Shown here: piece by piece, positions 1 to 64,000 of the stretch | How positions within the stretch are numbered: position 1 is the first letter of the stretch | Layout: every line of letters begins with the position of its first letter | DNA from: Comamonadaceae bacterium | GTDB taxonomy: Bacteria; Pseudomonadota; Gammaproteobacteria; Burkholderiales; Burkholderiaceae_C | DNA length: 64,000 bases | Direction: 5' to 3' | Assembly: GCA_004144865.1 (NCBI GenBank) | Contig: SEAY01000013.1 | Coordinates: 1-64,000 of the forward strand | Program-made: the position numbers and the translations under genes | Notes under the pieces: model-generated | The model's database searches: none | What the model saw: the letters and a program-made list of their open reading frames with translations, nothing else | What the model was told of the DNA's origin: nothing

Positions 1-377
1 GTCTCATTCCCCTCCCGATACGCACTGGCCCTCTCCGCCTCGATGGGCCGGATCTCGAAGGCGAGCCCGCAGGCGAGGCAAGGATTGTCTGCCGCGATGC
101 GTGCGGCCTCTTCCAGGCTGCCGGCCAGGATGAACCAGTAGCCGCCGATCACCTCTTTGGCTTCGGTGAACGGGCCGTCCGTGATACCGGTGCGCGTGAC
201 GAGCTTCGCGTCCCGGGCGAGCCGCTGCCCGCGCTTGAACCTGCCTTGCGCGACCTGCGAGTCGTACCAGGCATAGAAGGCGTCGATGGCAGCCTGGATC
301 TCCTCCGGTGACTTGTCGGGATCCCACTGACCGCGCGACAGCAGGAGGTACTCTTTGAGCGCGGCGGGGTTCGGCAT
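1..377 (-). CDS. YCII-related (DGPF-type) domain protein, 3' end outside window
   Basis: Minus-strand frame MPNPAALKEYLLLSRGQWDPDKSPEEIQAAIDAFYAWYDSQ...TDGPFTEAKEVIGGYWFILAGSLEEAARIA; DGPF motif typical of the YCII family; absent from the ORF track because it has no stop inside the window. Confidence 0.85.
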   Translation of the reverse strand, partial: MPNPAALKEYLLLSRGQWDPDKSPEEIQAAIDAFYAWYDSQVAQGRFKRGQRLARDAKLVTRTGITDGPFTEAKEVIGGYWFILAGSLEEAARIAADNPCLACGLAFEIRPIEAERASAYREGNE

Positions 378-481
378 CGGCGGGTCTCCTGTTCAATCGA
401 ACTTGCGCATGCGGGAAGCAAGGGCCCGGATGCTGACGCAGGAAGCCTGGGAAGGCAACCTCCCGAAAGACAGTACCGCCT

Positions 482-1639
482 CTAGCGGATCCAGTTGCGG
501 CAGTGCTCCGCGCCGTGGGTGGCGACCGGCGTCACACCCGCGGGCTTGAAGTCGAAGCACAACGGAAACACCCGGCGCAGCACCGACTTGTCCATGCCAG
601 CGTCGAGGATGCTGACGTTCTCCACCAGCTCCTTCATCGCCTTGGGCGTCACCTTGGTCGTGGTGGCGTCGCCTATGTTGCGCATGACCGTGCCCGCCAC
701 GGGGGAGCGCTTGGTCGCGAGCCAGGCGCGGAATTCCTCGGCCATCCTCAGGCCCTTCCCGCTCGGGTCGAGTTTCATCGCTTCTTCGGTTGACGACCTC
801 GAGCCCGGCACCGCCTTGAAGTAGACGTCGAACTCGCCGTCCCCAACCTTGCGCGGGCAGTCGGCGCCTTCGAGCTGGTACACGGGCGAGTAGAAGCGCC
901 CCACCCAGTCCCCACGCTGGTCCTCGAAATTCACCTCGTATTGCAGCAGGCATGCGCCGGGCCCGCCGATGTTGGCCGGCTTCCGCACCAGCACTTCCAG
1001 CGGGGCCGAGGTCTTGCGGGTGTTGCAGGTCTGCACGATGTTCGAAGACGCCCGGCCCTTGCTGCGCCTGGACGCATCGTCGAAGGCGGCCGATGCCGCC
1101 TCGTTGATGAGGCGGGCCGTGCCCCAGCCGTAGACATCGCCGTCCTTGCTGGAGCGGTACGTGCCGCAGCCGTTTCCGGACCAGGCGAGGACCACCGAGC
1201 AGTTCTTCCCGGCGCGCTCGCAGTTCTGGATCGCCAGCTTCTCCGCCGCGGCCAGCGAGTCCGCATCGCGCGCCCAGCCGTGGTGGATCACTTCCGTGCC
1301 GACCGCCAGCGCAGCGAACGGCGCGATGCGCAGCGCCGCCTCTTCCTTCTCGCGCTTCTCGGCGGCGGCCCGCGCGGCCTCGGCGGCACGCACCTCGGCT
1401 TCCACCTTGGCGCGGGCCTTGGTTTCGGCCTGTGCACTCGCCTGCTCCGCGGCCTTCGCCTGTGCTTCGCGCTTGCGCACTTCCGCTTCCAGTTCGCGCA
1501 GTTCGCGCGCCAAGCGCTGGGCTTCCGCACGCTCCTCCGCGCGGGAGGCGTTGGTCGCTTGCGCGATGGCGCCGGACGCCGCGAAGCCGAGGACGAGGTA
1601 CAGGACGACAGGATGGATGCGCGAGCGGTACTGGGCCAT
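482..1639 (-). CDS. Secreted coiled-coil protein with C-terminal DUF4189-like region
   Basis: MAQYRSRIHPVVLYLVLGFAASGAIAQA signal peptide, Ala/Glu/Arg coiled coil, then a Cys-containing domain (NCSVVLAWSGNGCGTYRSS...YGWGTA); the start replaces the over-extended ORF 482..3466. Confidence 0.75.
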   Translation of the reverse strand: MAQYRSRIHPVVLYLVLGFAASGAIAQATNASRAEERAEAQRLARELRELEAEVRKREAQAKAAEQASAQAETKARAKVEAEVRAAEAARAAAEKREKEEAALRIAPFAALAVGTEVIHHGWARDADSLAAAEKLAIQNCERAGKNCSVVLAWSGNGCGTYRSSKDGDVYGWGTARLINEAASAAFDDASRRSKGRASSNIVQTCNTRKTSAPLEVLVRKPANIGGPGACLLQYEVNFEDQRGDWVGRFYSPVYQLEGADCPRKVGDGEFDVYFKAVPGSRSSTEEAMKLDPSGKGLRMAEEFRAWLATKRSPVAGTVMRNIGDATTTKVTPKAMKELVENVSILDAGMDKSVLRRVFPLCFDFKPAGVTPVATHGAEHCRNWIR

Positions 1640-1681
1640 ACGGATGAGTTTAAGCGCGCCTTGGCTAAACTCATCCGTATG
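1637..1681. promoter_or_regulatory. Perfect 16-bp inverted repeat covering both divergent start codons
   Basis: CATACGGATGAGTTTA (1637-1652) - 13 nt - TAAACTCATCCGTATG (1666-1681). Confidence 0.85.
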
Positions 1682-3400
1682 CAGCACCTCCGAACGAGCC
1701 TTCCTCCTGCCCTGCGTGCCGTGGCCACGGCCGCCTTGATCGTGGCCGCCGGGGGCGCAGCGGCGCAAGCTCCCTCCGGCGCCGGCACCGAAGTGCCGGA
1801 GGCGATGAAGCGCCTGGCCACCGACGATCCGCAGGAGCAGCGCGCGCGCTGGGGCGACCTGGCCGCAGTGGCGGGGAAGATCTGGCTGCACGCCGCCCCC
1901 GGCGACGTGGCCAGCGTCTGGCGCGATGCGCAATGGGTCGTGCCCGGCGCCGTGATGCGCTACCAGCGCGGCTTCTGCCTCGCGATGCAGTGCCAGCGCA
2001 CCGACTACCTGGTGCACTACAACGCCGAGGCGAAGCAGCTGGAGTTCTTCGAGAAGGGCGAGAAGGCGTACACGAGCCGCATCCAGGAGGACGGATCGGT
2101 GCGCCTGGTGGGCACGGGGATCGTGGGCGTGCTCACGGCCGAAACCCTGAAGTTCGATGCGGCCAGCAACACCTTCTACAGCGACAAGCATGAACTGAAG
2201 GCCTCGACCGAGGCCCAGCTGGGAGCCGTCACGCGCGGCTTCGCGGGCGATGCGCGCGGCACCGGCGCGCCCGGGACGGCCGCGGAGGCGCAGCTGCGCG
2301 CGGAGCTCGCGCAGGCGAAGGCGCAGCTCGAAGCCCTGCGCCAGCAGCAGGCCGCCGCGGCCGCGCCCATTCCCGCGCCGCCGCCGGCCGTGCGGCCGCC
2401 GAGCGCCGCGCAGCAGAAGGCGGCGGAGCAGCGGGCACGGCTGGAGGCGCGGCTGCGCGAAGCGGACGAGCGCAAGCTGCAAGCCGAAGCGCGTGCACGC
2501 GAGGCGGAGCATCGCGCGCGTGAAGAGGCGCAGGCGCGCATCGCAGCGGCCCTGCAGGCCAAGGAGGAGTCCGAGGCCCGCACGGCCGCGGCGCAGCGGG
2601 CGGCAGCGCAGAAGGCCGCCGCGCCATCGCAGCCTGCTGCGGCAGTCGCCCCCGCCGCGGCCGCGCCTGCTGCGACGGCCGCAGCGAAACCGGCAGCGCC
2701 CACTGCACGGACGAATGCCTGCGGCGGCGTCGATGGCGTCTACGGCACGGGGGCCAACTACCGCATCGAGGTCAAGTTCGAAGGCGAGACCCTGACCGTG
2801 CGCGAACCGAACCGCACCTCGGTCTACCGGCACGAGGGCCGCTGCCAGTACGCCTTCACGCATCCCACCGGCGTGACCTATCGCATGGGCGTCACGCCGC
2901 GCGCGCTGTCCGCGTACAAGCAGGACCCCGCGAGCGCGACCCCGCTGGCGCTGATCCAGGCGCACGCCGCGCCCCAGGCCAGCGGCAGTTGCAAGGCGCA
3001 GGAGATCCCGGTGCAGAACCCCGCCGCGCTGCACCCGGGCATGACGCGCCTGTTCGGGCTGCATGCCGTCGCCGGCGTGAAGGTGCCGGGCACCTACCGC
3101 GCGCCGGAGCCCGACGGGCATCCCTGGACCGAACTGGGCGCGGGGGGCAACGGCGGCGTCTTCGAGGTGTACGGCGCGCCCAAGCGCGAGTACCGCTACA
3201 ACATCGTGCGCTGGTACATCCAGGCCAACTGCGACGGCACGCCGCTGCGCGAGTCCTTCGAGGCCGCCGACCGTTACTTCGTGATCTTCCAGCTGGACCG
3301 CCCCTACACGGGGCTGGAATGGCACCGCATGCAATACATCGTTCGCAAGGGGCAGGATCGCGTGTCGATCGACGACCGCGCCAAGGGGAAGATGGAGTAG
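1679..3400 (+). CDS. Secreted Ala-rich coiled-coil protein of unknown function
   Basis: MQHLRTSLPPALRAVATAALIVAAGGAAAQA signal peptide; long Ala/Arg/Glu coiled coil; conserved-looking C-terminal domain; divergent from 482..1639. Confidence 0.8.
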   Translation: MQHLRTSLPPALRAVATAALIVAAGGAAAQAPSGAGTEVPEAMKRLATDDPQEQRARWGDLAAVAGKIWLHAAPGDVASVWRDAQWVVPGAVMRYQRGFCLAMQCQRTDYLVHYNAEAKQLEFFEKGEKAYTSRIQEDGSVRLVGTGIVGVLTAETLKFDAASNTFYSDKHELKASTEAQLGAVTRGFAGDARGTGAPGTAAEAQLRAELAQAKAQLEALRQQQAAAAAPIPAPPPAVRPPSAAQQKAAEQRARLEARLREADERKLQAEARAREAEHRAREEAQARIAAALQAKEESEARTAAAQRAAAQKAAAPSQPAAAVAPAAAAPAATAAAKPAAPTARTNACGGVDGVYGTGANYRIEVKFEGETLTVREPNRTSVYRHEGRCQYAFTHPTGVTYRMGVTPRALSAYKQDPASATPLALIQAHAAPQASGSCKAQEIPVQNPAALHPGMTRLFGLHAVAGVKVPGTYRAPEPDGHPWTELGAGGNGGVFEVYGAPKREYRYNIVRWYIQANCDGTPLRESFEAADRYFVIFQLDRPYTGLEWHRMQYIVRKGQDRVSIDDRAKGKME

Positions 3401-3502
3401 CGGCGGACAGCCGCAGTCGAGCGCATTGCCAGATGCAACAGGGTTGGCAAATGCGGCCGGCGTCACCTAGGCTGCCTTGGTCTTCTCGACGCGGAGGGCG
3501 CC

Positions 3503-4927
3503 ATGACGCAAGCAATGTCCGGCTCGCAAACACGGGCTGGCGCGGTACTCGGTGAGGCGGCGCTCGGGCAACTGCGGCAAACGATCCGCGGGCGCGTGGC
3601 CGTCGCGGGCTCGCAGGATTACGAAGAGGCGCGCACCGTCTGGAACGGCATGATCGATCGCCATCCCGCGGTGGCCGTGCGTTGCGCGGGCGTCGCGGAC
3701 GTGCTGCGGGCCATTCAGTTCGCGCGCGACAACGACCTCGTGCTCGCGGTGCGCGGCGGTGGCCACAACATCGCCGGCAATGCGGTCTGCGACGGCGGCC
3801 TGCAGATCGACCTGTCACTGATGAAATCGGTGCGCATCGATCCGGCGCGTCGCGTGGCCCGCGTCGAGCCCGGCGTGACGCTCGGTGAGTTCGACCGCGA
3901 GGCGCAGGCCTTCGGCCTGGCAACGCCGCTGGGCATCAACTCGACGACAGGCGTCGGCGGCCTCACCCTGGGCGGCGGATTCGGCTGGCTCAGCCGCTCG
4001 CTGGGCCTGTCGATCGACAACCTGCTCTCGGTCGACGTGGCCACGGCCGCCGGCACGCTCATCACCGCCAGCGAGAAGGAGAACGCCGACCTGTTCTGGG
4101 GCGTGCGTGGCGGGGGCGGCAACTTCGGCGTGGTCACGTCCTTCGAGTTCAAGCTGCATCCGGTCGGGCCGAACGTGCTGGCTGGACTCGTGATCCACCC
4201 GCTGGCAGCGGCCAAGGAGGTCCTGCGCTTCAAGCGCGAGTTCGTCGCCAGCGCACCGGACGGCTTCGTCTGCTGGTTCGTGCTGCGGCAGGCGCCTCCG
4301 CTGCCCTTCCTTCCCCCCGAGTGGCATGGCAAGGAGATCCTGGCGCTGGCCATGTGCTACGCCGGCGACGTTGCGGAAGGCGAGCGCATCGCCAAGCCCT
4401 TGCGGGAATTCGGCAAGCCGATCGCCGATATCGTCGCGCCGATGCCGTACACGGCTTGGCAGACCGTGCTCGATCCGCTCCTGACGCCCGGGGCGCGCAA
4501 CTACTGGAAGTCCCACGATTTCGCCGGGCTCCCGGATGGCCTGCTGGACGTGCTGATCGATCACGCGGGCCGCATCCCAGATCCGCAGACGGAGATCGCG
4601 TGTGCCCAGCTTGGCGGCGCCGTCAGCCGGGTGCCCCGCACCGAGACGGCCTACAACCACCGGGATGGGCAGTACGTCCTCAACGTGCACTGCCGCTGGG
4701 CCGATCCGTCCAAGGACGACGCCTGCATCGCCTGGGCGCGCGAGCTCTGGCGGGCGGCGGCACCGTTTTCCACCGGCAGCGTGTACGTCAACTTCCTCAC
4801 CCAGGAAGAAGGCAGCCGCGTGCGCGATGCCTATGGCGAGAACTACGAGCAGCTGGTGGCGCTGAAGAACAAGTACGACCCGAAGAACCTCTTCGGCGTC
4901 AACCAGAACATCCAGCCCACGGTCTGA
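3503..4927 (+). CDS. FAD-binding (BBE-type) oxidoreductase
   Basis: AVRGGGHNIAGNAVCDGG..., GLTLGGGFGWLSRSLGLSIDNLL; C-terminal YGENYEQLVALKNKYDPKNLFGVNQNI. Confidence 0.93.
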   Translation: MTQAMSGSQTRAGAVLGEAALGQLRQTIRGRVAVAGSQDYEEARTVWNGMIDRHPAVAVRCAGVADVLRAIQFARDNDLVLAVRGGGHNIAGNAVCDGGLQIDLSLMKSVRIDPARRVARVEPGVTLGEFDREAQAFGLATPLGINSTTGVGGLTLGGGFGWLSRSLGLSIDNLLSVDVATAAGTLITASEKENADLFWGVRGGGGNFGVVTSFEFKLHPVGPNVLAGLVIHPLAAAKEVLRFKREFVASAPDGFVCWFVLRQAPPLPFLPPEWHGKEILALAMCYAGDVAEGERIAKPLREFGKPIADIVAPMPYTAWQTVLDPLLTPGARNYWKSHDFAGLPDGLLDVLIDHAGRIPDPQTEIACAQLGGAVSRVPRTETAYNHRDGQYVLNVHCRWADPSKDDACIAWARELWRAAAPFSTGSVYVNFLTQEEGSRVRDAYGENYEQLVALKNKYDPKNLFGVNQNIQPTV

Positions 4928-4934
4928 CGTCTTC

Positions 4935-5336
4935 GTGAGCGGCGAAATCCAAAGGGACCGACGCCCCGCGGCGATCGAATCCATCAGCGCCATCACGCTG
5001 GCTACGCACGACATGCCACGCGCCGTGCGCTTCTACGAAGCGCTCGGCTTTGCGTTGCGCTACGGAGGGCCGTCGGCCTCCTTCAGCAGCTTCAGCGCAG
5101 GCAACGCATGCCTGAACCTCACCACCGAAGGCAGCGATCGGGAGTGGTCCTGGTGGGGCCGCGTGATCTTCCACGTCGTGGACGTCGATGCGCTTCACCG
5201 ACGGGCCGTGGCGGCCGGCTTGCAGCCGCAGGACGCCCCGCGCGACGCCACGTGGGGAGAGCGCTATTTCCACGTCACGGACCCCGATGGGCACGAGCTG
5301 AGCTTCGCAACGCCGTTGAGCCGCGGCAGGCCGTAG
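4935..5336 (+). CDS. VOC (glyoxalase/bleomycin-resistance fold) family protein
   Basis: ISAITLATHDMPRAVRFYEALGFALRYGG ... VTDPDGHELSFATPL; GTG start. Confidence 0.9.
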   Translation: MSGEIQRDRRPAAIESISAITLATHDMPRAVRFYEALGFALRYGGPSASFSSFSAGNACLNLTTEGSDREWSWWGRVIFHVVDVDALHRRAVAAGLQPQDAPRDATWGERYFHVTDPDGHELSFATPLSRGRP

Positions 5337-5352
5337 GCCCACTCGAGCTCGT

Positions 5353-6492
5353 ATGAAATCCAAGCTTTCTCGCTGGGTCGTTCGTGCGACCGTCGTGCTG
5401 GCGGCCGTGGCGGCCGTGCTCTCTCTTGCGGGATGGGCCGTGTTGTCGCAGCCGCAGTTCGGCGCACCCATGGACAGTGCGCGGCTGGCGCGCGCCATGG
5501 CCAACCCCCAATACCGTGAAGGCCGCTTCACCAATCTGGAGCCGGAGACCCCGACCAGCGCAGCGGCTGTCGGCGACTATGTGGTGCGGCAGTTCTCCGG
5601 CGACGAAATGCGTGAGCCGCCGAGGCCCGTGCCGGTGCTGACCGTGGACGAGGCGGTGCTTGCGGCCGCGCCGCCGCCCCGGGGGCTACGAGCGTTCTGG
5701 ATCGGCCACGCCAGCGTTTATGTGGAGCTCGACGGGCTGCGCTTCCTGCTGGATCCGGTGTTCGCCGAGCGTGCGTCGCCGCTGCCCGTCGGCCCCACGC
5801 GCTTTCATTCGCCGCCGATTGCGCTGGCCGACTTGCCCGCCATCGATGCGGTCCTCATCTCCCACGACCACTACGATCACCTGGACATGGACACGGTGCG
5901 GCACCTCGCTGGTCGCGGCTCCCGGTTCTACGTGCCGCTGGGCATAGGCGCCCATCTCGAACGCTGGGGCGTGCCGGCCGGCCAGATCGAGGAACTGGAG
6001 TGGTGGCAGCAGCGCATGGTCGGCAGCGTGCGCATCGTGTGCACGCCGACACGCCACTACTCGGGGCGCGCGCCGGGCGTTCGCAGTCCGACCCTGTGGT
6101 CAAGCTGGTCGGTCATCGGCCCGCAGCACCGCTTCTTCTACAGCGGCGACACCGGCTACTCGAAGCACTTCGGGGATATCGGTGCGCGGCTGGGGCCCTT
6201 CGACATCGCATTCATCAAGATCGGCGCCTACGGCCCGGGCGCCTCCTGGGTCGACATCCACATGCCGCCCGAACAAGCCGTGCAGGTGCATCGCGACGTG
6301 CGTGGCAAGCGGATGTTCCCGGTTCACTGGTCGACCTTCAACCTCGCGTACCACGACTGGGACGAGCCGATCCGCCGCACGGCGGCCGAGGCAGCTCGCA
6401 CGGGGGTCGAGCTGGTGACTCCGCGCGTTGGCGAATGGGTGGATGCCGACCGTGCGTTCGAATCGACGCGATGGTGGGAGGCGGTGCGCTGA
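5353..6492 (+). CDS. MBL-fold metallo-hydrolase (NAPE-PLD/UlaG-like)
   Basis: LISHDHYDHLDMDTV, FYSGDTGYSKHF, PVHWSTFNLAYHDWDEPI. Confidence 0.92.
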   Translation: MKSKLSRWVVRATVVLAAVAAVLSLAGWAVLSQPQFGAPMDSARLARAMANPQYREGRFTNLEPETPTSAAAVGDYVVRQFSGDEMREPPRPVPVLTVDEAVLAAAPPPRGLRAFWIGHASVYVELDGLRFLLDPVFAERASPLPVGPTRFHSPPIALADLPAIDAVLISHDHYDHLDMDTVRHLAGRGSRFYVPLGIGAHLERWGVPAGQIEELEWWQQRMVGSVRIVCTPTRHYSGRAPGVRSPTLWSSWSVIGPQHRFFYSGDTGYSKHFGDIGARLGPFDIAFIKIGAYGPGASWVDIHMPPEQAVQVHRDVRGKRMFPVHWSTFNLAYHDWDEPIRRTAAEAARTGVELVTPRVGEWVDADRAFESTRWWEAVR

Positions 6493-6653
6493 AGGGACGG
6501 TGCAACCGGGCGTTCGCGGTGGCCCAAGTGGCTTTACCGCAGTGCGCTTTCCTACGAAGACGTGCCCAGATCCCTCACAAACCATCGCTGCCGGGCCATC
6601 TAGCTTAGGGCCCACGGCCGGAATGGTCCGGCGAACACAGCGAGAGGAACCAC

Positions 6654-6818
6654 ATGCCCCAGTCGACCAAGGACACCCAGGGTGGGAAGACCCACTCCAA
6701 GAAGAAGACGCATTCGAGCGGCGCCGCTTCGGACAAGGCGGCCGCGAAGAAGTCGGGGCGTTCCAGCGCCTCCCCCACCGGCCCCATCAAGCACGGCGAG
6801 AAGAAGACCACGCCCTGA
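6654..6818 (+). CDS. Small Lys/Ser-rich basic protein (54 aa)
   Basis: MPQSTKDTQGGKTHSKKKTHSSGAASDKAAAKKSGRSSASPTGPIKHGEKKTTP; GAGAGGAA ribosome-binding site; followed by hairpin; below the ORF-track length cutoff. Confidence 0.65.
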   Translation: MPQSTKDTQGGKTHSKKKTHSSGAASDKAAAKKSGRSSASPTGPIKHGEKKTTP

Positions 6819-6828
6819 GGATGACCTG

Positions 6829-6853
6829 AAGGGTCGGCCGGGAGCCGACCCTT
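6829..6853. terminator. Hairpin between convergent genes, probable terminator
   Basis: AAGGGTCGGC-CGGGA-GCCGACCCTT, perfect 10-bp stem, no long T-run. Confidence 0.6.
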
Positions 6854-6874
6854 CCCGACTCTCCAGCCTGGAGC

Positions 6875-7879
6875 TCAATCCATCTGGATCTTCGCCTTGC
6901 GGATGACGTCGCTCCACAGCTTCGCGTCATCGTTGATCATCTTCTGGAACACCGCAGGCGAGCCGCCGATGCGCTGGGCCCCCAGGGCTTCCAGGCGTTC
7001 CTTGAATTCCGGCTGCTCCATGGCCGTGTTGATGGCCGCATTGAGCTTGGCCACCACGGTGTCCGGCGTGCCCGCCTTCGCGACGATCCCGAACCAGGAG
7101 TAGAGCTCGAATCCCTTGATGCCCTGCTCGTCGAGCGTGGGGACGTCAGGGAACTGCGGCGAGCGCTGGAGTGCCGTCACGCCCAGCGAACGCAGGCGGC
7201 CGGACTTCAGCATGGACTGCGCCGAGAACTCGATGTCGAAGTACGCCGGCACCTCGCCGGCCAGGACGGCCGTGATGGCGGGCGCGGAGCCGCGGTAGGG
7301 AATCGGCTGCATCTCGATGCCGGTCACCTGCTTGAACCGCTCGGCGCCCAGGTGCGGCATGGTTCCGGTGCCGGACGAGGCGTACTGGAACTTGCCGCCG
7401 TCCTTCTTCGCGGCCGCGATCAGGTCGTGGATGCCCTTGCCCTGGAACGAGGGCGCCACCACCACCTGGTGCGGGCTGCGGAACACGCCTGCCACCGCAC
7501 GGAAGTCACGCAGCGGATCGAACGACATCGACGGGTACAGGAATTTTCCGGTGGCGACCACGTTGCTGGCCATCAGCAGGGTGTGCCCGTCGGCCGGCTG
7601 GGACAGCACGAGTTCGCTTCCCACGATGGCGCCTGCGCCCGGCTTGTTTTCCACCACGACGGCTTGGCCCAGGACCTTGCCCAGGCCCTGGGCGATGGCG
7701 CGCGCCGTGGTGTCCGACGGACCGCCGGCGGGGAACGGCACGATCAGGCGGATCGTCTTGCTCGGGAAATCCTGTGCGGCGGCCTGGCCCGGCAGGAGAG
7801 TGGCCAGCGCAAGACCTGCAGCGGCGAGGATGGCGGTACGACGGGACATCTGGGTCATCGGGGTCTCGATTTCTGTCAA
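6875..7879 (-). CDS. Bug/TctC family tripartite tricarboxylate transporter substrate-binding protein
   Basis: AQDFPSKTIRLIVPFPAGGPSDTTARAIAQGLGKVLGQAVVVENKPGAGA. Confidence 0.93.
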   Translation of the reverse strand: MTEIETPMTQMSRRTAILAAAGLALATLLPGQAAAQDFPSKTIRLIVPFPAGGPSDTTARAIAQGLGKVLGQAVVVENKPGAGAIVGSELVLSQPADGHTLLMASNVVATGKFLYPSMSFDPLRDFRAVAGVFRSPHQVVVAPSFQGKGIHDLIAAAKKDGGKFQYASSGTGTMPHLGAERFKQVTGIEMQPIPYRGSAPAITAVLAGEVPAYFDIEFSAQSMLKSGRLRSLGVTALQRSPQFPDVPTLDEQGIKGFELYSWFGIVAKAGTPDTVVAKLNAAINTAMEQPEFKERLEALGAQRIGGSPAVFQKMINDDAKLWSDVIRKAKIQMD

Positions 7880-7886
7880 GGCAGGT

Positions 7887-9269
7887 TCAGGCAGCGCGCG
7901 CCATCATGGGCGCGTCGTTGGCGGCAGCGGTCACGGCATCGTCGGCGGAAACCAGGGCACCCTGCTCCCGCAAGACCTCGCGCACCTTGTGCGCAGCAGG
8001 CTCCCGCAGGGTGGCTTCGCCCTTGGCGGCAAGCGCCGCGTACACCCCGGCAGCATGCCCGAGGCCCATCGCGGTTCCCATGTGGCGCGCACCGCCGTTG
8101 GCCTCGCGGGTCGCGGAGATCGCGCGGCCGGTCACGACGATGCCTTCCACGGAGCTTGGCAGCTGGCAGGCCAGCGGGATCTCGAACGGCGTGGGCGGCA
8201 TCCACAATGCGATTCCCGTCCCGCCGGGCTCGTGCAGGTCCATGGGGCCGGCGCCCAGGGCGACTGCGTCCGTGAAGCGCACCCCCTCGACGATCTCCGC
8301 CTCGGTCAGCGTGTGCTGGCCGACGATGCGCCGGGTCTCGCGCACGCCCACGCGCTGCGCGATGCCGCCCAGGACGGACCGTTCGAAGCCGGGCACGCAC
8401 TCACGCAGGAACTGCACGATGGATTGGACCTGCTGGCGGCCGATCTGTTCCGCGCGGCTCAGGTCGCCGGCATCCAGCGCGTCGATGCCCGAGATCCGGC
8501 TCATGAGGCACACGGCATCCGTGTCGCCGGGCGTGCTGCAGAAGGACAGGCTCTCCCAGAAGAGGCGACCTTCCTGCACGCCGGCAAGCGCGAGAGCCCG
8601 CTTCTGTTCGCGCGGCAGCGCGCGGAACGTGCGCACATCGACGTTCGACATGCGGAACACCAGCGTGCAGGGCTGGCGGCGTCGGCGGAATCCGGGGTCT
8701 TCGCCTTCACAGGGCACGCCGGCGCGCGCGGCGAGCGCGGCGTCCCCGGAGGCGTCCACCACCATGCGGGCACGCAGGGCACCGCGACCCGACACGTTTT
8801 CCAGCACCAGGCCTTCGACCCGGTCGCCGGCCACCAGGGGACGCACGACGTGCGAATGGAGCAGCACGTCCACGCCCGCCTCCCGCGCGATCTCGTCGGC
8901 GGCGATCTTCACGACCTCGGGATTGAAAGGGAAGTTGGTGATCGTGATCGGCTGGCTGCTCGCTTCGGCCATCGTGTAGCTGCGGAATCCTTCGCTGCCC
9001 CCCAGCGCGGTCACGCGCTGGGTGAGTTCGTAGCCGATGCCGCCGACGACGCGGACCGATCCATTGAAGAAACCGACCCATTGGGCGACCATGCCCACGG
9101 TTGCGGTTCCCCCGAGGCAGCCGGAGCGCTCGACGATGGCCGTGCGCGCGCCGGCGCGGGCCGCCGCCACGGCGGCCACGAGCCCTGAAGCGCCGCCGCC
9201 CGCGACGACGACGTCATACTCCGCGAGGACGGGCGTGGTGATCTGCTCGGTGATGAAGCTGCCGCCCAT
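7887..9269 (-). CDS. FAD-dependent oxidoreductase (FAD_oxidored type)
   Basis: YDVVVAGGGASGLVAAVAAARAGARTAIVERSGCLGGTATVGMV; C-terminal GIVVTGRAISATREANGGARHMGTAMGLGHAAG. Confidence 0.9.
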   Translation of the reverse strand: MGGSFITEQITTPVLAEYDVVVAGGGASGLVAAVAAARAGARTAIVERSGCLGGTATVGMVAQWVGFFNGSVRVVGGIGYELTQRVTALGGSEGFRSYTMAEASSQPITITNFPFNPEVVKIAADEIAREAGVDVLLHSHVVRPLVAGDRVEGLVLENVSGRGALRARMVVDASGDAALAARAGVPCEGEDPGFRRRRQPCTLVFRMSNVDVRTFRALPREQKRALALAGVQEGRLFWESLSFCSTPGDTDAVCLMSRISGIDALDAGDLSRAEQIGRQQVQSIVQFLRECVPGFERSVLGGIAQRVGVRETRRIVGQHTLTEAEIVEGVRFTDAVALGAGPMDLHEPGGTGIALWMPPTPFEIPLACQLPSSVEGIVVTGRAISATREANGGARHMGTAMGLGHAAGVYAALAAKGEATLREPAAHKVREVLREQGALVSADDAVTAAANDAPMMARAA

Positions 9270-9275
9270 GCGCGC

Positions 9276-10250
9276 TCACCCGACCCGGATATTGGCGGCG
9301 CGGATGACGGGTTCCCACCGCGCCCGCTCCGACAGGATGATCTTGCGAAAGGCCTCCGGCGTGCCGCCCTGTGCATCGCAGCCGATGTCCAGCAGGCGCT
9401 TGCGCACGTCGGGCGTGCGCAGTGCCGCCGTGATCTCGCGCGACAACTGGTCCACCAGCGGCTGCGGCGTGCCGGCGCGCGCGAAGAAGCCGATGGAGGA
9501 GATGCCGTAGAGATCCGGATAGCCGGACTCGACCAGGTTGGGGATCTCCGGCGCGAGGGGGGAGCGCTCCGGCCCGCCGGTGGCGATGATGCGGATGCGC
9601 CCTGCCCTGTGCTGCGCGAGGTAGTCCGACATCACCGACACGCCGGCGCCGACCTGGTTGCCCAGGAGGTCCGTGAGCAGCGGCTGCCCGCCCTTGTACG
9701 CCACCAGCTGGAGGTCCGTCCCCGACAGCTCGCGCAGGCGAAGCATCAGCAGCGCGCCCACGCTGCCCATGCTGGACGTCCCGATGCTGCCCTTCAGGCG
9801 GTCCGCCTTCGCGGCGGCCAGGAACTGCTGGAGGTTCTGCACGCCCGAGCCGAGGCTCACGGTCAGCGCGTGCGGGATGTGCACGCCGTCGGCCAGGGGC
9901 GCCAGGTCCGTGTCGGGGTCGTAAGGCAGCTTGCTGTAAAGGGCCGGATAGAAGGCGGCCACGGACACGGGCGCGAACAGGATGTTCGCCCCATCGGGTT
10001 CGCTCATCTTCATGTACTGCCCCGCGACCAGCCCGGTGCCGCCCGGCCTGTATTCCACGAGCACCGTGCGCTTGAGGGAGTCCTTCAGCCGGTCGGCCAC
10101 GATGCGCGCGACGTTGTCCATCGTGGCCCCGGGCGGCACCACGACGATGATTCTCAGCGTGGCGGGCAGCCCCTGGCCCCGCGCAGCGCCCGTGAGGGCC
10201 ATGCCCACGGAAGCGGCCAGGCCGGTACAAAGTTGGCGGCGGTTCAGCAT
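9276..10250 (-). CDS. Bug/TctC family substrate-binding protein
   Basis: LPATLRIIVVVPPGATMDNVARIVADRLKDSLKRTVLVEYRPGGTGLVAG; family architecture and C-terminus. Confidence 0.88.
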   Translation of the reverse strand: MLNRRQLCTGLAASVGMALTGAARGQGLPATLRIIVVVPPGATMDNVARIVADRLKDSLKRTVLVEYRPGGTGLVAGQYMKMSEPDGANILFAPVSVAAFYPALYSKLPYDPDTDLAPLADGVHIPHALTVSLGSGVQNLQQFLAAAKADRLKGSIGTSSMGSVGALLMLRLRELSGTDLQLVAYKGGQPLLTDLLGNQVGAGVSVMSDYLAQHRAGRIRIIATGGPERSPLAPEIPNLVESGYPDLYGISSIGFFARAGTPQPLVDQLSREITAALRTPDVRKRLLDIGCDAQGGTPEAFRKIILSERARWEPVIRAANIRVG

Positions 10251-10272
10251 CTCGTCTTGTCTCCTCGTTTTT

Positions 10273-11757
10273 TCAGAACAGCGGCTCGTTCCAGACCAGC
10301 TGCTTGGGGTTGACGCCGCGGCGGATGGACTTGGCGGCGGCCAAGCCGGCGATCTCGCCGGTCTGTGTGCACCAGGGGAAGTTGCGCATCACCATGAAGA
10401 TGGTTTCGAAGGTGAAGGACAGCGACGCCCCGGTCAGCAGCAGGTTGGTGACTTCCTTCGGCAGGAAGCAGCGGTACGGAACTTCGAAGGTGTACTTCGC
10501 GTAGGCGTCCCAGAAGAAGGTCTTGGTCATGGGCCGCGTCACCGCGTCGGGGAAGCGGCGGCCTTCGCGCGCGTCGGCGATCGAGAACACGTATTCGCCG
10601 ATCGGGTGGCGGCCGTCGCGCACGCCGACGTAGCGTCCCACGTGCGCGATGAAGGCGTGCTGGAAGCCAGGCACGTACTTGGTCAGGAAGCGCGCCTCCG
10701 CATCGATCAGCCGCCGCAACTCCTTCTTGGCGCGCGACGCGTGCTCGGCGTCGTCGTCCATGTGCAGCGCCCATTCGTAGGGCACGTTCTGCCAGAGGAT
10801 GAAGGTGCCCGGCCCCTGGATCGGGCTCATGTCCACCGTCGGGTGGCCGATGTAATGGTCGCCGTAGACGCCCTGGTCGGCCAGGCGCGGCCGGTACAGC
10901 TCGGGCGGGATGTCCCCAGCGGCCCGCGCCTTGTTGATCAGCTTGCTCAGCGCCGGGTCGTTCTCCCGGCGCTGGTAAGCGGCGGTTTCGGCGAAGTCGA
11001 TGCCGCCCATGATCCACAGCAGCCCGCCAGGAATGGGGCGGCTTTGCGCATCCTGCTGCACCGTCTCGGACTGGCGCCCTCCTCCCCGCACGAAGGGGGC
11101 GCCCGCGCGGGCCACCACTTCGGCGGTGCCCGAGCCTTCCACGAACACCTTGCCCTGGATCGCCTGGCGTCCGCCCACCGTCTCGACGATGGCGTGGGTG
11201 ATGCGCCGCTCGGCGCCGTCGGCCTGCATCTCCACGTCCACGAACGAGGCACCGTAGATCGCATGCACGCCCGCTTCCTCGAGCATCTTCACCATCACGT
11301 TCCCGGCGCCGTCGGGGTTGAAGGAAACGCGCTTGAACGGGCTGCCGGGCGGCAGGTAGTAGTCGTAGTGCGAGAGCGCATTGCCCGCCCAATCCGGCAG
11401 GCTCTTCTCGTCGGCGGTGTAGAGGCAGCCTTCGCGTGCGAAGCGCTCCATCAGCTCGGTATGGATGCCGCCCACGCCGGTGTTGGCAGCGCCTTGCAGG
11501 CCGGACGTGTGCACGCCGCCTGGCATGTCGAACTTTTCGACGATGACCACACTGCAGCCTTCGCGCCGCGCGCGCAGCGCCGCCGCGAAGCCACCGGGAC
11601 CGGCTCCGATCACCACCACGTCGGCCTGCGCCACGACGGGCACGCCCTTCGGGGTCGCGCCGAACTCGCCCGCGGTCACGTTGTTCTGGTTCATCTGTAC
11701 TGCTTCCACCTGTTCTGCTGTTGGCTGCATCTTGGCCGCGGGGCCGCTGCAGCCCAA
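10273..11757 (-). CDS. FAD-dependent oxidoreductase; start could be internal (MNQNN or MQPTAEQ)
   Basis: ADVVVIGAGPGGFAAALRARREGCSVVIVEKFDMPGGVHTSGLQGAANTG. Confidence 0.88.
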   Translation of the reverse strand: MGCSGPAAKMQPTAEQVEAVQMNQNNVTAGEFGATPKGVPVVAQADVVVIGAGPGGFAAALRARREGCSVVIVEKFDMPGGVHTSGLQGAANTGVGGIHTELMERFAREGCLYTADEKSLPDWAGNALSHYDYYLPPGSPFKRVSFNPDGAGNVMVKMLEEAGVHAIYGASFVDVEMQADGAERRITHAIVETVGGRQAIQGKVFVEGSGTAEVVARAGAPFVRGGGRQSETVQQDAQSRPIPGGLLWIMGGIDFAETAAYQRRENDPALSKLINKARAAGDIPPELYRPRLADQGVYGDHYIGHPTVDMSPIQGPGTFILWQNVPYEWALHMDDDAEHASRAKKELRRLIDAEARFLTKYVPGFQHAFIAHVGRYVGVRDGRHPIGEYVFSIADAREGRRFPDAVTRPMTKTFFWDAYAKYTFEVPYRCFLPKEVTNLLLTGASLSFTFETIFMVMRNFPWCTQTGEIAGLAAAKSIRRGVNPKQLVWNEPLF

Positions 11758-11789
11758 GGGAAATTCGAGCTCATTACACTAGGTGAAAC

Positions 11790-12650
11790 ATGCAGAGCGT
11801 GAAGACCATCCGGGCCGTCGAGCGCGCCTTCCAGGTGCTGGAAGCGCTGCAGCGAACACCCGAAGGGGCGACGCTGGCGCAGTTGCAGGCCGAGACCGGC
11901 CTGTCCGGCCCGACCCTGCTGCGGTTGCTCAAGACACTCACCGGCGTGAAGGCCGTGCGGCGCAGCACGGCGGACCAGCGCTACCGCCCCGGCATGCGGC
12001 TGACCATCCTGACGCGTGATATGGCGCCGGCCGAGCGATTGGCGGACGTGGCGGCCCCCTGGATCGATGAACTGTGCGAGCAGCTGGAGTGGCCGTCGGA
12101 CCTGGCAGTCCACATGGGGAACGACGATTTCGTGAAGGTGCTCGAGTCCAGCTTGCGCCAGTCCCGCTTCTACCTGCGCCGCAGGCCCGGCCGCGTGCGG
12201 ATCAACCTGCTCGGCTCGGCGGCCGGCATGGCGTTCGTCTCGGCGCTACCCCGTGATCGGCGCAACGAGCTCGTCGCCGCTGCGAGAGCGGGCCGGGACA
12301 TCCACAACGCCAAGGTGATCGCCGCGGGCGACCTGGAGCAGCACGTGGCGTCGGCCCGCCGGCGCGGCTACTCCCTGCGGCATCCGCTCTATCGCGGCGG
12401 CAGCTTCAATGGCGAGCCCCGGGACGACGCGCTGCAGGCGATGGCAGTGCCGGTCATTGCGCACGGCCGGCTGCTTGGCGCACTCAACCTGAACTGGAAC
12501 CGCGCGGCGGCGAGTGAGCGCGAGATGGCGAAGCGCAGCCTGCCGGCGCTGCAGCGTGCGGTGGCGGGGATCGCCGAGGCCGCCGCGGATGCCGGTTTGG
12601 TGGAGTTGCTGCCGGGGCTGGAAGACGCGGAGGGATTCGCGGGCGCCTGA
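11790..12650 (+). CDS. IclR family transcriptional regulator
   Basis: VKTIRAVERAFQVLEALQRTPEGATLAQLQAETGLSGPTLLRLLKTL; C-terminal IclR effector domain; divergent from the FAD/Bug cluster. Confidence 0.92.
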   Translation: MQSVKTIRAVERAFQVLEALQRTPEGATLAQLQAETGLSGPTLLRLLKTLTGVKAVRRSTADQRYRPGMRLTILTRDMAPAERLADVAAPWIDELCEQLEWPSDLAVHMGNDDFVKVLESSLRQSRFYLRRRPGRVRINLLGSAAGMAFVSALPRDRRNELVAAARAGRDIHNAKVIAAGDLEQHVASARRRGYSLRHPLYRGGSFNGEPRDDALQAMAVPVIAHGRLLGALNLNWNRAAASEREMAKRSLPALQRAVAGIAEAAADAGLVELLPGLEDAEGFAGA

Positions 12651-12720
12651 GCCGCCGTTCTCCTTTGCGCAGGCTTCCGGCAGCCCTAGACTCCGATCTC
12701 CGCCACTTTTGAACAATCAG

Positions 12721-13056
12721 ATGAAAGCGCCGTGCTACCGGGCAGGCACCGCCGTTGCGCTGCTCCTGGTGCTCGCGCCGGGCGCTCGGTCTGCGCCACC
12801 CGCGCCGCCGTTCGACGTCGCGTACAGGGCCTGGGATGTCGTGACGGAACTCGCGCGACACAACGGGGCTCCGGGGATCAGCGGCCAATGCGGCAAGACG
12901 TTCCAGCCGTTCGTGGTCCCGGCCCTGCGCAGGCAGACGCGGCAGGAGCAGGACAGGGCCGCGGTAGCATGCGTCGAGGCGGCCCGGTCCGCCTGCATGA
13001 ACAGCCAGCTCCGCACTTCCGCGGCGATCGCGAAGAAGTGCGAAGAGTTCAGGTAG
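12721..13056 (+). CDS. Small secreted four-cysteine protein of unknown function
   Basis: MKAPCYRAGTAVALLLVLAPGARSAPP signal peptide; mature part with QCGK, ACVE, ACMN, KCEE. Confidence 0.65.
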   Translation: MKAPCYRAGTAVALLLVLAPGARSAPPAPPFDVAYRAWDVVTELARHNGAPGISGQCGKTFQPFVVPALRRQTRQEQDRAAVACVEAARSACMNSQLRTSAAIAKKCEEFR

Positions 13057-13062
13057 CCGGCG

Positions 13063-13446
13063 TCACTTCGCCGGCTTCTTCGGCGACCTGCGCGCGGCGT
13101 CCAGCGCCGCGGCTTTCTCCGCATGCTTCTCGGCGCGCGTCCTGCGTGGCTTCGGCTTCTTGGTTTCGCCGGCCTCGTGCGCTTCCTTGCTTGCCTTCTT
13201 CTCTTTGGCCTGGGGATGATGCGTGCGCACCAGCTTGTCGAGGGCGCTCGGCTTGGGCTGCAGCGCCTGCGCCTTGCGCTTGTCCCGCTCCTCCTTGAGC
13301 AGCCGGCGCTCCTCGATCAAGGCGGATTCGGCTTCGGACGGCTCCTTGCCTGCCCCCTCCGTTTCCATCCGGCTCGCCATCGCGCGATGCAGCGCCTGGC
13401 CGTTGGCCGAGATCCTCTTGCTCATGGATGCAGTACGAGTCGGCAT
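13063..13446 (-). CDS. Lysine-rich hypothetical protein
   Basis: MPTRTASMSKRISANGQALHRAM...KKASKEAHEAGETKKPKPRRTRAEKHAEKAAALDAARRSPKKPAK; GAGGA upstream. Confidence 0.65.
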   Translation of the reverse strand: MPTRTASMSKRISANGQALHRAMASRMETEGAGKEPSEAESALIEERRLLKEERDKRKAQALQPKPSALDKLVRTHHPQAKEKKASKEAHEAGETKKPKPRRTRAEKHAEKAAALDAARRSPKKPAK

Positions 13447-13550
13447 TTGGCGGTCCTCATGGTCTGGAAAGGCCACTGTAGGCCAGCCCGGCGCGCGACG
13501 CCAGCCTGTCTGCTCGACCGGAAGCGCACATCCGGTCGGGCGAACACGGG

Positions 13551-13880
13551 CTACCAGCCCAGCGCGAACCGCAGCGCCAGCATGACCCCCGTCCCGCAGA
13601 CGATCGTCCCGAACAGGCTGCGTCGCCATGCATAGAAGCCCAGGCCCGCCAGCGCGCCGAAGATGCGCGCGTCGCGCCAGGTGTCGACCAGGTGCCCTTG
13701 TGTCATCACCAGCTCCGGGGCCACCACGGCGGCCAGGGCGGCGACGGGTGCGTAGCGCAGCCCGTCGCGCAGCCAGGCCGGCATCGGCAGGTCCTGCTTC
13801 GGCAGGACGAAGAACGCGCGGCAGGCCAGCGCGATCGCCGCCATGCCCAGCGTGGTGAAGAAGATCTCCAGCGCGCTCAC
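13551..13880 (-). CDS. azlD: AzlD-like branched-chain amino acid exporter small subunit
   Basis: GTG start overlapping azlC stop (GTGA); ALEIFFTTLGMAAIALACRAFFVLP... four-helix hydrophobic profile next to AzlC. Confidence 0.85.
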   Translation of the reverse strand: MSALEIFFTTLGMAAIALACRAFFVLPKQDLPMPAWLRDGLRYAPVAALAAVVAPELVMTQGHLVDTWRDARIFGALAGLGFYAWRRSLFGTIVCGTGVMLALRFALGW

Positions 13881-14629
13881 GGCCTGGCTCCGCCACGCAG
13901 CGCCGGCGCACGCTCGGCCAGCACGCCGACGGCCACCGCGGTGGCAATGGCGGCAATGATGTTCAGCTTCAGGGGCAGCGCGTAGGCCGCGACCGCGGCG
14001 CAGGCCGCGACCACCGCCGCCACCCAGGTGACCGGGTGCCGCAGCTGCGTGCATGTCAGGGCGAGCAGGGCCATCGTGCCGGCGAACCCCAGGTTCCAGG
14101 AAGTCGGGATGCCGTGCCCCATGACGATGCCCGTGAGGATGGAAACCTGCCACACGCCGAAAGTGACGAGGGCGCTGCCCAGGAAGTAGTCCTCGTACCT
14201 GGGGCCGGGATGGGGCTCGGGGAAGCGGCGGATGAACAGCGCGAAGCTGCTGTCCCCCATCAGGAAGCTGAGTGCGAGGCGCTGCCGGCGCGGCAGGTGC
14301 ACGAAGTAGGGACGGTAGTGGAAGCTGAAGGCCATGAACCGCAGGCTGACGCACAGGGTGGTCGCCCAGACCACCCACATCGGCGCACCTGCCGAGATCA
14401 GCGGCAACGACGCGATCTGGGCCGAACCAGCGTAGACGACGATGGACATCAGGATGGCGAGCGGTACGCCCATCCCACTCTTGGCCATCGCCACGCCCGC
14501 GACGAGGCCCCACGCGGCAATGCCGATCGCCATCGGGACCGCCTCGGCGGCCCCTTCGCGGAACATGGGCCGGCGCACGAGGGCCGTCGCCCCGGCGTGG
14601 AACGATGCGAGTGAGGATCTCAGAGACAC
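13877..14629 (-). CDS. azlC: AzlC family branched-chain amino acid exporter permease
   Basis: REGAAEAVPMAIGIAAWGLVAGVAMAKSGMGVPLAILMSIVVYAGSAQIASLPL. Confidence 0.92.
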   Translation of the reverse strand: MSLRSSLASFHAGATALVRRPMFREGAAEAVPMAIGIAAWGLVAGVAMAKSGMGVPLAILMSIVVYAGSAQIASLPLISAGAPMWVVWATTLCVSLRFMAFSFHYRPYFVHLPRRQRLALSFLMGDSSFALFIRRFPEPHPGPRYEDYFLGSALVTFGVWQVSILTGIVMGHGIPTSWNLGFAGTMALLALTCTQLRHPVTWVAAVVAACAAVAAYALPLKLNIIAAIATAVAVGVLAERAPALRGGARP

Positions 14630-14776
14630 ACCTTCTCCTGGTGGCGCGATGATGCCAGCAGGTCGCTTTCAGGGACGTGACGCCCGCGAACACCCGGCCT
14701 GACGAACGTCAAACGCGGTTGGCCCCGCGCGCCGCACCATGTCCGCTCCACCGCCGCCGGCGGACGTGGAGGCTCC

Positions 14777-15235
14777 ATGGATGACGCACTGAAGCACAAG
14801 ATCCTCGCGCTGCTCGACCAGCACAGGATCATGACGATCGCAACGCTGCGCCCCGACGGCTGGCCGCAGGCGACCACGGTGGGCTACGTGAACGAAGGCA
14901 TGACGCTCTGGTTCCTCTGCGGCCTCGAAAGCCAGAAAGCCAGCAACCTGGCGCGGGACGACCGCGTCTCGATCACGATCGACCATGACACGGCTGACCT
15001 GATGGCGATCACCGGCCTCTCCATGGCGGCGCGGGCGCACCGCGTCACCGATCGCACCGAGGCCGAAAAGGTGATCGCGATGCTGCCGCTGAAGTACCCG
15101 GACGCACCGCCGGCGACCGCGAACATGAAGATGCCGCAGCCCGAGGAAGTCGCCCTCTTCCGCGTGCAGCCCGCGATCATCTCGGTGCTGGACTACACCA
15201 AGGGATTCGCCCACACCGACCTGGTCGCCTGCTGA
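14777..15235 (+). CDS. Pyridoxamine 5'-phosphate oxidase-fold protein
   Basis: ILALLDQHRIMTIATLRPDGWPQATTVGYVNEGMTLWFLCGLESQKASNLARDDRVSITID. Confidence 0.9.
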   Translation: MDDALKHKILALLDQHRIMTIATLRPDGWPQATTVGYVNEGMTLWFLCGLESQKASNLARDDRVSITIDHDTADLMAITGLSMAARAHRVTDRTEAEKVIAMLPLKYPDAPPATANMKMPQPEEVALFRVQPAIISVLDYTKGFAHTDLVAC

Positions 15236-15335
15236 GGAAACCGCGTCCTGCGGTTGGAAGATGATCAGCCAGCGGTCGCAGTGAACTGGAGCGACCGGCA
15301 GCCACGGCCGCTGGCGGCCAGCCCCGCCGCGCCGG

Positions 15336-16310
15336 CTACTCCGCCTTGATCCCCACCGCGCGGATGATGCGCAGGTTGGCCTGCGATTCCGCCGCGATCT
15401 GCTGCGCGAAGGCATCTGCGCTGCCACCGGTGGGCACGTTGTCCGTCGCCACCAGGCGGCTGCGGATCTCCGGCAGCTGCAGGATCGCGTTCACCTGCGC
15501 ATTCAGCTTGTCCGCCAGCGCCTTCGGCAGCCCGCCCGGGGCGACGATGCCGAACTGCGACGACAGGTTGGCGCGTGCGTAGCCGAGCTCGGCGAGCGTC
15601 GGCACGTTGGGCAGCGAGTCCAGGCGCTTGGGCGCACCGACGGCCAGCGGCCGCAGCTTGCCGGCCTTGATGTGCTCGCCGACCGCCGGACCGGCGTTGG
15701 TGGACAGGATCTCGAACTGGCCGCTCAGGGCGTCGGTCATCTGCTGGCCGCCGCCCTTGTACGGGATGTGCACCATCTCGACACGGGCCTGGTCCTGCAG
15801 CTGCTCCAGCATCAGGTGGCCCAGCGAGGCCGCGCCGGACGTGGCCCAGCGCACCGTGCGCGGCTTGTCCTTGGCCAGGACCATCAGCTCCCGGAAATCG
15901 CGTGCCGCCAGCGCCGGGGTGGCGAGCAGCAACACCGGCGAGTACATGACGCTCACGACCGGAGCGATCTGGGTCTCGGGTTCGTACGGCAGCTTGCCCA
16001 GGTGCGGGCTGAGCACCAGCGGGCTGAGCGCGGTGAAGCCGATCGTGTGACCGTCCGGCGCGGCCTTCGCCACGGCGTCCACGCCGATGGTGCCGCTCGC
16101 GCCGGCCTTGTTGTCCACCACGAAAGGCTGCCCCATCTGCGCGGCCAGCTTCTCGCCGATGGCACGGGCGACCGCGTCGGCGAGGCCACCCGGCGGGTAA
16201 GGAACGACGATGCGGACGGGCTTGGAGGGATAGGGCTGCTGAGCGGCTGCGGGGAGCGCCAGGGCGGCGGCACCGGCCGCGAGGAAGACGCGGCGCTGGA
16301 GGGAGGTCAT
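15336..16310 (-). CDS. Bug/TctC family substrate-binding protein
   Basis: AAQQPYPSKPVRIVVPYPPGGLADAVARAIGEKLAAQMGQPFVVDNKAGASGTIG. Confidence 0.94.
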   Translation of the reverse strand: MTSLQRRVFLAAGAAALALPAAAQQPYPSKPVRIVVPYPPGGLADAVARAIGEKLAAQMGQPFVVDNKAGASGTIGVDAVAKAAPDGHTIGFTALSPLVLSPHLGKLPYEPETQIAPVVSVMYSPVLLLATPALAARDFRELMVLAKDKPRTVRWATSGAASLGHLMLEQLQDQARVEMVHIPYKGGGQQMTDALSGQFEILSTNAGPAVGEHIKAGKLRPLAVGAPKRLDSLPNVPTLAELGYARANLSSQFGIVAPGGLPKALADKLNAQVNAILQLPEIRSRLVATDNVPTGGSADAFAQQIAAESQANLRIIRAVGIKAE

Positions 16311-16398
16311 GTCGGGAACTGCTTGGAAAGGAAGGTTGGGATTATCGCAACCGCATCGAGCCGAACTGCTGGCGGCGGCCGCGCAGGCAGCGGCGCCC

Positions 16399-17283
16399 TC
16401 AGTCGCGCAGCACCTTCTCAGCCAGCTCGCGCAGGATGGACAGCGAGGGCGGCTCGGCGCGCCCGGCGAGGGTCACCAGGCCGAAGCGGGCCGTGGAAGC
16501 GAGGGCGGGCTTCACGGGGAGCTCCACCAGGTCCGGCGCCGAAGCGCGGATGGCGAGCAGCACCGCGTCGCTCGCCCGGACCACTTCGACCAGGCTGGCG
16601 ATCTCCTCGCAGCGCAAGGTCACGCACTCCCGGGGGTGCGCCGAGGGGCCGTAGCGTTCGACCAGGATGCGCGCCACTTCGTCGCTGAGCGGCGTGGAGG
16701 CGATCGGGTACTGGCGCAATGCGGGAAAGCGCAGGACACCTCGCACGCGCAGCAATGGATGTCCCTTGCGGCACATGAAGACACCCCGCATCTCGGACAA
16801 CGTGACCACCCGCAGGTCCGGCGCCGGCGACAGGGACCGCGCGTCGATCACCAGCGCGTCGAGCTCGCGCTCGCGCAAGCCTTGCACCAGGCGTTCCGTG
16901 TTGCCGCGGCTGATGGTCAGGTGCATCGCGGGATGGCGCTGCGCCATCTCGCGCAGCAGCGGCGCCATCAGCATCGCGCCCGGGCCCGAGCCCATGCCCA
17001 CCCGCAAGCTGCCGGCGCGGCCTTCGCGCATCCGGTGGCCGCTGGCCGCCAGTTCATCCACCTCGAAGACGATGTGTCGGGCCCGCTCCAGCACTTCGCG
17101 GCCGAAGGGCGTGGGTTCGCTGCGGCGGCCTATGCGATCGAAGAGCGGCTGCCCCATCTCGTCTTCCAGCGCACGGATGCTGCGGCTCAAGGCAGGCTGC
17201 GTCAGGAACAGGGCTTCCGCGGAGCGGCTGAACGAGCCGCTCTCGGCCAGCGCGATCAGGTGGCGCAGCTGCACCAGCGTCAT
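16399..17283 (-). CDS. LysR family transcriptional regulator
   Basis: LVQLRHLIALAESGSFSRSAEALFLTQPALSRSIRALEDEMGQPLFDRIGRR. Confidence 0.94.
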   Translation of the reverse strand: MTLVQLRHLIALAESGSFSRSAEALFLTQPALSRSIRALEDEMGQPLFDRIGRRSEPTPFGREVLERARHIVFEVDELAASGHRMREGRAGSLRVGMGSGPGAMLMAPLLREMAQRHPAMHLTISRGNTERLVQGLRERELDALVIDARSLSPAPDLRVVTLSEMRGVFMCRKGHPLLRVRGVLRFPALRQYPIASTPLSDEVARILVERYGPSAHPRECVTLRCEEIASLVEVVRASDAVLLAIRASAPDLVELPVKPALASTARFGLVTLAGRAEPPSLSILRELAEKVLRD

Positions 17284-17301
17284 GGCAGCGGTGTCCCATT
17301 C

Positions 17302-17363
17302 ATTCGAATCATGCTAGCACGTACAACAATGCATTGGACGTCATGCGGGCGAGTTCCTAGGAT
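17302..17363 (+). promoter_or_regulatory. Predicted LysR-controlled promoter/operator for the Bug-amidohydrolase pair
   Basis: Palindromes ATTCGAAT (17302-17309), GCTAGC (17313-17318), AATGCATT (17328-17335), then TTGGAC (17334-17339) - 18 nt - TAGGAT (17358-17363). Confidence 0.45.
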
Positions 17364-17429
17364 GCGCCCGACCCCCGCCTTCCGGCAGGGGCGAAAACAT
17401 CGACGGCGCCTCGCGCCGCAGGAGACAAC

Positions 17430-18410
17430 ATGAACCCCCTCGTGCAGCGTTCGATCGCCCTCCTCGCCGGCATGCTGCTGGCCGCCGGCGCGGCGGCCCA
17501 GGCCTACCCCGCCAAGCCCGTCAACCTGATGGTGCCGTACCCCGCCGGCGGCCCGTCCGACGCCATCGGCCGCATCTTCAGCACGCCGCTGGGCAAGGAG
17601 CTCGGCCAGACCGTGCTGGTGGAGAACCTCGGCGGCGCCAGCGGCGCGATCGCGGCCCAGAAGGTGTTGGCGGCCCCCGCCGACGGCTACTACATCTTCC
17701 AGGGCTCGCCCAACGAAGTGATCCTGTCGCCGCTCGCCAATGCCTCGGTGCGACTGAAGGCGGAGGACTTCCGCCTGGTGGCCCCGATCGCCGACGCCGT
17801 GATGGTGGTGCTGACGCGCAAGGACCTGCCCGTGAACAACGTCGACGAGCTGATCGCCCTGGCGCGCAAGTCGAGCGACAAACCCCTCAGCTACGGCAGC
17901 GTGGGCGTCGGCTCGCTCTACCACTTCATCGTGGAGAACATGCAGCAGGTGACGGGCATCAAGGCCACGCACGTCCCCTACAAGGGCAACGCGCCGCTGC
18001 TGCAGGACGTAGGCGGCGGCCAGGTGGACTTCGCCGTGCTGGTGTACAGCGCGGCGATGGGCGCGATGGCGGAACAGGGCCGGCTGAAGGTGATCGGCCA
18101 GCTGGGCGCTCAGCGGTCCGAACTGCTGAAGAACGTGCCGACGGTCAGCGAAGGGCAGGCGCTGAAGAACTTCCACTACAAGACCTGGACGGGATTCATG
18201 GTGCCGAAGAACACCCCCGAGCCGGTGGTGCAGCGACTGCATGCCGCCGTGGGCAGGACGCTGAAGGATCCCTCCGTGCTCTCGCAGCTGACCCTGCAGA
18301 CGCAGGAGCCGTCGGCGCCGATGTCGCTGGCCGACGCCGCGAAGTACTTCGAGACCGAAACCGCGCGCTACCGTGCGCTCGCGAAGGCCATCAACCTGCA
18401 GCCGCAGTGA
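17430..18410 (+). CDS. Bug/TctC family substrate-binding protein
   Basis: AAQAYPAKPVNLMVPYPAGGPSDAIGRIFSTPLGKELGQTVLVENLGGASGAIA. Confidence 0.94.
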   Translation: MNPLVQRSIALLAGMLLAAGAAAQAYPAKPVNLMVPYPAGGPSDAIGRIFSTPLGKELGQTVLVENLGGASGAIAAQKVLAAPADGYYIFQGSPNEVILSPLANASVRLKAEDFRLVAPIADAVMVVLTRKDLPVNNVDELIALARKSSDKPLSYGSVGVGSLYHFIVENMQQVTGIKATHVPYKGNAPLLQDVGGGQVDFAVLVYSAAMGAMAEQGRLKVIGQLGAQRSELLKNVPTVSEGQALKNFHYKTWTGFMVPKNTPEPVVQRLHAAVGRTLKDPSVLSQLTLQTQEPSAPMSLADAAKYFETETARYRALAKAINLQPQ

Positions 18411-18417
18411 CGCCGCG

Positions 18418-19611
18418 ATGACCTACCTGCTCCAGGCGTTGACCGAGCGCGCCGGCGAATTCATCCGCCTGCGCCGCGACATCCACCGCAACCCCGAGCT
18501 CGCCTTCGAGGAACACCGCACCGCGGCCCTGGTGGCGGACAAGCTGGAAGGCTGGGGCTACGCGGTGGAGCGCGGCGTCGGCGGCACCGGCGTCGTCGGC
18601 CGCCTCGTGCGTGGCGAAGGCTCTCGCCGCCTGGGGCTGCGGGCCGACATGGACGCACTGCCGATCGTGGAGGCGAGCGGTCGGGAGTGGGCAAGCGCGC
18701 GCGCGGGCGTCATGCACGCCTGCGGCCATGACGGCCATACCGCCATGCTGCTCGCGGCCGCGCGGCACCTGGCCGAGCAAGGCCGCTTCAGCGGAACGCT
18801 GAACCTCGTGTTCCAGCCCGCGGAGGAAGGCGGCGGCGGCGCGCTGCGGATGATGGACGACGGGCTGTTCGAGCGCTATCCCTGCGACGCCGTCTTCGCC
18901 ATGCACAACATGCCCGGCATCCCGCAGGGGCACATGGTGATGCGCGAGGGGGCCATGATGGCGTCGAGCGACTACGCGACCATCGTCCTCAGCGGCGTCG
19001 GCGGGCACGGGGCCATGCCGCACAAGGCCGTCGACCCGCTGGTGGCGGCCGCCAGCATCGTGATGGCGCTGCAGACGATCGTCTCGCGCAACATCGATCC
19101 CCTGCAGCCGGCCGTGGTCACCGTGGGCGCCCTGCATGCCGGCCACGCCAACAACGTCATTCCGGCCACGGCCACGCTCGAACTCACGGTGCGCGCGCTG
19201 GATCGCGATGCGCGGGCGACGCTCGAGCGCCGCATCCGCGAGCTGGTGCAGTTCCAGGCGCAAAGCTTCGGCGTCGAAGCGGACATCCAGTGGCGTCCGG
19301 GCTATTCGGTGCTCGTGAACTCCGCGGAAGAAACCGCTTTCGCCCGCGAGGTTGCAGTGGAGCTGCTCGGAGCGGATCGGGTGACGCTGCAAGGAGAGCC
19401 GCTGACGGGCAGCGAGGACTTCGCCTTCATGCTGGAGCGCGTGCCGGGCAGCTATGTGTTGATCGGCAACGACGGCGATCCGTCGCAGGCCGGTTCATCC
19501 TGCATGGTGCACAACCCCGGATACGACTTCAACGACGGCAACATCGCGGTTGGGTCGGCGTATTGGGTGCTGCTGGCGGAGCGGTTCCTCCCGGTCGGGA
19601 CGCAGCACTGA
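18418..19611 (+). CDS. M20 family amidohydrolase/carboxypeptidase (hippurate hydrolase-like)
   Basis: RRDIHRNPELAFEEHRTAALVADKL, LRADMDALPI, HACGHDGHTAMLL, TGSEDFAFML. Confidence 0.94.
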   Translation: MTYLLQALTERAGEFIRLRRDIHRNPELAFEEHRTAALVADKLEGWGYAVERGVGGTGVVGRLVRGEGSRRLGLRADMDALPIVEASGREWASARAGVMHACGHDGHTAMLLAAARHLAEQGRFSGTLNLVFQPAEEGGGGALRMMDDGLFERYPCDAVFAMHNMPGIPQGHMVMREGAMMASSDYATIVLSGVGGHGAMPHKAVDPLVAAASIVMALQTIVSRNIDPLQPAVVTVGALHAGHANNVIPATATLELTVRALDRDARATLERRIRELVQFQAQSFGVEADIQWRPGYSVLVNSAEETAFAREVAVELLGADRVTLQGEPLTGSEDFAFMLERVPGSYVLIGNDGDPSQAGSSCMVHNPGYDFNDGNIAVGSAYWVLLAERFLPVGTQH

Positions 19612-19657
19612 GCGCAGCGTCCCAGGCGACCGCGCCGCGTGCATGGCTCCCGGCAAT

Positions 19658-20587
19658 TTAACTCAGCAGCGCGTCCACTTCCCGCCGGTCCGGCATCGAG
19701 GCCTGGGCGCCGGGCCGCGTCACGCAGATGGCAGCGGCGCGGATCGCATGGCGGATCGCATCCTGCATGCTGCGCCCTTCCACCAGCAGCGCCGCCAGCG
19801 CGCCTATGAACGTGTCGCCGGCCGCGGTGGTGTCGACCGCCTGCACCGCCACGGCATCGAAGTGCTGCGTTCCCGCAGCCGACGACCACACCACGCCCTC
19901 GCGTCCGAGCGTGACGAGCACGTCGCCGGGCCCGCGCTCGCGCAGGATGCGCGCGGCCTGCGCAGCGTTGTCGCGCGTCACGGCCGGCAAGCCCGAAAGC
20001 AGGCGCGCCTCGTTCTCGTTGACCACCAGCATGTCGATCAGCGGCCACAGCGTGGCCGGCAGCTCCCGCGCCGGCGCGGGATTGAGCAGCACCTTGCAGC
20101 CGGCCGCGTGCGCCTCGGCGGCGGCTTGCGCAACCGCGGCCATCGGAACTTCGAGCTGCAACAGCAGCAGGCCGGCGGCTTGCAGCCGGCTGCCCAGCGC
20201 CCTGGCGTCGGCGACGTCGACCAAGGCATTCGCTCCGGGAATGACGGCGATGCAGTTCTGCGCGCCGTCGTCCACCATGATCATCGCCACGCCGGTGCTC
20301 TGACCCGCCGCCGTGCCCACGCCGTCGGCCGCGACGCCTTGGCGCGCCAGCTCCGCGCGCAGTTCGGCGGCGAAGCCGTCGTCGCCCAGCCGCCCCACCA
20401 TCTCGACCCGCGCACCTTGGCGCGCGCAGGCCACCGCCTGGTTCGCGCCCTTGCCGCCGGGGTTGGAGAGGAAGCCGTGGCCCGTGAGGGTCTCGCCGGG
20501 CTCGGGCATGCGCGGAACACGGGCCACCAGGTCCATGTTCAGGCTGCCGAAGACGACGACTCCCGAGCGCACGGCCGCCTTGTTCAC
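19658..20587 (-). CDS. rbsK: Ribokinase-like PfkB family carbohydrate kinase
   Basis: VVVFGSLNMDLVARVPRMPEPGETLTGHGFLSNPGGKGANQAVACARQG; AVDTTAAGDTFIGAL; GTG start overlapping the rpiB stop. Confidence 0.9.
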   Translation of the reverse strand: MNKAAVRSGVVVFGSLNMDLVARVPRMPEPGETLTGHGFLSNPGGKGANQAVACARQGARVEMVGRLGDDGFAAELRAELARQGVAADGVGTAAGQSTGVAMIMVDDGAQNCIAVIPGANALVDVADARALGSRLQAAGLLLLQLEVPMAAVAQAAAEAHAAGCKVLLNPAPARELPATLWPLIDMLVVNENEARLLSGLPAVTRDNAAQAARILRERGPGDVLVTLGREGVVWSSAAGTQHFDAVAVQAVDTTAAGDTFIGALAALLVEGRSMQDAIRHAIRAAAICVTRPGAQASMPDRREVDALLS

Positions 20588-21033
20588 TTGAACGCGCTGT
20601 CCATCTCGTGCAGCTTCGCCACCCGGCGGCGGTAGTCCTCGTTGTCCTCGAACTCCGCTTCCAGGAAGGACTCCACCAGGTCGTTGGCCAGCCAGGGGCC
20701 GACGATCTGGGCGCCGATGCACATCACGTTCACGTCGTCGTGCTCCACGCTCTGGTGGGCCGAGTGGATGTCGTGGCAGACCGCGGCGCGGATGCCGCGC
20801 ACCTTGTTGGCCGCGATCGAGGCGCCGACGCCGGTGCCGCACACCATGATGCCGCGCTGCGCCTCGCCGGACAGCACCTTCGCCGTCAGCGCGCGCGCGA
20901 TGTCCGGGAAGTCCACCGGCTTCGGATCGTGGCTGCCGACGTCGACCACCTCGTGGCCGAGCGCCTTGATGTGGGCGATCACGCCGCCCTTGAGGGACCA
21001 GCCTGCGTGGTCCGAGCCGATGACGATTTTCAT
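20584..21033 (-). CDS. rpiB: RpiB/LacA/LacB family sugar-phosphate isomerase
   Basis: MKIVIGSDHAGWSLKGGVIAHIKALGHEVVDVGSHDP; VCGTGVGASIAANKVRGIRAAVCHD. Confidence 0.92.
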   Translation of the reverse strand: MKIVIGSDHAGWSLKGGVIAHIKALGHEVVDVGSHDPKPVDFPDIARALTAKVLSGEAQRGIMVCGTGVGASIAANKVRGIRAAVCHDIHSAHQSVEHDDVNVMCIGAQIVGPWLANDLVESFLEAEFEDNEDYRRRVAKLHEMDSAFK

Positions 21034-21056
21034 GGGTGCGTACTTCCTTCCTGCGT

Positions 21057-21842
21057 TTACTTGGTCATGGAGGCGGGCAGCGCCACGCCGTAGTACTTCT
21101 TGTAGATGTCGCTCAGCTTGCCGTTCTTCAGGTTGGCGGCGACCCATTCGTTCAGCTTGGCCTGCAGGCGCGGCTCGCCCTGCTTGGTGCCGATGGCCAG
21201 GTCGAAGTTGCGGATCACGAACTTCGGCTCCCACGGCTTCGCCGGGTTCTTGCTGGAGATGGCGTTGACCAGCGCGACCGACGTGGCCACCACATCGGCC
21301 TGTCCGGTGGCGCCGGCGGTCACCATGGTGGCGTCGTCGTCATAGCGCACGACCTTGAAGCCCTTCTCGTTGGCCATGCCGGACAGCTCGGTGTCCTGCG
21401 TGGTGCCGCGCGTCACGGTGACGCTCTTGCCCTTCAGGTCCGCCCAGTCCTTGATCGCGGCGGACTTCGGCGCGCCGACCACCGACTGCAGCACGGCGTA
21501 GGGCTTGGAGAAATCGATCACCTTGGCGCGCTCCGGCGTCACGGACAGGGTAGAGACGATGATGTCGGCCTTGCCGGTGTTGACGTTGGGGATGCGGGTG
21601 GCGCCGGTGGTGGGCACCCATTCGATCTCCAGGCCCCAGTCCTTGGCCAGCAGCTTGGCGGTCTCGACGTCGGAGCCGGTCGGCTGCATGTTGCTGTCCA
21701 TCATGCCGGCCGGCGGGATCGCGAAGTCGGTGGAGATGCGGATCTTCTTCGCCTTCATGATGTCGTCCAGCAGGTCGGCATGGGCGGCCATCGCGGCGAC
21801 GGTGAGGCAGGTCGCCACGAGGGCGGTACGGAACAGGGTCAT
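21057..21842 (-). CDS. Polar-amino-acid-type ABC transporter substrate-binding protein
   Basis: signal peptide; LLDDIMKAKKIRISTDFAIPPAGMMDSNMQPTGSDVETAKLLAKDWGLEIEWVPTTGATRIPNVNTGKADIIVSTLSVTPERAKVIDFSKPY. Confidence 0.92.
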   Translation of the reverse strand: MTLFRTALVATCLTVAAMAAHADLLDDIMKAKKIRISTDFAIPPAGMMDSNMQPTGSDVETAKLLAKDWGLEIEWVPTTGATRIPNVNTGKADIIVSTLSVTPERAKVIDFSKPYAVLQSVVGAPKSAAIKDWADLKGKSVTVTRGTTQDTELSGMANEKGFKVVRYDDDATMVTAGATGQADVVATSVALVNAISSKNPAKPWEPKFVIRNFDLAIGTKQGEPRLQAKLNEWVAANLKNGKLSDIYKKYYGVALPASMTK

Positions 21843-21879
21843 GTTGTCTCCTTCGGTCTCTCTCGTTGAAAAAAATCTT

Positions 21880-21950
21880 CCGTCATTCCCGCGGAGGCGG
21901 GAATCCAGGGCTTCGGAAGCTCTGGATCCCCGCCTCCGCGGGGATGACGG
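21880..21950 (-). terminator. Long REP-like inverted repeat abutting the ABC ATPase stop; possible intrinsic terminator/attenuator on the minus strand
   Basis: CCGTCATTCCCGCGGAGGCGGGAATCCAGGGCTTC pairs with GAAGCTCTGGATCCCCGCCTCCGCGGGGATGACGG (35-nt arms, three wobble differences); on the minus strand followed by AAGA then seven T. Confidence 0.65.
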
Positions 21951-22703
21951 TCAAAGGTCGCTCTGCACGAACTGCTTCAATTCGGGGGTCTGCGGGTCGG
22001 TGAGGATGTCGGCGCTGCCCTCCTCCCACACGCGGCCGGCGTTCATGAAGACGACCTGGTCGGCGATGCGGCGCGCGAACGCCATCTCGTGCGTGACCAT
22101 CACCATCGTCATGCCGCCGGCGGCGAGCTCCTCGATCACCTTCAGCACCTCGCCGGTGAGCTCGGGGTCGAGCGCCGACGTGACCTCGTCGAACAGCATC
22201 ACCTTGGGCTGCATGGCCAGCGAGCGGGCGATCGCCACGCGCTGCTGCTGGCCGCCGGACAGCTGCTCGGGGTAGGCCAGCGCCTTCTCCGCCAGGCCGA
22301 CTTTGGCCAGCACGGCGTGCGCGAGTTCGCGGGCCTGCGCCTTGTCCACGCCCTTGGCCGCGCGCGGCGCCAGCATGATGTTCTCTTCGATGTTCAGGTG
22401 CGGGAACAGGTTGTAGCTCTGGAACACGATGCCGACGTCCAGGCGCAGCGCCTTCAGGTCCACGTTGGGGTCGTCCACGCGGCGGCCGCACACGGTGATC
22501 TGGCCGCTGTCCACGGTCTCCAGCCGGTCGATGCAGCGCAGCGCCGTGCTCTTGCCGGAGCCGCTGCGGCCGATGATGGCGGTGACCTGGCCGCGCTGCG
22601 CCTGCAGGTTCACGCCGGCCAGCACCTTGTGGGCGCCGAAGCTCTTGTGCACGTCGCGCAGCACCACGGCCGCTTCGCCGTTTTTGTCGAGGGGAGTGTT
22701 CAT
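21951..22703 (-). CDS. Amino acid ABC transporter ATP-binding protein
   Basis: VTAIIGRSGSGKSTALRCIDRLE, LSGGQQQRVAIARSLAMQPKVMLFDEVTSALDPE. Confidence 0.95.
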   Translation of the reverse strand: MNTPLDKNGEAAVVLRDVHKSFGAHKVLAGVNLQAQRGQVTAIIGRSGSGKSTALRCIDRLETVDSGQITVCGRRVDDPNVDLKALRLDVGIVFQSYNLFPHLNIEENIMLAPRAAKGVDKAQARELAHAVLAKVGLAEKALAYPEQLSGGQQQRVAIARSLAMQPKVMLFDEVTSALDPELTGEVLKVIEELAAGGMTMVMVTHEMAFARRIADQVVFMNAGRVWEEGSADILTDPQTPELKQFVQSDL

Positions 22704-23398
22704 GTGAGCGAAAGGGTGGCGGGCTGCGGCAGGACGACGCCCTCCTGCTGGCGCGCGGCGGCGCCGCGGCGCTCCAGGCGCTGGCTCCAGCGCGAGAGCG
22801 GGTAGCAAAGCGAGAAGTAGATCGCCGCGATGATCACGTAGATGACGAAGGGCTCGAACACCGAGTTGTTGATCAGCTGGCCGGCGCGGGCCAGCTCCAC
22901 GAAGCCCACCACCGAGGCGAGCGAGGTGTTCTTGACGATCTGCACCATGAAGCCCACGGTGGGCGGCGTCGCGATGCGGATCGCCTGCGGCAGCACCACC
23001 AGCCGCATGCGCTGGATGCGGGTGAGCGCCAGGCACTCGGCTGCCTCCCACTGCGCGCGCGGCACCGACTGGATGCAGCCGCGCCAGATCTCGCCCAGGT
23101 AGGCCGAGACGTAGACGGTCAGCGACACGCTCGCGGCGGTGAGCGGCGAGATCTGCAGGCCCAGCGCCGGCAGGCCGAAGAACGACATGAACAGGATCAC
23201 CAGCAGCGGCGTGCCCTGGATCAGCTGCACGTAGCCGGCGGTCACGATGCGCACGGCCTTCGAGGGCGAGATGCGGCACAGGGCGACAACCAGCCCGAGC
23301 AGGCCGCCGCCGACGAAGGCGATCAGCGACAGGCCCAGCGTCCAGGCCGCGCCCTGCAGCAGGAACAGCAGGTGGTTCGCGTTGAGGGCGGTGTTCAT
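22700..23398 (-). CDS. Amino acid ABC transporter permease (HisM/GlnP type)
   Basis: GYVQLIQGTPLLVILFMSFFGLP; EIWRGCIQSVPRAQWEAAECLALTRIQRMRLVVLPQAIRIATPP. Confidence 0.94.
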   Translation of the reverse strand: MNTALNANHLLFLLQGAAWTLGLSLIAFVGGGLLGLVVALCRISPSKAVRIVTAGYVQLIQGTPLLVILFMSFFGLPALGLQISPLTAASVSLTVYVSAYLGEIWRGCIQSVPRAQWEAAECLALTRIQRMRLVVLPQAIRIATPPTVGFMVQIVKNTSLASVVGFVELARAGQLINNSVFEPFVIYVIIAAIYFSLCYPLSRWSQRLERRGAAARQQEGVVLPQPATLSLT

Positions 23399-24072
23399 AG
23401 CGACGTCCCCAGCCGGCGGCGGCGCGGGAACAGCAGCAGCCCCAGTCCCCAGAACCCGGCGCGCATCGCCAGCGACAGCAGCACGTAGCCCAGCCCCACC
23501 AGGATGTAGGTCTCGAACGGCCGGTAGGTGTCGGACTGCACGAAGTTCGCCACCGCCGTCAGCTCCTCGGCGGAGATCTGCGAGCAGATCGAGGAGGCGA
23601 GCATCAGCAGCACGAACTGGCTGGTCAGCGCCGGGTACACGCGCTCCATCGCGGGCAGCAGCACCACGTGCCAGTACACCTGGCGGCGACTCAGGGCCAG
23701 GCACTCGGCCGCCTCGATCTGCCCCTTGTGGATGGAGTCGAAGCCGGCGCGCATGATCTCGGTGGCGTAGGCGCCGACGTTGATCGTCAGGGCCGCGAGC
23801 GCCACGGTGAAGGCCGGCAGCTTCAGCCCGATGCTGGCCAGCCCAAAGTACACCAGGAAGATCTGCACCAGCAGCGGCGTGTTGCGGATCACTTCCACGT
23901 ACGTGGTCGCCGCGCGCCGGGCCCAGCCGACCTGGCTGCGCCTGGCGATCGCACCCAGCGTGCCGATCGCAAAGCCGATCAGCGTGGCGCCGGCCGCCAG
24001 CTTCATCGTCATGAACGCGCCGTCCAGGAACATCGGCCAGCGCGAGAGGACCGCTGCGAAGTCGAGGGTCAC
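23395..24072 (-). CDS. Amino acid ABC transporter permease (HisQ/GlnP type)
   Basis: TYVEVIRNTPLLVQIFLVYFGLASIG; EIMRAGFDSIHKGQIEAAECLALSRRQVYWHVVLLPAMERVYPAL; GTG start overlapping upstream stop. Confidence 0.94.
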   Translation of the reverse strand: MTLDFAAVLSRWPMFLDGAFMTMKLAAGATLIGFAIGTLGAIARRSQVGWARRAATTYVEVIRNTPLLVQIFLVYFGLASIGLKLPAFTVALAALTINVGAYATEIMRAGFDSIHKGQIEAAECLALSRRQVYWHVVLLPAMERVYPALTSQFVLLMLASSICSQISAEELTAVANFVQSDTYRPFETYILVGLGYVLLSLAMRAGFWGLGLLLFPRRRRLGTSL

Positions 24073-24971
24073 GCGCGCTCCTGCCCGCTCATGCGGTCGT
24101 ACACGCGGAACAGCGCCTGGTTGCCGTTGGCTCCCTCGCCGTGGGCGCGCGCGTCCAGGTACTGGGTGGTCACCAGGGCGGTGGCCGGCAGCGGCACGCT
24201 GGTCTCCTGCGCCTGCTGCGCCACCAGCCGCAGGTCCTTGAGCATCAGGTCGATGCGGAAGCCGGCGCTGGCGTCGCCCTCGATCATCTGCGGGCCGAGC
24301 TTGTCCAGCATCCAGGATGCGGCCGACCCGCCCAGCAGCACCTTGCGCAGCAGTTGCAGGTCGACGCCCGCGGCGCGCCCGAGCGCCAGGGCCTCGCAGA
24401 TCGCCTGGATGTTGATGCCGCAGATCAGCTGGTTGCACAGCTTCACCATCTGGCCGGCGCCGCTGTCGCCCACGTGCGTGATGGTGGTGCCCATCGCGGA
24501 GAAGAAGCGCCTCGCGCGCTCGAAGGCCGCCGCATCGCCACCCGCCATGATGGACAGCGTCGCATTCTTCGCCCCGAGCGGCCCGCCGGAGACCGGCGCA
24601 TCGATGAAATCCACGCCGGCCTTGCGCAGGTCCGCATGGATGCGACGCACCGCGCCGGGGGCGATGGTGCTCATGTCGATCACCAGCCTTCCCTGCGGCG
24701 GATGGGCCAGCAGCCCGCCGGCGCCGTAGACGACGGCTTCCACGTCAGGGGTGTCGGGCAGCATGGTGATCACCGCGTCGGCCCCTTCGATCGCCGCCGC
24801 GATGCTGGCGGCGGCGCGGATCCCGTGGGAGGCCAGCGCCTGCACGGCCTCGGCGCGCACGTCGTACGCCGCGACGCGGTGTCCCGCCTTCGCGAGGTTG
24901 AGCGCCATCTCGCGGCCCATCGTGCCGATGCCGATGAATGTCACGGCGCCGGGCTGGTTGCTCGGGGTCAC
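24069..24971 (-). CDS. NAD(P)-dependent beta-hydroxyacid dehydrogenase (3-hydroxyisobutyrate dehydrogenase family)
   Basis: VTFIGIGTMGREMALNLAKAGHRVAAYDVR; DAPVSGGPLGAKNATLSIMAGGD. Confidence 0.93.
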   Translation of the reverse strand: MTPSNQPGAVTFIGIGTMGREMALNLAKAGHRVAAYDVRAEAVQALASHGIRAAASIAAAIEGADAVITMLPDTPDVEAVVYGAGGLLAHPPQGRLVIDMSTIAPGAVRRIHADLRKAGVDFIDAPVSGGPLGAKNATLSIMAGGDAAAFERARRFFSAMGTTITHVGDSGAGQMVKLCNQLICGINIQAICEALALGRAAGVDLQLLRKVLLGGSAASWMLDKLGPQMIEGDASAGFRIDLMLKDLRLVAQQAQETSVPLPATALVTTQYLDARAHGEGANGNQALFRVYDRMSGQERA

Positions 24972-25777
24972 TGGGTCGCCTCCTTGCTCTTGCGTTCCCT
25001 GGCAGGGGCCAGGGCGGCAGCCGGCCGGCTGGGGGCCAGAGCCTTCTGGCGCCGCAGCTCGTCGCCGATGCGGAAGTGCTTGCGCAGCGCCTGGTCGGCC
25101 GCGTCCTCGTCGCCGGCGATCACCATCTCCAGCAGGTGCCTATGGTCCTCGACCACGGTGCGCTTCATGGCATCGTCGTGATGGTGTTCCACCAGCTTGC
25201 GGCGATCGCGGTGCGAGCGCGTGAGCAGGTCGGCCATCGCGCCATAGAGCTGGATCAGCGTGTCGGATTTGCTGGCGCGCACCAGCGCGAGATGGAAGTC
25301 GAAGTCCGCGCGGCCCCCGCCGGCGGCGTCGTCCACGGTCGCCTCGATGGCGTCGAGCGCGCCGCGGATGCGTTCGATGTCCGCAGTGGTCGCGCGCTGG
25401 CAGGCCAGCCGGATCGCCTGGCACTCGAGCGCTATCCGCGCCTGCATCACGTCATCGATGGCGTCGGGCACCTGCGCCAGCGAAAAGGCGAAGACGTCGC
25501 CCAGCACCGACACGTCGGGCTGGCGCACGACGGTGCCCACGCGCTCGCGGATTTCCACAACGCCCAGCATCGACAGGGCGCGCAGCGCCTCGCGCACGAT
25601 GGGGCGGCTCACGCCCAGCTGCAGCGCGAGTTCACGCTCCGGCAGCAGCCGGTCGCCATTGCGGATCTTGCCTTCCAGCAACTGGTCGCGCAGGAAGTCG
25701 AACACCTGCGCGAAGCCGGAGCCCTGGGTTTCCGGCTCCGGCCGGGTGATGCTGAGGCCACGGGCCGCTCTTGTCAT
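24968..25777 (-). CDS. FadR/GntR family regulator (FCD domain)
   Basis: QVFDFLRDQLLEGKIRNGDRLLPERELALQLGVSRPIVREALRALSMLGVVEIRERVGTVV. Confidence 0.94.
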   Translation of the reverse strand: MTRAARGLSITRPEPETQGSGFAQVFDFLRDQLLEGKIRNGDRLLPERELALQLGVSRPIVREALRALSMLGVVEIRERVGTVVRQPDVSVLGDVFAFSLAQVPDAIDDVMQARIALECQAIRLACQRATTADIERIRGALDAIEATVDDAAGGGRADFDFHLALVRASKSDTLIQLYGAMADLLTRSHRDRRKLVEHHHDDAMKRTVVEDHRHLLEMVIAGDEDAADQALRKHFRIGDELRRQKALAPSRPAAALAPARERKSKEATQ

Positions 25778-25882
25778 GCCGTGGTTTTACCAGCGGCTGA
25801 CCAGAAGGCTGACTAGGACATTCCCCGAGCCCCGGCCTGGCGGCGAGGAGGTAGGGGTGGGGCTCTGCCGCTGGCTGAGCCT

Positions 25883-25954
25883 GTAGGCTGGGTTCGCGTA
25901 CGCGACCCCAGCCATGCGCGCGAGCGCTGGGGTGCCTGCGGCAACCCAGCCTAC
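25883..25954. repeat. Nested inverted-repeat extragenic element
   Basis: GTAGGCTGGGTT (25883-25894) ... AACCCAGCCTAC (25943-25954), inner ACCCCAGC (25905-25912)/GCTGGGGT (25926-25933). Confidence 0.7.
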
Positions 25955-25963
25955 GGACGCGGC

Positions 25964-26482
25964 TTAGCGCCCGTCGCGATCCGAATCGCCGGGGATCACG
26001 CGCTCCGCAGCGTTGCTCACGCGATGCCACGCGTCGCGCGAGGCGTGCTTGGCGTGCTCCCACTCCAGCGACGAGCGGCCGCGCGCGCTGCCCCAGTCAC
26101 GGCCCAGGTCCGATTCGACGTCGTCGAACGAGCGGTCCGGGTACTTGGAGTACGAATCCACGCCGTAGCGATAGGCCGGGCCGTAGTCGTCATAGGACTT
26201 GTCGCCGGCCACGTAGGGACGGCTCGAATAGTTGTCGCGCCAGTAGGCTTCCTCGGCCACCGGATCGGCGGCCTTCGCGATGCCCTTGCCGGCCACGGCG
26301 CCGGCGACTGCGCCAACGGCAGCGCCGACCACGGCGCCCACCGGCCCGGTCATGCCGCCCACCGCTGCGCCAGCGGCCGCTCCGCCGGCCACGCCGCCGG
26401 CGACACCACCCACCACGGCTCCGACGCCCTTGGCAGCAGGATGGTCCTTCTTGTCGGCGAGGTCGCGCTTGTGTTCGTTCAT
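25964..26482 (-). CDS. Glycine-zipper-containing hypothetical protein
   Basis: GVGAVVGGVAGGVAGGAAAGAAVGGMTGPVGAVVGAAVGAVAGAVAGKGIAKAADPVAEEAYWRDNYSSRPYV. Confidence 0.8.
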   Translation of the reverse strand: MNEHKRDLADKKDHPAAKGVGAVVGGVAGGVAGGAAAGAAVGGMTGPVGAVVGAAVGAVAGAVAGKGIAKAADPVAEEAYWRDNYSSRPYVAGDKSYDDYGPAYRYGVDSYSKYPDRSFDDVESDLGRDWGSARGRSSLEWEHAKHASRDAWHRVSNAAERVIPGDSDRDGR

Positions 26483-26666
26483 GTGTGCTCCTTGGATGAA
26501 GGCAGGCGCCGTGCGCGGGAGCTGTGTCCTGCGCAGCCGCTCTGCCTGGTTGCGGAGCCCCTACGGTAGACCCTCGGATGTCCAGGCCGAGGAAGCTGCG
26601 AACTACGGCGCCTGTAAGCGCAGGACCACAGGCTGGGACAGCGCGTCGATGACGAAATGCCGGACT

Positions 26667-26966
26667 TCAGCGGCGCAGTGCCAACAGCCGCGCCAGCGCC
26701 GCGAGGTGCTCCTCCTTCAGGAGCTGCGGCTTGACCTCGTCCTCGGCGGCCGACTCGTTCTCGTGGCCCTGCACCGCGGCGCGCATGTCCTCCTCGGTGT
26801 CCCAGACGATCACGCCGTTCTTCGGGCACATGTGCCGCAGGGTGTGATACCAGTAGTAGCCGTCGGCGCCGCCGAAAAGCTTGTCGATGCCCGCCAGGTC
26901 CTTCGGCTTGATGCCGTGGTTCTGCAGGGTTTCGTCCAGCACCTGTTGCGAGAGGATGAATGTCAA
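26667..26966 (-). CDS. Hypothetical protein; TTG start overlapping pbpC stop
   Basis: MTFILSQQVLDETLQNHGIKPKDLAGIDKLFGGADGYYWYHTLRHMCPKNGVIVWDTEEDMRAAV; TTGA overlap with the upstream stop. Confidence 0.65.
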   Translation of the reverse strand: MTFILSQQVLDETLQNHGIKPKDLAGIDKLFGGADGYYWYHTLRHMCPKNGVIVWDTEEDMRAAVQGHENESAAEDEVKPQLLKEEHLAALARLLALRR

Positions 26967-29167
26967 GGGGGCCTTGGAATGTGCGATTGCTCTTGGGAGG
27001 AGATTGTAGGAGCGGCGGCGGCCGCCGCGGCCTGCTTCACCCCCGCCCCCCGCACCTCCACCCGCACCTCATCCAGCACCTTCCCGCGCGCATCGACGAG
27101 CTGCAGCACGTGCCGGCCGGGCCAGGGCAGCCAGGCCGCCTCGCCGCCGCGGGCGAACTCGCGGCCATCGACGCGCCAGCGCAGCCCCTTGCCGCCGCTG
27201 CTGCGCAAGGCCAGCCGCTGCCGCTGCGGCGGGATGTCCGGATCCAGCGCGAGAATGGTACCGTTCGCCGGCGCCAGGATGCGTGCGACGCGCGGCGCGC
27301 CCTCCTCGGCAACCAGCGCGATGCTCGCCTGCTCGGTGCCGGCCAGGAACCACTCGGGGCGCGCGGCCTCCAGCGCGTCGCCGAAGCGCACGTGCTGCTG
27401 CACCACGCCGCGCGGAGGCGCCGGCGCGCGCGAGGGCTCGCGGGCATGCAGGTGGTTCATCACCGCGGCCCACACGGGCGCCGCGCCGCTGATGCCGCTC
27501 ACGCCGTGCATGGCCTCGCCGCTCGCGTTGCCCACCCACACGCCCACCGTATAGCGGCGCGAAAATCCGACGGCCCAGTTGTCGCGCATGTCCTTGCTGG
27601 TGCCCGTCTTCACCGCGCTCCAGAACCGCGTGGCGAGGATGCTGTCGGTGCCGAAGGTGCGCGCCCGCGCGTTCGCGTCGGCCAGGATGTCGGCGACGAT
27701 GAAGGAAGCGCCTGGAGCGATGGCCTGCACGGGGCGGCGTGGCGCGGTGCGCGGAGACGCAGCCAGCCAGCGCACCTCGCCGGCACGGCCTTCGTTGGCC
27801 AGCGTGCGGTAGGCATTCGCCAGGCCGAGCAGCGGCACTTCAGCGCTGCCCAGCGCCAGGCTGTAGCCGTAGTAGTCGCCGCCTTCGCGCAGCGGCAGGC
27901 CGGCGGCGCGCAGCTGGCGGTGGAAGGCTTCGGGCGAGACCATCACCAGCGTGCGGACCGCGGGGACATTGAGCGAAGCACCCAGCGCCGTGCGCACCGA
28001 GATCCAGCCCTTGAAACCGTGGTCGTAGTTCTGCGGAATGTAGAGGCCGGCCGCCGTGGGGATGTGCGCCGGCGAGTCGTCGAGCAGCGATGCCGCGGTA
28101 AGGCGACGCTCCGCGATCGCCTGCGCGTAGAGGAAGGGCTTGAGGGTGGAGCCTGCCTGCCGCAATGCGGTGACGCCATCGACCTCGGAGGCGCGGCTCA
28201 GCTCTCCGGAGGAGCCCACCCACGCAAGCACGTCGCCGCTCGCGTTGTCCAGCACGATCACGGCGCCGTCCTCCACCTGCTGGCCGCGCAGCTCGCGAAG
28301 CTGCTGCTGCAGCGACTGCACGGCGAAGCGCTGCACGTCGGCGCGCAGCGTGGTGGCGATGCGGCCCTGGCCCGCCGCCTGGCGCAGCGCGGCGCGCGCG
28401 AAGTGCGGCGCGATGCCTTCGCTGGCGGCATAGGCCTTGCGCTGGAAGGCGGCCTCGACGACGAAGTCCAGCGCACCGCAGTCGGCGCGTCCGTCCATGG
28501 CCTTCAGCACGCCGCAGGCGCGGCGCGCCACCTGCCGCGGGCCCGCGCTGGGACCGCGCACGAGCGCTGCCGCAATCGCGGCTTCGCGCGCATCCAGCCC
28601 ATGGGGTGCCTTGCCGAACAGCGTGCGCGACAAGGCATCGATGCCCACCACTTCGCCGCGGAAAGGCGCCAGGTTCAGGTAGGCCTCCAGGATCTGGTCC
28701 TTGCGCCAACCGGCCTCCAGGCGCTTCGCCGCGACGGTCTGTCCCAGCTTCTGCCCCACGCTGCGGCCGCCGACGGGCCGCCGCCAGTCCTCGTCGAGCA
28801 GGCCGGCGAGCTGCATCGTGATGGTCGATGCGCCGCGCGTGCGCTCGTTCCACAGCGACGACCAGGCCGCGGCCGAAACCGCCTGCCAGTCGACGCCGCT
28901 GTGCTCCCAGAAGCGCTTGTCTTCCGAGAGCACGATGGCCGTGCGAAGCGCCGGCGACACGTCTTCCAGCGCGACCCACGGACCGCGGCGCACCACCGTG
29001 TCGCTGCGCAGGCGGTGCAGAACCTCGCCGTGGCGATCCAGCAGCAGCATGTCGGAGGGCTGGTGCGCGCGCCGCACCTCGTCGAAGCGCGGCACGGCCT
29101 GCGCCATGCCGGCGGCGAACAGCGTGCACGCGAGCACGGCGACGATGCGGATGCGCACGGTGCTCAC
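26963..29167 (-). CDS. pbpC: Penicillin-binding protein 1C (bifunctional transglycosylase/transpeptidase)
   Basis: ERTRGASTITMQLAGLL; GSTLKPFLYAQAI; SAVKTGTSKDMRDNWAVGFSRRYTVGVWVGN; C-terminal BiPBP_C-like tail; GTG start overlapping upstream stop. Confidence 0.93.
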   Translation of the reverse strand: MSTVRIRIVAVLACTLFAAGMAQAVPRFDEVRRAHQPSDMLLLDRHGEVLHRLRSDTVVRRGPWVALEDVSPALRTAIVLSEDKRFWEHSGVDWQAVSAAAWSSLWNERTRGASTITMQLAGLLDEDWRRPVGGRSVGQKLGQTVAAKRLEAGWRKDQILEAYLNLAPFRGEVVGIDALSRTLFGKAPHGLDAREAAIAAALVRGPSAGPRQVARRACGVLKAMDGRADCGALDFVVEAAFQRKAYAASEGIAPHFARAALRQAAGQGRIATTLRADVQRFAVQSLQQQLRELRGQQVEDGAVIVLDNASGDVLAWVGSSGELSRASEVDGVTALRQAGSTLKPFLYAQAIAERRLTAASLLDDSPAHIPTAAGLYIPQNYDHGFKGWISVRTALGASLNVPAVRTLVMVSPEAFHRQLRAAGLPLREGGDYYGYSLALGSAEVPLLGLANAYRTLANEGRAGEVRWLAASPRTAPRRPVQAIAPGASFIVADILADANARARTFGTDSILATRFWSAVKTGTSKDMRDNWAVGFSRRYTVGVWVGNASGEAMHGVSGISGAAPVWAAVMNHLHAREPSRAPAPPRGVVQQHVRFGDALEAARPEWFLAGTEQASIALVAEEGAPRVARILAPANGTILALDPDIPPQRQRLALRSSGGKGLRWRVDGREFARGGEAAWLPWPGRHVLQLVDARGKVLDEVRVEVRGAGVKQAAAAAAAPTISSQEQSHIPRPP

Positions 29168-32100
29168 CGCCCCGGCTCCACGTTGACGCGCGCATTCGGC
29201 AGCTCGCCGAACATCTCCGGCGCGTACATGGCCTCCACCCGCGTGGGCGGCAGGGCGAAGTCGCCCACGTTGTTCAGGCGCACCGTGTACTCCACCTTGA
29301 ACACGCCCTTGGGCACGTACTCGTAATACGCGCGGAACACCTCGAAGGTGCGTTCCTCGAAAGCCGGCCACGCATTGCCGCTGCGCTGCTCGCCCCGCGT
29401 GGCGATCTGCGAGTCGCGGCCCAGCCCGCCGCCGAGGATGGTGGACCCACCCGGAATGGGATCGCTCAGCACCACCCAGGTCATGTCGGAGGCTGCGTTG
29501 ACTTCGATCGCGACGCGCAGCACGTCGCCCCGGCTGTAGCGGCCCGCGACCGCCTGCTCGACCGCCGTCACGCTCTTCTTCACCTGGTAGCCTGCGGCGA
29601 AGGGCGCCTTCAGCTCCACGGCCGCGAGGGATTGCACGGTGAGCCACGGCTTGCCCGTGCCCTGGTGCGTCACGGCCAGCGTGCCGCCCGCGCTGCCCCA
29701 CGGCAGCAGCATGCCGTTGTTGCGCAGCATGCCCGGCGCCGCCGGCGCGCCGAAGGTGCTGGCCCGGTGCATCGCGCCCTCCGCGTCGGAGGACTTCATG
29801 CGCTCCACGCGCGCCCAGTCCACCGCGGCGGCTTGCGTGCCGAGCGCCGCGCGCGTGCTGCCCGCCACCGGCGTGGACTCGAAGCGGTTGGAGAATTTCT
29901 CCAGCGCGAGCCCGCCCCACAGGTTGGCGGTGGTGGTGTGCCAGGCACCGCCTTGCTGCCGTGCGATGAAGCCGCCGGCCAGCCGGCCCATGTCGTCCTT
30001 CCAGTCCGGGTCGTCCAGCACGGCGAGGATCAGGCGCGCCGTGTTCACGTCGCCGTTGGCCATCAGCCACCACCAGTAGTCGGCCTGCTCGCTGCTGAAC
30101 ACCAGCTTGGTGCCGATGTACGACAGTCGCGCGCGCAGCACCTGCTGCGCCTCGGCGAGCCGCTGCTCGCGCTGCGGCACGTCGGCCACGCGCCTGAGGA
30201 TGTTGATCCAGTCGATCACCGCATGCGTGGGCCACTGGTTGGGCACGATGGTGATGCTGCCCGCCATGCGTCCCTGCGCCTTGCCGTAGCGCGAGAGCGC
30301 TTCGAGCGCCGCGAGCTTGCGCACGTCGAGGTCCTTGCGCGGGCTCCAGAAAGTCCGCTGGATGCGGCCTTCCACGAAGGCGACGAGGCCACGCTCCATG
30401 GGCGCGCGCACGTCATCGGGAATCGCGAAGGCGGGGTTCAGGCCCGAGGCCTCGTGCGACGCCGCCAGCAGGTAGGCCGTGAGGGCATCGCTGCCGCGGT
30501 TTTCCTCGCCCGAGCGCGGCGGGAAATAGTTGGCGAGGCCGTCGCCATCGAGGTAGGTGGGCATCTCCGCCAGCACGCGCTGCCACAGCGCGGCGTCGCG
30601 CAGGCCGATGGACTTGCTGGCCTTCTGCTCCAGGCAGACGAAGGGATAGTTGGCGAACCAGTCACGCACGCCGGGCAGGCCTTCCGCCAGGCGCGGCTGC
30701 AGCGCCAGCTTGATGCCGCCGCGCTTGTCGCCGGAAGGCGGCAGGGCGCCGGCGGGCGGGGCGACGGCCAGGCTGTAGGGCGCATCCAGCTGCACCAGCG
30801 TGGCCTGCTGCACCGTGAGCGGCACGGCGGGCACGATGCGCTGCCGCACCTTGAGCGCGTCGCGAGCGCCCCCCACCGTATCGCGGGCCTCGATCTCCCA
30901 CAGGATCGCCTCGGTGCGCGCCTGTCCCAGCGGTGCGGGCGCAGCAACCATCCAGGCCGCCTCGCGCGCCTCGCCCGCGGGGATGTCCACCGTTTGCGGC
31001 GCCAGCGTCAGGAGCGTGGCGCGCGGCGCCACTTCCACCTTCATCGCGCGCGCCGTCGTGTTGCGAAGCGTGATCTGCGCACGGAACTGGTCCTCCTCGC
31101 GCACGAGCGGCGGCAGCCCGCTGATGATCTGCAGGTCCTGCGTGGCGCGGATCGTCGCCTGCCCGGTGCCGAACAGGCTCGTCCCCATGTCGGCCACCGC
31201 CACGATGCGGAAGCTGGTGAGCGCGTCGTTCAGCGGCACGGTCACCTGCGCCTGGCCTTGCGCATCGAGCACCACCTTCGGATTCCACAGCAGCAGCGTG
31301 TCGAGCAGCTCGCGCTGCAGGCTCTTGCCGCCGCCCCCGCCCGCGGGCACCGCCTTGCGGCCATAGTGGCGCCGGCCGATGATCTCCATGTGCGCCGTGG
31401 AGGTCTGCACGCCCCAGGCGCGCCGCTGCAGCATCGCCTCCAGCAGCTTCCAGCTGTCGTTGGGCATCAGCTCCAGCAGCGCCTGGTCCACCGCCGCCAG
31501 CGCGACCTCGGCGTTCGCAGCGGGACGGCCGTCGGGTTGCTTCACCTGGATCGTCACACGCGCCTGGCCGCGCACCGGATAGCTCTCGCGGTCGGCCTTC
31601 ACGCTCACCGCGAGTTCATGCGCCCGCGTTCCGACCCGGAACTCGGCGACGCCGAGCCGGTAAGCGGGCTTGGACAGGTCCACCATCGCCGTCGGGGCCA
31701 CGTACTCGCGGCCTTCGAACCAGAATGCCGTCCACCACTCGCGCGGCGCCTTGAAGCCCCAGGTGAAGAAGCTGTACCAGGGCACCTCGCGCAGGCGCCC
31801 GCGCAGGGCCAGCACGCTCACGTACACGTTGGGGCCCCAGCCCTCCTCCACCTTCACGTGCACGGTGGGATCGTCGCCGCGCAGCTGCACGACCTCGGCG
31901 CGCAGCACGCCTTCGCGTTCCACGGCGACCAGCGCGGTGGCGAAGCGGAACGGCATGCGCACCTGCAGCCGCGCCGTCTCGCCCGGCTGGTAGGACCTCT
32001 TCTCGGGCAGCACGTCGATGCGGTCGTGGTTCTCGCCACCGAACCACAGCTCGCCCTGGCGCGTCACCCAGATCCAGCTCGCAGCCTGGAAGCCGCGCCC

Positions 32101-35082
32101 CTGCGCGTCCTTCGCCGTCGCGACGAGTTCCACCTCGCCCGGCTCGGACAGCTTGGCCTCGCACAGCAGCAGGCCGCGCGAATCGCTCTTGCCGCTGCAG
32201 ACGCTGCCCAGTTCCTTCAGCTCGGTCTTGTTGTCGTAGGTGTAGAAGCCGCCCACCATGCGCTTGCGGCTGGTGGTGACCACGCGCGCGATCGCCTTCA
32301 CGTCGATGGGCACGCCGGCCATGGGCTTGCCGTCCAGGCCCAGGGCCACGGCCTGGAACTGCACCTTCTGCTTCGCGGAGACCCAGCCCTCGGTCTTCAC
32401 GCCGGCGATCACTTCGGCGGGCCACACGCTCGCCACGTGGCGCAGCGTCTGCACTTCGCCGTTGGGATCGGCGTAGCTCGCCTCGAGCACCAGTTCCTGC
32501 GGCCGGGGCGACTTCGGCACGTCGGCGATCGTCACCTTGCCGGCGCCGTCGCGGTCCAGCGTGACGGGCAGCTTGTCGGCGATGACGCGCTGCTCCTCGC
32601 CGGCTTCGGGGGCTTCCTCCCCCTCCGCCCGGTGGATGCCGCGCGGTGGCTGGAAGCTGAACGCCTCGTAGCCGTCGAAGGCCAGGCCCTTGCGCCGCAC
32701 CATGGCGGACACGCGCACCGGCAGGTTGGCCGCGCCTCCGCCGGCCACGTAGCTCACCTGCAGGTCCGCCGGCACGCTCTCGACGCTCACCAGCGGCTTC
32801 TTGTCGATCGGCGCGATGCGGCCTTCGAACACGGGGAGACGGAACTCCTCGACGCGGAAACTTCCGCTGCCGTCCGTCTCGTGGCTGCCGCGCAGGGTGA
32901 TCTCGTAGATGCCCAGCTTGCCAGCCGGCGGCACCTGGAACTGGCTCTCGGCGCTGAGCCCGCCGGTGGCGGTGCGGCGCCAGGCGAGCGGCTGCGTGAA
33001 CTCCTGGCCGCTGCCCACGTGCGTGACCACCATCTGGGTCGGCGGGTGCGCCGGGATGCCGAAGCCAGCGCCGGTTTCGGTGCGCGCCACGTGCTTCATG
33101 GAGACGGTCTCGCCCGCGCGCAGCAGCGAACGGTCGAGGATGGAGTGGTAGCGGCGGTCCGGCTGCGGCTCGCTGCTGGTGGGCACGTTGAAGCGCCACG
33201 GCTCGATGCCGCGCTGCCAGTCGCTGAACGTGAAGGCCAGGTCCCCGATCCCCTGGCGGTCGCGCGCGCGGGCGCTGGCGAAGTAGGCGCGCCGGTAGCG
33301 GTCCTCGCCGCTGGCGCACACCGGCGCCCGCGGGTCCAGTCCCTTGAGCTGCGCGATGCCGCGCGCGTCGGTCACCGCGGTCACGACCTCCTTGCCATCG
33401 CAAGTGGACACGCGTACGGTGGCGCCCGGCACGACGCTGCCCTTGTCGAGCGTCGTGACCCAGGCCACGGCGTTCTCGCGTCCCAGCTTCAGGTGCACCG
33501 CGAGGTTGGTCACCAGCGCCGTGGTGCGCACGTACATCGTGCGGCCGCCGCCGTGGCGCGCATCCAGCAGCGCCTGGCCCAGCAAGGGTGAAGCGATCTC
33601 CACCACGTGGAAGCCCGGCGCGAGGGGGATGCCCACCACTTCGAAAGGACGCGGCTCGCTGGTGGCGGGCCGCGGCAGGTCCAGCGTGCGCACGCCCGGC
33701 TGGCCGGCCAGCAGCGACAGCATGCGCGCCTGCACCTGGTCGGGGTCCCGCGGCTCGAGCGACGGCGGCAGCGGCTGGCGCACTTCCCGCGCGGCCTGCG
33801 CACGCGAGACGTACCAGTCGTCGTAACGGGCCACCTTCAGCATCCACTGCACGATCTCGGCGTCGGTGCGCGGCGACAGCGTGCCCACCTGGCCCGGCGA
33901 GAGCGCCTGCGTGCGCAGCGCCGCCTCCACGTTGCGCAGGGTCACGGGCAGCAGGGGACCGCCGTCCGGCTCGGCGAAACGCTCGACGATGCCGAAGGGC
34001 GCGGCGGCGAACTTGGCCAGCGGCGGCATGGGACCCGTTGCGACCTTCAGCGGGAAGCTGGCGGCGTTGCGCAGCGCACGGCCCGACGCATCCTTGAAGT
34101 CGCGCGGCAGCTCGATCGCGAATTCGGTGCGCTCGGGAAAGAGCGTCTTGAAGCTCACGCCGTTCACCACGCTGTCGGCGTCGCCCTCGCCTTGGTCGAA
34201 GGCGGGCTCCAGCGTCGTGCGGGCGGATTTCAGGCGGATTTGCGCCGCGAGCTTGCGGGGCACGGGCGCATTGAAGTCCAGGCGCATGGGGCGGATCGGC
34301 AGGCAGGCGGCCTGCGCGTTCTCGCGCTCGCAGCTGAAGCTGGCGGCGAAGGGTTCGCGCACCCGGTAGTCGAAGCGCCGCTCCACGCTGTTCGGCACGC
34401 CGGAGGGCGTGGCCACGCCGCGGCCGTACACGACCTGCACGCGCGCGTCCGGCGGCAGGCGGCGGTTGCAGGCGAGCGTGGCGTACCGCAACGGCTCGCG
34501 CGCGGCGGCTTGGTCGAGATGCAGGGCCTTGAGCAGATCGTCGCGCTCACGACCGGCGAGCAGGCGCACGGGGACGCGTTCGCCGAGCCCTTCGGCCTGG
34601 CAGCTCACGCTGGATTGCAGGCTGGCCAGCGTCGCGGCGCCATTGAGTTGCAGCACGAAGAACTGCTCCTCGTCGATGCGGCCGCCGCCGGGGCGGATGC
34701 TCTGCACGAACGGCCCGCCGGTGGTGAAGCGCCAGCTGCCGGTGGCGAGTTCCGCGCCCTCGGGCGAGCGGAAGCCGGCGCGCGCCTGCACCGTGCAGTT
34801 CACGCCGGGCGGCAGGTCGTTGTCGAACTCCAGGACCCACTCGCGGTCGCTGTTCCAGCGGCCCGTGCCGCGCGTGGCCTGCGCATCGCTGCACGAGAGC
34901 GACAGCGGCGCGGCCGCCCGCGCGTCGCCGAAGGTCACGGCCGGCGCGTCGAACTTCGCCACCACTTGGCGCACGCGCGCCACCTCGCCTTGGGGCGTCA
35001 CGCTGGTCACCTGCAGCGCCTGCGCACCACCCGCCACCGACAAGACCACGCCTGCCAGCATCCCCCGCGAGAAAAAGGCCAC
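29164..35082 (-). CDS. Alpha-2-macroglobulin family protein (YfhM-like, CLEQ thioester motif)
   Basis: 1972 aa; WFANYPFVCLEQKASKSIGLRD (thioester codons 30625-30636); GTG start after a strong AGGAGG; 4-nt overlap with pbpC. Confidence 0.93.
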   Translation of the reverse strand: MAFFSRGMLAGVVLSVAGGAQALQVTSVTPQGEVARVRQVVAKFDAPAVTFGDARAAAPLSLSCSDAQATRGTGRWNSDREWVLEFDNDLPPGVNCTVQARAGFRSPEGAELATGSWRFTTGGPFVQSIRPGGGRIDEEQFFVLQLNGAATLASLQSSVSCQAEGLGERVPVRLLAGRERDDLLKALHLDQAAAREPLRYATLACNRRLPPDARVQVVYGRGVATPSGVPNSVERRFDYRVREPFAASFSCERENAQAACLPIRPMRLDFNAPVPRKLAAQIRLKSARTTLEPAFDQGEGDADSVVNGVSFKTLFPERTEFAIELPRDFKDASGRALRNAASFPLKVATGPMPPLAKFAAAPFGIVERFAEPDGGPLLPVTLRNVEAALRTQALSPGQVGTLSPRTDAEIVQWMLKVARYDDWYVSRAQAAREVRQPLPPSLEPRDPDQVQARMLSLLAGQPGVRTLDLPRPATSEPRPFEVVGIPLAPGFHVVEIASPLLGQALLDARHGGGRTMYVRTTALVTNLAVHLKLGRENAVAWVTTLDKGSVVPGATVRVSTCDGKEVVTAVTDARGIAQLKGLDPRAPVCASGEDRYRRAYFASARARDRQGIGDLAFTFSDWQRGIEPWRFNVPTSSEPQPDRRYHSILDRSLLRAGETVSMKHVARTETGAGFGIPAHPPTQMVVTHVGSGQEFTQPLAWRRTATGGLSAESQFQVPPAGKLGIYEITLRGSHETDGSGSFRVEEFRLPVFEGRIAPIDKKPLVSVESVPADLQVSYVAGGGAANLPVRVSAMVRRKGLAFDGYEAFSFQPPRGIHRAEGEEAPEAGEEQRVIADKLPVTLDRDGAGKVTIADVPKSPRPQELVLEASYADPNGEVQTLRHVASVWPAEVIAGVKTEGWVSAKQKVQFQAVALGLDGKPMAGVPIDVKAIARVVTTSRKRMVGGFYTYDNKTELKELGSVCSGKSDSRGLLLCEAKLSEPGEVELVATAKDAQGRGFQAASWIWVTRQGELWFGGENHDRIDVLPEKRSYQPGETARLQVRMPFRFATALVAVEREGVLRAEVVQLRGDDPTVHVKVEEGWGPNVYVSVLALRGRLREVPWYSFFTWGFKAPREWWTAFWFEGREYVAPTAMVDLSKPAYRLGVAEFRVGTRAHELAVSVKADRESYPVRGQARVTIQVKQPDGRPAANAEVALAAVDQALLELMPNDSWKLLEAMLQRRAWGVQTSTAHMEIIGRRHYGRKAVPAGGGGGKSLQRELLDTLLLWNPKVVLDAQGQAQVTVPLNDALTSFRIVAVADMGTSLFGTGQATIRATQDLQIISGLPPLVREEDQFRAQITLRNTTARAMKVEVAPRATLLTLAPQTVDIPAGEAREAAWMVAAPAPLGQARTEAILWEIEARDTVGGARDALKVRQRIVPAVPLTVQQATLVQLDAPYSLAVAPPAGALPPSGDKRGGIKLALQPRLAEGLPGVRDWFANYPFVCLEQKASKSIGLRDAALWQRVLAEMPTYLDGDGLANYFPPRSGEENRGSDALTAYLLAASHEASGLNPAFAIPDDVRAPMERGLVAFVEGRIQRTFWSPRKDLDVRKLAALEALSRYGKAQGRMAGSITIVPNQWPTHAVIDWINILRRVADVPQREQRLAEAQQVLRARLSYIGTKLVFSSEQADYWWWLMANGDVNTARLILAVLDDPDWKDDMGRLAGGFIARQQGGAWHTTTANLWGGLALEKFSNRFESTPVAGSTRAALGTQAAAVDWARVERMKSSDAEGAMHRASTFGAPAAPGMLRNNGMLLPWGSAGGTLAVTHQGTGKPWLTVQSLAAVELKAPFAAGYQVKKSVTAVEQAVAGRYSRGDVLRVAIEVNAASDMTWVVLSDPIPGGSTILGGGLGRDSQIATRGEQRSGNAWPAFEERTFEVFRAYYEYVPKGVFKVEYTVRLNNVGDFALPPTRVEAMYAPEMFGELPNARVNVEPGR

Positions 35083-35170
35083 GATGTCCTCCTGAGTGGC
35101 CGCAAGCGTAGCCCATCCCGTCACGACCACCCGCGGAGGATTCCTTCACGCACGGGGCCTCTTCGCTCCG

Positions 35171-35803
35171 TCAGCGCGCGCCGCCCCAGCCCTGCCACAG
35201 CGCCCACGCCGCCGTGAACACCAGCAGGGCCGCCACGGCCCGGGCGACCCACGCCTGCGCGCGCACGCTGCGCGCCAGCCGCTCGCGCAGGCCAGCGGCG
35301 CCGAGCGCCACCGCGCCATAGACCAGCGCCTGGGTCATCGCGATGATCGCGCCCAGCACCGCCACCTGCTCCACCAGCGAGCCGCGTTCAGGGCGCACGA
35401 ACTGCGGGAACACGGCCACCATGAACAGGTACGCCTTGGGGTTCATCAGGCAGGTGGCCGCGGCCCGCACGAAGGTCTGCAGCCGCGGGCGCGATGCGCC
35501 TTCCTGCACGCCGGAGAGCGTGGCCGGCGACCGCCAGAGCGAGATACCCATCCACGCCACGTAGAGCGCGCCGGCCAGCAGCACGGCGTGGAACAGCGCG
35601 GGGAACACGGCGAACAGCAGCCCCACGCCGGCCGCGCCCATCACGGTGTGCGCCGCGCCGCCCGTGACCATGCCGGCCACGGCGGCCAGCCCGGCGCGGC
35701 GTCCGTCGACGAGCGAGCTCGAAAGAACGTAAGCCATGTCCATCCCGGGGATGACGATGATCCCGAAGACGAAGAGGGTGAAGAGGAGGAGGTGTGGGTC
35801 CAT
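35171..35803 (-). CDS. LysE family translocator
   Basis: FTLFVFGIIVIPGMDMAYVLSSSLVDGRRAGLAAVAGMVTGGAAHT; LMNPKAYLFMVAVFPQFV. Confidence 0.92.
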   Translation of the reverse strand: MDPHLLLFTLFVFGIIVIPGMDMAYVLSSSLVDGRRAGLAAVAGMVTGGAAHTVMGAAGVGLLFAVFPALFHAVLLAGALYVAWMGISLWRSPATLSGVQEGASRPRLQTFVRAAATCLMNPKAYLFMVAVFPQFVRPERGSLVEQVAVLGAIIAMTQALVYGAVALGAAGLRERLARSVRAQAWVARAVAALLVFTAAWALWQGWGGAR

Positions 35804-35866
35804 GCGCGCAGTCTGCGGCGCCATCCATGACATCCCACGGCATGTATTGCGCCTACACTGCGCCGC

Positions 35867-36829
35867 ATGCGTGCCAGCCGCCTGCTCTCCATCCAGATGC
35901 TGCTGGAAGCCCACGGCCGCATGAGCGCCACGGCGCTCGCACGGGCGCTCGAGGTTTCCGTGCGGACCCTGCACCGCGACATCGACGAGCTCACGTCGTC
36001 CGGCGTGCCGGTGTACGCCGAGCGCGGGCGCGCCGGCGGGTTCCAGCTGATGCCGGGATGGAAGACCACGCTGACCGGCCTCACGCCCTCCGAGGCCGAA
36101 GCGGTGTTCCTCACCGGCCTGGCGGGCCCCGCCGCGGACCTGGGGCTGGGCACGCCGGTGCGCAGCGCCAGCCTGAAGCTGCTGGCCGCCCTGCCCGCGC
36201 CCATGCGCGGGCGCGCCCACCGCGTCAGCTCGCGCCTGCACCTCGACCCGGTGGAGTGGTACCGCGAATCGGAGCCGGTGCCCTTCCTGTCGCTCGCCGC
36301 CAGCGCGGTGTGGGAAGACCGGCCCCTGGCGATCAGCTACGAGAGCTGGACGCAGACGGCGCGCCGCACGATCCATCCGCTGGGCCTGGTGCTCAAGGCA
36401 GGCATCTGGTACCTCGTGGCGGCGCGCAACGGACAGCCGCGCACCTGGCGCGTGGCCAGCATCCGGGATGCGCGCCTGCTCGACGGGACGACCGCACGGC
36501 CCAAGGGTTTCGACCTCGCGGCGTACTGGCGCGAGTCGGTGCGCCGCTTCGAGGTGGAACTGTTCACCGGCCGCGCGCGCGTGGCGGCGACGCCGCGCGG
36601 GCTGGCCGACCTGCGCCGCATCAATGCGGCCCTCGCCCGCGCCGTCGCGCAAGCGCCGGCACCGGGCCGCGACGGGCGCGTGGAACTGGAGATCCCGATC
36701 GAATCGACGGACCACGCGGCGGGACAGCTGCTGCGGCTGTCCCCCGAGGTGGAGGCCCTGGGCCCGCCCGCGTTGCGGCAAGCCCTGCGTGCGCGCGCCG
36801 CGCAGGCCGCCCGGCTCTATGGCCGCTGA
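35867..36829 (+). CDS. YafY/WYL-domain transcriptional regulator
   Basis: SRLLSIQMLLEAHGRMSATALARALEVSVRTLHRDIDELTSSGVPVYAERGRAGGFQL; WYL-type core. Confidence 0.93.
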   Translation: MRASRLLSIQMLLEAHGRMSATALARALEVSVRTLHRDIDELTSSGVPVYAERGRAGGFQLMPGWKTTLTGLTPSEAEAVFLTGLAGPAADLGLGTPVRSASLKLLAALPAPMRGRAHRVSSRLHLDPVEWYRESEPVPFLSLAASAVWEDRPLAISYESWTQTARRTIHPLGLVLKAGIWYLVAARNGQPRTWRVASIRDARLLDGTTARPKGFDLAAYWRESVRRFEVELFTGRARVAATPRGLADLRRINAALARAVAQAPAPGRDGRVELEIPIESTDHAAGQLLRLSPEVEALGPPALRQALRARAAQAARLYGR

Positions 36830-37797
36830 GGGATCCCCACGCAGTCTTCCCCTTCGAGCTCCACGTCCACGGTGACGTGCTCGAAGGCGCCTTCGTCCAG
36901 CAGCTCGCGCACGCGCCGCTTCGCGCGCACGATGTCGGCGCGGGTGGCGGACGCCTGCATCACGAGATGCGTGGTCATGACGTGCTTCTCGCCGTCGATG
37001 GACCAGCTGTGCACGTGGTGCACGTCGGTGACGTGCGGGATGCCCTGCACCTCGCGCTCGAAACGCTCCACGTCGAAGCCGGGCGGCGTGCGCTGCAGGA
37101 ACACGTCGAAGAACTGGCGCAGGTTGCGCACCACGTTCCAGAGGATGAACAGCGAGATCGCGATGGACAGGATGGGATCGATGATGGGCAGGTCCCAGAT
37201 CGCCATCACGGTGGCGCCGACCAGCACCGCCACCCAGCCGAGCACGTCTTCCAGCAAATGCCAGCTCACCACGCGCTCGGTGAGCGAGGAGCCCCTGCGC
37301 ACGCGCAACACGGCGGCGCCGTTGAAGATCACGCCGAGCACCGCGAGCGCGATCATGCCGCCGGCATGGACCGGCTCGGGCGCGACGAGCCGCTGCACCG
37401 ACTGCCACAGGATGAAGCACAGGCCCAGCAGCAGGACCCCCGCGGTGACGAGGCCCCCCAGCAGCGAGTACCGGCGATAACCGTAGGTATTGCGCGGGGT
37501 CGCCCCCTTGCGCGAGACCCGCGCGAAATACCAGGCGATCCCCAGCGACAGCGAATCCCCGAGGTCGTGCACCGCATCGCTGAGGATGGCGATGCTGTTG
37601 GTCCACAGGCCGCCTATCAGTTCGATGACGGTGAAGGCCAGGTTGAGCAGGAAGGCGGCCTTGAGGTTGCTGCCGTGGTGATGGTGATGGCCGTGGTGGC
37701 CATGCCCCGCGCCGCCGGCATGCTGGTCCCCGTGGTGATCGTGATCGTGATCGTGCCCGTGGTGGCTGGAGTGTGCGTGCTCGGTCGTTTCGCCCAT
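36817..37797 (-). CDS. Cation diffusion facilitator (CzcD-type) with His-rich N-terminus
   Basis: HGHDHDHDHHGDQHAGGAGHGHHGHHHHHGSNLKAAFLLNLAFTVIELIGGLWTNSIAILSDAVHDLGDSLSLG. Confidence 0.95.
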   Translation of the reverse strand: MGETTEHAHSSHHGHDHDHDHHGDQHAGGAGHGHHGHHHHHGSNLKAAFLLNLAFTVIELIGGLWTNSIAILSDAVHDLGDSLSLGIAWYFARVSRKGATPRNTYGYRRYSLLGGLVTAGVLLLGLCFILWQSVQRLVAPEPVHAGGMIALAVLGVIFNGAAVLRVRRGSSLTERVVSWHLLEDVLGWVAVLVGATVMAIWDLPIIDPILSIAISLFILWNVVRNLRQFFDVFLQRTPPGFDVERFEREVQGIPHVTDVHHVHSWSIDGEKHVMTTHLVMQASATRADIVRAKRRVRELLDEGAFEHVTVDVELEGEDCVGIPQRP

Positions 37798-37837
37798 GCG
37801 GCGATTCTCGCCGCTTCGCCGGACGGCGGCACCGCGA

Positions 37838-38176
37838 TCATGCGGCGCTCCCGGCGGGGCGTTGCAGGGTGCCGGCCACCCCCTCGCAGAAGCTGCGTTC
37901 CTCGCGCAGGATGAAGCGCTCGCGCTGGGCCCACGCGAAGTTCTCCCGTCCTTCGGGATCCTCGCGCAGGCGCGCCCTGTAGGCCTCGTAGGCGGCCAGG
38001 CTGTCGAAGCCGACCAGCCCCCAGGCCACGTCGTTGGTGCCCTCGTGCGGCAGGAAATACCCGAGCAGGTGGCCGCCGCAGCGCGGGATGATGTGACCCC
38101 AGGCCTCGGCGTAGGCGCGGAAGGCCCCACGCTGGAACGGATCGATCTGGTAACGGATGAAGCAGGTGACGCGCAT
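37838..38176 (-). CDS. NIPSNAP family protein
   Basis: [70 protein letters not shown]. Confidence 0.9.
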
Positions 38177-38285
38177 GGGTTCCTCCGGTGAAGCTGCGAT
38201 GCACCGGATGATGTTGCCGATGCCCGGGCCGACGCTTCGCTGCGCGGCGAAGCATGGGCCCCCGCCCGGGTGCACACTTGCGGCC

Positions 38286-38996
38286 ATGAACACCAACCAG
38301 GTGGCCCGCATCGCAGCGCTGGTGGGCGAACCCGCCCGCACCCACATGCTGCTGGCCCTGATGGACGGGCGCGCGCTCACCGCCCACGAACTGGCCGCGG
38401 CCGCCCACGTGGGCGCCGCCACGGCCAGCCGGCACCTCGCCCTGCTGGTGGAAGGCGGGCTGCTGCGCGTCAATGCGCAAGGGCGGCACCGCTACCACCA
38501 GATCGCGTCCGCCGACGTGGCCCGGGTGCTGGAAGGCATCATGCAGCTTGCCGTGGCGGCCGCGCCGCCACGCGCCGTCGTCACCGGCCCGCGCGACGAC
38601 GCCATGCGCTTCGCACGCACCTGCTACGACCACCTGGCCGGCCGCCTCGCGGTCGCCATCGCCGACCGGCTGGTGGAAGAAGGCGCCGTCGTCATCGAGG
38701 ACGATGCGGCCATCGTCACCGAACGCGCAGGCCCCGTGCTGCAGAAACTCGGCGTGCCGCCGGGTGCCCTCGACACGCAGGCACGCGGACAACGGCCACC
38801 CTGCCGTCCCTGCCTGGACTGGGGCGAGCGGCGCATGCACCTGGCCGGCCGGCTGGGCGCCCTGCTCTGCACCCACAGCCTGGAGGCGGGATGGCTGCTG
38901 CGGCAGCCCAAATCACGCACGCTCACGCTCACCCCGGCGGGCGCGAAGGCGTTCCGCGGCTGGCTCGGGGTGGCGCGCTGGCAGGCCCTGGACTGA
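38286..38996 (+). CDS. ArsR family winged-helix regulator with extended C-terminus
   Basis: [55 protein letters not shown]. Confidence 0.93.
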
Positions 38997-39002
38997 GAAC
39001 GA

Positions 39003-40328
39003 TTGACGCCCGCGGATTCGCCCCTGCTCGCTGTCCTGCGCGACGCGCCGCGGCGCTTCCGCATGCCTGCGCTGCACGGCGATGCACAGGCCGCGCGCGC
39101 GGCCGGCGCGGAATGCGCGCTCGCCTTCGCGATGGAAGCCGCGCGCACCGGCATGGCCTCCCCCGCGCTGCAGGACCTCTTCACCGATGCGCTGGCCAAC
39201 CTGATCGGGCAGGCCCTCGTCACCGGCGCGGACCCCGCGTTCCAGGCCCAGGTGCAGCGCAGCGCGCAGCCCGAGGTGGAAGCGTTCGCGCGGCTGGCCG
39301 CCCGCGCCGAGGCGGACCGGCGCATGGTGCGCGCCGCATCGGATGCATTGGCGCACCCGGGCAAGCTGCGCACGCTGGACGATGTCGCCCTGCGCGGGAA
39401 GCTCGCGCGGCTCCACGAGCTCGCGTCACAGGAGGACTGGACGGCGCTGGCCGCGGCCGCTGTCCAAGTGGACACGCCGGACCCGGGCTTGCGCCACGCG
39501 GCGCACAGGATCGCATCGCACCCCGCGCTGGAGCGCCTGCGCCATCTCGCGGCGTTGCGCGCGCTGCCTACCGTGCAGCAGTACCTGGCCTTGTGCGAAC
39601 AGCGCGGGCCGCGAGCCGGGAGCGACGAAGCCGCGGCCCACGGCCGCGCGTCGGCGCGCGCCGGCGACGCCGCGGAAGACCTTGTCGCGCAGGCCTTGCT
39701 GGAGGCCGCCCGCTGGCTTGATCGCCACGAGTCGCAGCGCCCACACCGCGTCGTGCGCAGCTTGCGCACCCCGGCCGGCTTTCCCGCCGGCGCGGCCAAG
39801 GCCAAGGACGAATGGGACGCCGCGATCGTGCGCACGCGCGGCGATACCGGCGACATCGTGCTGCTCGCGGAAGTGAAGGCCTCTCCGGCCGCCGCCACGC
39901 CCGACTTCGGACGGCTGCTGCGCGGGCTGCAGCGCCTCGCGCAGGCGGATCCGCAGGCGCGCTACACCTTCGCTTGCGCCGAAGGCGAGGTCACGTTGCA
40001 CGGGGAGTCGCTGCAAGCCCTGCAGCCGCCCGGCTTCGCGTTGCCGCCGCACGTCATCTACTGCTGTGCGGCCAACGAGGCGCGGCCGCCGGTGCTGAGC
40101 GCCGCCAGCCGGGCGGTGCTGCTGGGCGAGCCGGCCAGCCTCGCCTTCGCACGCGCGCACGCCGCGGGCGCCACTCGCCTCCACGCGGACCTGCAGCCCG
40201 TCTGGCACGCGCTCACCGCGGAACCCCGCCTGCGTTCCGCGCTGCACCAGTACGACACGGCGAAGGCCGCACGCGAGGCCATGCTGCACCCTGCGGACCT
40301 GCTGGCCGCACTCACGGCAGCCGCCTGA
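39003..40328 (+). CDS. Uncharacterised protein with PD-(D/E)XK-like C-terminal motif
   Basis: TTG start 6 nt after the ArsR stop; GDAAEDLVAQALLEAARWL...DEWDAAIVRTRGDTGDIVLLAEVKAS...LLRGLQRL. Confidence 0.7.
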   Translation: MTPADSPLLAVLRDAPRRFRMPALHGDAQAARAAGAECALAFAMEAARTGMASPALQDLFTDALANLIGQALVTGADPAFQAQVQRSAQPEVEAFARLAARAEADRRMVRAASDALAHPGKLRTLDDVALRGKLARLHELASQEDWTALAAAAVQVDTPDPGLRHAAHRIASHPALERLRHLAALRALPTVQQYLALCEQRGPRAGSDEAAAHGRASARAGDAAEDLVAQALLEAARWLDRHESQRPHRVVRSLRTPAGFPAGAAKAKDEWDAAIVRTRGDTGDIVLLAEVKASPAAATPDFGRLLRGLQRLAQADPQARYTFACAEGEVTLHGESLQALQPPGFALPPHVIYCCAANEARPPVLSAASRAVLLGEPASLAFARAHAAGATRLHADLQPVWHALTAEPRLRSALHQYDTAKAAREAMLHPADLLAALTAAA

Positions 40329-40332
40329 AGCG

Positions 40333-41130
40333 TCAGGCCGGCCAGACGCTCACGTCCATGTCGGTGAGCTCCATCGGGCCGTAGTTCGACAGGAAGGCGA
40401 CGTCCGCCGCGTCGCGCCCATGCGCCACCACGATGCGGCCGCCTCGCGGCTGCTCCTGCGTCGGGTCGAACCCGTACCACTGCCCGCCGAGGAACACCTC
40501 GTACCACGCGTGCATGTCCATGGGCTCCAGGCCGTGCAGGTAACCGGCGACGAGGCGCGCCGGCAGCAGCAGGCTGCGGCACAGGGCCACGCCGACATGG
40601 GCGAAGTCGCGGCAGACGCCCGCGCCGTGGCGCAGCGTGTCCAGCGCGCCGGTGCTCGCCTTGCTCACGCCGTAGCGGTATTCGATGTTGTCGCGGATCC
40701 AGTCGGCGATGCGTTCGGCCTGCGCGTAGCCCGGCGGGCAGCCCTCGACGATGCGCGCCGCCCGCTCCGACATCATGTCGCTCGGGCAGTAGCGGCTTTG
40801 CAGCATGTAAAGCAGCGCGCTGTCGGGCAGGGCATCGGGCGGCACCTGCGCCGCGCGGCGATCGACGGCCATCTGGTCGGCGACCTCCACCTCGTGCTCC
40901 ACGATGATGCGGCTCTCGCCCTTCGGCAGCGTGAAGCGCTGGCACAGGTTGCCGAAACAGTCGACGTACTCGGTGGCGGGAACCCACGGCTCGATGGCAT
41001 AGCGTTCCGCCACCACCCATTGCCGGGCGTCGCTGCGGGGCCGCAGCATCGCCACGGTGTGGCAGGCGTCTTCGCAGGAAGCGGTGATGGCGTTGCGGGA
41101 GCGGAGTCTCATGGTGAAGACTCCAAGCAT
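40333..41130 (-). CDS. Transglutaminase-like cysteine peptidase domain protein; start may be 41112
   Basis: IADWIRDNIEYRYGVSKASTGALDTLRHGAGVCRDFAHVGVALCRSLLLPARLVAGY; HAWYEVFLGGQWYGFDPT. Confidence 0.92.
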   Translation of the reverse strand: MLGVFTMRLRSRNAITASCEDACHTVAMLRPRSDARQWVVAERYAIEPWVPATEYVDCFGNLCQRFTLPKGESRIIVEHEVEVADQMAVDRRAAQVPPDALPDSALLYMLQSRYCPSDMMSERAARIVEGCPPGYAQAERIADWIRDNIEYRYGVSKASTGALDTLRHGAGVCRDFAHVGVALCRSLLLPARLVAGYLHGLEPMDMHAWYEVFLGGQWYGFDPTQEQPRGGRIVVAHGRDAADVAFLSNYGPMELTDMDVSVWPA

Positions 41131-41172
41131 CTCCCGGCCGGTACGGCTCTGCCGTAGGAACGCGCCGCGCTT

Positions 41173-41520
41173 TCAGGCCAGCATCACGGCCTGCGCGCCC
41201 ATCATCCGCAGGCAGCGGCGGCGCAGGCCCTCGACGGCCGCCAGGTGCTCCTGCAGCAAGGCGGAGAAGGCGGGGGCGGTGCGGCCGCACAGGGCCTGCA
41301 ACAGCCTGGTGCGCGACACCAGGACCGCCACCCACGCGACGGAAAGCTTCGGCAGCGAGGCGCCGAGGATCCTCAGTTCGCTGAACTCGGACTGCAGCCG
41401 CCGGAACACCTCCGCATCGCGGCACGCACCGGCCAGGGCGCGCAAGTCCATCTCGTATCGTTCCAGTCCGGCGGCGAGCTTGAACGTCACCACCCGCGTG
41501 GAGAACTCCTTGATGTGCAT
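41173..41520 (-). CDS. Hypothetical helical protein
   Basis: MHIKEFSTRVVTFKLAAGLERYEMDLRALAGACRDAEVFRRLQSEFSELRILG. Confidence 0.65.
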   Translation of the reverse strand: MHIKEFSTRVVTFKLAAGLERYEMDLRALAGACRDAEVFRRLQSEFSELRILGASLPKLSVAWVAVLVSRTRLLQALCGRTAPAFSALLQEHLAAVEGLRRRCLRMMGAQAVMLA

Positions 41521-41705
41521 CGAATCCTTTCCTCTGTGTGCCGGCGCACTTTAGGCGAAGGATGTGACGGTTCGACGGCGAATACGCGCCGTTACGGCTC
41601 AGGATGTAAGGCGCCGGGACATCCCCCTTCTCGCCGGCACGCGGTTGCAGTACAAGTTGCGTACGGACTGGCTGCCGGCACCGCGCCGGCGAAAAGGGGC
41701 AAGCC

Positions 41706-42143
41706 ATGGACAGGGCCGAACGCGAACGCCACCACCAGGCCAACCTGGAACGCATCAACCAGATGGAGCTGGTGGTCGGCCGCGGCGACCGCTGCCGCGT
41801 GGACCACGAGGGCACGCTGCTCGAGCGAGCGCGCCTGCTGTCCGAGGAACTGCGCTCGCACGAAGCCACCGAAGCGGGCCTCGCCGCGCTCGACCGGCTG
41901 CTGCGCCTGGCGGAAGAACGCCAGTCGCCGCACGTCAGCGACATCCTCGCCTTCGTGGCCGCGATCTGGAACAACCGGCCGCTGCCGCTGCTCACGCTGC
42001 GCGGGCTGGAACAATCGGTGGGCGACGACATGTTGGTGGTGCTGGACGCCTTCCGCTATGCGCGCCTGAACCTCGCACAGGACGTCGCGGGCGGCCCCCG
42101 CCGCATCGCGCGCCTGCTGGAACGCAAGGCCACGAGGGCCTGA
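41706..42143 (+). CDS. Hypothetical protein
   Basis: MDRAERERHHQANLERINQMELVVGRGDRCRVDHEGTLLERARLLSEELRSHE; coding-like composition. Confidence 0.65.
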   Translation: MDRAERERHHQANLERINQMELVVGRGDRCRVDHEGTLLERARLLSEELRSHEATEAGLAALDRLLRLAEERQSPHVSDILAFVAAIWNNRPLPLLTLRGLEQSVGDDMLVVLDAFRYARLNLAQDVAGGPRRIARLLERKATRA

Positions 42144-42155
42144 GCGCCGCGGCCC

Positions 42156-42797
42156 TCAGTGGTCCGCGAACAGCCCCAGTTCGCGCAGCCGCTCCGCCAG
42201 CCCGCGCGCGAACACTTCGTAGCCGCGCGCATTGCCGTGGATCGCATCCGACTTGAGCGCGGGGTCCCCGAGCACTTCGGACCATCCGCCCGCATGCAGC
42301 GGCAGCTTCAGCTCGCCGGCGATGTCCTCGTAGAGCGCGTGGTCGGACAACAATCGCGTGACCGCCGCCAGCGCCGTGGCTTCGGGCACGCCGACCAGCA
42401 CCACCTGCGCACCCGCGGCAGCCGCCTGTTGGCAGATGGCCCGGATGTTGGCCCGCGTGTCGGCCGGCGGCAGGCGCCGCAGGAAATCGTTGCCGCCTAT
42501 GCTCACCAGCACCAGCTGCGGCCTGTGCTCTTCCATCAGCGCGGGCAGGCGCGCGAGCGCGCCGGCGGAGGTGTCGCCCGGCACGCCCGCATTCACCACG
42601 TTCCAGCCCGTGACCTGCGCGAGCACGGCCGGGTAGCTCGCCTCGCGCGCGGCCCCGGTGCCGAAGGTGATGGAGTCGCCCAGCGCGAGCACCGGCGAGC
42701 CCGCCGGCAGGGCCGCCAGCCTGGGCGATTCGCGCCCGCACGCCGCGAGCGCGGCGGCGGCGCATGCGGCAGCCAGCAGGCTGCGCCTGGCAATCAC
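42156..42797 (-). CDS. SGNH/GDSL arylesterase/lysophospholipase (TesA-like)
   Basis: PVLALGDSITFGTGAAREASYPAVLAQVTGWNVVNAGVPGDTSAGALARLP; SIGGNDFLR; GTG start overlapping the upstream Bug stop. Confidence 0.92.
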   Translation of the reverse strand: MIARRSLLAAACAAAALAACGRESPRLAALPAGSPVLALGDSITFGTGAAREASYPAVLAQVTGWNVVNAGVPGDTSAGALARLPALMEEHRPQLVLVSIGGNDFLRRLPPADTRANIRAICQQAAAAGAQVVLVGVPEATALAAVTRLLSDHALYEDIAGELKLPLHAGGWSEVLGDPALKSDAIHGNARGYEVFARGLAERLRELGLFADH

Positions 42798-43768
42798 TGC
42801 GGCTCGATCCCCGCTTCGCGGATGGCCTTGGCCCACTTGGCGGTCTCGGTGCGCGAGCGCTGCGCGAGCGCCTCGGGCGTGCCGGGTTCGACCACGAAGC
42901 CGATGGGCGCGAACTTGTCCTGCAGCTCCTTGCTGTTGGCGGCCGCGTTGATCGCCTGGTTCAGCTTGGCCACGACGTCGGGCGGCGTGCCCGCGGGAGC
43001 GAACATGGCGAAGTACGCGATCAGTTCGTAGTCCTTCAGCCCCAGCGCCTCGTTCACCGTGGGCAGTTCCGGGATCGCCTTCGAGCGCGTGGTCGAGGTG
43101 ACGGCCAGGCCGCGCACCTTGCCCGCCTTCACCTGCGGCAGCATCACCGCGAAGTCGGCCGTGAACATCATCACCTGCCCGCCGATCAGGTCGGTCATGG
43201 CGGCGGGGCCGCTCTTGTACGGCACGTTGGTCATCTTCACGCCGGCCATGCTGGCCAGCATCTCGGTGGAGACGAGCTGCGAAGTGCTCGCGCTGGCGAA
43301 GGTCACGTGCTGCGGCTTGGCCTTGGCCATGTCCACCAGCTCGCGCAGCGTCTTCGCCGGCACGTCGTTGTTGACCGCGACGATCAGGGGCACGGAACCG
43401 AGGTAGCCCAGCGGCGCGAAGGCGGTGTCCTGGTTGTACGGCAGCTGCTTCATCAGGCTCTTCAGCGCCGCATTGGTGCTGTTGGTGCCGATCAGGATGG
43501 TGTAGCCGTCCGGCGCGGCCTTGGCCACGTCCGCCGCGCCGAGCATGCCGTTCACGCCGGGCTTGTTGTCCACCACGATGGGCTGGCCCAGCGTCCTGGC
43601 CATCTCGGCGGCGAAGGCGCGGCCGATCTGGTCCGTCGCGCTGCCGGCGGCGAAGGGCACCACGGCGCGGATCGGCTTGGATGGCCAGGCCTGGGCGAAG
43701 GCGGAGGACGAGAACAGCGACAGCGAGGCCGCGGCCAGCACGGCCGCCGAGAGGAAGGTTCGACGCAC
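42794..43768 (-). CDS. Bug/TctC family substrate-binding protein
   Basis: AQAWPSKPIRAVVPFAAGSATDQIGRAFAAEMARTLGQPIVVDNKPGVNGMLG; TAGAAT -10 and AAGGAG upstream. Confidence 0.94.
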   Translation of the reverse strand: MRRTFLSAAVLAAASLSLFSSSAFAQAWPSKPIRAVVPFAAGSATDQIGRAFAAEMARTLGQPIVVDNKPGVNGMLGAADVAKAAPDGYTILIGTNSTNAALKSLMKQLPYNQDTAFAPLGYLGSVPLIVAVNNDVPAKTLRELVDMAKAKPQHVTFASASTSQLVSTEMLASMAGVKMTNVPYKSGPAAMTDLIGGQVMMFTADFAVMLPQVKAGKVRGLAVTSTTRSKAIPELPTVNEALGLKDYELIAYFAMFAPAGTPPDVVAKLNQAINAAANSKELQDKFAPIGFVVEPGTPEALAQRSRTETAKWAKAIREAGIEPQ

Positions 43769-43896
43769 GGAAAGTCTCCTTGTGTTTGCGCTGGGGATTC
43801 TAGGGCGCGTGCACCTCGCCCCGCGCGTTGCGCGCGCCTGACGGAGGATGGACGCCGCCCGCGCGCCTCGCTACCATGCGGTGCGCTGGAACGTAC

Positions 43897-44091
43897 ATGC
43901 CCGACCGCATCGTTTACCTCGATCCCGAAGTGAAGCCGCCCGAGTACCGCGTGCCGCGCGGCCGCAGCGGGGTGGGTTCGCAGACCGCGCTGGAGACGTT
44001 GGTGAAGGACCTCGAGCGCATCCGCCGCGCCAGGGAAGCCTACGGCGAGCTCGCACCGAGCGTCGAACCCCAGCAGCAGTTCCGCTTCTAG
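43897..44091 (+). CDS. Small hypothetical protein (64 aa)
   Basis: MPDRIVYLDPEVKPPEYRVPRGRSGVGSQTALETLVKDLERIRRAREAYGELAPSVEPQQQFRF. Confidence 0.6.
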   Translation: MPDRIVYLDPEVKPPEYRVPRGRSGVGSQTALETLVKDLERIRRAREAYGELAPSVEPQQQFRF

Positions 44092-45020
44092 CCCTCGAAC
44101 AGGCTCAGCCCCCAGGCCGCGGCCCAGGCCCTGCAGACCTCCACGCCGCGCACGCTGTGGCCGTGGGCGTCCAGGCGCGGCGAATACACCGCCAGCCCCA
44201 TCTGCCCCGGCACCACGGCCAGCACGCCGCCGCTCACGCCGCTCTTGGCCGGCAGGCCGACCGTGTACGCCCACCGCCCCGAGGAGTCGTACATGCCGCA
44301 GGTGAACATCAGGGTGAGGATGTCGCGCAGGTGTTCGCGCGCCACGGCGCGCTGCCCGGTGCGCGGATGCACGCCGCCGTTGGCGAGCGTCGCGGCCATG
44401 AGCGCCAGCTCCGGCGTCGTCACCGCCACCGAGCACTGGTGCGCGTAAAGCTGCAGGGCGCCGTCGATGTCGTCGCCGATCACGTCGAAATGCCGCAGCA
44501 GGTGCGCGATGGCCTTGTTGCGGTGGCCGCCCTCGCGCACCGAGAGATCCACCGCTTCGTGCAAGCGCGCCGGGCGCCCGAGGTAGGCGCCGAACATCGC
44601 CAGGACCTGCGCCGTCGCCTTGCGCGGATGCGCGTGGTGCAGCATGGCCGACATGGCGATCGCCCCGGAATTGATCATCGGGTTGTAGGGAAGGTGGTCC
44701 TCCTCCAGCTCGATGATGGAGTTGAAGGCTTCGCCGGTGGGCTCCACGCCCACCTTGCGGTGCACTTCCTCGCGGCCGAAGCTGTCGAGCGCGAGGCCGT
44801 AGACGAAAGGCTTGGAGAGGGACTGCAGCGTGAACGCGTGGCGGCGGTCGCCCACCGCGTGCACCTGCCCGTCCACCGTGGCCATGGCGATGCAGAAGCA
44901 GTCCGCATCGGTGTGTTCCAGCTCGCCGATCTCGCGCCGCATCTCGCCCTCGCGCAGGTCGCGGAAGGCTTCCAGCAGCCCTTCGAGGAAGGGCGTGGGA
45001 TCGGCCAGTGCGCGCTTCAA
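44088..45020 (-). CDS. glsA: Glutaminase A (serine-dependent beta-lactamase-like family)
   Basis: FTLQSLSKPFVYGLALDSFG; EPTGEAFNSIIELEEDHLPYNPMINSGAIAMSAML; LPAKSGVSGGVLAVVPGQMGLAVYSP; TTG start overlapping upstream stop. Confidence 0.93.
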   Translation of the reverse strand: MKRALADPTPFLEGLLEAFRDLREGEMRREIGELEHTDADCFCIAMATVDGQVHAVGDRRHAFTLQSLSKPFVYGLALDSFGREEVHRKVGVEPTGEAFNSIIELEEDHLPYNPMINSGAIAMSAMLHHAHPRKATAQVLAMFGAYLGRPARLHEAVDLSVREGGHRNKAIAHLLRHFDVIGDDIDGALQLYAHQCSVAVTTPELALMAATLANGGVHPRTGQRAVAREHLRDILTLMFTCGMYDSSGRWAYTVGLPAKSGVSGGVLAVVPGQMGLAVYSPRLDAHGHSVRGVEVCRAWAAAWGLSLFEG

Positions 45021-45406
45021 CTGCCCTTGGCGGCCTTCACGAGGCACTGCGAGAGGCGCGCGAAATGACGCAGCGCGGCGTCGGTCAGCTCCACCTGCTT
45101 GCGGCGCGCGTCCTCGGTATCGGCCAGCATGATCCAGCCCTTCTCGCGCATGGACTTGAGCCGCGAGTGGATGGTGGCCGGAGCGCCGAACTCCTCCCTG
45201 GCCATCATGTCGCGCACGGACAGGCGTTCGCCCGCGCGCGTGGCGCGGGCCACCCAGGCGAGGATGCGTTCCTCCAGCGGATCCAGCGGCGGCAAGGCGG
45301 GCAGCCCGCGGATCGCCTCCGTCAGCTGCAGGAAGCGCAGGTAGATGTCGGCGGCGGCCTTGCCCTTCTTCAACTCGGGATGCTCCTCGATTGCATGGTG
45401 CCGCAT
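45017..45406 (-). CDS. MarR-like winged-helix regulator
   Basis: IRGLPALPPLDPLEERILAWVARATRAGERLSVRDMMAREEFGAPATIHSRLKSMREKGWIMLADTEDARRKQVELTDAALRHF. Confidence 0.85.
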   Translation of the reverse strand: MRHHAIEEHPELKKGKAAADIYLRFLQLTEAIRGLPALPPLDPLEERILAWVARATRAGERLSVRDMMAREEFGAPATIHSRLKSMREKGWIMLADTEDARRKQVELTDAALRHFARLSQCLVKAAKGS

Positions 45407-45473
45407 TGTGCGGGAAAAGGGCCGGGCCGTGGCTTGCATCAAAATGGTGCCCGTAGAAGATCCAGCCGCCGCC

Positions 45474-46022
45474 ATGACCCTCGCCGAAGCCCGCCTGCAG
45501 TTCTCGCTGGTCCTGGCCACCATCTTCCTGTTCGGCGCGATGCTGGCCGTCAACGAATGGCTGTTCCGGTGGCTGGAGTTCGCGCCCGGGATCAACTTCG
45601 TGTACCTGCCTGCGGGCATGCGGCTGCTGTGCACCCTGCTGTTCGCGGAGGCCGGCGCAGTCGGATTGCTGGTCGTCTCCTGGTGGGTCAGCTTCTTCCT
45701 GTTCTTCCCCGGCCAGTTCGAGCGGCCCTTCATCGGCGGCATCATCGCCGCGGCGGCCCCCTACCTCGTGTACCGCGGCGCGCGGCACTTCTACGGCCTC
45801 GAACCCTTGCTGGGCAACCTCACGCCGCGCCGCCTGCTGGTGCTGATCCTCGCCTATTCGGTCGCGAGCCCGCTGATGCACCACCTGTACTTCGCCCTGA
45901 ACGGGCAGGACCAGCTGCTGCACGGCTTCCTCGCGATGTTCGTCGGCGACCTCACGGGCACGCTGATCGTGATCTATTCGCTCAAGGCGCTCCTCGCGCT
46001 GGTGCCCCGCCGCGCCGCCTGA
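45474..46022 (+). CDS. Integral membrane protein (MASE1-like hydrophobic profile)
   Basis: MTLAEARLQFSLVLATIFLFGAMLAVNEWLFRWLEFAPGINFVYLPAGMRLLCTLLF; multiple hydrophobic segments. Confidence 0.75.
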   Translation: MTLAEARLQFSLVLATIFLFGAMLAVNEWLFRWLEFAPGINFVYLPAGMRLLCTLLFAEAGAVGLLVVSWWVSFFLFFPGQFERPFIGGIIAAAAPYLVYRGARHFYGLEPLLGNLTPRRLLVLILAYSVASPLMHHLYFALNGQDQLLHGFLAMFVGDLTGTLIVIYSLKALLALVPRRAA

Positions 46023-46087
46023 TCCGTTCGGACGTTGACGCGCCAGGACGGCCTCGCTACCCTCGTTTCGTTCTGGAATCTGGATCG

Positions 46088-46381
46088 ATGCGAGGAATGA
46101 GCTTGTCCCACTGCGCCGGCGCCGGGGTGTGTCCCCCTGAAGTGCATTGCCCCACGTGCGTGGCCGCGCGCTCGGGCCGGCGCGGCCGTGCCATCGGCAC
46201 CGCGCAGGTGCCGGTGCGGCGCTACGGCATCGCGCCGCCGCCGCCGGAGGACGTGCTGTATTTCGAGGAAGAAGACGACGCGGGGCCGGGGGCGCGCACC
46301 ATCGGCGAGCGCGGTGGCCGGGCCGTCTGGGCCGGCGCGCTGCTCGCGGCGGCCCTGGCCGGGATCGTCCTTTACGCCTGA
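46088..46381 (+). CDS. Small hypothetical protein with C-terminal TM helix and Cys-rich N-terminus
   Basis: MRGMSLSHCAGAGVCPPEVHCPTCVAARSG...AVWAGALLAAALAGIVLYA. Confidence 0.55.
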   Translation: MRGMSLSHCAGAGVCPPEVHCPTCVAARSGRRGRAIGTAQVPVRRYGIAPPPPEDVLYFEEEDDAGPGARTIGERGGRAVWAGALLAAALAGIVLYA

Positions 46382-46396
46382 GGGCAGAATCGGGGC

Positions 46397-46675
46397 ATGT
46401 CCGAGCCCCTCGCGCGCCTGCTGCAGGTGGAGATGCCCTATGGCAAGTACAAGGGCACCCTCATCGCCGACCTGCCCGGCAACTACCTGAACTGGTTCGC
46501 CCGCGAGGGCTTCCCCGCGGGCGAATGCGAACCGCTGTCCTCGCCGGTCAGGGCGCGCACTTCGCCGCGCGATGCCAGGTACTCGGCGACCACGGCCTCG
46601 CGGCTGGCCGTGCCCTTGAAGGAACGCACCGGGTTGTACGAGGTGGACCAGGGGTTCACGCCGGCCTGGCGGTAG
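46397..46675 (+). pseudogene. DUF3820-like protein with intact N-terminus and replaced C-terminus
   Basis: MSEPLARLLQVEMPYGKYKGTLIADLPGNYLNWFAREGFPAGE matches the DUF3820 pattern, then becomes antisense of the DUF4148 gene. Confidence 0.6.
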
Positions 46676-46815
46676 GCGCCGAGCTCGGCTTGCACTTCGG
46701 CGCGCGTGCGCGTGGAGGTGAACGTGTCGTTGGCGACCAGGGGCGACTCGGCGAAGGCACTGCCGGCGAAGCCGGCGGCGAGCACGAGGGAAGTGAGGGC
46801 GGTCTTGGCATTCAT
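46483..46815 (-). CDS. DUF4148 family exported protein, C-terminal tail atypical
   Basis: MNAKTALTSLVLAAGFAGSAFA; TRTRAEVQAELGAYRQAGVNPW...SREAVVAEYLASRGEVRALTGEDSGS. Confidence 0.8.
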   Translation of the reverse strand: MNAKTALTSLVLAAGFAGSAFAESPLVANDTFTSTRTRAEVQAELGAYRQAGVNPWSTSYNPVRSFKGTASREAVVAEYLASRGEVRALTGEDSGSHSPAGKPSRANQFR

Positions 46816-47048
46816 GATGGTTTCCTGTCCATGGGTGGTGGGTTTCGGTCTCCGGTCTCGCTGCCTGGTGGGTGCGCCGGCCGTGCATGCACTGTAGGAA
46901 GCGGCGCTTAGCCGACTCTGAGCACTCTCTTAGCTGGCAGTGAGGGAGGCTGTAGCGCTGCCGGGCGCGGCCTCCGCCCCGTTCAGGCAGCGTTCATGGG
47001 CACGCTTCCACACTTCCTGCACCAACCACCCAACCGTGAGGTGCCACC

Positions 47049-47546
47049 ATGCAAGCCATCCGCCGTTCCCTCGCCGCCGCCACCCTGCTGCTGGCGCCGG
47101 CCGCCCTCCTCGTCTCCCAGCCTGCCGCCGCGCAGGACCAGCGCTGGGAGCAGCACCAGCGCGACCACCAGGACGACCGTGGCGACCGCGATCACCGCGA
47201 CCTGCGCTGGCGCCGCGACGTCCATGCGCCGCAGATCATCGACGTGACGCCGGACCGGCGCGTCGGCGACCGGGGCCGCACGCGCATCGGGGTCCGCTTC
47301 CACGACCAGGGCAGCGGTGTCGCCGGCGTGCGCCTGCGCGTCGACGGCCGCGACGTGACGCACGCGGCGCGCGTGGACCACGATGAAGTCCGCTACCGCG
47401 ATGACCTGGCGCCCGGCCGCCATCACGCCGAGGTCGTGGTGCGCGACCGCGCGGGCAACGTCGCCCGGCACGCCTGGAGCTTCGTCGTGGTGGACCGCGA
47501 CCGCAATTACGGCTACTACGGCCAGCCGCCTTACCAGCGCTGGTAA
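47049..47546 (+). CDS. Secreted protein with Ig-like/cadherin-like domain
   Basis: signal peptide; RTRIGVRFHDQGSGVAGVRLRVDGRDVTHAARVDHDEVRYRDDLAPGRHHAEVVVRDRAGNVARHAWSFVV. Confidence 0.8.
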   Translation: MQAIRRSLAAATLLLAPAALLVSQPAAAQDQRWEQHQRDHQDDRGDRDHRDLRWRRDVHAPQIIDVTPDRRVGDRGRTRIGVRFHDQGSGVAGVRLRVDGRDVTHAARVDHDEVRYRDDLAPGRHHAEVVVRDRAGNVARHAWSFVVVDRDRNYGYYGQPPYQRW

Positions 47547-47639
47547 AGCGCAACGCCGCACGGGTGCGCCCGCACCCGTTCAGCTTGCGTTCACCCGGCG
47601 CCGCTACGCTGGGACATCACAACGAACCGGAGCCCTGCA

Positions 47640-48167
47640 ATGAAACGCATCACCCTTCTCGCCCTCGCCGCTGCCGCCGCCGCCCACGCCCAGGCGCAGG
47701 ACTTCGTGGACCGCGCCCGCGTGCAGCGCGTGGATCCGCAATACCAGACCGTCCAGGTGCCCCGCGACGAATGCACCAGCCAGTGGGTCAGCGAGCCGCG
47801 TCCCGCCGTGGGCGCGAACGGCTATGGCGGCGTCATCGTCGGCGGCGTCGCAGGCGGCCTGATCGGCAACCAGGTCGGCAAGGGACACGGCCGCGAGGCC
47901 GCCACCGCCGCCGGTGCGGTGATCGGCGCCATCGCCGGCGACCGGATCGCCAGCCGCGGCGCACAGCCCTACGAGCAGGCACAGCGCGAAGTGCGCTCCT
48001 GCCGCACGGTGTACGAGCAGCAGGCGCAGCTCACCGGCTACCTGGTGACGTACGAGTACCGCGGCCACGAGTACAGCACGGTGATGCGCGAGCAGCCGGG
48101 CCACACGGTGCCGGTGCGCGTGTCGGTCACGCCGATCGAGGAACAGGAAACCGGCCGCCGCCGCTGA
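47640..48167 (+). CDS. Glycine-zipper 2TM domain outer-membrane-type protein
   Basis: signal peptide; GVIVGGVAGGLIGNQVGKGHGREAATAAGAVIGAIAGDRIAS; HEYSTVMREQPGHTVPVRVSV. Confidence 0.9.
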   Translation: MKRITLLALAAAAAAHAQAQDFVDRARVQRVDPQYQTVQVPRDECTSQWVSEPRPAVGANGYGGVIVGGVAGGLIGNQVGKGHGREAATAAGAVIGAIAGDRIASRGAQPYEQAQREVRSCRTVYEQQAQLTGYLVTYEYRGHEYSTVMREQPGHTVPVRVSVTPIEEQETGRRR

Positions 48168-48172
48168 TCCCC

Positions 48173-48245
48173 AAAAAAAGCCCCCGGTGAAGGGGGCAGA
48201 GGGATCCTGATGTGGCTGTCCTGCGGCATTGCGCTCCGCAGACGC
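48173..48245 (-). ncRNA. Candidate small RNA with intrinsic terminator
   Basis: Minus strand: TACACT -10 (48257-48252), hairpin CTGCGG-AGCGCAATG-CCGCAG (48241-48221), terminator GCCCCC-TTCACC-GGGGGC followed by seven T (48197-48173). Confidence 0.45.
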
Positions 48246-48385
48246 AAGGCCAGTGTAGGGCGGCGCGGCCCGCGGCGGGCACGGGGAAAGCACCAGTGAT
48301 TGGCGCGGAACCGCGGGCCCACACTGTGGTCCAAGCGCATGCCGGCTCTGCGGCGGCGCGTCCCAACCCAAGCAGGAGACAATCG

Positions 48386-49360
48386 ATGCACCGTCGCAGC
48401 ATGCTCATCGCCGCCGGGGCCGCACTGGCCACCACCCTCGCCACCGCACAGGCGCAGGACCGCTGGCCGAGCAAGCCCATCACCTACGTGGTTCCCTTCG
48501 GCGCGGGCGGCACCACCGACGTGCTGGCGCGCCTCGTCACCATGAAGGCGGGACCGGCGCTGGGCACCAGCTTCATCATCGAGAACAAGCCCGGCGCCGG
48601 CGGCAGCATGGGCTCGGACTTCACCGCGAAGGCGGCGCCGGACGGCTACACGATCCAGGGCGGGACCATCAGCTCGCACGCGATCAACGTGAGCCTCTAC
48701 TCGAAGCTCCCCTACGACCCCATCAAGCACTTCCAGCCGATCACCATGATCGGTTCGATGCCCAACATCCTGGTGGTGCGCGCCGACAGCCCGCACAAGT
48801 CCGTGCAGGACGTGATCGCCGCGGCGAAGGCAAAGCCCGGCACGGTCAACTTCGCTTCCTCCGGCAACGGGACTTCGCAGCACCTCTCGGGCGTGTTCTT
48901 CGAGCAGATGACCGGTGCGAAGATGGTGCACGTGCCTTACAAGAGCAGCGCGGAATCGGTGAACGCCCTGCTGTCTGGCCAGGGGGCCGACATCATCTTC
49001 GAGAACCTCGCGCCCGCCCTGCCGCACATCAAGGCCGGCAAGCTGCGCGCGCTGGGCGTCACCTCCGCGAAGCGCTCGTCCTCGCTGCCCGAGGTGCCGG
49101 CCATCGCGGAGGTGCTGCCCGGCTTCGACATCGTGTCCTGGCAGGCGATCTTCGCGCCCGCCGGCGTGCCCAAGCCGGTGGTCGACCGGCTCTCGGCGGA
49201 GATGATCAAGGCGGTGAACGATCCCGAGATCAAGTCCAAGCTGGTGGCGCAGGGCATCGAGCCCGGCGGCATGACGCCGGCCGAGCTCGCGGCCTTCCAG
49301 AAGGCGGAAGTCGAGAAGTGGGCCCGCGTGATCAAGGCGGGCAACATCAAGGTGGATTAG
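48386..49360 (+). CDS. Bug/TctC family substrate-binding protein
   Basis: AQAQDRWPSKPITYVVPFGAGGTTDVLARLVTMKAGPALGTSFIIENKPGAGGSMG. Confidence 0.94.
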   Translation: MHRRSMLIAAGAALATTLATAQAQDRWPSKPITYVVPFGAGGTTDVLARLVTMKAGPALGTSFIIENKPGAGGSMGSDFTAKAAPDGYTIQGGTISSHAINVSLYSKLPYDPIKHFQPITMIGSMPNILVVRADSPHKSVQDVIAAAKAKPGTVNFASSGNGTSQHLSGVFFEQMTGAKMVHVPYKSSAESVNALLSGQGADIIFENLAPALPHIKAGKLRALGVTSAKRSSSLPEVPAIAEVLPGFDIVSWQAIFAPAGVPKPVVDRLSAEMIKAVNDPEIKSKLVAQGIEPGGMTPAELAAFQKAEVEKWARVIKAGNIKVD

Positions 49361-49899
49361 TGCGTGACGGTGCCGCGCCAGGCACCCGTTTCCACGCCGC
49401 GGCCCTCGATCAGGTCCTTGAAGTTCTTTAGGTTGCGGCGCGCTTCCAGCTTGACGGCACCGAGCGCGTCGCCGAGCTTCTCGCCCAGGCTCTCGGGACC
49501 GTAGGTCATGCGCAGCACGATGCGCGTGCGGGACTCCGAGAGCTTCTCGAAGCTCACGGCCCCCTCGTTCAACGGACCGCTGGTGCTGCGCCACGCGATG
49601 CGCTCGTCGGGCAGCTGCTCCGTGATCTCGGCATCCCACTCCTTCTGCTTGCCCGCGACGGAGGCCTTCCAGTGCAGGTGCTCGTCATCGAGCTGCCGCA
49701 CCTCGTGCACGCTGTGCATGAAGCGGGGGAACTCCTCGAACTGCGTCCACTGGTTGTAGGCCGTGCTCAGGGGCACGTCGACTTCGGTCGACACTTCGAT
49801 GGAAGAAGGCCCGGCCGTGGCGGCCGACCTCTTCAACTTCTTGGACAACAGCACGCCGCCCGCGGCGAGCGCGGCGACGGTCACGATTCTGCCGAGCAT
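49357..49899 (-). CDS. SRPBCC (polyketide cyclase/dehydrase) family protein
   Basis: SSIEVSTEVDVPLSTAYNQWTQFEEFPRFMHSVHEVRQLDDEHLHWKASVAGKQKEWDAEITEQLPDERIAWRS. Confidence 0.9.
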   Translation of the reverse strand: MLGRIVTVAALAAGGVLLSKKLKRSAATAGPSSIEVSTEVDVPLSTAYNQWTQFEEFPRFMHSVHEVRQLDDEHLHWKASVAGKQKEWDAEITEQLPDERIAWRSTSGPLNEGAVSFEKLSESRTRIVLRMTYGPESLGEKLGDALGAVKLEARRNLKNFKDLIEGRGVETGAWRGTVTH

Positions 49900-50026
49900 G
49901 GAATCCTCCTGGTCAGGTTGGCGGGTCCCCGTGGCGCGACGGCCCCGGGCTCGCATGCAGTCTGGACGCGGAGGGTCCGCCGCACTGTAGGACGGCGTCG
50001 CAGCCGTCCCCGCGGCTGCTAAAGGC

Positions 50027-50302
50027 TCAGGCGCGGCGGCGCGCTGCAGCCGCCGCCGCGATCTCCGGCGGCAGGCGCTTGAGCAGCCAGCGGATCGCCA
50101 GTGGCACCAGCACGATGTCATCGACCATGCCGACGAAGGGGATCACATCCGGCAGCAGGTCCACCGGCGACAGCACGTACAGCGCGATCAGCGCCGTGCC
50201 GAGCTTCAGCCACCCCGGTGCGCCGGGATGGCGCAGGGCGAACCAGAGCTGGCGCGCATCGCCTCGCAGCACGGTCCACAACAGGGTCAGGCGTTTCCAC
50301 AT
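50027..50302 (-). CDS. YkvA/DUF1232 family membrane protein
   Basis: KLGTALIALYVLSPVDLLPDVIPFVGMVDDIVLVPLAIRWLLKRLPPE. Confidence 0.92.
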   Translation of the reverse strand: MWKRLTLLWTVLRGDARQLWFALRHPGAPGWLKLGTALIALYVLSPVDLLPDVIPFVGMVDDIVLVPLAIRWLLKRLPPEIAAAAAARRRA

Positions 50303-50401
50303 GGCTGGTACTCCCACGGCCGGGACGGCCGTGCGTTGCCTATGTAGCGCTGGCGTGCCCGCGCTGCAAGGCCCGTTTGCCCATCTTTACAAGGGCTGCA
50401 T

Positions 50402-51220
50402 TCAGCAGCGTCCGCCCTGCGCGCGGGTGAAGAGCGTCGCACCGTCGAGGGCCGGGTGGTCCTGGCGGTCCGCTGCCCGCAGCGTGTCGCCCACGACGTC
50501 GAGCACCATGGTGCGATCGCCCCGCGTGCGCAGGTGCAGCCGCTGCCCTTCCACGCGGCCGCTGCCCTCGCGCAGCTGCCCGCGCCGCACGAGGCGGCCC
50601 TGCACTTGCTGGAACTGCTGCGTGAGCTCCAGCGTGCCCGGGCCCATCAGCGGGTGCGGGCACCACAGGCCCTCGACACGCGCGGGCACGATCCACAGGT
50701 GCACCTGGCTGGCCTTGTCCAGGCCGACCTTCTTGTCCGGCACCGGCACGACGGTGGTGCGGTCCGGCTTCCATTCGCCCAGGTCGCGAGACGATGCGCG
50801 TGCCGGGCTTCAGCGCCAGCAGCTTCGGACGCAGTTGCAGGTTCACCTCCGGCAGCAGGTACATGGTGATCACGCTGGCGGGACCGAGGTCGGCCTGGAA
50901 CAGGTCCTGCTCGCGGAACTCCACGCGATCGGCCACCGCGGCCTCGCGCGCGTTGCGCCGGCTTTGCTGCACCAGGCGATCTCCACGCCGAGCCCCGTGG
51001 CGCCGAAGCGCTGGGCGGCGACGATCACGATGCGGCCGTCCCCCGAGCCGAGGTCGATGAGGTGGTCACCCGGCCCGACGTTCGCCGCCCGCAGCATCTC
51101 CAGCGTGACGTTGTCCGGCGAGGTGATGAAGGGCACCTCCTCGCCGGATTGCGCGCGCGCCGCGCCGCAGGCGACGCAGGCGAAGGCGAGCGCCGCGAGG
51201 CGCAGGGAAGGCAGGCGCAT
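50402..51220 (-). pseudogene. Exported SAM-dependent methyltransferase interrupted by two frameshifts
   Basis: Start frame VGPGDHLIDLGSGDGRIVIVAAQRFGATGLGVEI; other frame VQQSRRNAREAAVADRVEFREQDLFQADLGPASVITMYLLPEVNLQLRPKLLALKPGTRIVS; back to start frame for VPVPDKKVGLDKASQVHLWIVPARVEGLW to the stop. Confidence 0.75.
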
Positions 51221-51249
51221 GCGGCCAACATACCACGGCCGTGCGCCGC

Positions 51250-52584
51250 TCAGGGCGCGGGGAGCGTGATCTCCACCCGGCCGCCGCCCAGCGGCCCGCG
51301 CGTGAGCCGCAGCTCGCCGCGGTAGCTGGCCACGAGGTCGTTCACCACCGCCAGCCCGACGCCGTGCCCCGGCACGCGCTCGTCCCCGCGCACGTGGATG
51401 CGCAGCACGGACTCGGTGTCGCTGAAGCCGGCGCCGTCGTCATCGACGCGGATCGCGAGCCGGCCGCCTTCGCGCACCGCCTGCACGGCGACCCGCCCGC
51501 GCGCCCACTTGGCCGCGTTGTCCATCACGTTGCCCATCATCTCGAAGAGATCGCCCTCGTCCATGCGCCAGGCGAGGTCGGCCGCGCAGTCCACGCTGAA
51601 GGCCAGGCCCTTGTCGGCATACACCTTGAGCAGCGCGTCGCGGATGCGATCGAGCACGGGCGCCAGCAGCAGCGGCGCGGCGAACCGGGTGGCGCCGCCC
51701 GCGCCGGCGCGCCCGAGCTGGTGCTGCACGATGTCGTCCATGCGCTTCACCTGCTGCTCCACGGCGGCCGGCAGCTGCGCAGGCTCGGACAGGGCGCCGC
51801 GCAACACGGCCAGTGGCGTCTTCAGGCTGTGCGCGAGGAAGCTCAGCGCCTCCTTGTAGCGCGTCTGCCGCACGCGCTCCTGCTGGATGAGCGTGTTGAG
51901 GTTGTCGGTCAGGCCGGAGAGCTCGGTGGGATAGCGGCCCTCGATGCGGGCCTGCTGGCCGTCCTCGACGCGGCGGATCTCCGCGGCCACGCGCCGCAGC
52001 GGCGACAGCCCCCAGCGCAGCAGCAGCAGCTGCGCCAGCAGCAGCAGCGCGCCTGCGCCGCCCAGCCAGGTCCACAGCGTGCGCGTGAACACGCGCACTT
52101 CGCGGTCGAAGCCCGCCTTGTCCTCCAGCACCGACAGCACCAGCGGCGCCTCCCGGGTGCGGCCCGCCCAGTTCACGCGGTAGCTGGCCGAGAGGTAAGC
52201 CCCGCCGTCGGTTTCGCGGACCTCGTAGAGCCAGCGGCCCTGCTCCACCTCGCGCCGGAACGGCGGGTCCGCCACGCCCAGCGTGGACGGCGAGCGCCAC
52301 TCCTGCCCGCGCGAGGGGTTGAGGATGCTGGCGTAGAGGCCGGAGCCCGGCAGCGACAGGCGCGGCTCGGCGAGACCGGCCGGCATGACCAGCGCGCCGG
52401 AAGCATCGAGCTCGGCTCCCGCCAGCAGCAGGTAGACCGTGCCCTGCAGGCGGCTGAAGTGCGAAGCGCGCACGCTGTCCGCGTGGGCGCGCTGCACGGC
52501 GAAACCGGCGCCTGCCATGAAGGCCAGCAGCACCAGCGCGGCCCCCAGGAGCAGGCGCGCGCGGATGGAGTAGCCGGGCGTCAT
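51250..52584 (-). CDS. Two-component sensor histidine kinase
   Basis: EALSFLAHSLKTPLAVLRGAL; MMGNVMDNAAKWARGRVAV; VDDDGAGF; VPGHGVGLAVV. Confidence 0.93.
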   Translation of the reverse strand: MTPGYSIRARLLLGAALVLLAFMAGAGFAVQRAHADSVRASHFSRLQGTVYLLLAGAELDASGALVMPAGLAEPRLSLPGSGLYASILNPSRGQEWRSPSTLGVADPPFRREVEQGRWLYEVRETDGGAYLSASYRVNWAGRTREAPLVLSVLEDKAGFDREVRVFTRTLWTWLGGAGALLLLAQLLLLRWGLSPLRRVAAEIRRVEDGQQARIEGRYPTELSGLTDNLNTLIQQERVRQTRYKEALSFLAHSLKTPLAVLRGALSEPAQLPAAVEQQVKRMDDIVQHQLGRAGAGGATRFAAPLLLAPVLDRIRDALLKVYADKGLAFSVDCAADLAWRMDEGDLFEMMGNVMDNAAKWARGRVAVQAVREGGRLAIRVDDDGAGFSDTESVLRIHVRGDERVPGHGVGLAVVNDLVASYRGELRLTRGPLGGGRVEITLPAP

Positions 52585-53252
52585 CCCAGCGTGAAGCGGT
52601 AGCCCCGGCCGCGCACGGTCTCGATCGGCGCGAGCGCCCCCTCGGGGTCCAGCTTGCGCCGCAGCCGGCCGATCAGCACCTCCAGCACGTTGCTGTCGCG
52701 GTCCTCGCCGTGCGGGTAGAGGTAGTCCGACAGTTCCTGCTTGGTAACCACGCGCGCGCGTTCGCGCACCAGGTACTCCAGCAGCCGGTACTCGAAGGCC
52801 GTGAGTTCCAGCGGCTGGCCATCGAGCCGCACGGACTGCGCGGAGAAGTCGATCCCCAGCGGCCCGAGCGTGAGCACGTCGGAGACGGCCTTGAGCGAGC
52901 GCCGCAACAGCGCCTTGACGCGCGCCGCGAGCTCCGGATAGTCGAACGGCTTGACGAGGTAGTCGTCGGCGCCCGCTTCGAGCCCCGCCACCTTGTCCTG
53001 CCAGCTGCCGCGCGCGGTGAGGATCAGCAGCGGGATCTGCCGCCCTTCGGCACGCAGCCGCTGCACGATGGTGAGGCCGTTCACCTTGGGCAGCCCGAGG
53101 TCGACGATCGCCAGGTCCACCGGATACTCCTGGGCGAGGAAGAGGCCTTCGGCCCCGTCCCCCGCCTGGTCCACGCGATAGCCTTCCGCCTCGAGCTGGC
53201 GGGCCAGCCCCTGGCGCAGGTCGGCGTCGTCCTCGATCAGCAGCAGGCGCAT
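52581..53252 (-). CDS. OmpR/PhoP-type response regulator
   Basis: MRLLLIEDDADLRQGLARQLEAEGYRVD; LAIVDLGLPKVNGL; C-terminal winged helix RLRRKLDPEGALAPIETVRGRGYRFTL. Confidence 0.95.
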   Translation of the reverse strand: MRLLLIEDDADLRQGLARQLEAEGYRVDQAGDGAEGLFLAQEYPVDLAIVDLGLPKVNGLTIVQRLRAEGRQIPLLILTARGSWQDKVAGLEAGADDYLVKPFDYPELAARVKALLRRSLKAVSDVLTLGPLGIDFSAQSVRLDGQPLELTAFEYRLLEYLVRERARVVTKQELSDYLYPHGEDRDSNVLEVLIGRLRRKLDPEGALAPIETVRGRGYRFTLG

Positions 53253-53259
53253 GCGCGGA

Positions 53260-53493
53260 TCAGACCGTTCGGCCGGTGGCCACGTCCACCAGGATCACGC
53301 GCACGTCGCCGCGCTGCGTGAGCACCTTGACGCGCCACACCGGCCGGTTGCCGGCGTCGGCCCGTTCCACCGCCAGCACGCGCCCGCCACTGGCGCGCTG
53401 CGCCACCGCGGCCGCGTCGTCGCGGCTCACGTCCGCCCACGCAGGGGCCGCCGCGGCGAGCAGCAGGGCGACGATGAAGGCAAGGCGTTTCAC
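53260..53493 (-). CDS. PepSY-domain secreted protein
   Basis: signal peptide; VSRDDAAAVAQRASGGRVLAVERADAGNRPVWRVKVLTQRGDVRVILVDVATGRTV. Confidence 0.85.
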   Translation of the reverse strand: MKRLAFIVALLLAAAAPAWADVSRDDAAAVAQRASGGRVLAVERADAGNRPVWRVKVLTQRGDVRVILVDVATGRTV

Positions 53494-53530
53494 GGACAGG
53501 TTCCTCCAATGGCGGCGATGGTAACGGAGC

Positions 53531-54598
53531 TCAGCGCTGGTGGCGCAGCGTCAGTTGCTGCCCCACCGGGTTGCCCTGCGGCGGCGTCGACGTGACGGTG
53601 ACGTCCACGCGCAGCGAGGGCTGCCGCGTGTCCAGCGCGGGCATGCGCGCCTCGAAGTAGCCGCGCGGGTCCGCGCGCACGGTCTGTTCCGCCGACGGCG
53701 ACGCTCCCAGCATCATGGCCTTCATCTCGACGCGGACCACCGCGTCCGGGAACGTGCGGCCGCGGATGACCAGGGGCTGGTCGACGTTCACCACTGCCTG
53801 CGGGCCATGGCTGGTCACCGCCAGCGGCACGAAGGCCACGGGCGGGGGCGGCGGCGGCGACGCCCTGCGGTCCGGCGCGTCGTTGCGCACCTCGAAGCTC
53901 CAGTCGCGCCTGGCTTCGTTGCCTGCGCGGTCGCGCACGGTCAGTTCGGCGGTGTGGCGGCCCGGGCGCATGTCCTCGGCGTACTCCACCGCGTCGTCGG
54001 TGATGCGGGCGTTGCGCGTCACGTCGCGGCCGTCCACGCGCAAGCGGATGGAGTCGCGGTCGACGCCGGAGCGGCCTTCGTCGTCCAGCCGGGCGCCGAT
54101 GCGCACGCGGCCGCGCTCGGACACGCTCTCGTGCTGCGCAGGCGTCATGCCGCTGATCTGCGGGGGGCGGTCGTCGCGGTCCCAGCGGTCGTCGCGGTTG
54201 TTCCGGCCGTTGCCGCGGGCCTCGACGCGCGCCACCTGGCGCAGCCCGTCGCGCTGCAGGGTGGCCGTGGATTGCGCGAACGCGTCGAGGTTGTCGGTGC
54301 GACGAATGGTGTAGCTGCCCTCGTACACGCCGGGGCGGGTTTCCTGCAGCAGGATGCCGCTGGCCACGCCGGGGATGTCCACGCTGGCACGCCCGCTGGC
54401 GGCGCCGTTGACGCGGAAGCGCACCTCATCGCCGGCCTTCAGCCGGCCCATGGGCCGCATCACGAAGCGCTCGATGAGCGAGGCCTGCGCAACCACCGCC
54501 GGGCGCGGCTGGGCCGCCGCGGGGCCGGCCACGCCCGCGAGGCCGAGGGGGAGCAGCAGCAGGGCAACTGCGGGAAGGGAGTAGCGATTCTTCTTCAT
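53531..54598 (-). CDS. Secreted multi-domain Ig-like protein
   Basis: signal peptide; RVRIGARLDDEGRSGVDRDSIRLRVDGRDVTRNARITDDAVEYAEDMRPGRHTAELTVRDRAGNEARRDWSFEV. Confidence 0.85.
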   Translation of the reverse strand: MKKNRYSLPAVALLLLPLGLAGVAGPAAAQPRPAVVAQASLIERFVMRPMGRLKAGDEVRFRVNGAASGRASVDIPGVASGILLQETRPGVYEGSYTIRRTDNLDAFAQSTATLQRDGLRQVARVEARGNGRNNRDDRWDRDDRPPQISGMTPAQHESVSERGRVRIGARLDDEGRSGVDRDSIRLRVDGRDVTRNARITDDAVEYAEDMRPGRHTAELTVRDRAGNEARRDWSFEVRNDAPDRRASPPPPPPVAFVPLAVTSHGPQAVVNVDQPLVIRGRTFPDAVVRVEMKAMMLGASPSAEQTVRADPRGYFEARMPALDTRQPSLRVDVTVTSTPPQGNPVGQQLTLRHQR

Positions 54599-54710
54599 GG
54601 AGGACCTCCGTGATGGGTTGACGAGGACTTTAGGTCACCTCATGTGAACGCTTCCTGAACCGCCGGCGCGTCCCTGCGTCAGAATCCGCTGGCTCTTCCG
54701 CTCGTCCCCG

Positions 54711-55109
54711 ATGAAGCCACGCCCCTCCCTCCTCGCCTTGCTCGCTGCCGCCGCGGTCCTGCTGGTGCTGCTGGGCTTCGAGTTCAGCTGGCGCTCCGCG
54801 CATGCCCTGCTCAAGCCCCAGGCCGCGGCGCCGGGCGGCGCGTTGGTCGCCGAAGTGCGCAGCCTGCCCGGCGCGTCGCCGCACGGCACCGGCAGCACCG
54901 GCGTGTACCTTCGACGCGACTGGGAGTGGCTGCGCGCGCTGCGCCCGCGGCTGGTGTTCGACGGCGCCTGCGACAACGTCGATGCGCGCTGGTTCGGTCC
55001 GCGGCGGCTGGTGATCGAATGCGAGCTGCGCTCCGGCGAGCCGCGACTGCTGCAGCAGGTGGTCGACGGCGTGGTGATCGAGCTGGTGGTGCAGCGGCGC
55101 TTCGCCTAG
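54711..55109 (+). CDS. Hypothetical exported/membrane-anchored protein
   Basis: MKPRPSLLALLAAAAVLLVLLGFEFSW hydrophobic N-terminus; RDWEWLRALRPRLVFDGACDNVDARWFGPRRLVIECEL. Confidence 0.7.
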   Translation: MKPRPSLLALLAAAAVLLVLLGFEFSWRSAHALLKPQAAAPGGALVAEVRSLPGASPHGTGSTGVYLRRDWEWLRALRPRLVFDGACDNVDARWFGPRRLVIECELRSGEPRLLQQVVDGVVIELVVQRRFA

Positions 55110-55420
55110 GCCTGCACCTTCATCGCGAGCAGGTGGAACGACAGGCCCTTGCCGTGCATGTCGAGGTTGAGCGAATCGTTGACGCCGCCATCCAGCACCT
55201 CGTCGAGCACGAAGTTCATCGCGCCCAGGCGAGGCAGCAGGTAGCGCTGCACGGCGGTGGGGCGGCGGTGCGCGAACCACGCGGCCACGCGTTCGGCGGT
55301 CACCTGCTCCACCAGCAAGTCGTAATCTTCCGCGCGGTACGCGATGAGGCTGATGTTGATGCGGTTGCCCTTGTCGCCGGTGCGCGCGTGGGCCAGGTCG
55401 TGAAGCGCGGTTTCCTGCAT
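55106..55420 (-). CDS. AtuA-like ferredoxin-fold domain protein
   Basis: LHDLAHARTGDKGNRINISLIAYRAEDYDLLVEQVTAERVAAWF; next to the DUF1446 gene. Confidence 0.85.
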   Translation of the reverse strand: MQETALHDLAHARTGDKGNRINISLIAYRAEDYDLLVEQVTAERVAAWFAHRRPTAVQRYLLPRLGAMNFVLDEVLDGGVNDSLNLDMHGKGLSFHLLAMKVQA

Positions 55421-55430
55421 GCGGATGTCC

Positions 55431-56771
55431 TCAGGCGATGTGCCAGCGCGCGGGCACGAGTTCGCGCGGTACCAGGCAGGCGCGGCTCGACAGGCGCTGG
55501 CGCTTCGCGGTGCGCACGCCGCCGCCGCCCGCGGGCCCGCAGGTCCACAGCGCGGTCATTTCGCGCAGCAGGCTTTCAAGCGTTTCGAGGTCCTCGTGCC
55601 GCGCGGCCGCCCGCAGGCGCACGTCCTGCGCCAAACCCGGCCGCGCCTGCGCCAGCATCGCGCCGGCATCGTCCCCGAGGATGCTGGTCACGCCGATCAG
55701 GTCGAAGCGCAGGTCCAGGGTGGGCCCCAGGCGGCTGCGCAGGACATCCATCGCCAGCCGGGCGCGCGCTTCCGCGTTCGGCCCCGCATAGGAGATCTCG
55801 GCCTCGCCCAGCCAGCCGCCGTCGAAGAAAGCCAGCGCCTTGAGCGTGGGCGGGCGCGCATGCCCGCGCACGCCGGCCAGCCGCACGCGGTCGGCGCCCA
55901 CCTGCTCCACGCTCGCCTGGGTGATGTCGCACACCACGTCCGGCGTGAGATACGCGGCGGGGTCGTGCACCTCGTAGAGCAGCTGCTCCTTGACCGTGCG
56001 GCAGTCCACCAGCCCGCCGGTGCCCGCGGCCTTGCCCACGATGCAGCTGCCATCGGCCGCGATCTCCGCGATCGGGAAGCCGATGTCGTCCATGCCGGCA
56101 ACGTCCTTGCGGCCCGGGTCGGCGAAATAGCCGCCGCTGACCTGCGCCCCGCATTCCAGCAGGTGGCCGGCCATGGTGGCGCCGGCGAGCCGGTCCCAGT
56201 CGTCGGCGGCCCAGCCGAAGTGCGCCAGCGCCGGGCCCAGCACCAGCGAGGGGTCGGCGACGCGGCCCGTCACCACCACCTGCGCGCCGGCACGGATGGC
56301 CGCGGCGATCTCCTGCGCGCCCTGGTAGACGTTGGCGCAGACGAAGCGCTGCTCGTCCAGCCCGCCCTCCAGGCGCTCGCGCAGCAGCGCGCGGCCGCGC
56401 GCATCCGACAGGTCGTCGCCCGCGACGACGCCGATGCGCGGTGCCGGCAGGCCCAGGGATGCGGCCAGCGCGCGGATCACGCCCGCGGCGCCATCGGGGT
56501 TGGCGGCGCCGAAGTTGCCGATGATGGTGATGCCGTGCCGCAGGCAGTCCGCCAGCACCGGGCGCAGCTCGTGCACCAGCAGGGGCTCGTAGCCCAGCGC
56601 CGGGTCGCGCCGGCGCGCCAGCTGCTGCAGCGCGAGCGTGCGCTCCGCGAGGTTCTCGAAGATGAGGGCGGCCGGGCCGCCGCGCCGCACCAGCGTGCGC
56701 ACCACCGGAAGCGCGGCGTCGAGGCGGTCGCCCGAGAAGCCGGCGCCGCAACCGACTGCCAATGTCTCCAT
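55431..56771 (-). CDS. Acyclic terpene utilization AtuA (DUF1446) family protein
   Basis: VGCGAGFSGDRLDAALPVVR; ITIIGNFGAANPDGAAGVIRALA; VVTGRVADPSLVLGPALAHFGW. Confidence 0.9.
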   Translation of the reverse strand: METLAVGCGAGFSGDRLDAALPVVRTLVRRGGPAALIFENLAERTLALQQLARRRDPALGYEPLLVHELRPVLADCLRHGITIIGNFGAANPDGAAGVIRALAASLGLPAPRIGVVAGDDLSDARGRALLRERLEGGLDEQRFVCANVYQGAQEIAAAIRAGAQVVVTGRVADPSLVLGPALAHFGWAADDWDRLAGATMAGHLLECGAQVSGGYFADPGRKDVAGMDDIGFPIAEIAADGSCIVGKAAGTGGLVDCRTVKEQLLYEVHDPAAYLTPDVVCDITQASVEQVGADRVRLAGVRGHARPPTLKALAFFDGGWLGEAEISYAGPNAEARARLAMDVLRSRLGPTLDLRFDLIGVTSILGDDAGAMLAQARPGLAQDVRLRAAARHEDLETLESLLREMTALWTCGPAGGGGVRTAKRQRLSSRACLVPRELVPARWHIA

Positions 56772-56904
56772 GGCCGCATTGTGCCCGCGCGCGCCGACCT
56801 GCCGCCCGCGGATGAGCAGCGCCGGGCCGCGACGAACAGACGGAAACATCCATGCGACATGCGGGACAAATGTTTCGACTCCCGCTCGCGCAGAATCCGG
56901 CGCC

Positions 56905-57105
56905 ATGTCCGATGCGGAAGACGAGACCCGCGCCGCGCTGCGGATGCTGGAACCCAGGATTGCAGACTTCGAGGCGCTCGTGCGCGATGCCGCGGCCACC
57001 TGCGCCCCCGGCGATCCCATGTTGCAGTCGCTACGCCACAGCCTCGACATGCTGCGGCGCGAACGGCAGCGCCTGCGCGAGCGCCTCAAGCAGGCGGATT
57101 CGTAG
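56905..57105 (+). CDS. Small hypothetical helical protein (66 aa)
   Basis: MSDAEDETRAALRMLEPRIADFEALVRDAAATCAPGDPMLQSLRHSLDMLRRERQRLRERLKQADS. Confidence 0.55.
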   Translation: MSDAEDETRAALRMLEPRIADFEALVRDAAATCAPGDPMLQSLRHSLDMLRRERQRLRERLKQADS

Positions 57106-57589
57106 GGGCAGGCTCCTGGCCCCAGCCGGGCAGCACGCGTTCCAGTGCCGCGCGCATGCGCCGAACGTGCGAGCCGCCCCAGTACAGCCGCCCGCAAGCC
57201 GGGCAACGGCGCACGGGCCCGTCCATGGCCTGCACGCCCGGCGGCAGCCGCGGCAGCGCCTCGGCGCGCCCGAGCTCCTGCAGTGGCGCGTTGCACAGCA
57301 TGCAGCGCGTGAACAGTTCGCCGGGTGACGCGAGCGCGAGTTCGCGCACGACCTCGCGCAACTGGTGCAGCGGATCGTCGAGCCGCACTTCCAGCGCGCG
57401 GGCCGGCCGCAGCTCGCGCAGCAAGTGCCGGTCGCGCGTGAGCAGCACCCGCCCCTCGTCCTCGGCGAGCCGCACCAGGTCCGCATCGGCGACCGCGCTG
57501 TCGTACCAGGTGTCGTAGCCCAGCACCCGCAGCCAGCGCGCCAGCCGTCCCAGCATGGCGTCGGCGGCGAAGCGCGGCGTGCCGTTCAA
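57086..57589 (-). CDS. Mut7-C RNase domain (PIN-like + zinc ribbon) protein
   Basis: RFAADAMLGRLARWLRVLGYDTWYDSAVADADLVRLAEDEGRVLLTRDRHLL; CMLCNAPLQ...RRCPACGRLYWGGSHVRRM; TTG start overlapping amidase stop. Confidence 0.92.
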   Translation of the reverse strand: MNGTPRFAADAMLGRLARWLRVLGYDTWYDSAVADADLVRLAEDEGRVLLTRDRHLLRELRPARALEVRLDDPLHQLREVVRELALASPGELFTRCMLCNAPLQELGRAEALPRLPPGVQAMDGPVRRCPACGRLYWGGSHVRRMRAALERVLPGWGQEPAPTNPPA

Positions 57590-59037
57590 GCGGGACGCGC
57601 CAGCGCGGGCGGGCGCTGGGCGCTCCAGGGCGAGATCGCTTCCCAGGCATGCGCCATGGCCAGCACACGCAGGTCGGCGCGCGGCGGCCCGGCGACCTGC
57701 ATGCCCATGGGCCGCCCGTCCCCGGCGAATCCCACCGGCACCGCGGCCACCGGCAGCCCGGCGAGCGTGAACGGCGCGACGATCTCCATCCAGCGGTGAT
57801 ACGTGTCCATCGCCACGCCCGCGACGCTGCGCGGCCAGTGCTGCTCCGCGGGGAACGGGAAGACCTGCGCGGCCGGCGCGACCACGTAGTCGAAGCGCTC
57901 GAAGAGCCGGCGGAAGGCGTGGTAGACCGCGGTGCGCTGCACGGAGGCCTCGTACAGCTGCGCCGCGGTGAGCTGCAGGCCCTGCTCCACCTCCCACTGC
58001 GCTTCGGGCTTCATCAGCGCGCGCAGGTGCGGCTGCTGGTGGATGGACCGCAGCTTGCCGCCGGTGAGCAGCTGGCGCAGGCGCAGCCAGGCCGTCCAGC
58101 TCGCTTCGCGCGGCACGTCCAGGCGGCAGGGTTCGACCACGAACCCCGCGTCCTGCAGCTTGCGCAGGGCCGCTTCGCACAACTCGCGGATGCCGGGCTC
58201 CAGCGGCAGGTCGTCCCACAGGCCGCCGAGCCAGCCTATGTGCTTGCCGGGCTCGATGGTGGCGAGGTCCAGGGACAACGGCTCCGGCAGGGGGTCGGCC
58301 AACGACAGCGGCGCGCGTTCGTCCCAGCCGCCCAGGGTGCAGAGCAGGCGCGCGGCGTCTTCCACCGTGCGCGCCATCGGGCCTTCGGTGCCCAGCTGCG
58401 CATAGAACGCATCCTCCGCCGGCACCGCGGGCACGCGCCCGCGCGAAGGCCGGAACCCCACCACGTTGTTGAACGCCGCGGGGTTGCGAAGCGAGCCCAT
58501 GAAGTCGCTGCCGTCGGCCACCGGCACCATGCCGAGCGCGAGGGCGACGGCGGCACCGCCGCTGCTGCCGCCGGCGGACAGCGCCGGGTCCCACGCGTTG
58601 CGCGTGATGCCGAACACCTCGTTGTAGGTGTGCGACCCGAGGCCGAACTCCGGCGTGTTGGTCTTGCCGATCACGATGGCACCGGCCTTCTTCATGCGCT
58701 GCACGAAGAGCGCATCGGCCGTGGCGATGCGCCCGCCGCTGGTGCGCGAGCCGCTGGTGGTCGGCAGGCCCTGCGCGTCGCTCAGGTCCTTCACCGCGAT
58801 GGGGAAGCCGTGCATCCAGCCGCTCGCCTCGCCGCCGGCCAGCGCCGCGTCGCGCGCGTCGGCCTCGGCAAGCAGTTCATCCGCGGGGCGCAGCGAGACG
58901 ATCGCGTTGTGCAGCGGATTGAGGGCGGCGATCCGTTCCAGCGCGGCGCGCATGAGATCGCGGCAGGACACCTGTCGCGCCGCGATGCGGCGCGACAGGG
59001 AGGTGGCGTCCAGGGCCAGGAGGGCGGCGTTGTCCAA
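57586..59037 (-). CDS. Amidase (amidase signature family)
   Basis: GFPIAVKDLSDAQGLPTTSGSR; NAWDPALSAGGSSGGAAVALALGMVPVADGSDFMGSLRNPAAFNNVVGFRPSRGRVP. Confidence 0.95.
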   Translation of the reverse strand: MDNAALLALDATSLSRRIAARQVSCRDLMRAALERIAALNPLHNAIVSLRPADELLAEADARDAALAGGEASGWMHGFPIAVKDLSDAQGLPTTSGSRTSGGRIATADALFVQRMKKAGAIVIGKTNTPEFGLGSHTYNEVFGITRNAWDPALSAGGSSGGAAVALALGMVPVADGSDFMGSLRNPAAFNNVVGFRPSRGRVPAVPAEDAFYAQLGTEGPMARTVEDAARLLCTLGGWDERAPLSLADPLPEPLSLDLATIEPGKHIGWLGGLWDDLPLEPGIRELCEAALRKLQDAGFVVEPCRLDVPREASWTAWLRLRQLLTGGKLRSIHQQPHLRALMKPEAQWEVEQGLQLTAAQLYEASVQRTAVYHAFRRLFERFDYVVAPAAQVFPFPAEQHWPRSVAGVAMDTYHRWMEIVAPFTLAGLPVAAVPVGFAGDGRPMGMQVAGPPRADLRVLAMAHAWEAISPWSAQRPPALARPA

Positions 59038-59085
59038 GGGGGCTCCAGGGGTCGGCAGGCCCCATGGTGCCCCAGAAGCCCCCGC

Positions 59086-59514
59086 TCAGGAGCCGATGAC
59101 CTGCGCGTCGTCCGGTCCCAACAGGTGCCGCACCTGTTGCGCCAGCGAGCCGAACACCTTGCCGGCCAGGCCGGTGCCCGGCTCGCCCAGCACGATGCGG
59201 TCGCAGCCGAAATCCCGCGCGGCCTGCGCGATGGTTTCGGCGCTGCGGCCCACCAGCACGGTGCTGGTGAACGGCACGCCAGCCGCCTGCAGCAGGGCCT
59301 GAGCCAGCTTCAGGTCCTCGGCGCCGCACTGCTGCTGCAGGTCATGCAGTTCGCGCACGCCGAAGAACATGGCCACGTGCGAGGTCACGCGCGGCTGCAC
59401 CCGCACCAGCCGCACGTGCACGGGCTCCTGCAGGTGCAGCCGCACGGCTTCGGCAACCGCCGAACGGATGCGCGCCTCGCTGGAGGGATCGATGGCAACG
59501 AGTACTTGTCGCAT
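59086..59514 (-). CDS. Universal stress protein (UspA) family
   Basis: RQVLVAIDPSSEARIRSAVAEAVRLH; CDRIVLGEPGTGLAGKVFGSLAQQVRHLL. Confidence 0.85.
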   Translation of the reverse strand: MRQVLVAIDPSSEARIRSAVAEAVRLHLQEPVHVRLVRVQPRVTSHVAMFFGVRELHDLQQQCGAEDLKLAQALLQAAGVPFTSTVLVGRSAETIAQAARDFGCDRIVLGEPGTGLAGKVFGSLAQQVRHLLGPDDAQVIGS

Positions 59515-59523
59515 GGCGGTTCC

Positions 59524-60216
59524 TCAGGCGGGTTGGTCGGCGGTCTGGGGCTGCTGGCCGCGAGCGAGCCACTTGCCGGCGGCAACCACGAGGGCGGCGC
59601 CCAATGCCGGCAGCACGTTGTGCAGGTAGTGGTGCTGCTCGACGAAATGGGTGGCCGAAGGATCGCTCAGCGCCATCTCGCCTGCCACCCAGCCCAGCAG
59701 CGCCGCGCCGCCGGTGATGATGATGGGGAAGCGGTCCATCAGTTTCAGGATGATCGCGCTGCCGAAGATGATCAGCGGGATGCTGATCACGAGGCCGAAC
59801 ACCAGCAGCGGCACGTTGCCCTTGGCCGCCGCGGCGACGCCGATCACGTTGTCCAGGCTCATGACCAGGTCGGCGACCACGATCGTCTTGATGGCCGCGG
59901 CCAGGTTGGCGTGGCCCTCCAGGTGTTCCTCGCCGTCATCGCCCTTGAGCAGGCCGACGCCGATCCACAGCAGCAGGGCCGCGCCCAGCAGCTTCAGGTA
60001 CGGCAGTTGCAGCAGGTAGACGGCGAAGAAGGTCAGCACCACGCGCAGCACGATCGCGCCCACGCTGCCGAACAGGATGGCCTTCTTCTGCTGCCGCGGC
60101 GGCAGCGAGCGGCAGGCGAGCGCGATGACGACCGCGTTGTCGCCGGAAAGCACGATGTTGATCAGGATGATCTGGGACAGGGCGACCCAGAACTCCGGAC
60201 TCGAAAGAAAGGCCAT
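59524..60216 (-). CDS. TerC family integral membrane protein
   Basis: LINIVLSGDNAVVIALACRSLPPRQQKKAILFGSVGAIVLRVVLTFFAVYLL; VVADLVMSLDNVIGVAAAAKG. Confidence 0.94.
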   Translation of the reverse strand: MAFLSSPEFWVALSQIILINIVLSGDNAVVIALACRSLPPRQQKKAILFGSVGAIVLRVVLTFFAVYLLQLPYLKLLGAALLLWIGVGLLKGDDGEEHLEGHANLAAAIKTIVVADLVMSLDNVIGVAAAAKGNVPLLVFGLVISIPLIIFGSAIILKLMDRFPIIITGGAALLGWVAGEMALSDPSATHFVEQHHYLHNVLPALGAALVVAAGKWLARGQQPQTADQPA

Positions 60217-60351
60217 GACGTCTCCTCGGATGGACCGGAACCGGCGTGGTCCCGACCCGATCGAGGCTACGAAGGCGCGCTGACGGGCACTTAGAGGCGG
60301 GCTGTCGGCTGCATGTCGCCCAGCTGTCTGCCAGCTTACGAAGGGCCGGCT

Positions 60352-61740
60352 TCAGGCCTGGAGAGGGGGGAAGAAGACGCCGAAAGTGTTACCCACGCCG
60401 TCCACGTCTTCCTCCAGCGTGATGCGGGCGCCGTGCAGCGTGGCGATCTCGCTCACGATCGCCAAGCCGAGGCCGCTGCCGTCCTCCTGCGTGCCGAGCA
60501 GGCGGTGGAAGCGGCCGAAGATGCGCTCGCGCTCCGCCACCGGGATGCTGGGGCCGTCGTCGCTGATGGCGAGGCGCACCTCGCCGTTGGCGGCGCGGCC
60601 CGCACGCACGGTGACGCGACCGCCGGCCTGGCTGTAGCGAATCGCGTTGTCGACCAGGTTGTTCAGCAGCTCGCGCAGGCGGTCGCGGTCGGCGCTGATC
60701 GCGAGCGGATCGCCCTGCGCGCCTTCGAAGCCCAGGTCGATGCCGCGCTTGATCGCATGCGGCACCCAGTCCATGCTGACCTCCAGGGCGAAGGCGTCCA
60801 GGTCCAGCGGCTGGAGCTGCACGGTGTCCAGTGCCCCGGGCTCGTTGCGCGCCAATGCCAGCAGCTGGCGCACCAGGCGGGACAGCCGGTCGGCGCTGAT
60901 ATAGAGCTGCGCCAGCGAATGCCGCACGCGTGCGGGGTCGTCCTCGCGCAGCGCGAGCTCGATCTGGGCCTTGAGCCCGCTCACCGGCGTCTTGAGCTGG
61001 TGCGCGGCGTCGGCCACGAAGCGGTTCTGGAAATCGAAGGTCTGGCCCAGGCGCGCCATCAGGTCGTTCACTTCGTCCACCAGCGGACGCACCTCGCCGG
61101 GCACGTCGTGGGTGTCGATCGGGCTCAGGTCCCGGTGCGAGCGGTCGGAGACCGCCCGCCGCAGGCGCTGCAGTGGCTCGAGCCCGCGGGACACGCCGAA
61201 CCAGACGACCGCCGTGGCCATCACGATCAGCAGCAGCTGCGGCGCCAGCGTGCTCACCACCATCTCCCACGCGAGGCGGGTGCGCTTGTTGAGCGTCTCG
61301 GCCACCTGCACCTGCACCAGCGGCGCGCCAGGCGTGGCGCCCACCGGCATGCGCGCGGCCACCACGCGCACCTCCTCGCCCTGCACGTGGTCGCCGTAGA
61401 AGCGCGGCGCGGTGCCCGCTGTCGCGCGCGGAACGGCGGCGTCGCCGCCGATCAGCGTGCCGTCGGACGCATCGACGCGAAAGAACAGCCGGTCCTGCGC
61501 ATCGGTGAGCAGCACGCCGGCGGCGGACTCCGACAGGTCCAGCCGGGGCAGCGGCGCGCCGGGCCGCACGTGCAGCACGATCTCGCGCGCGATCTCGTTC
61601 AGCGCGCGGTCGTACGCCAGGTTGGCGAAGCGCAGCGAGACGAAGTAGGCGGTGGCGGCGTCCAGCGCCAACAGCAGCAACAGCGGCCCGAGCAGCCAGG
61701 CGAGCAGCTTGCGCTGCAGGCGCGGCTCAGTCCGGTGCAT
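60352..61740 (-). CDS. Two-component sensor histidine kinase (TctE/QseC-like)
   Basis: RFVADAAHQLKTPVSGLKAQIELAL; LLNNLVDNAIRYSQAGGRVTVRAG; GSGLGLAIVSEIA. Confidence 0.94.
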   Translation of the reverse strand: MHRTEPRLQRKLLAWLLGPLLLLLALDAATAYFVSLRFANLAYDRALNEIAREIVLHVRPGAPLPRLDLSESAAGVLLTDAQDRLFFRVDASDGTLIGGDAAVPRATAGTAPRFYGDHVQGEEVRVVAARMPVGATPGAPLVQVQVAETLNKRTRLAWEMVVSTLAPQLLLIVMATAVVWFGVSRGLEPLQRLRRAVSDRSHRDLSPIDTHDVPGEVRPLVDEVNDLMARLGQTFDFQNRFVADAAHQLKTPVSGLKAQIELALREDDPARVRHSLAQLYISADRLSRLVRQLLALARNEPGALDTVQLQPLDLDAFALEVSMDWVPHAIKRGIDLGFEGAQGDPLAISADRDRLRELLNNLVDNAIRYSQAGGRVTVRAGRAANGEVRLAISDDGPSIPVAERERIFGRFHRLLGTQEDGSGLGLAIVSEIATLHGARITLEEDVDGVGNTFGVFFPPLQA

Positions 61741-62401
61741 CGCCGCTGTCCATCAGGTAGCCCATGCCGCGCACCGTGCGGATCTCGCAGCCGAGGGGCT
61801 CGAGCTTCTTGCGCAGCCGGTACACGTAGACCTCGATGGCGTTGGCGCCGACTTCGTCGCCCCACCCATAGAGGTGGTTGACGATCTGCTCCTTGCTGAC
61901 CACGCGGCCCTCGCGCATCAGCAGCAGTTCGAGCACGGCGAGCTCGCGCGCCGACAGGTCCACCGGCTTGCGGTCGTGGAACACCCGCCGGCCCACGGTG
62001 TCGAAGCGCAGCAGGCCATGTTCCAGGAAAGGCGTGGAGTTGCTGCCCCGCCGCAGAAGCGCGCGCACGCGGGCCTCCAGCTCCGGCAGGTCGAAGGGCT
62101 TGGCGAGGTAGTCGTCGGCGCCCAGGTCGAGGCCGCGCACGCGGTCCTCGAGCGTGTCGAAGGCGGTGAGCATCAGTACGGGCAGCGTGGAGCGCCGCGC
62201 CCGCAGGCGCCGCAGCACGTCCAGCCCGCTCAGGCCGGGCAACCCGATGTCCAGGATGGCCAGGTCGTAGATCGCCAGCGAGAGCGCACGGTCCGCGTCC
62301 TCGCCGGTGTCGACGACGTCCACCGCATGGGCGGACTGCACCAGCGCGCGCGACAGCGCGTCGGCCAGCACCTTGTCGTCCTCCACCAGCAGGATTCGCA
62401 T
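61727..62401 (-). CDS. OmpR-type response regulator (TctD/QseB-like)
   Basis: MRILLVEDDKVLADALSRALVQSAHAVDVV; LAILDIGLPGLSGLDVLRRLR; VYVYRLRKKLEPLGCEIRTVRGMGYLM. Confidence 0.95.
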   Translation of the reverse strand: MRILLVEDDKVLADALSRALVQSAHAVDVVDTGEDADRALSLAIYDLAILDIGLPGLSGLDVLRRLRARRSTLPVLMLTAFDTLEDRVRGLDLGADDYLAKPFDLPELEARVRALLRRGSNSTPFLEHGLLRFDTVGRRVFHDRKPVDLSARELAVLELLLMREGRVVSKEQIVNHLYGWGDEVGANAIEVYVYRLRKKLEPLGCEIRTVRGMGYLMDSGDAPD

Positions 62402-62436
62402 CGCGGCGAATCGTAACCGCGAACGCGGCGGGCGCC

Positions 62437-63045
62437 TCAGGCCGCCCGCGCGCGGTGGTTGTAGACCAGCACCAGGTTCAGCGCCAGCACCGCGAGCGCG
62501 GACAGCGCCAGCCGCCGCGGGTCCCCCGCCAGCGCCGCGCCTGCCAGCACGATGGCCGCATCGAGCACCAGCTGCACCTTGCCCGCCGGCCAGCCGAAGC
62601 GGTCCTGCAGGCGCAGCACCAGCACGTTGAGGCCACCGAGGCTGGCGCCGTGACGGAACAGGATCAGGATGCCCACGCCGCACAGCAGGCCACCGAGCAC
62701 CGCGGCCAGCACCGGATCGATCTGCTGCAGCGTCACCGCGCGCGGCAGCCACCACGAGAGCAGCGCCAGCAGGCTGACCGACAGCGCCGTGCGCACGGTG
62801 AACGCACGACCCACGCGCATCCACGCGAGCGCGTAGAACGGCAGGTTCACGGTGAACAGCGCGGCGCCGAGGTCCACGCCCGAGGCGTAGTGCAGCAGCA
62901 GCGCGATGCCGACGGTGCCGCCCGGCACCAAGCCGGCCTGCTGCATGAGGAACACGCCGAAGGCGGCGAGCAGCGTGCCGGTGGCGAGGCCCTGCAGGTC
63001 GTCGGGCAGGCTGCGCGCCGCAAGCGGAAGAGAGGCCGCGGTCAT
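62437..63045 (-). CDS. YitT family membrane protein
   Basis: LATGTLLAAFGVFLMQQAGLVPGGTVGIALLLHYASGVDLGAALFTVNLPFYALAW; FRHGASLGGLNVLVL. Confidence 0.9.
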   Translation of the reverse strand: MTAASLPLAARSLPDDLQGLATGTLLAAFGVFLMQQAGLVPGGTVGIALLLHYASGVDLGAALFTVNLPFYALAWMRVGRAFTVRTALSVSLLALLSWWLPRAVTLQQIDPVLAAVLGGLLCGVGILILFRHGASLGGLNVLVLRLQDRFGWPAGKVQLVLDAAIVLAGAALAGDPRRLALSALAVLALNLVLVYNHRARAA

Positions 63046-63278
63046 GCGAGGACCTTAGCGCGGCGGGGGTCCGCGCACCTTGACGCAAGTCAGGGTCCGG
63101 CACCGCCCCCGGCTTTGGGAGCACAATGCGGGTTCCATGCACGGATTTGCCCTCTTCATCGGCGACCACCTCGCGCGCAGCGTGCGCGGCGTCCCCGGTG
63201 CGCCTCCCGCCTGACGAGAAGCGTCCGCGTGCCCCGTGGCGCGCATCCCTTTCTTCGTCATCGTCAAGGAGTCCGCAA

Positions 63279-64000
63279 ATGGCCGATCTGTTCGACAACC
63301 CCATGGGCCTCATGGGGTTCGAGTTCGTCGAGTTCGCATCCCCCATCCCCAACCAGCTCGAAACGCTGTTCGGGAAGATGGGTTTCACCCTGGTGGCCCG
63401 GCACCGTTCCAAGGACGTCCTGCTGTACCGGCAGGGTGGCATCAACTTCATCGTCAACCGCGAACCGAAGAGCCTGGCGGCCTACTTCGCGGCGGAACAC
63501 GGTCCGTCGGCCTGCGGCCTCGCCTTCCGCGTGCAGGACGCGCACAAGGCGTACTTCCGGGCGCTGGAGCTGGGCGCGCAGCCGATCGAGATCCCGACCG
63601 GGCCGATGGAGCTGCGCCTGCCCGCCATCAAGGGCATCGGCGGCGCGCCGCTGTACCTGATCGACCGCTTCGAGGACGGCAAGTCCATCTACGACATCGA
63701 CTTCGAGTTCCTGCCGGGCGTGGATCGCCATCCCGCGGGCGTGGGCCTGCAGGTGGTGGACCACCTGACGCACAACGTCTACCGCGGCCGCATGGCGCAC
63801 TGGGCCGCGTTCTACGAGCGCCTGTTCAACTTCCGCGAGATCCGCTACTTCGACATCCAGGGCGAATACACCGGCCTCACGTCCAAGGCGATGACGGCGC
63901 CCGACGGCATGATCCGCATCCCGTTGAACGAGGAATCCTCGAAGGGCTCCGGCCAGATCGAGGAGTTCCTCATGAAGTTCAGCGGCGAGGGCATCCAGCA
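63279..64000 (+). CDS. hppD: 4-hydroxyphenylpyruvate dioxygenase, 3' truncated by window end
   Basis: [112 protein letters not shown] ribosome-binding site; absent from the ORF track because it is open at the edge. Confidence 0.95.

Follow-up and report, generated by a model that had tools for sequence, protein, structure and literature searches.

The interval 48257-48173 on the minus strand of the 64,000-nucleotide stretch of Comamonadaceae DNA analysed here (the window) is judged, with good confidence, to be a small-RNA gene, representing a divergent copy of a family that is dispersed within the genus, is absent from Rfam and would most likely act in trans. This assignment is read from the DNA itself, namely from a terminator, the lack of a close upstream minus-strand gene, relatives of the same layout, compensatory changes and a promoter box. 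A sequence-only reading had proposed a dedicated minus-strand sRNA at this position; the promoter, the 5' hairpin, the terminator and the relatives with the same anatomy argue for that proposal, whereas its further suggestion, pairing by the terminator loop and stem, does not appear to hold. The terminator, the second hairpin and the TACACT element it described were all found in place when the minus strand was inspected, the second hairpin (CTGCGG..CCGCAG, 48241..48221, minus strand) being the 5' hairpin of the family, and its estimate of about 70-75 nt agrees with the 73-75 nt derived from the -10 element and the terminator. The feature extends beyond the end it had been given, with a conserved promoter box at 48284-48292 on the minus strand. 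The elements are as follows.

48284..48292, minus strand: promoter box TGCTTTCCC, 26 nt upstream of the -10 element and centred at about -42; proposed activator site
48252..48257, minus strand: -10 element TACACT, with TAnnnT or TAnnAT at the equivalent place in relatives
Between the -10 element and the 5' hairpin, minus strand: segment GGCCTTGCG
48173..48247, minus strand: predicted sRNA of 73-75 nt, start at 48245-48247, from the -10 element and terminator, the covariance models R1 and R3 (below) and the fold
48220..48242, minus strand: 5' hairpin TCTGCGG-AGCGCAATG-CCGCAGG, a consensus hairpin with compensatory changes, present in the minimum free energy (MFE) structure of the 73-75 nt RNA
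48219-48198, minus strand: segment from the 5' hairpin to the terminator, ACAGCCACATCAGGATCCCTCT
48201..48217, minus strand: conserved linker AGCCACATCAGGATCCC, candidate pairing region, matching L093 and L095 and partly L126 and L132
48173..48197, minus strand: Rho-independent terminator GCCCCC-TTCACC-GGGGGC-T7, the sole strict one in 64 kb
47640..48167, plus strand: convergent neighbour, glycine-zipper 2TM protein (Rick_17kDa_Anti; Pfam PF05433)
48386..49360, plus strand: divergent neighbour, Bug/TctC-type periplasmic binding protein (Pfam PF03401)

The terminator was the starting point of the earlier proposal, which regarded it as the only canonical hairpin with a T-run in its region, and a search for strict terminators (stem of at least 6, at least 5 T) returned this one alone on either strand of the 64 kb. 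The window has a G+C content of 70.6% and only two A7/T7 runs, and with at least 7 T demanded, none of 200 dinucleotide shuffles of the window gave a strict terminator; given this and its singularity, the terminator is not a product of chance. Its hairpin has a folding energy of -13.8 kcal/mol (z = -3.0), and 5 nt separate its T-run from the stop codon of the glycine-zipper gene, which runs towards it. Across the whole genome, 14 distinct terminators of the form GCCC..GGGC-T6 were found, and none of the reversed control pattern. According to a simple codon-usage gene finder, a same-strand gene ends 10-63 nt before 10 of these; an eleventh, L081, comes after what was read as a truncated frame for ATP synthase epsilon, overlooked by the gene finder. 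The three orphans are the terminator at 48173-48197, which has no minus-strand gene close upstream, unlike those eleven, together with L080 and L082. L080 (its positions 135-196; contig C94 in the same genome) belongs to RF02278, the Betaproteobacteria toxic small RNA (59.4 bits), and has a good promoter, TATACT, upstream; since this orphan is a known sRNA, an orphan strict terminator is a reasonable flag for an sRNA here as well. L082 (1501-1658; C147:40367-40390) lies 134 nt past the nearest same-strand gene and has no Rfam or tRNA match, making it a candidate sRNA or 3'UTR. The exact 24-mer of the terminator has five matches among 84,980 species, in Enterobacteriaceae, a Lentisphaeria MAG and an Oxalobacteraceae MAG, which are probably convergent terminators.

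The surroundings of the locus have been rearranged. Nearly all of the relatives inspected have, directly after the glycine-zipper gene, a PepSY-like gene and then a response regulator and a histidine kinase; in the window these three are inverted (53492-51250), so the junction between the glycine-zipper and Bug genes is a rearrangement. G028 represents a further exception, with a convergent hemerythrin-like gene beside the glycine-zipper gene. The larger cluster of Ig-like, glycine-zipper, PepSY, response regulator and histidine kinase genes, which most of the genus keeps in collinear order, is broken up here and in part inverted (47049-48167, plus strand, versus 54598-51250, minus strand). 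The genus contains 15 close relatives of the Bug gene, whose contexts vary and none of which is accompanied by the upstream region found here. As neither gene brings the region along, synteny is uninformative about the RNA. At 49357-49360 the tails of the Bug gene (plus strand) and a polyketide-cyclase-like gene (minus strand) overlap by 4 bp, and no intrinsic terminator separates the two genes; at 50340-50972 (minus strand) a methyltransferase-like frame is apparently frameshifted, continuing in another frame at 50402-50749, as a pseudogene or through an assembly error.

BLASTN of the region against its own genome, 99 relatives and 201 family genomes returned the region itself and short chance matches only; judged by BLASTN and synteny alone, the region would pass for a species-specific orphan. 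Plasmid and phage collections, one collection per query, gave no match for it or for L093, L095 and L134. A covariance-model search, which the sequence-only reading had recommended, gave a different result: among 60 genomes of the genus it recovered eight relatives, all intergenic, and one of these lies in the genome of the locus itself. R1, a model of the locus sequence alone searched over the genus, ranked L093 and L095 first and third among its matches in other genomes. These two are 89% identical to each other by column before the terminator, sit in differing gene contexts and display the same order of elements as the locus: a -10 element, a 5' hairpin, AGC(C)A..TCAGGA..CC and a terminator. 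In global alignment the 5' part of the locus scores 13.5 against L093 (z = 5.7), which none of 3000 shuffles reaches and which only 4 of 841,312 windows of real DNA reach, at two sites; against L095, z is 4.0, with 1 of 3000 shuffles as high. On that link alone, the kinship of the locus with L093 and L095 may be called probable but not certain. The E-values of R1 are optimistic, since a match in coding DNA, L094 (29.6 bits), scored nearly as well; it was rejected as a coding-region coincidence. A model made from the part of L093 and L095 before the terminator fails to recover the locus, and R2, built from the 5' part of the two, found no convincing new member in 401 family genomes.

R3, which was built from the locus, L093 and L095 and thus includes the locus sequence in an alignment that leans to the structure, added six intergenic, terminator-ended copies: L126 in genome G017, L127 in G047, L128 and L133 in G028, L132 in G037, and L134 in the genome of the locus itself (C135:2834-2915). 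The family accordingly comprises nine copies in 6 of the 60 genomes, a lower bound owing to the strict filters used. The copies share a -10 box, a 5' hairpin, an unpaired "AGCCnnTCAGGAnnCC" and a terminator, with the linker of L127 the weakest among them, and none of the nine has a match in Rfam. Another locus, L003, carries the exact hairpin GCCCCCTTCACCGGGGGC but lacks the linker motif and was not counted.

The promoter provides evidence of a separate kind. The -35 region is weak, as had been stated, with GTGCCC as the best hexamer at a spacing of 19; the overall sigma-70 score of the promoter is reached 2.2 times per kb, and the score of the TACACT -10 element 0.15 times per kb per strand in the window and 1.5 times per kb in non-coding gaps. 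Further upstream, TGnTTTCCC occurs 25-26 nt from the -10 element in four of the nine copies (the locus, L095, L126 and L128). Within about 634 kb of DNA searched, the motif was found at 8 distinct places, 4 of which are family copies, corresponding to a frequency outside the family of about 3 per million positions. The box was recognised after the fact, through L126 and L128, but a box so rare, at so constant a distance, can hardly be due to chance; moreover, the covariance models start at the -10 element, so the box is independent of them, and it is the strongest single point for the family. Over the 50 nt upstream of the -10 element, the locus also aligns with L128 (z 4.1-4.4) and L126 (z 2.5-2.8), while its upstream region shows no overall similarity in alignment to those of L093 and L095. 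The intergenic position, the conserved -10 element and box, and an upstream Bug gene on the other strand together suggest that the RNA has a promoter of its own, as would be expected of a trans-acting sRNA.

The predicted structure is likewise shared. Conservation of the hairpins through compensatory changes, the absence of which was to have counted against the proposal, was observed: across the nine copies 10 of 13 pairs are changed on both sides, a number reached by none of 500 shuffles (slid controls, 0-4), and 91.7% of cells in the 5' hairpin and terminator stay paired, although, in an alignment that had been fitted to the structure, such covariation is supportive rather than decisive. The 5' stem reads UCUGCGG/CCGCAGG at the locus, CGGGCCGC/GCGGCCCG in L127 and GCUGCCU/GGGCAGC in L132, differences of the sort that compensatory evolution would give; the hairpins of L128 and L134 are comparatively weak. 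Taken whole, the RNA of the locus folds no better than its shuffles (z about -1). With a start 5-7 nt after the -10 element (48247-48245), the 5' hairpin lies within the MFE structure; in a transcript that reaches 5' as far as 48252, it loses out to a competing stem, UUGCG/CGCAA.

The principal alternative is that there is no separate sRNA and that the terminator halts minus-strand read-through from the two-component/cyclase cluster (54598-49357, minus strand), shielding the glycine-zipper gene from antisense transcription. The cluster's last gene and the Bug gene overlap tail to tail, and no strict terminator lies between the cluster and 48197, as this explanation would have it. It is nevertheless considered unlikely, because the terminator stands 1.16 kb past the last gene of the cluster, in contrast to the 11 of 14 similar terminators that lie within 63 nt of a stop codon or nearly so, because the conserved promoter box, hairpin and linker would be left unexplained, and because the relatives occupy other contexts.

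Still less probable is a relic, in which an sRNA gene or gene end brought in by the rearrangement is decaying without function. The junction is indeed rearranged relative to the genus, and the copy is divergent, having lost the A+T-rich promoter spacer present in L093 and L095; however, the spacers of L128 and L126 are equally G+C-rich and are accompanied by the same box, and at the locus the terminator, the -10 element, the box and the pairing of the hairpin are all intact. The region's minus-strand frames match nothing in Pfam and run into the terminator without a stop codon, so there was no sign of a relic gene end. It is highly improbable that the RNA is a leader controlling a downstream gene by transcription attenuation: a same-strand MarR-family gene does lie 73-112 nt past the terminator in L127, L133 and L134, but the next gene is convergent, 5-11 nt away, at the locus and in L126 and L132 (in L132 a MarR gene), which leaves no gene to be attenuated at these three and rules out attenuation in cis as a general role.

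A small-RNA gene therefore remains the preferred reading, and its anatomy is of a familiar type. The standard anatomy of trans-acting sRNAs is that of a short intergenic RNA with a 5' hairpin, a conserved linker that stays unpaired and a terminator with a U-tail, and the predicted RNA has both the U-tailed Rho-independent terminator and, in nine copies aligned to fit the structure, the conservation and compensatory changes expected of them. The same plan is displayed by Hfq-dependent trans-acting sRNAs of enterobacteria in general, for example STnc280 of Rfam, which aligns over the full length at 18.5 bits, far under its threshold of 80 and without significant sequence relation. The nearest known kind in lifestyle is represented by RF02278 (ncS03/05/27/62 of B. 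cenocepacia) and the related Bordetella S17S, which are 57-92 nt long, intergenic and terminator-ended, with several dispersed copies per genome (PMC4603805, PMC11722255); like them, the present family is short, intergenic, terminator-ended and dispersed in betaproteobacteria. The C/U-rich loops of RF02278/S17 pair with ribosome-binding sites (PMC11722255), whereas the family described here has a conserved linker, AGCC..UCAGGA..CC, which does not align with the RF02278/S17 linkers (z 0.5-0.8). Between 48100 and 48400 there was no RF02278 match at the gathering score or up to E = 10, in a search that does find L080. A published description of the family was not found in Rfam or in limited text searches, and earlier detection in a transcriptome table is possible. 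On these comparisons the predicted RNA belongs to a new family of a known kind and is not an RF02278 member.

With regard to targets, the terminator loop TTCACC and C-rich stem had been suggested to pair with ribosome-binding sites, an idea that is not supported, as the stem is paired with a probability of about 1 and the loop differs among relatives. Nor are local genes favoured as targets, since six local translation starts pair with the RNA no better than with shuffled RNA. The conserved unpaired portion is the linker, AGCC..UCAGGA..CC, and the stretch of it around UCAGGA is a more likely seed than any other part, the terminator loop and stem included.

We infer the following course of events. 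RNA polymerase would start 5-7 nt past TACACT, probably aided by a protein at the TGCTTTCCC box, and would yield an RNA of 73-75 nt in which a 5' hairpin is followed by a UCAGGA linker, unpaired for the most part, and by a Rho-independent terminator; the RNA would end 5 nt short of the glycine-zipper stop codon. Most likely the RNA acts in trans, its linker pairing with mRNAs, and an RNA chaperone such as Hfq may bind the U-tail.

The copies differ in their promoters. The promoter spacers of L095, L127, L133 and L134 contain an exact ATTTG..CAAAT palindrome, and that of L093 a degenerate one; in L127, L133 and L134 the palindrome is set in TTGAT(C/G)..TAnnAT promoters. L095 carries both the TGnTTTCCC box and the palindrome, and L132 neither. 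L134, in the same genome as the locus (1440-2140 with the following gene), has a stronger promoter, TTGATC-N17-TATGAT, with the palindrome GCATTTGTCCAAATGG in its spacer and a MarR-family gene 112 nt downstream, and L127 and L133 are alike. Guessing from position, the TGnTTTCCC box might bind an activator and MarR the palindrome. It is an evenly balanced proposition that these copies form an undescribed multi-copy family with one scaffold (5' hairpin, UCAGGA linker and terminator) and two promoter types, one with the TGnTTTCCC box and the other with the ATTTG..CAAAT palindrome, three copies of the latter standing upstream of a MarR-family gene.

The sRNAs of this branch of the Burkholderiales are apparently little described, text searches having yielded few relevant papers, and the present analysis offers a family of several copies that is open to testing, with its candidate seed defined and its promoters of two classes. 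It also illustrates that an orphan terminator without BLAST matches can mark a genuine sRNA gene that has diverged from its other copies. If the proposed division holds, sibling RNAs with one seed would answer to different signals, and MarR would be the likely controller of one branch.
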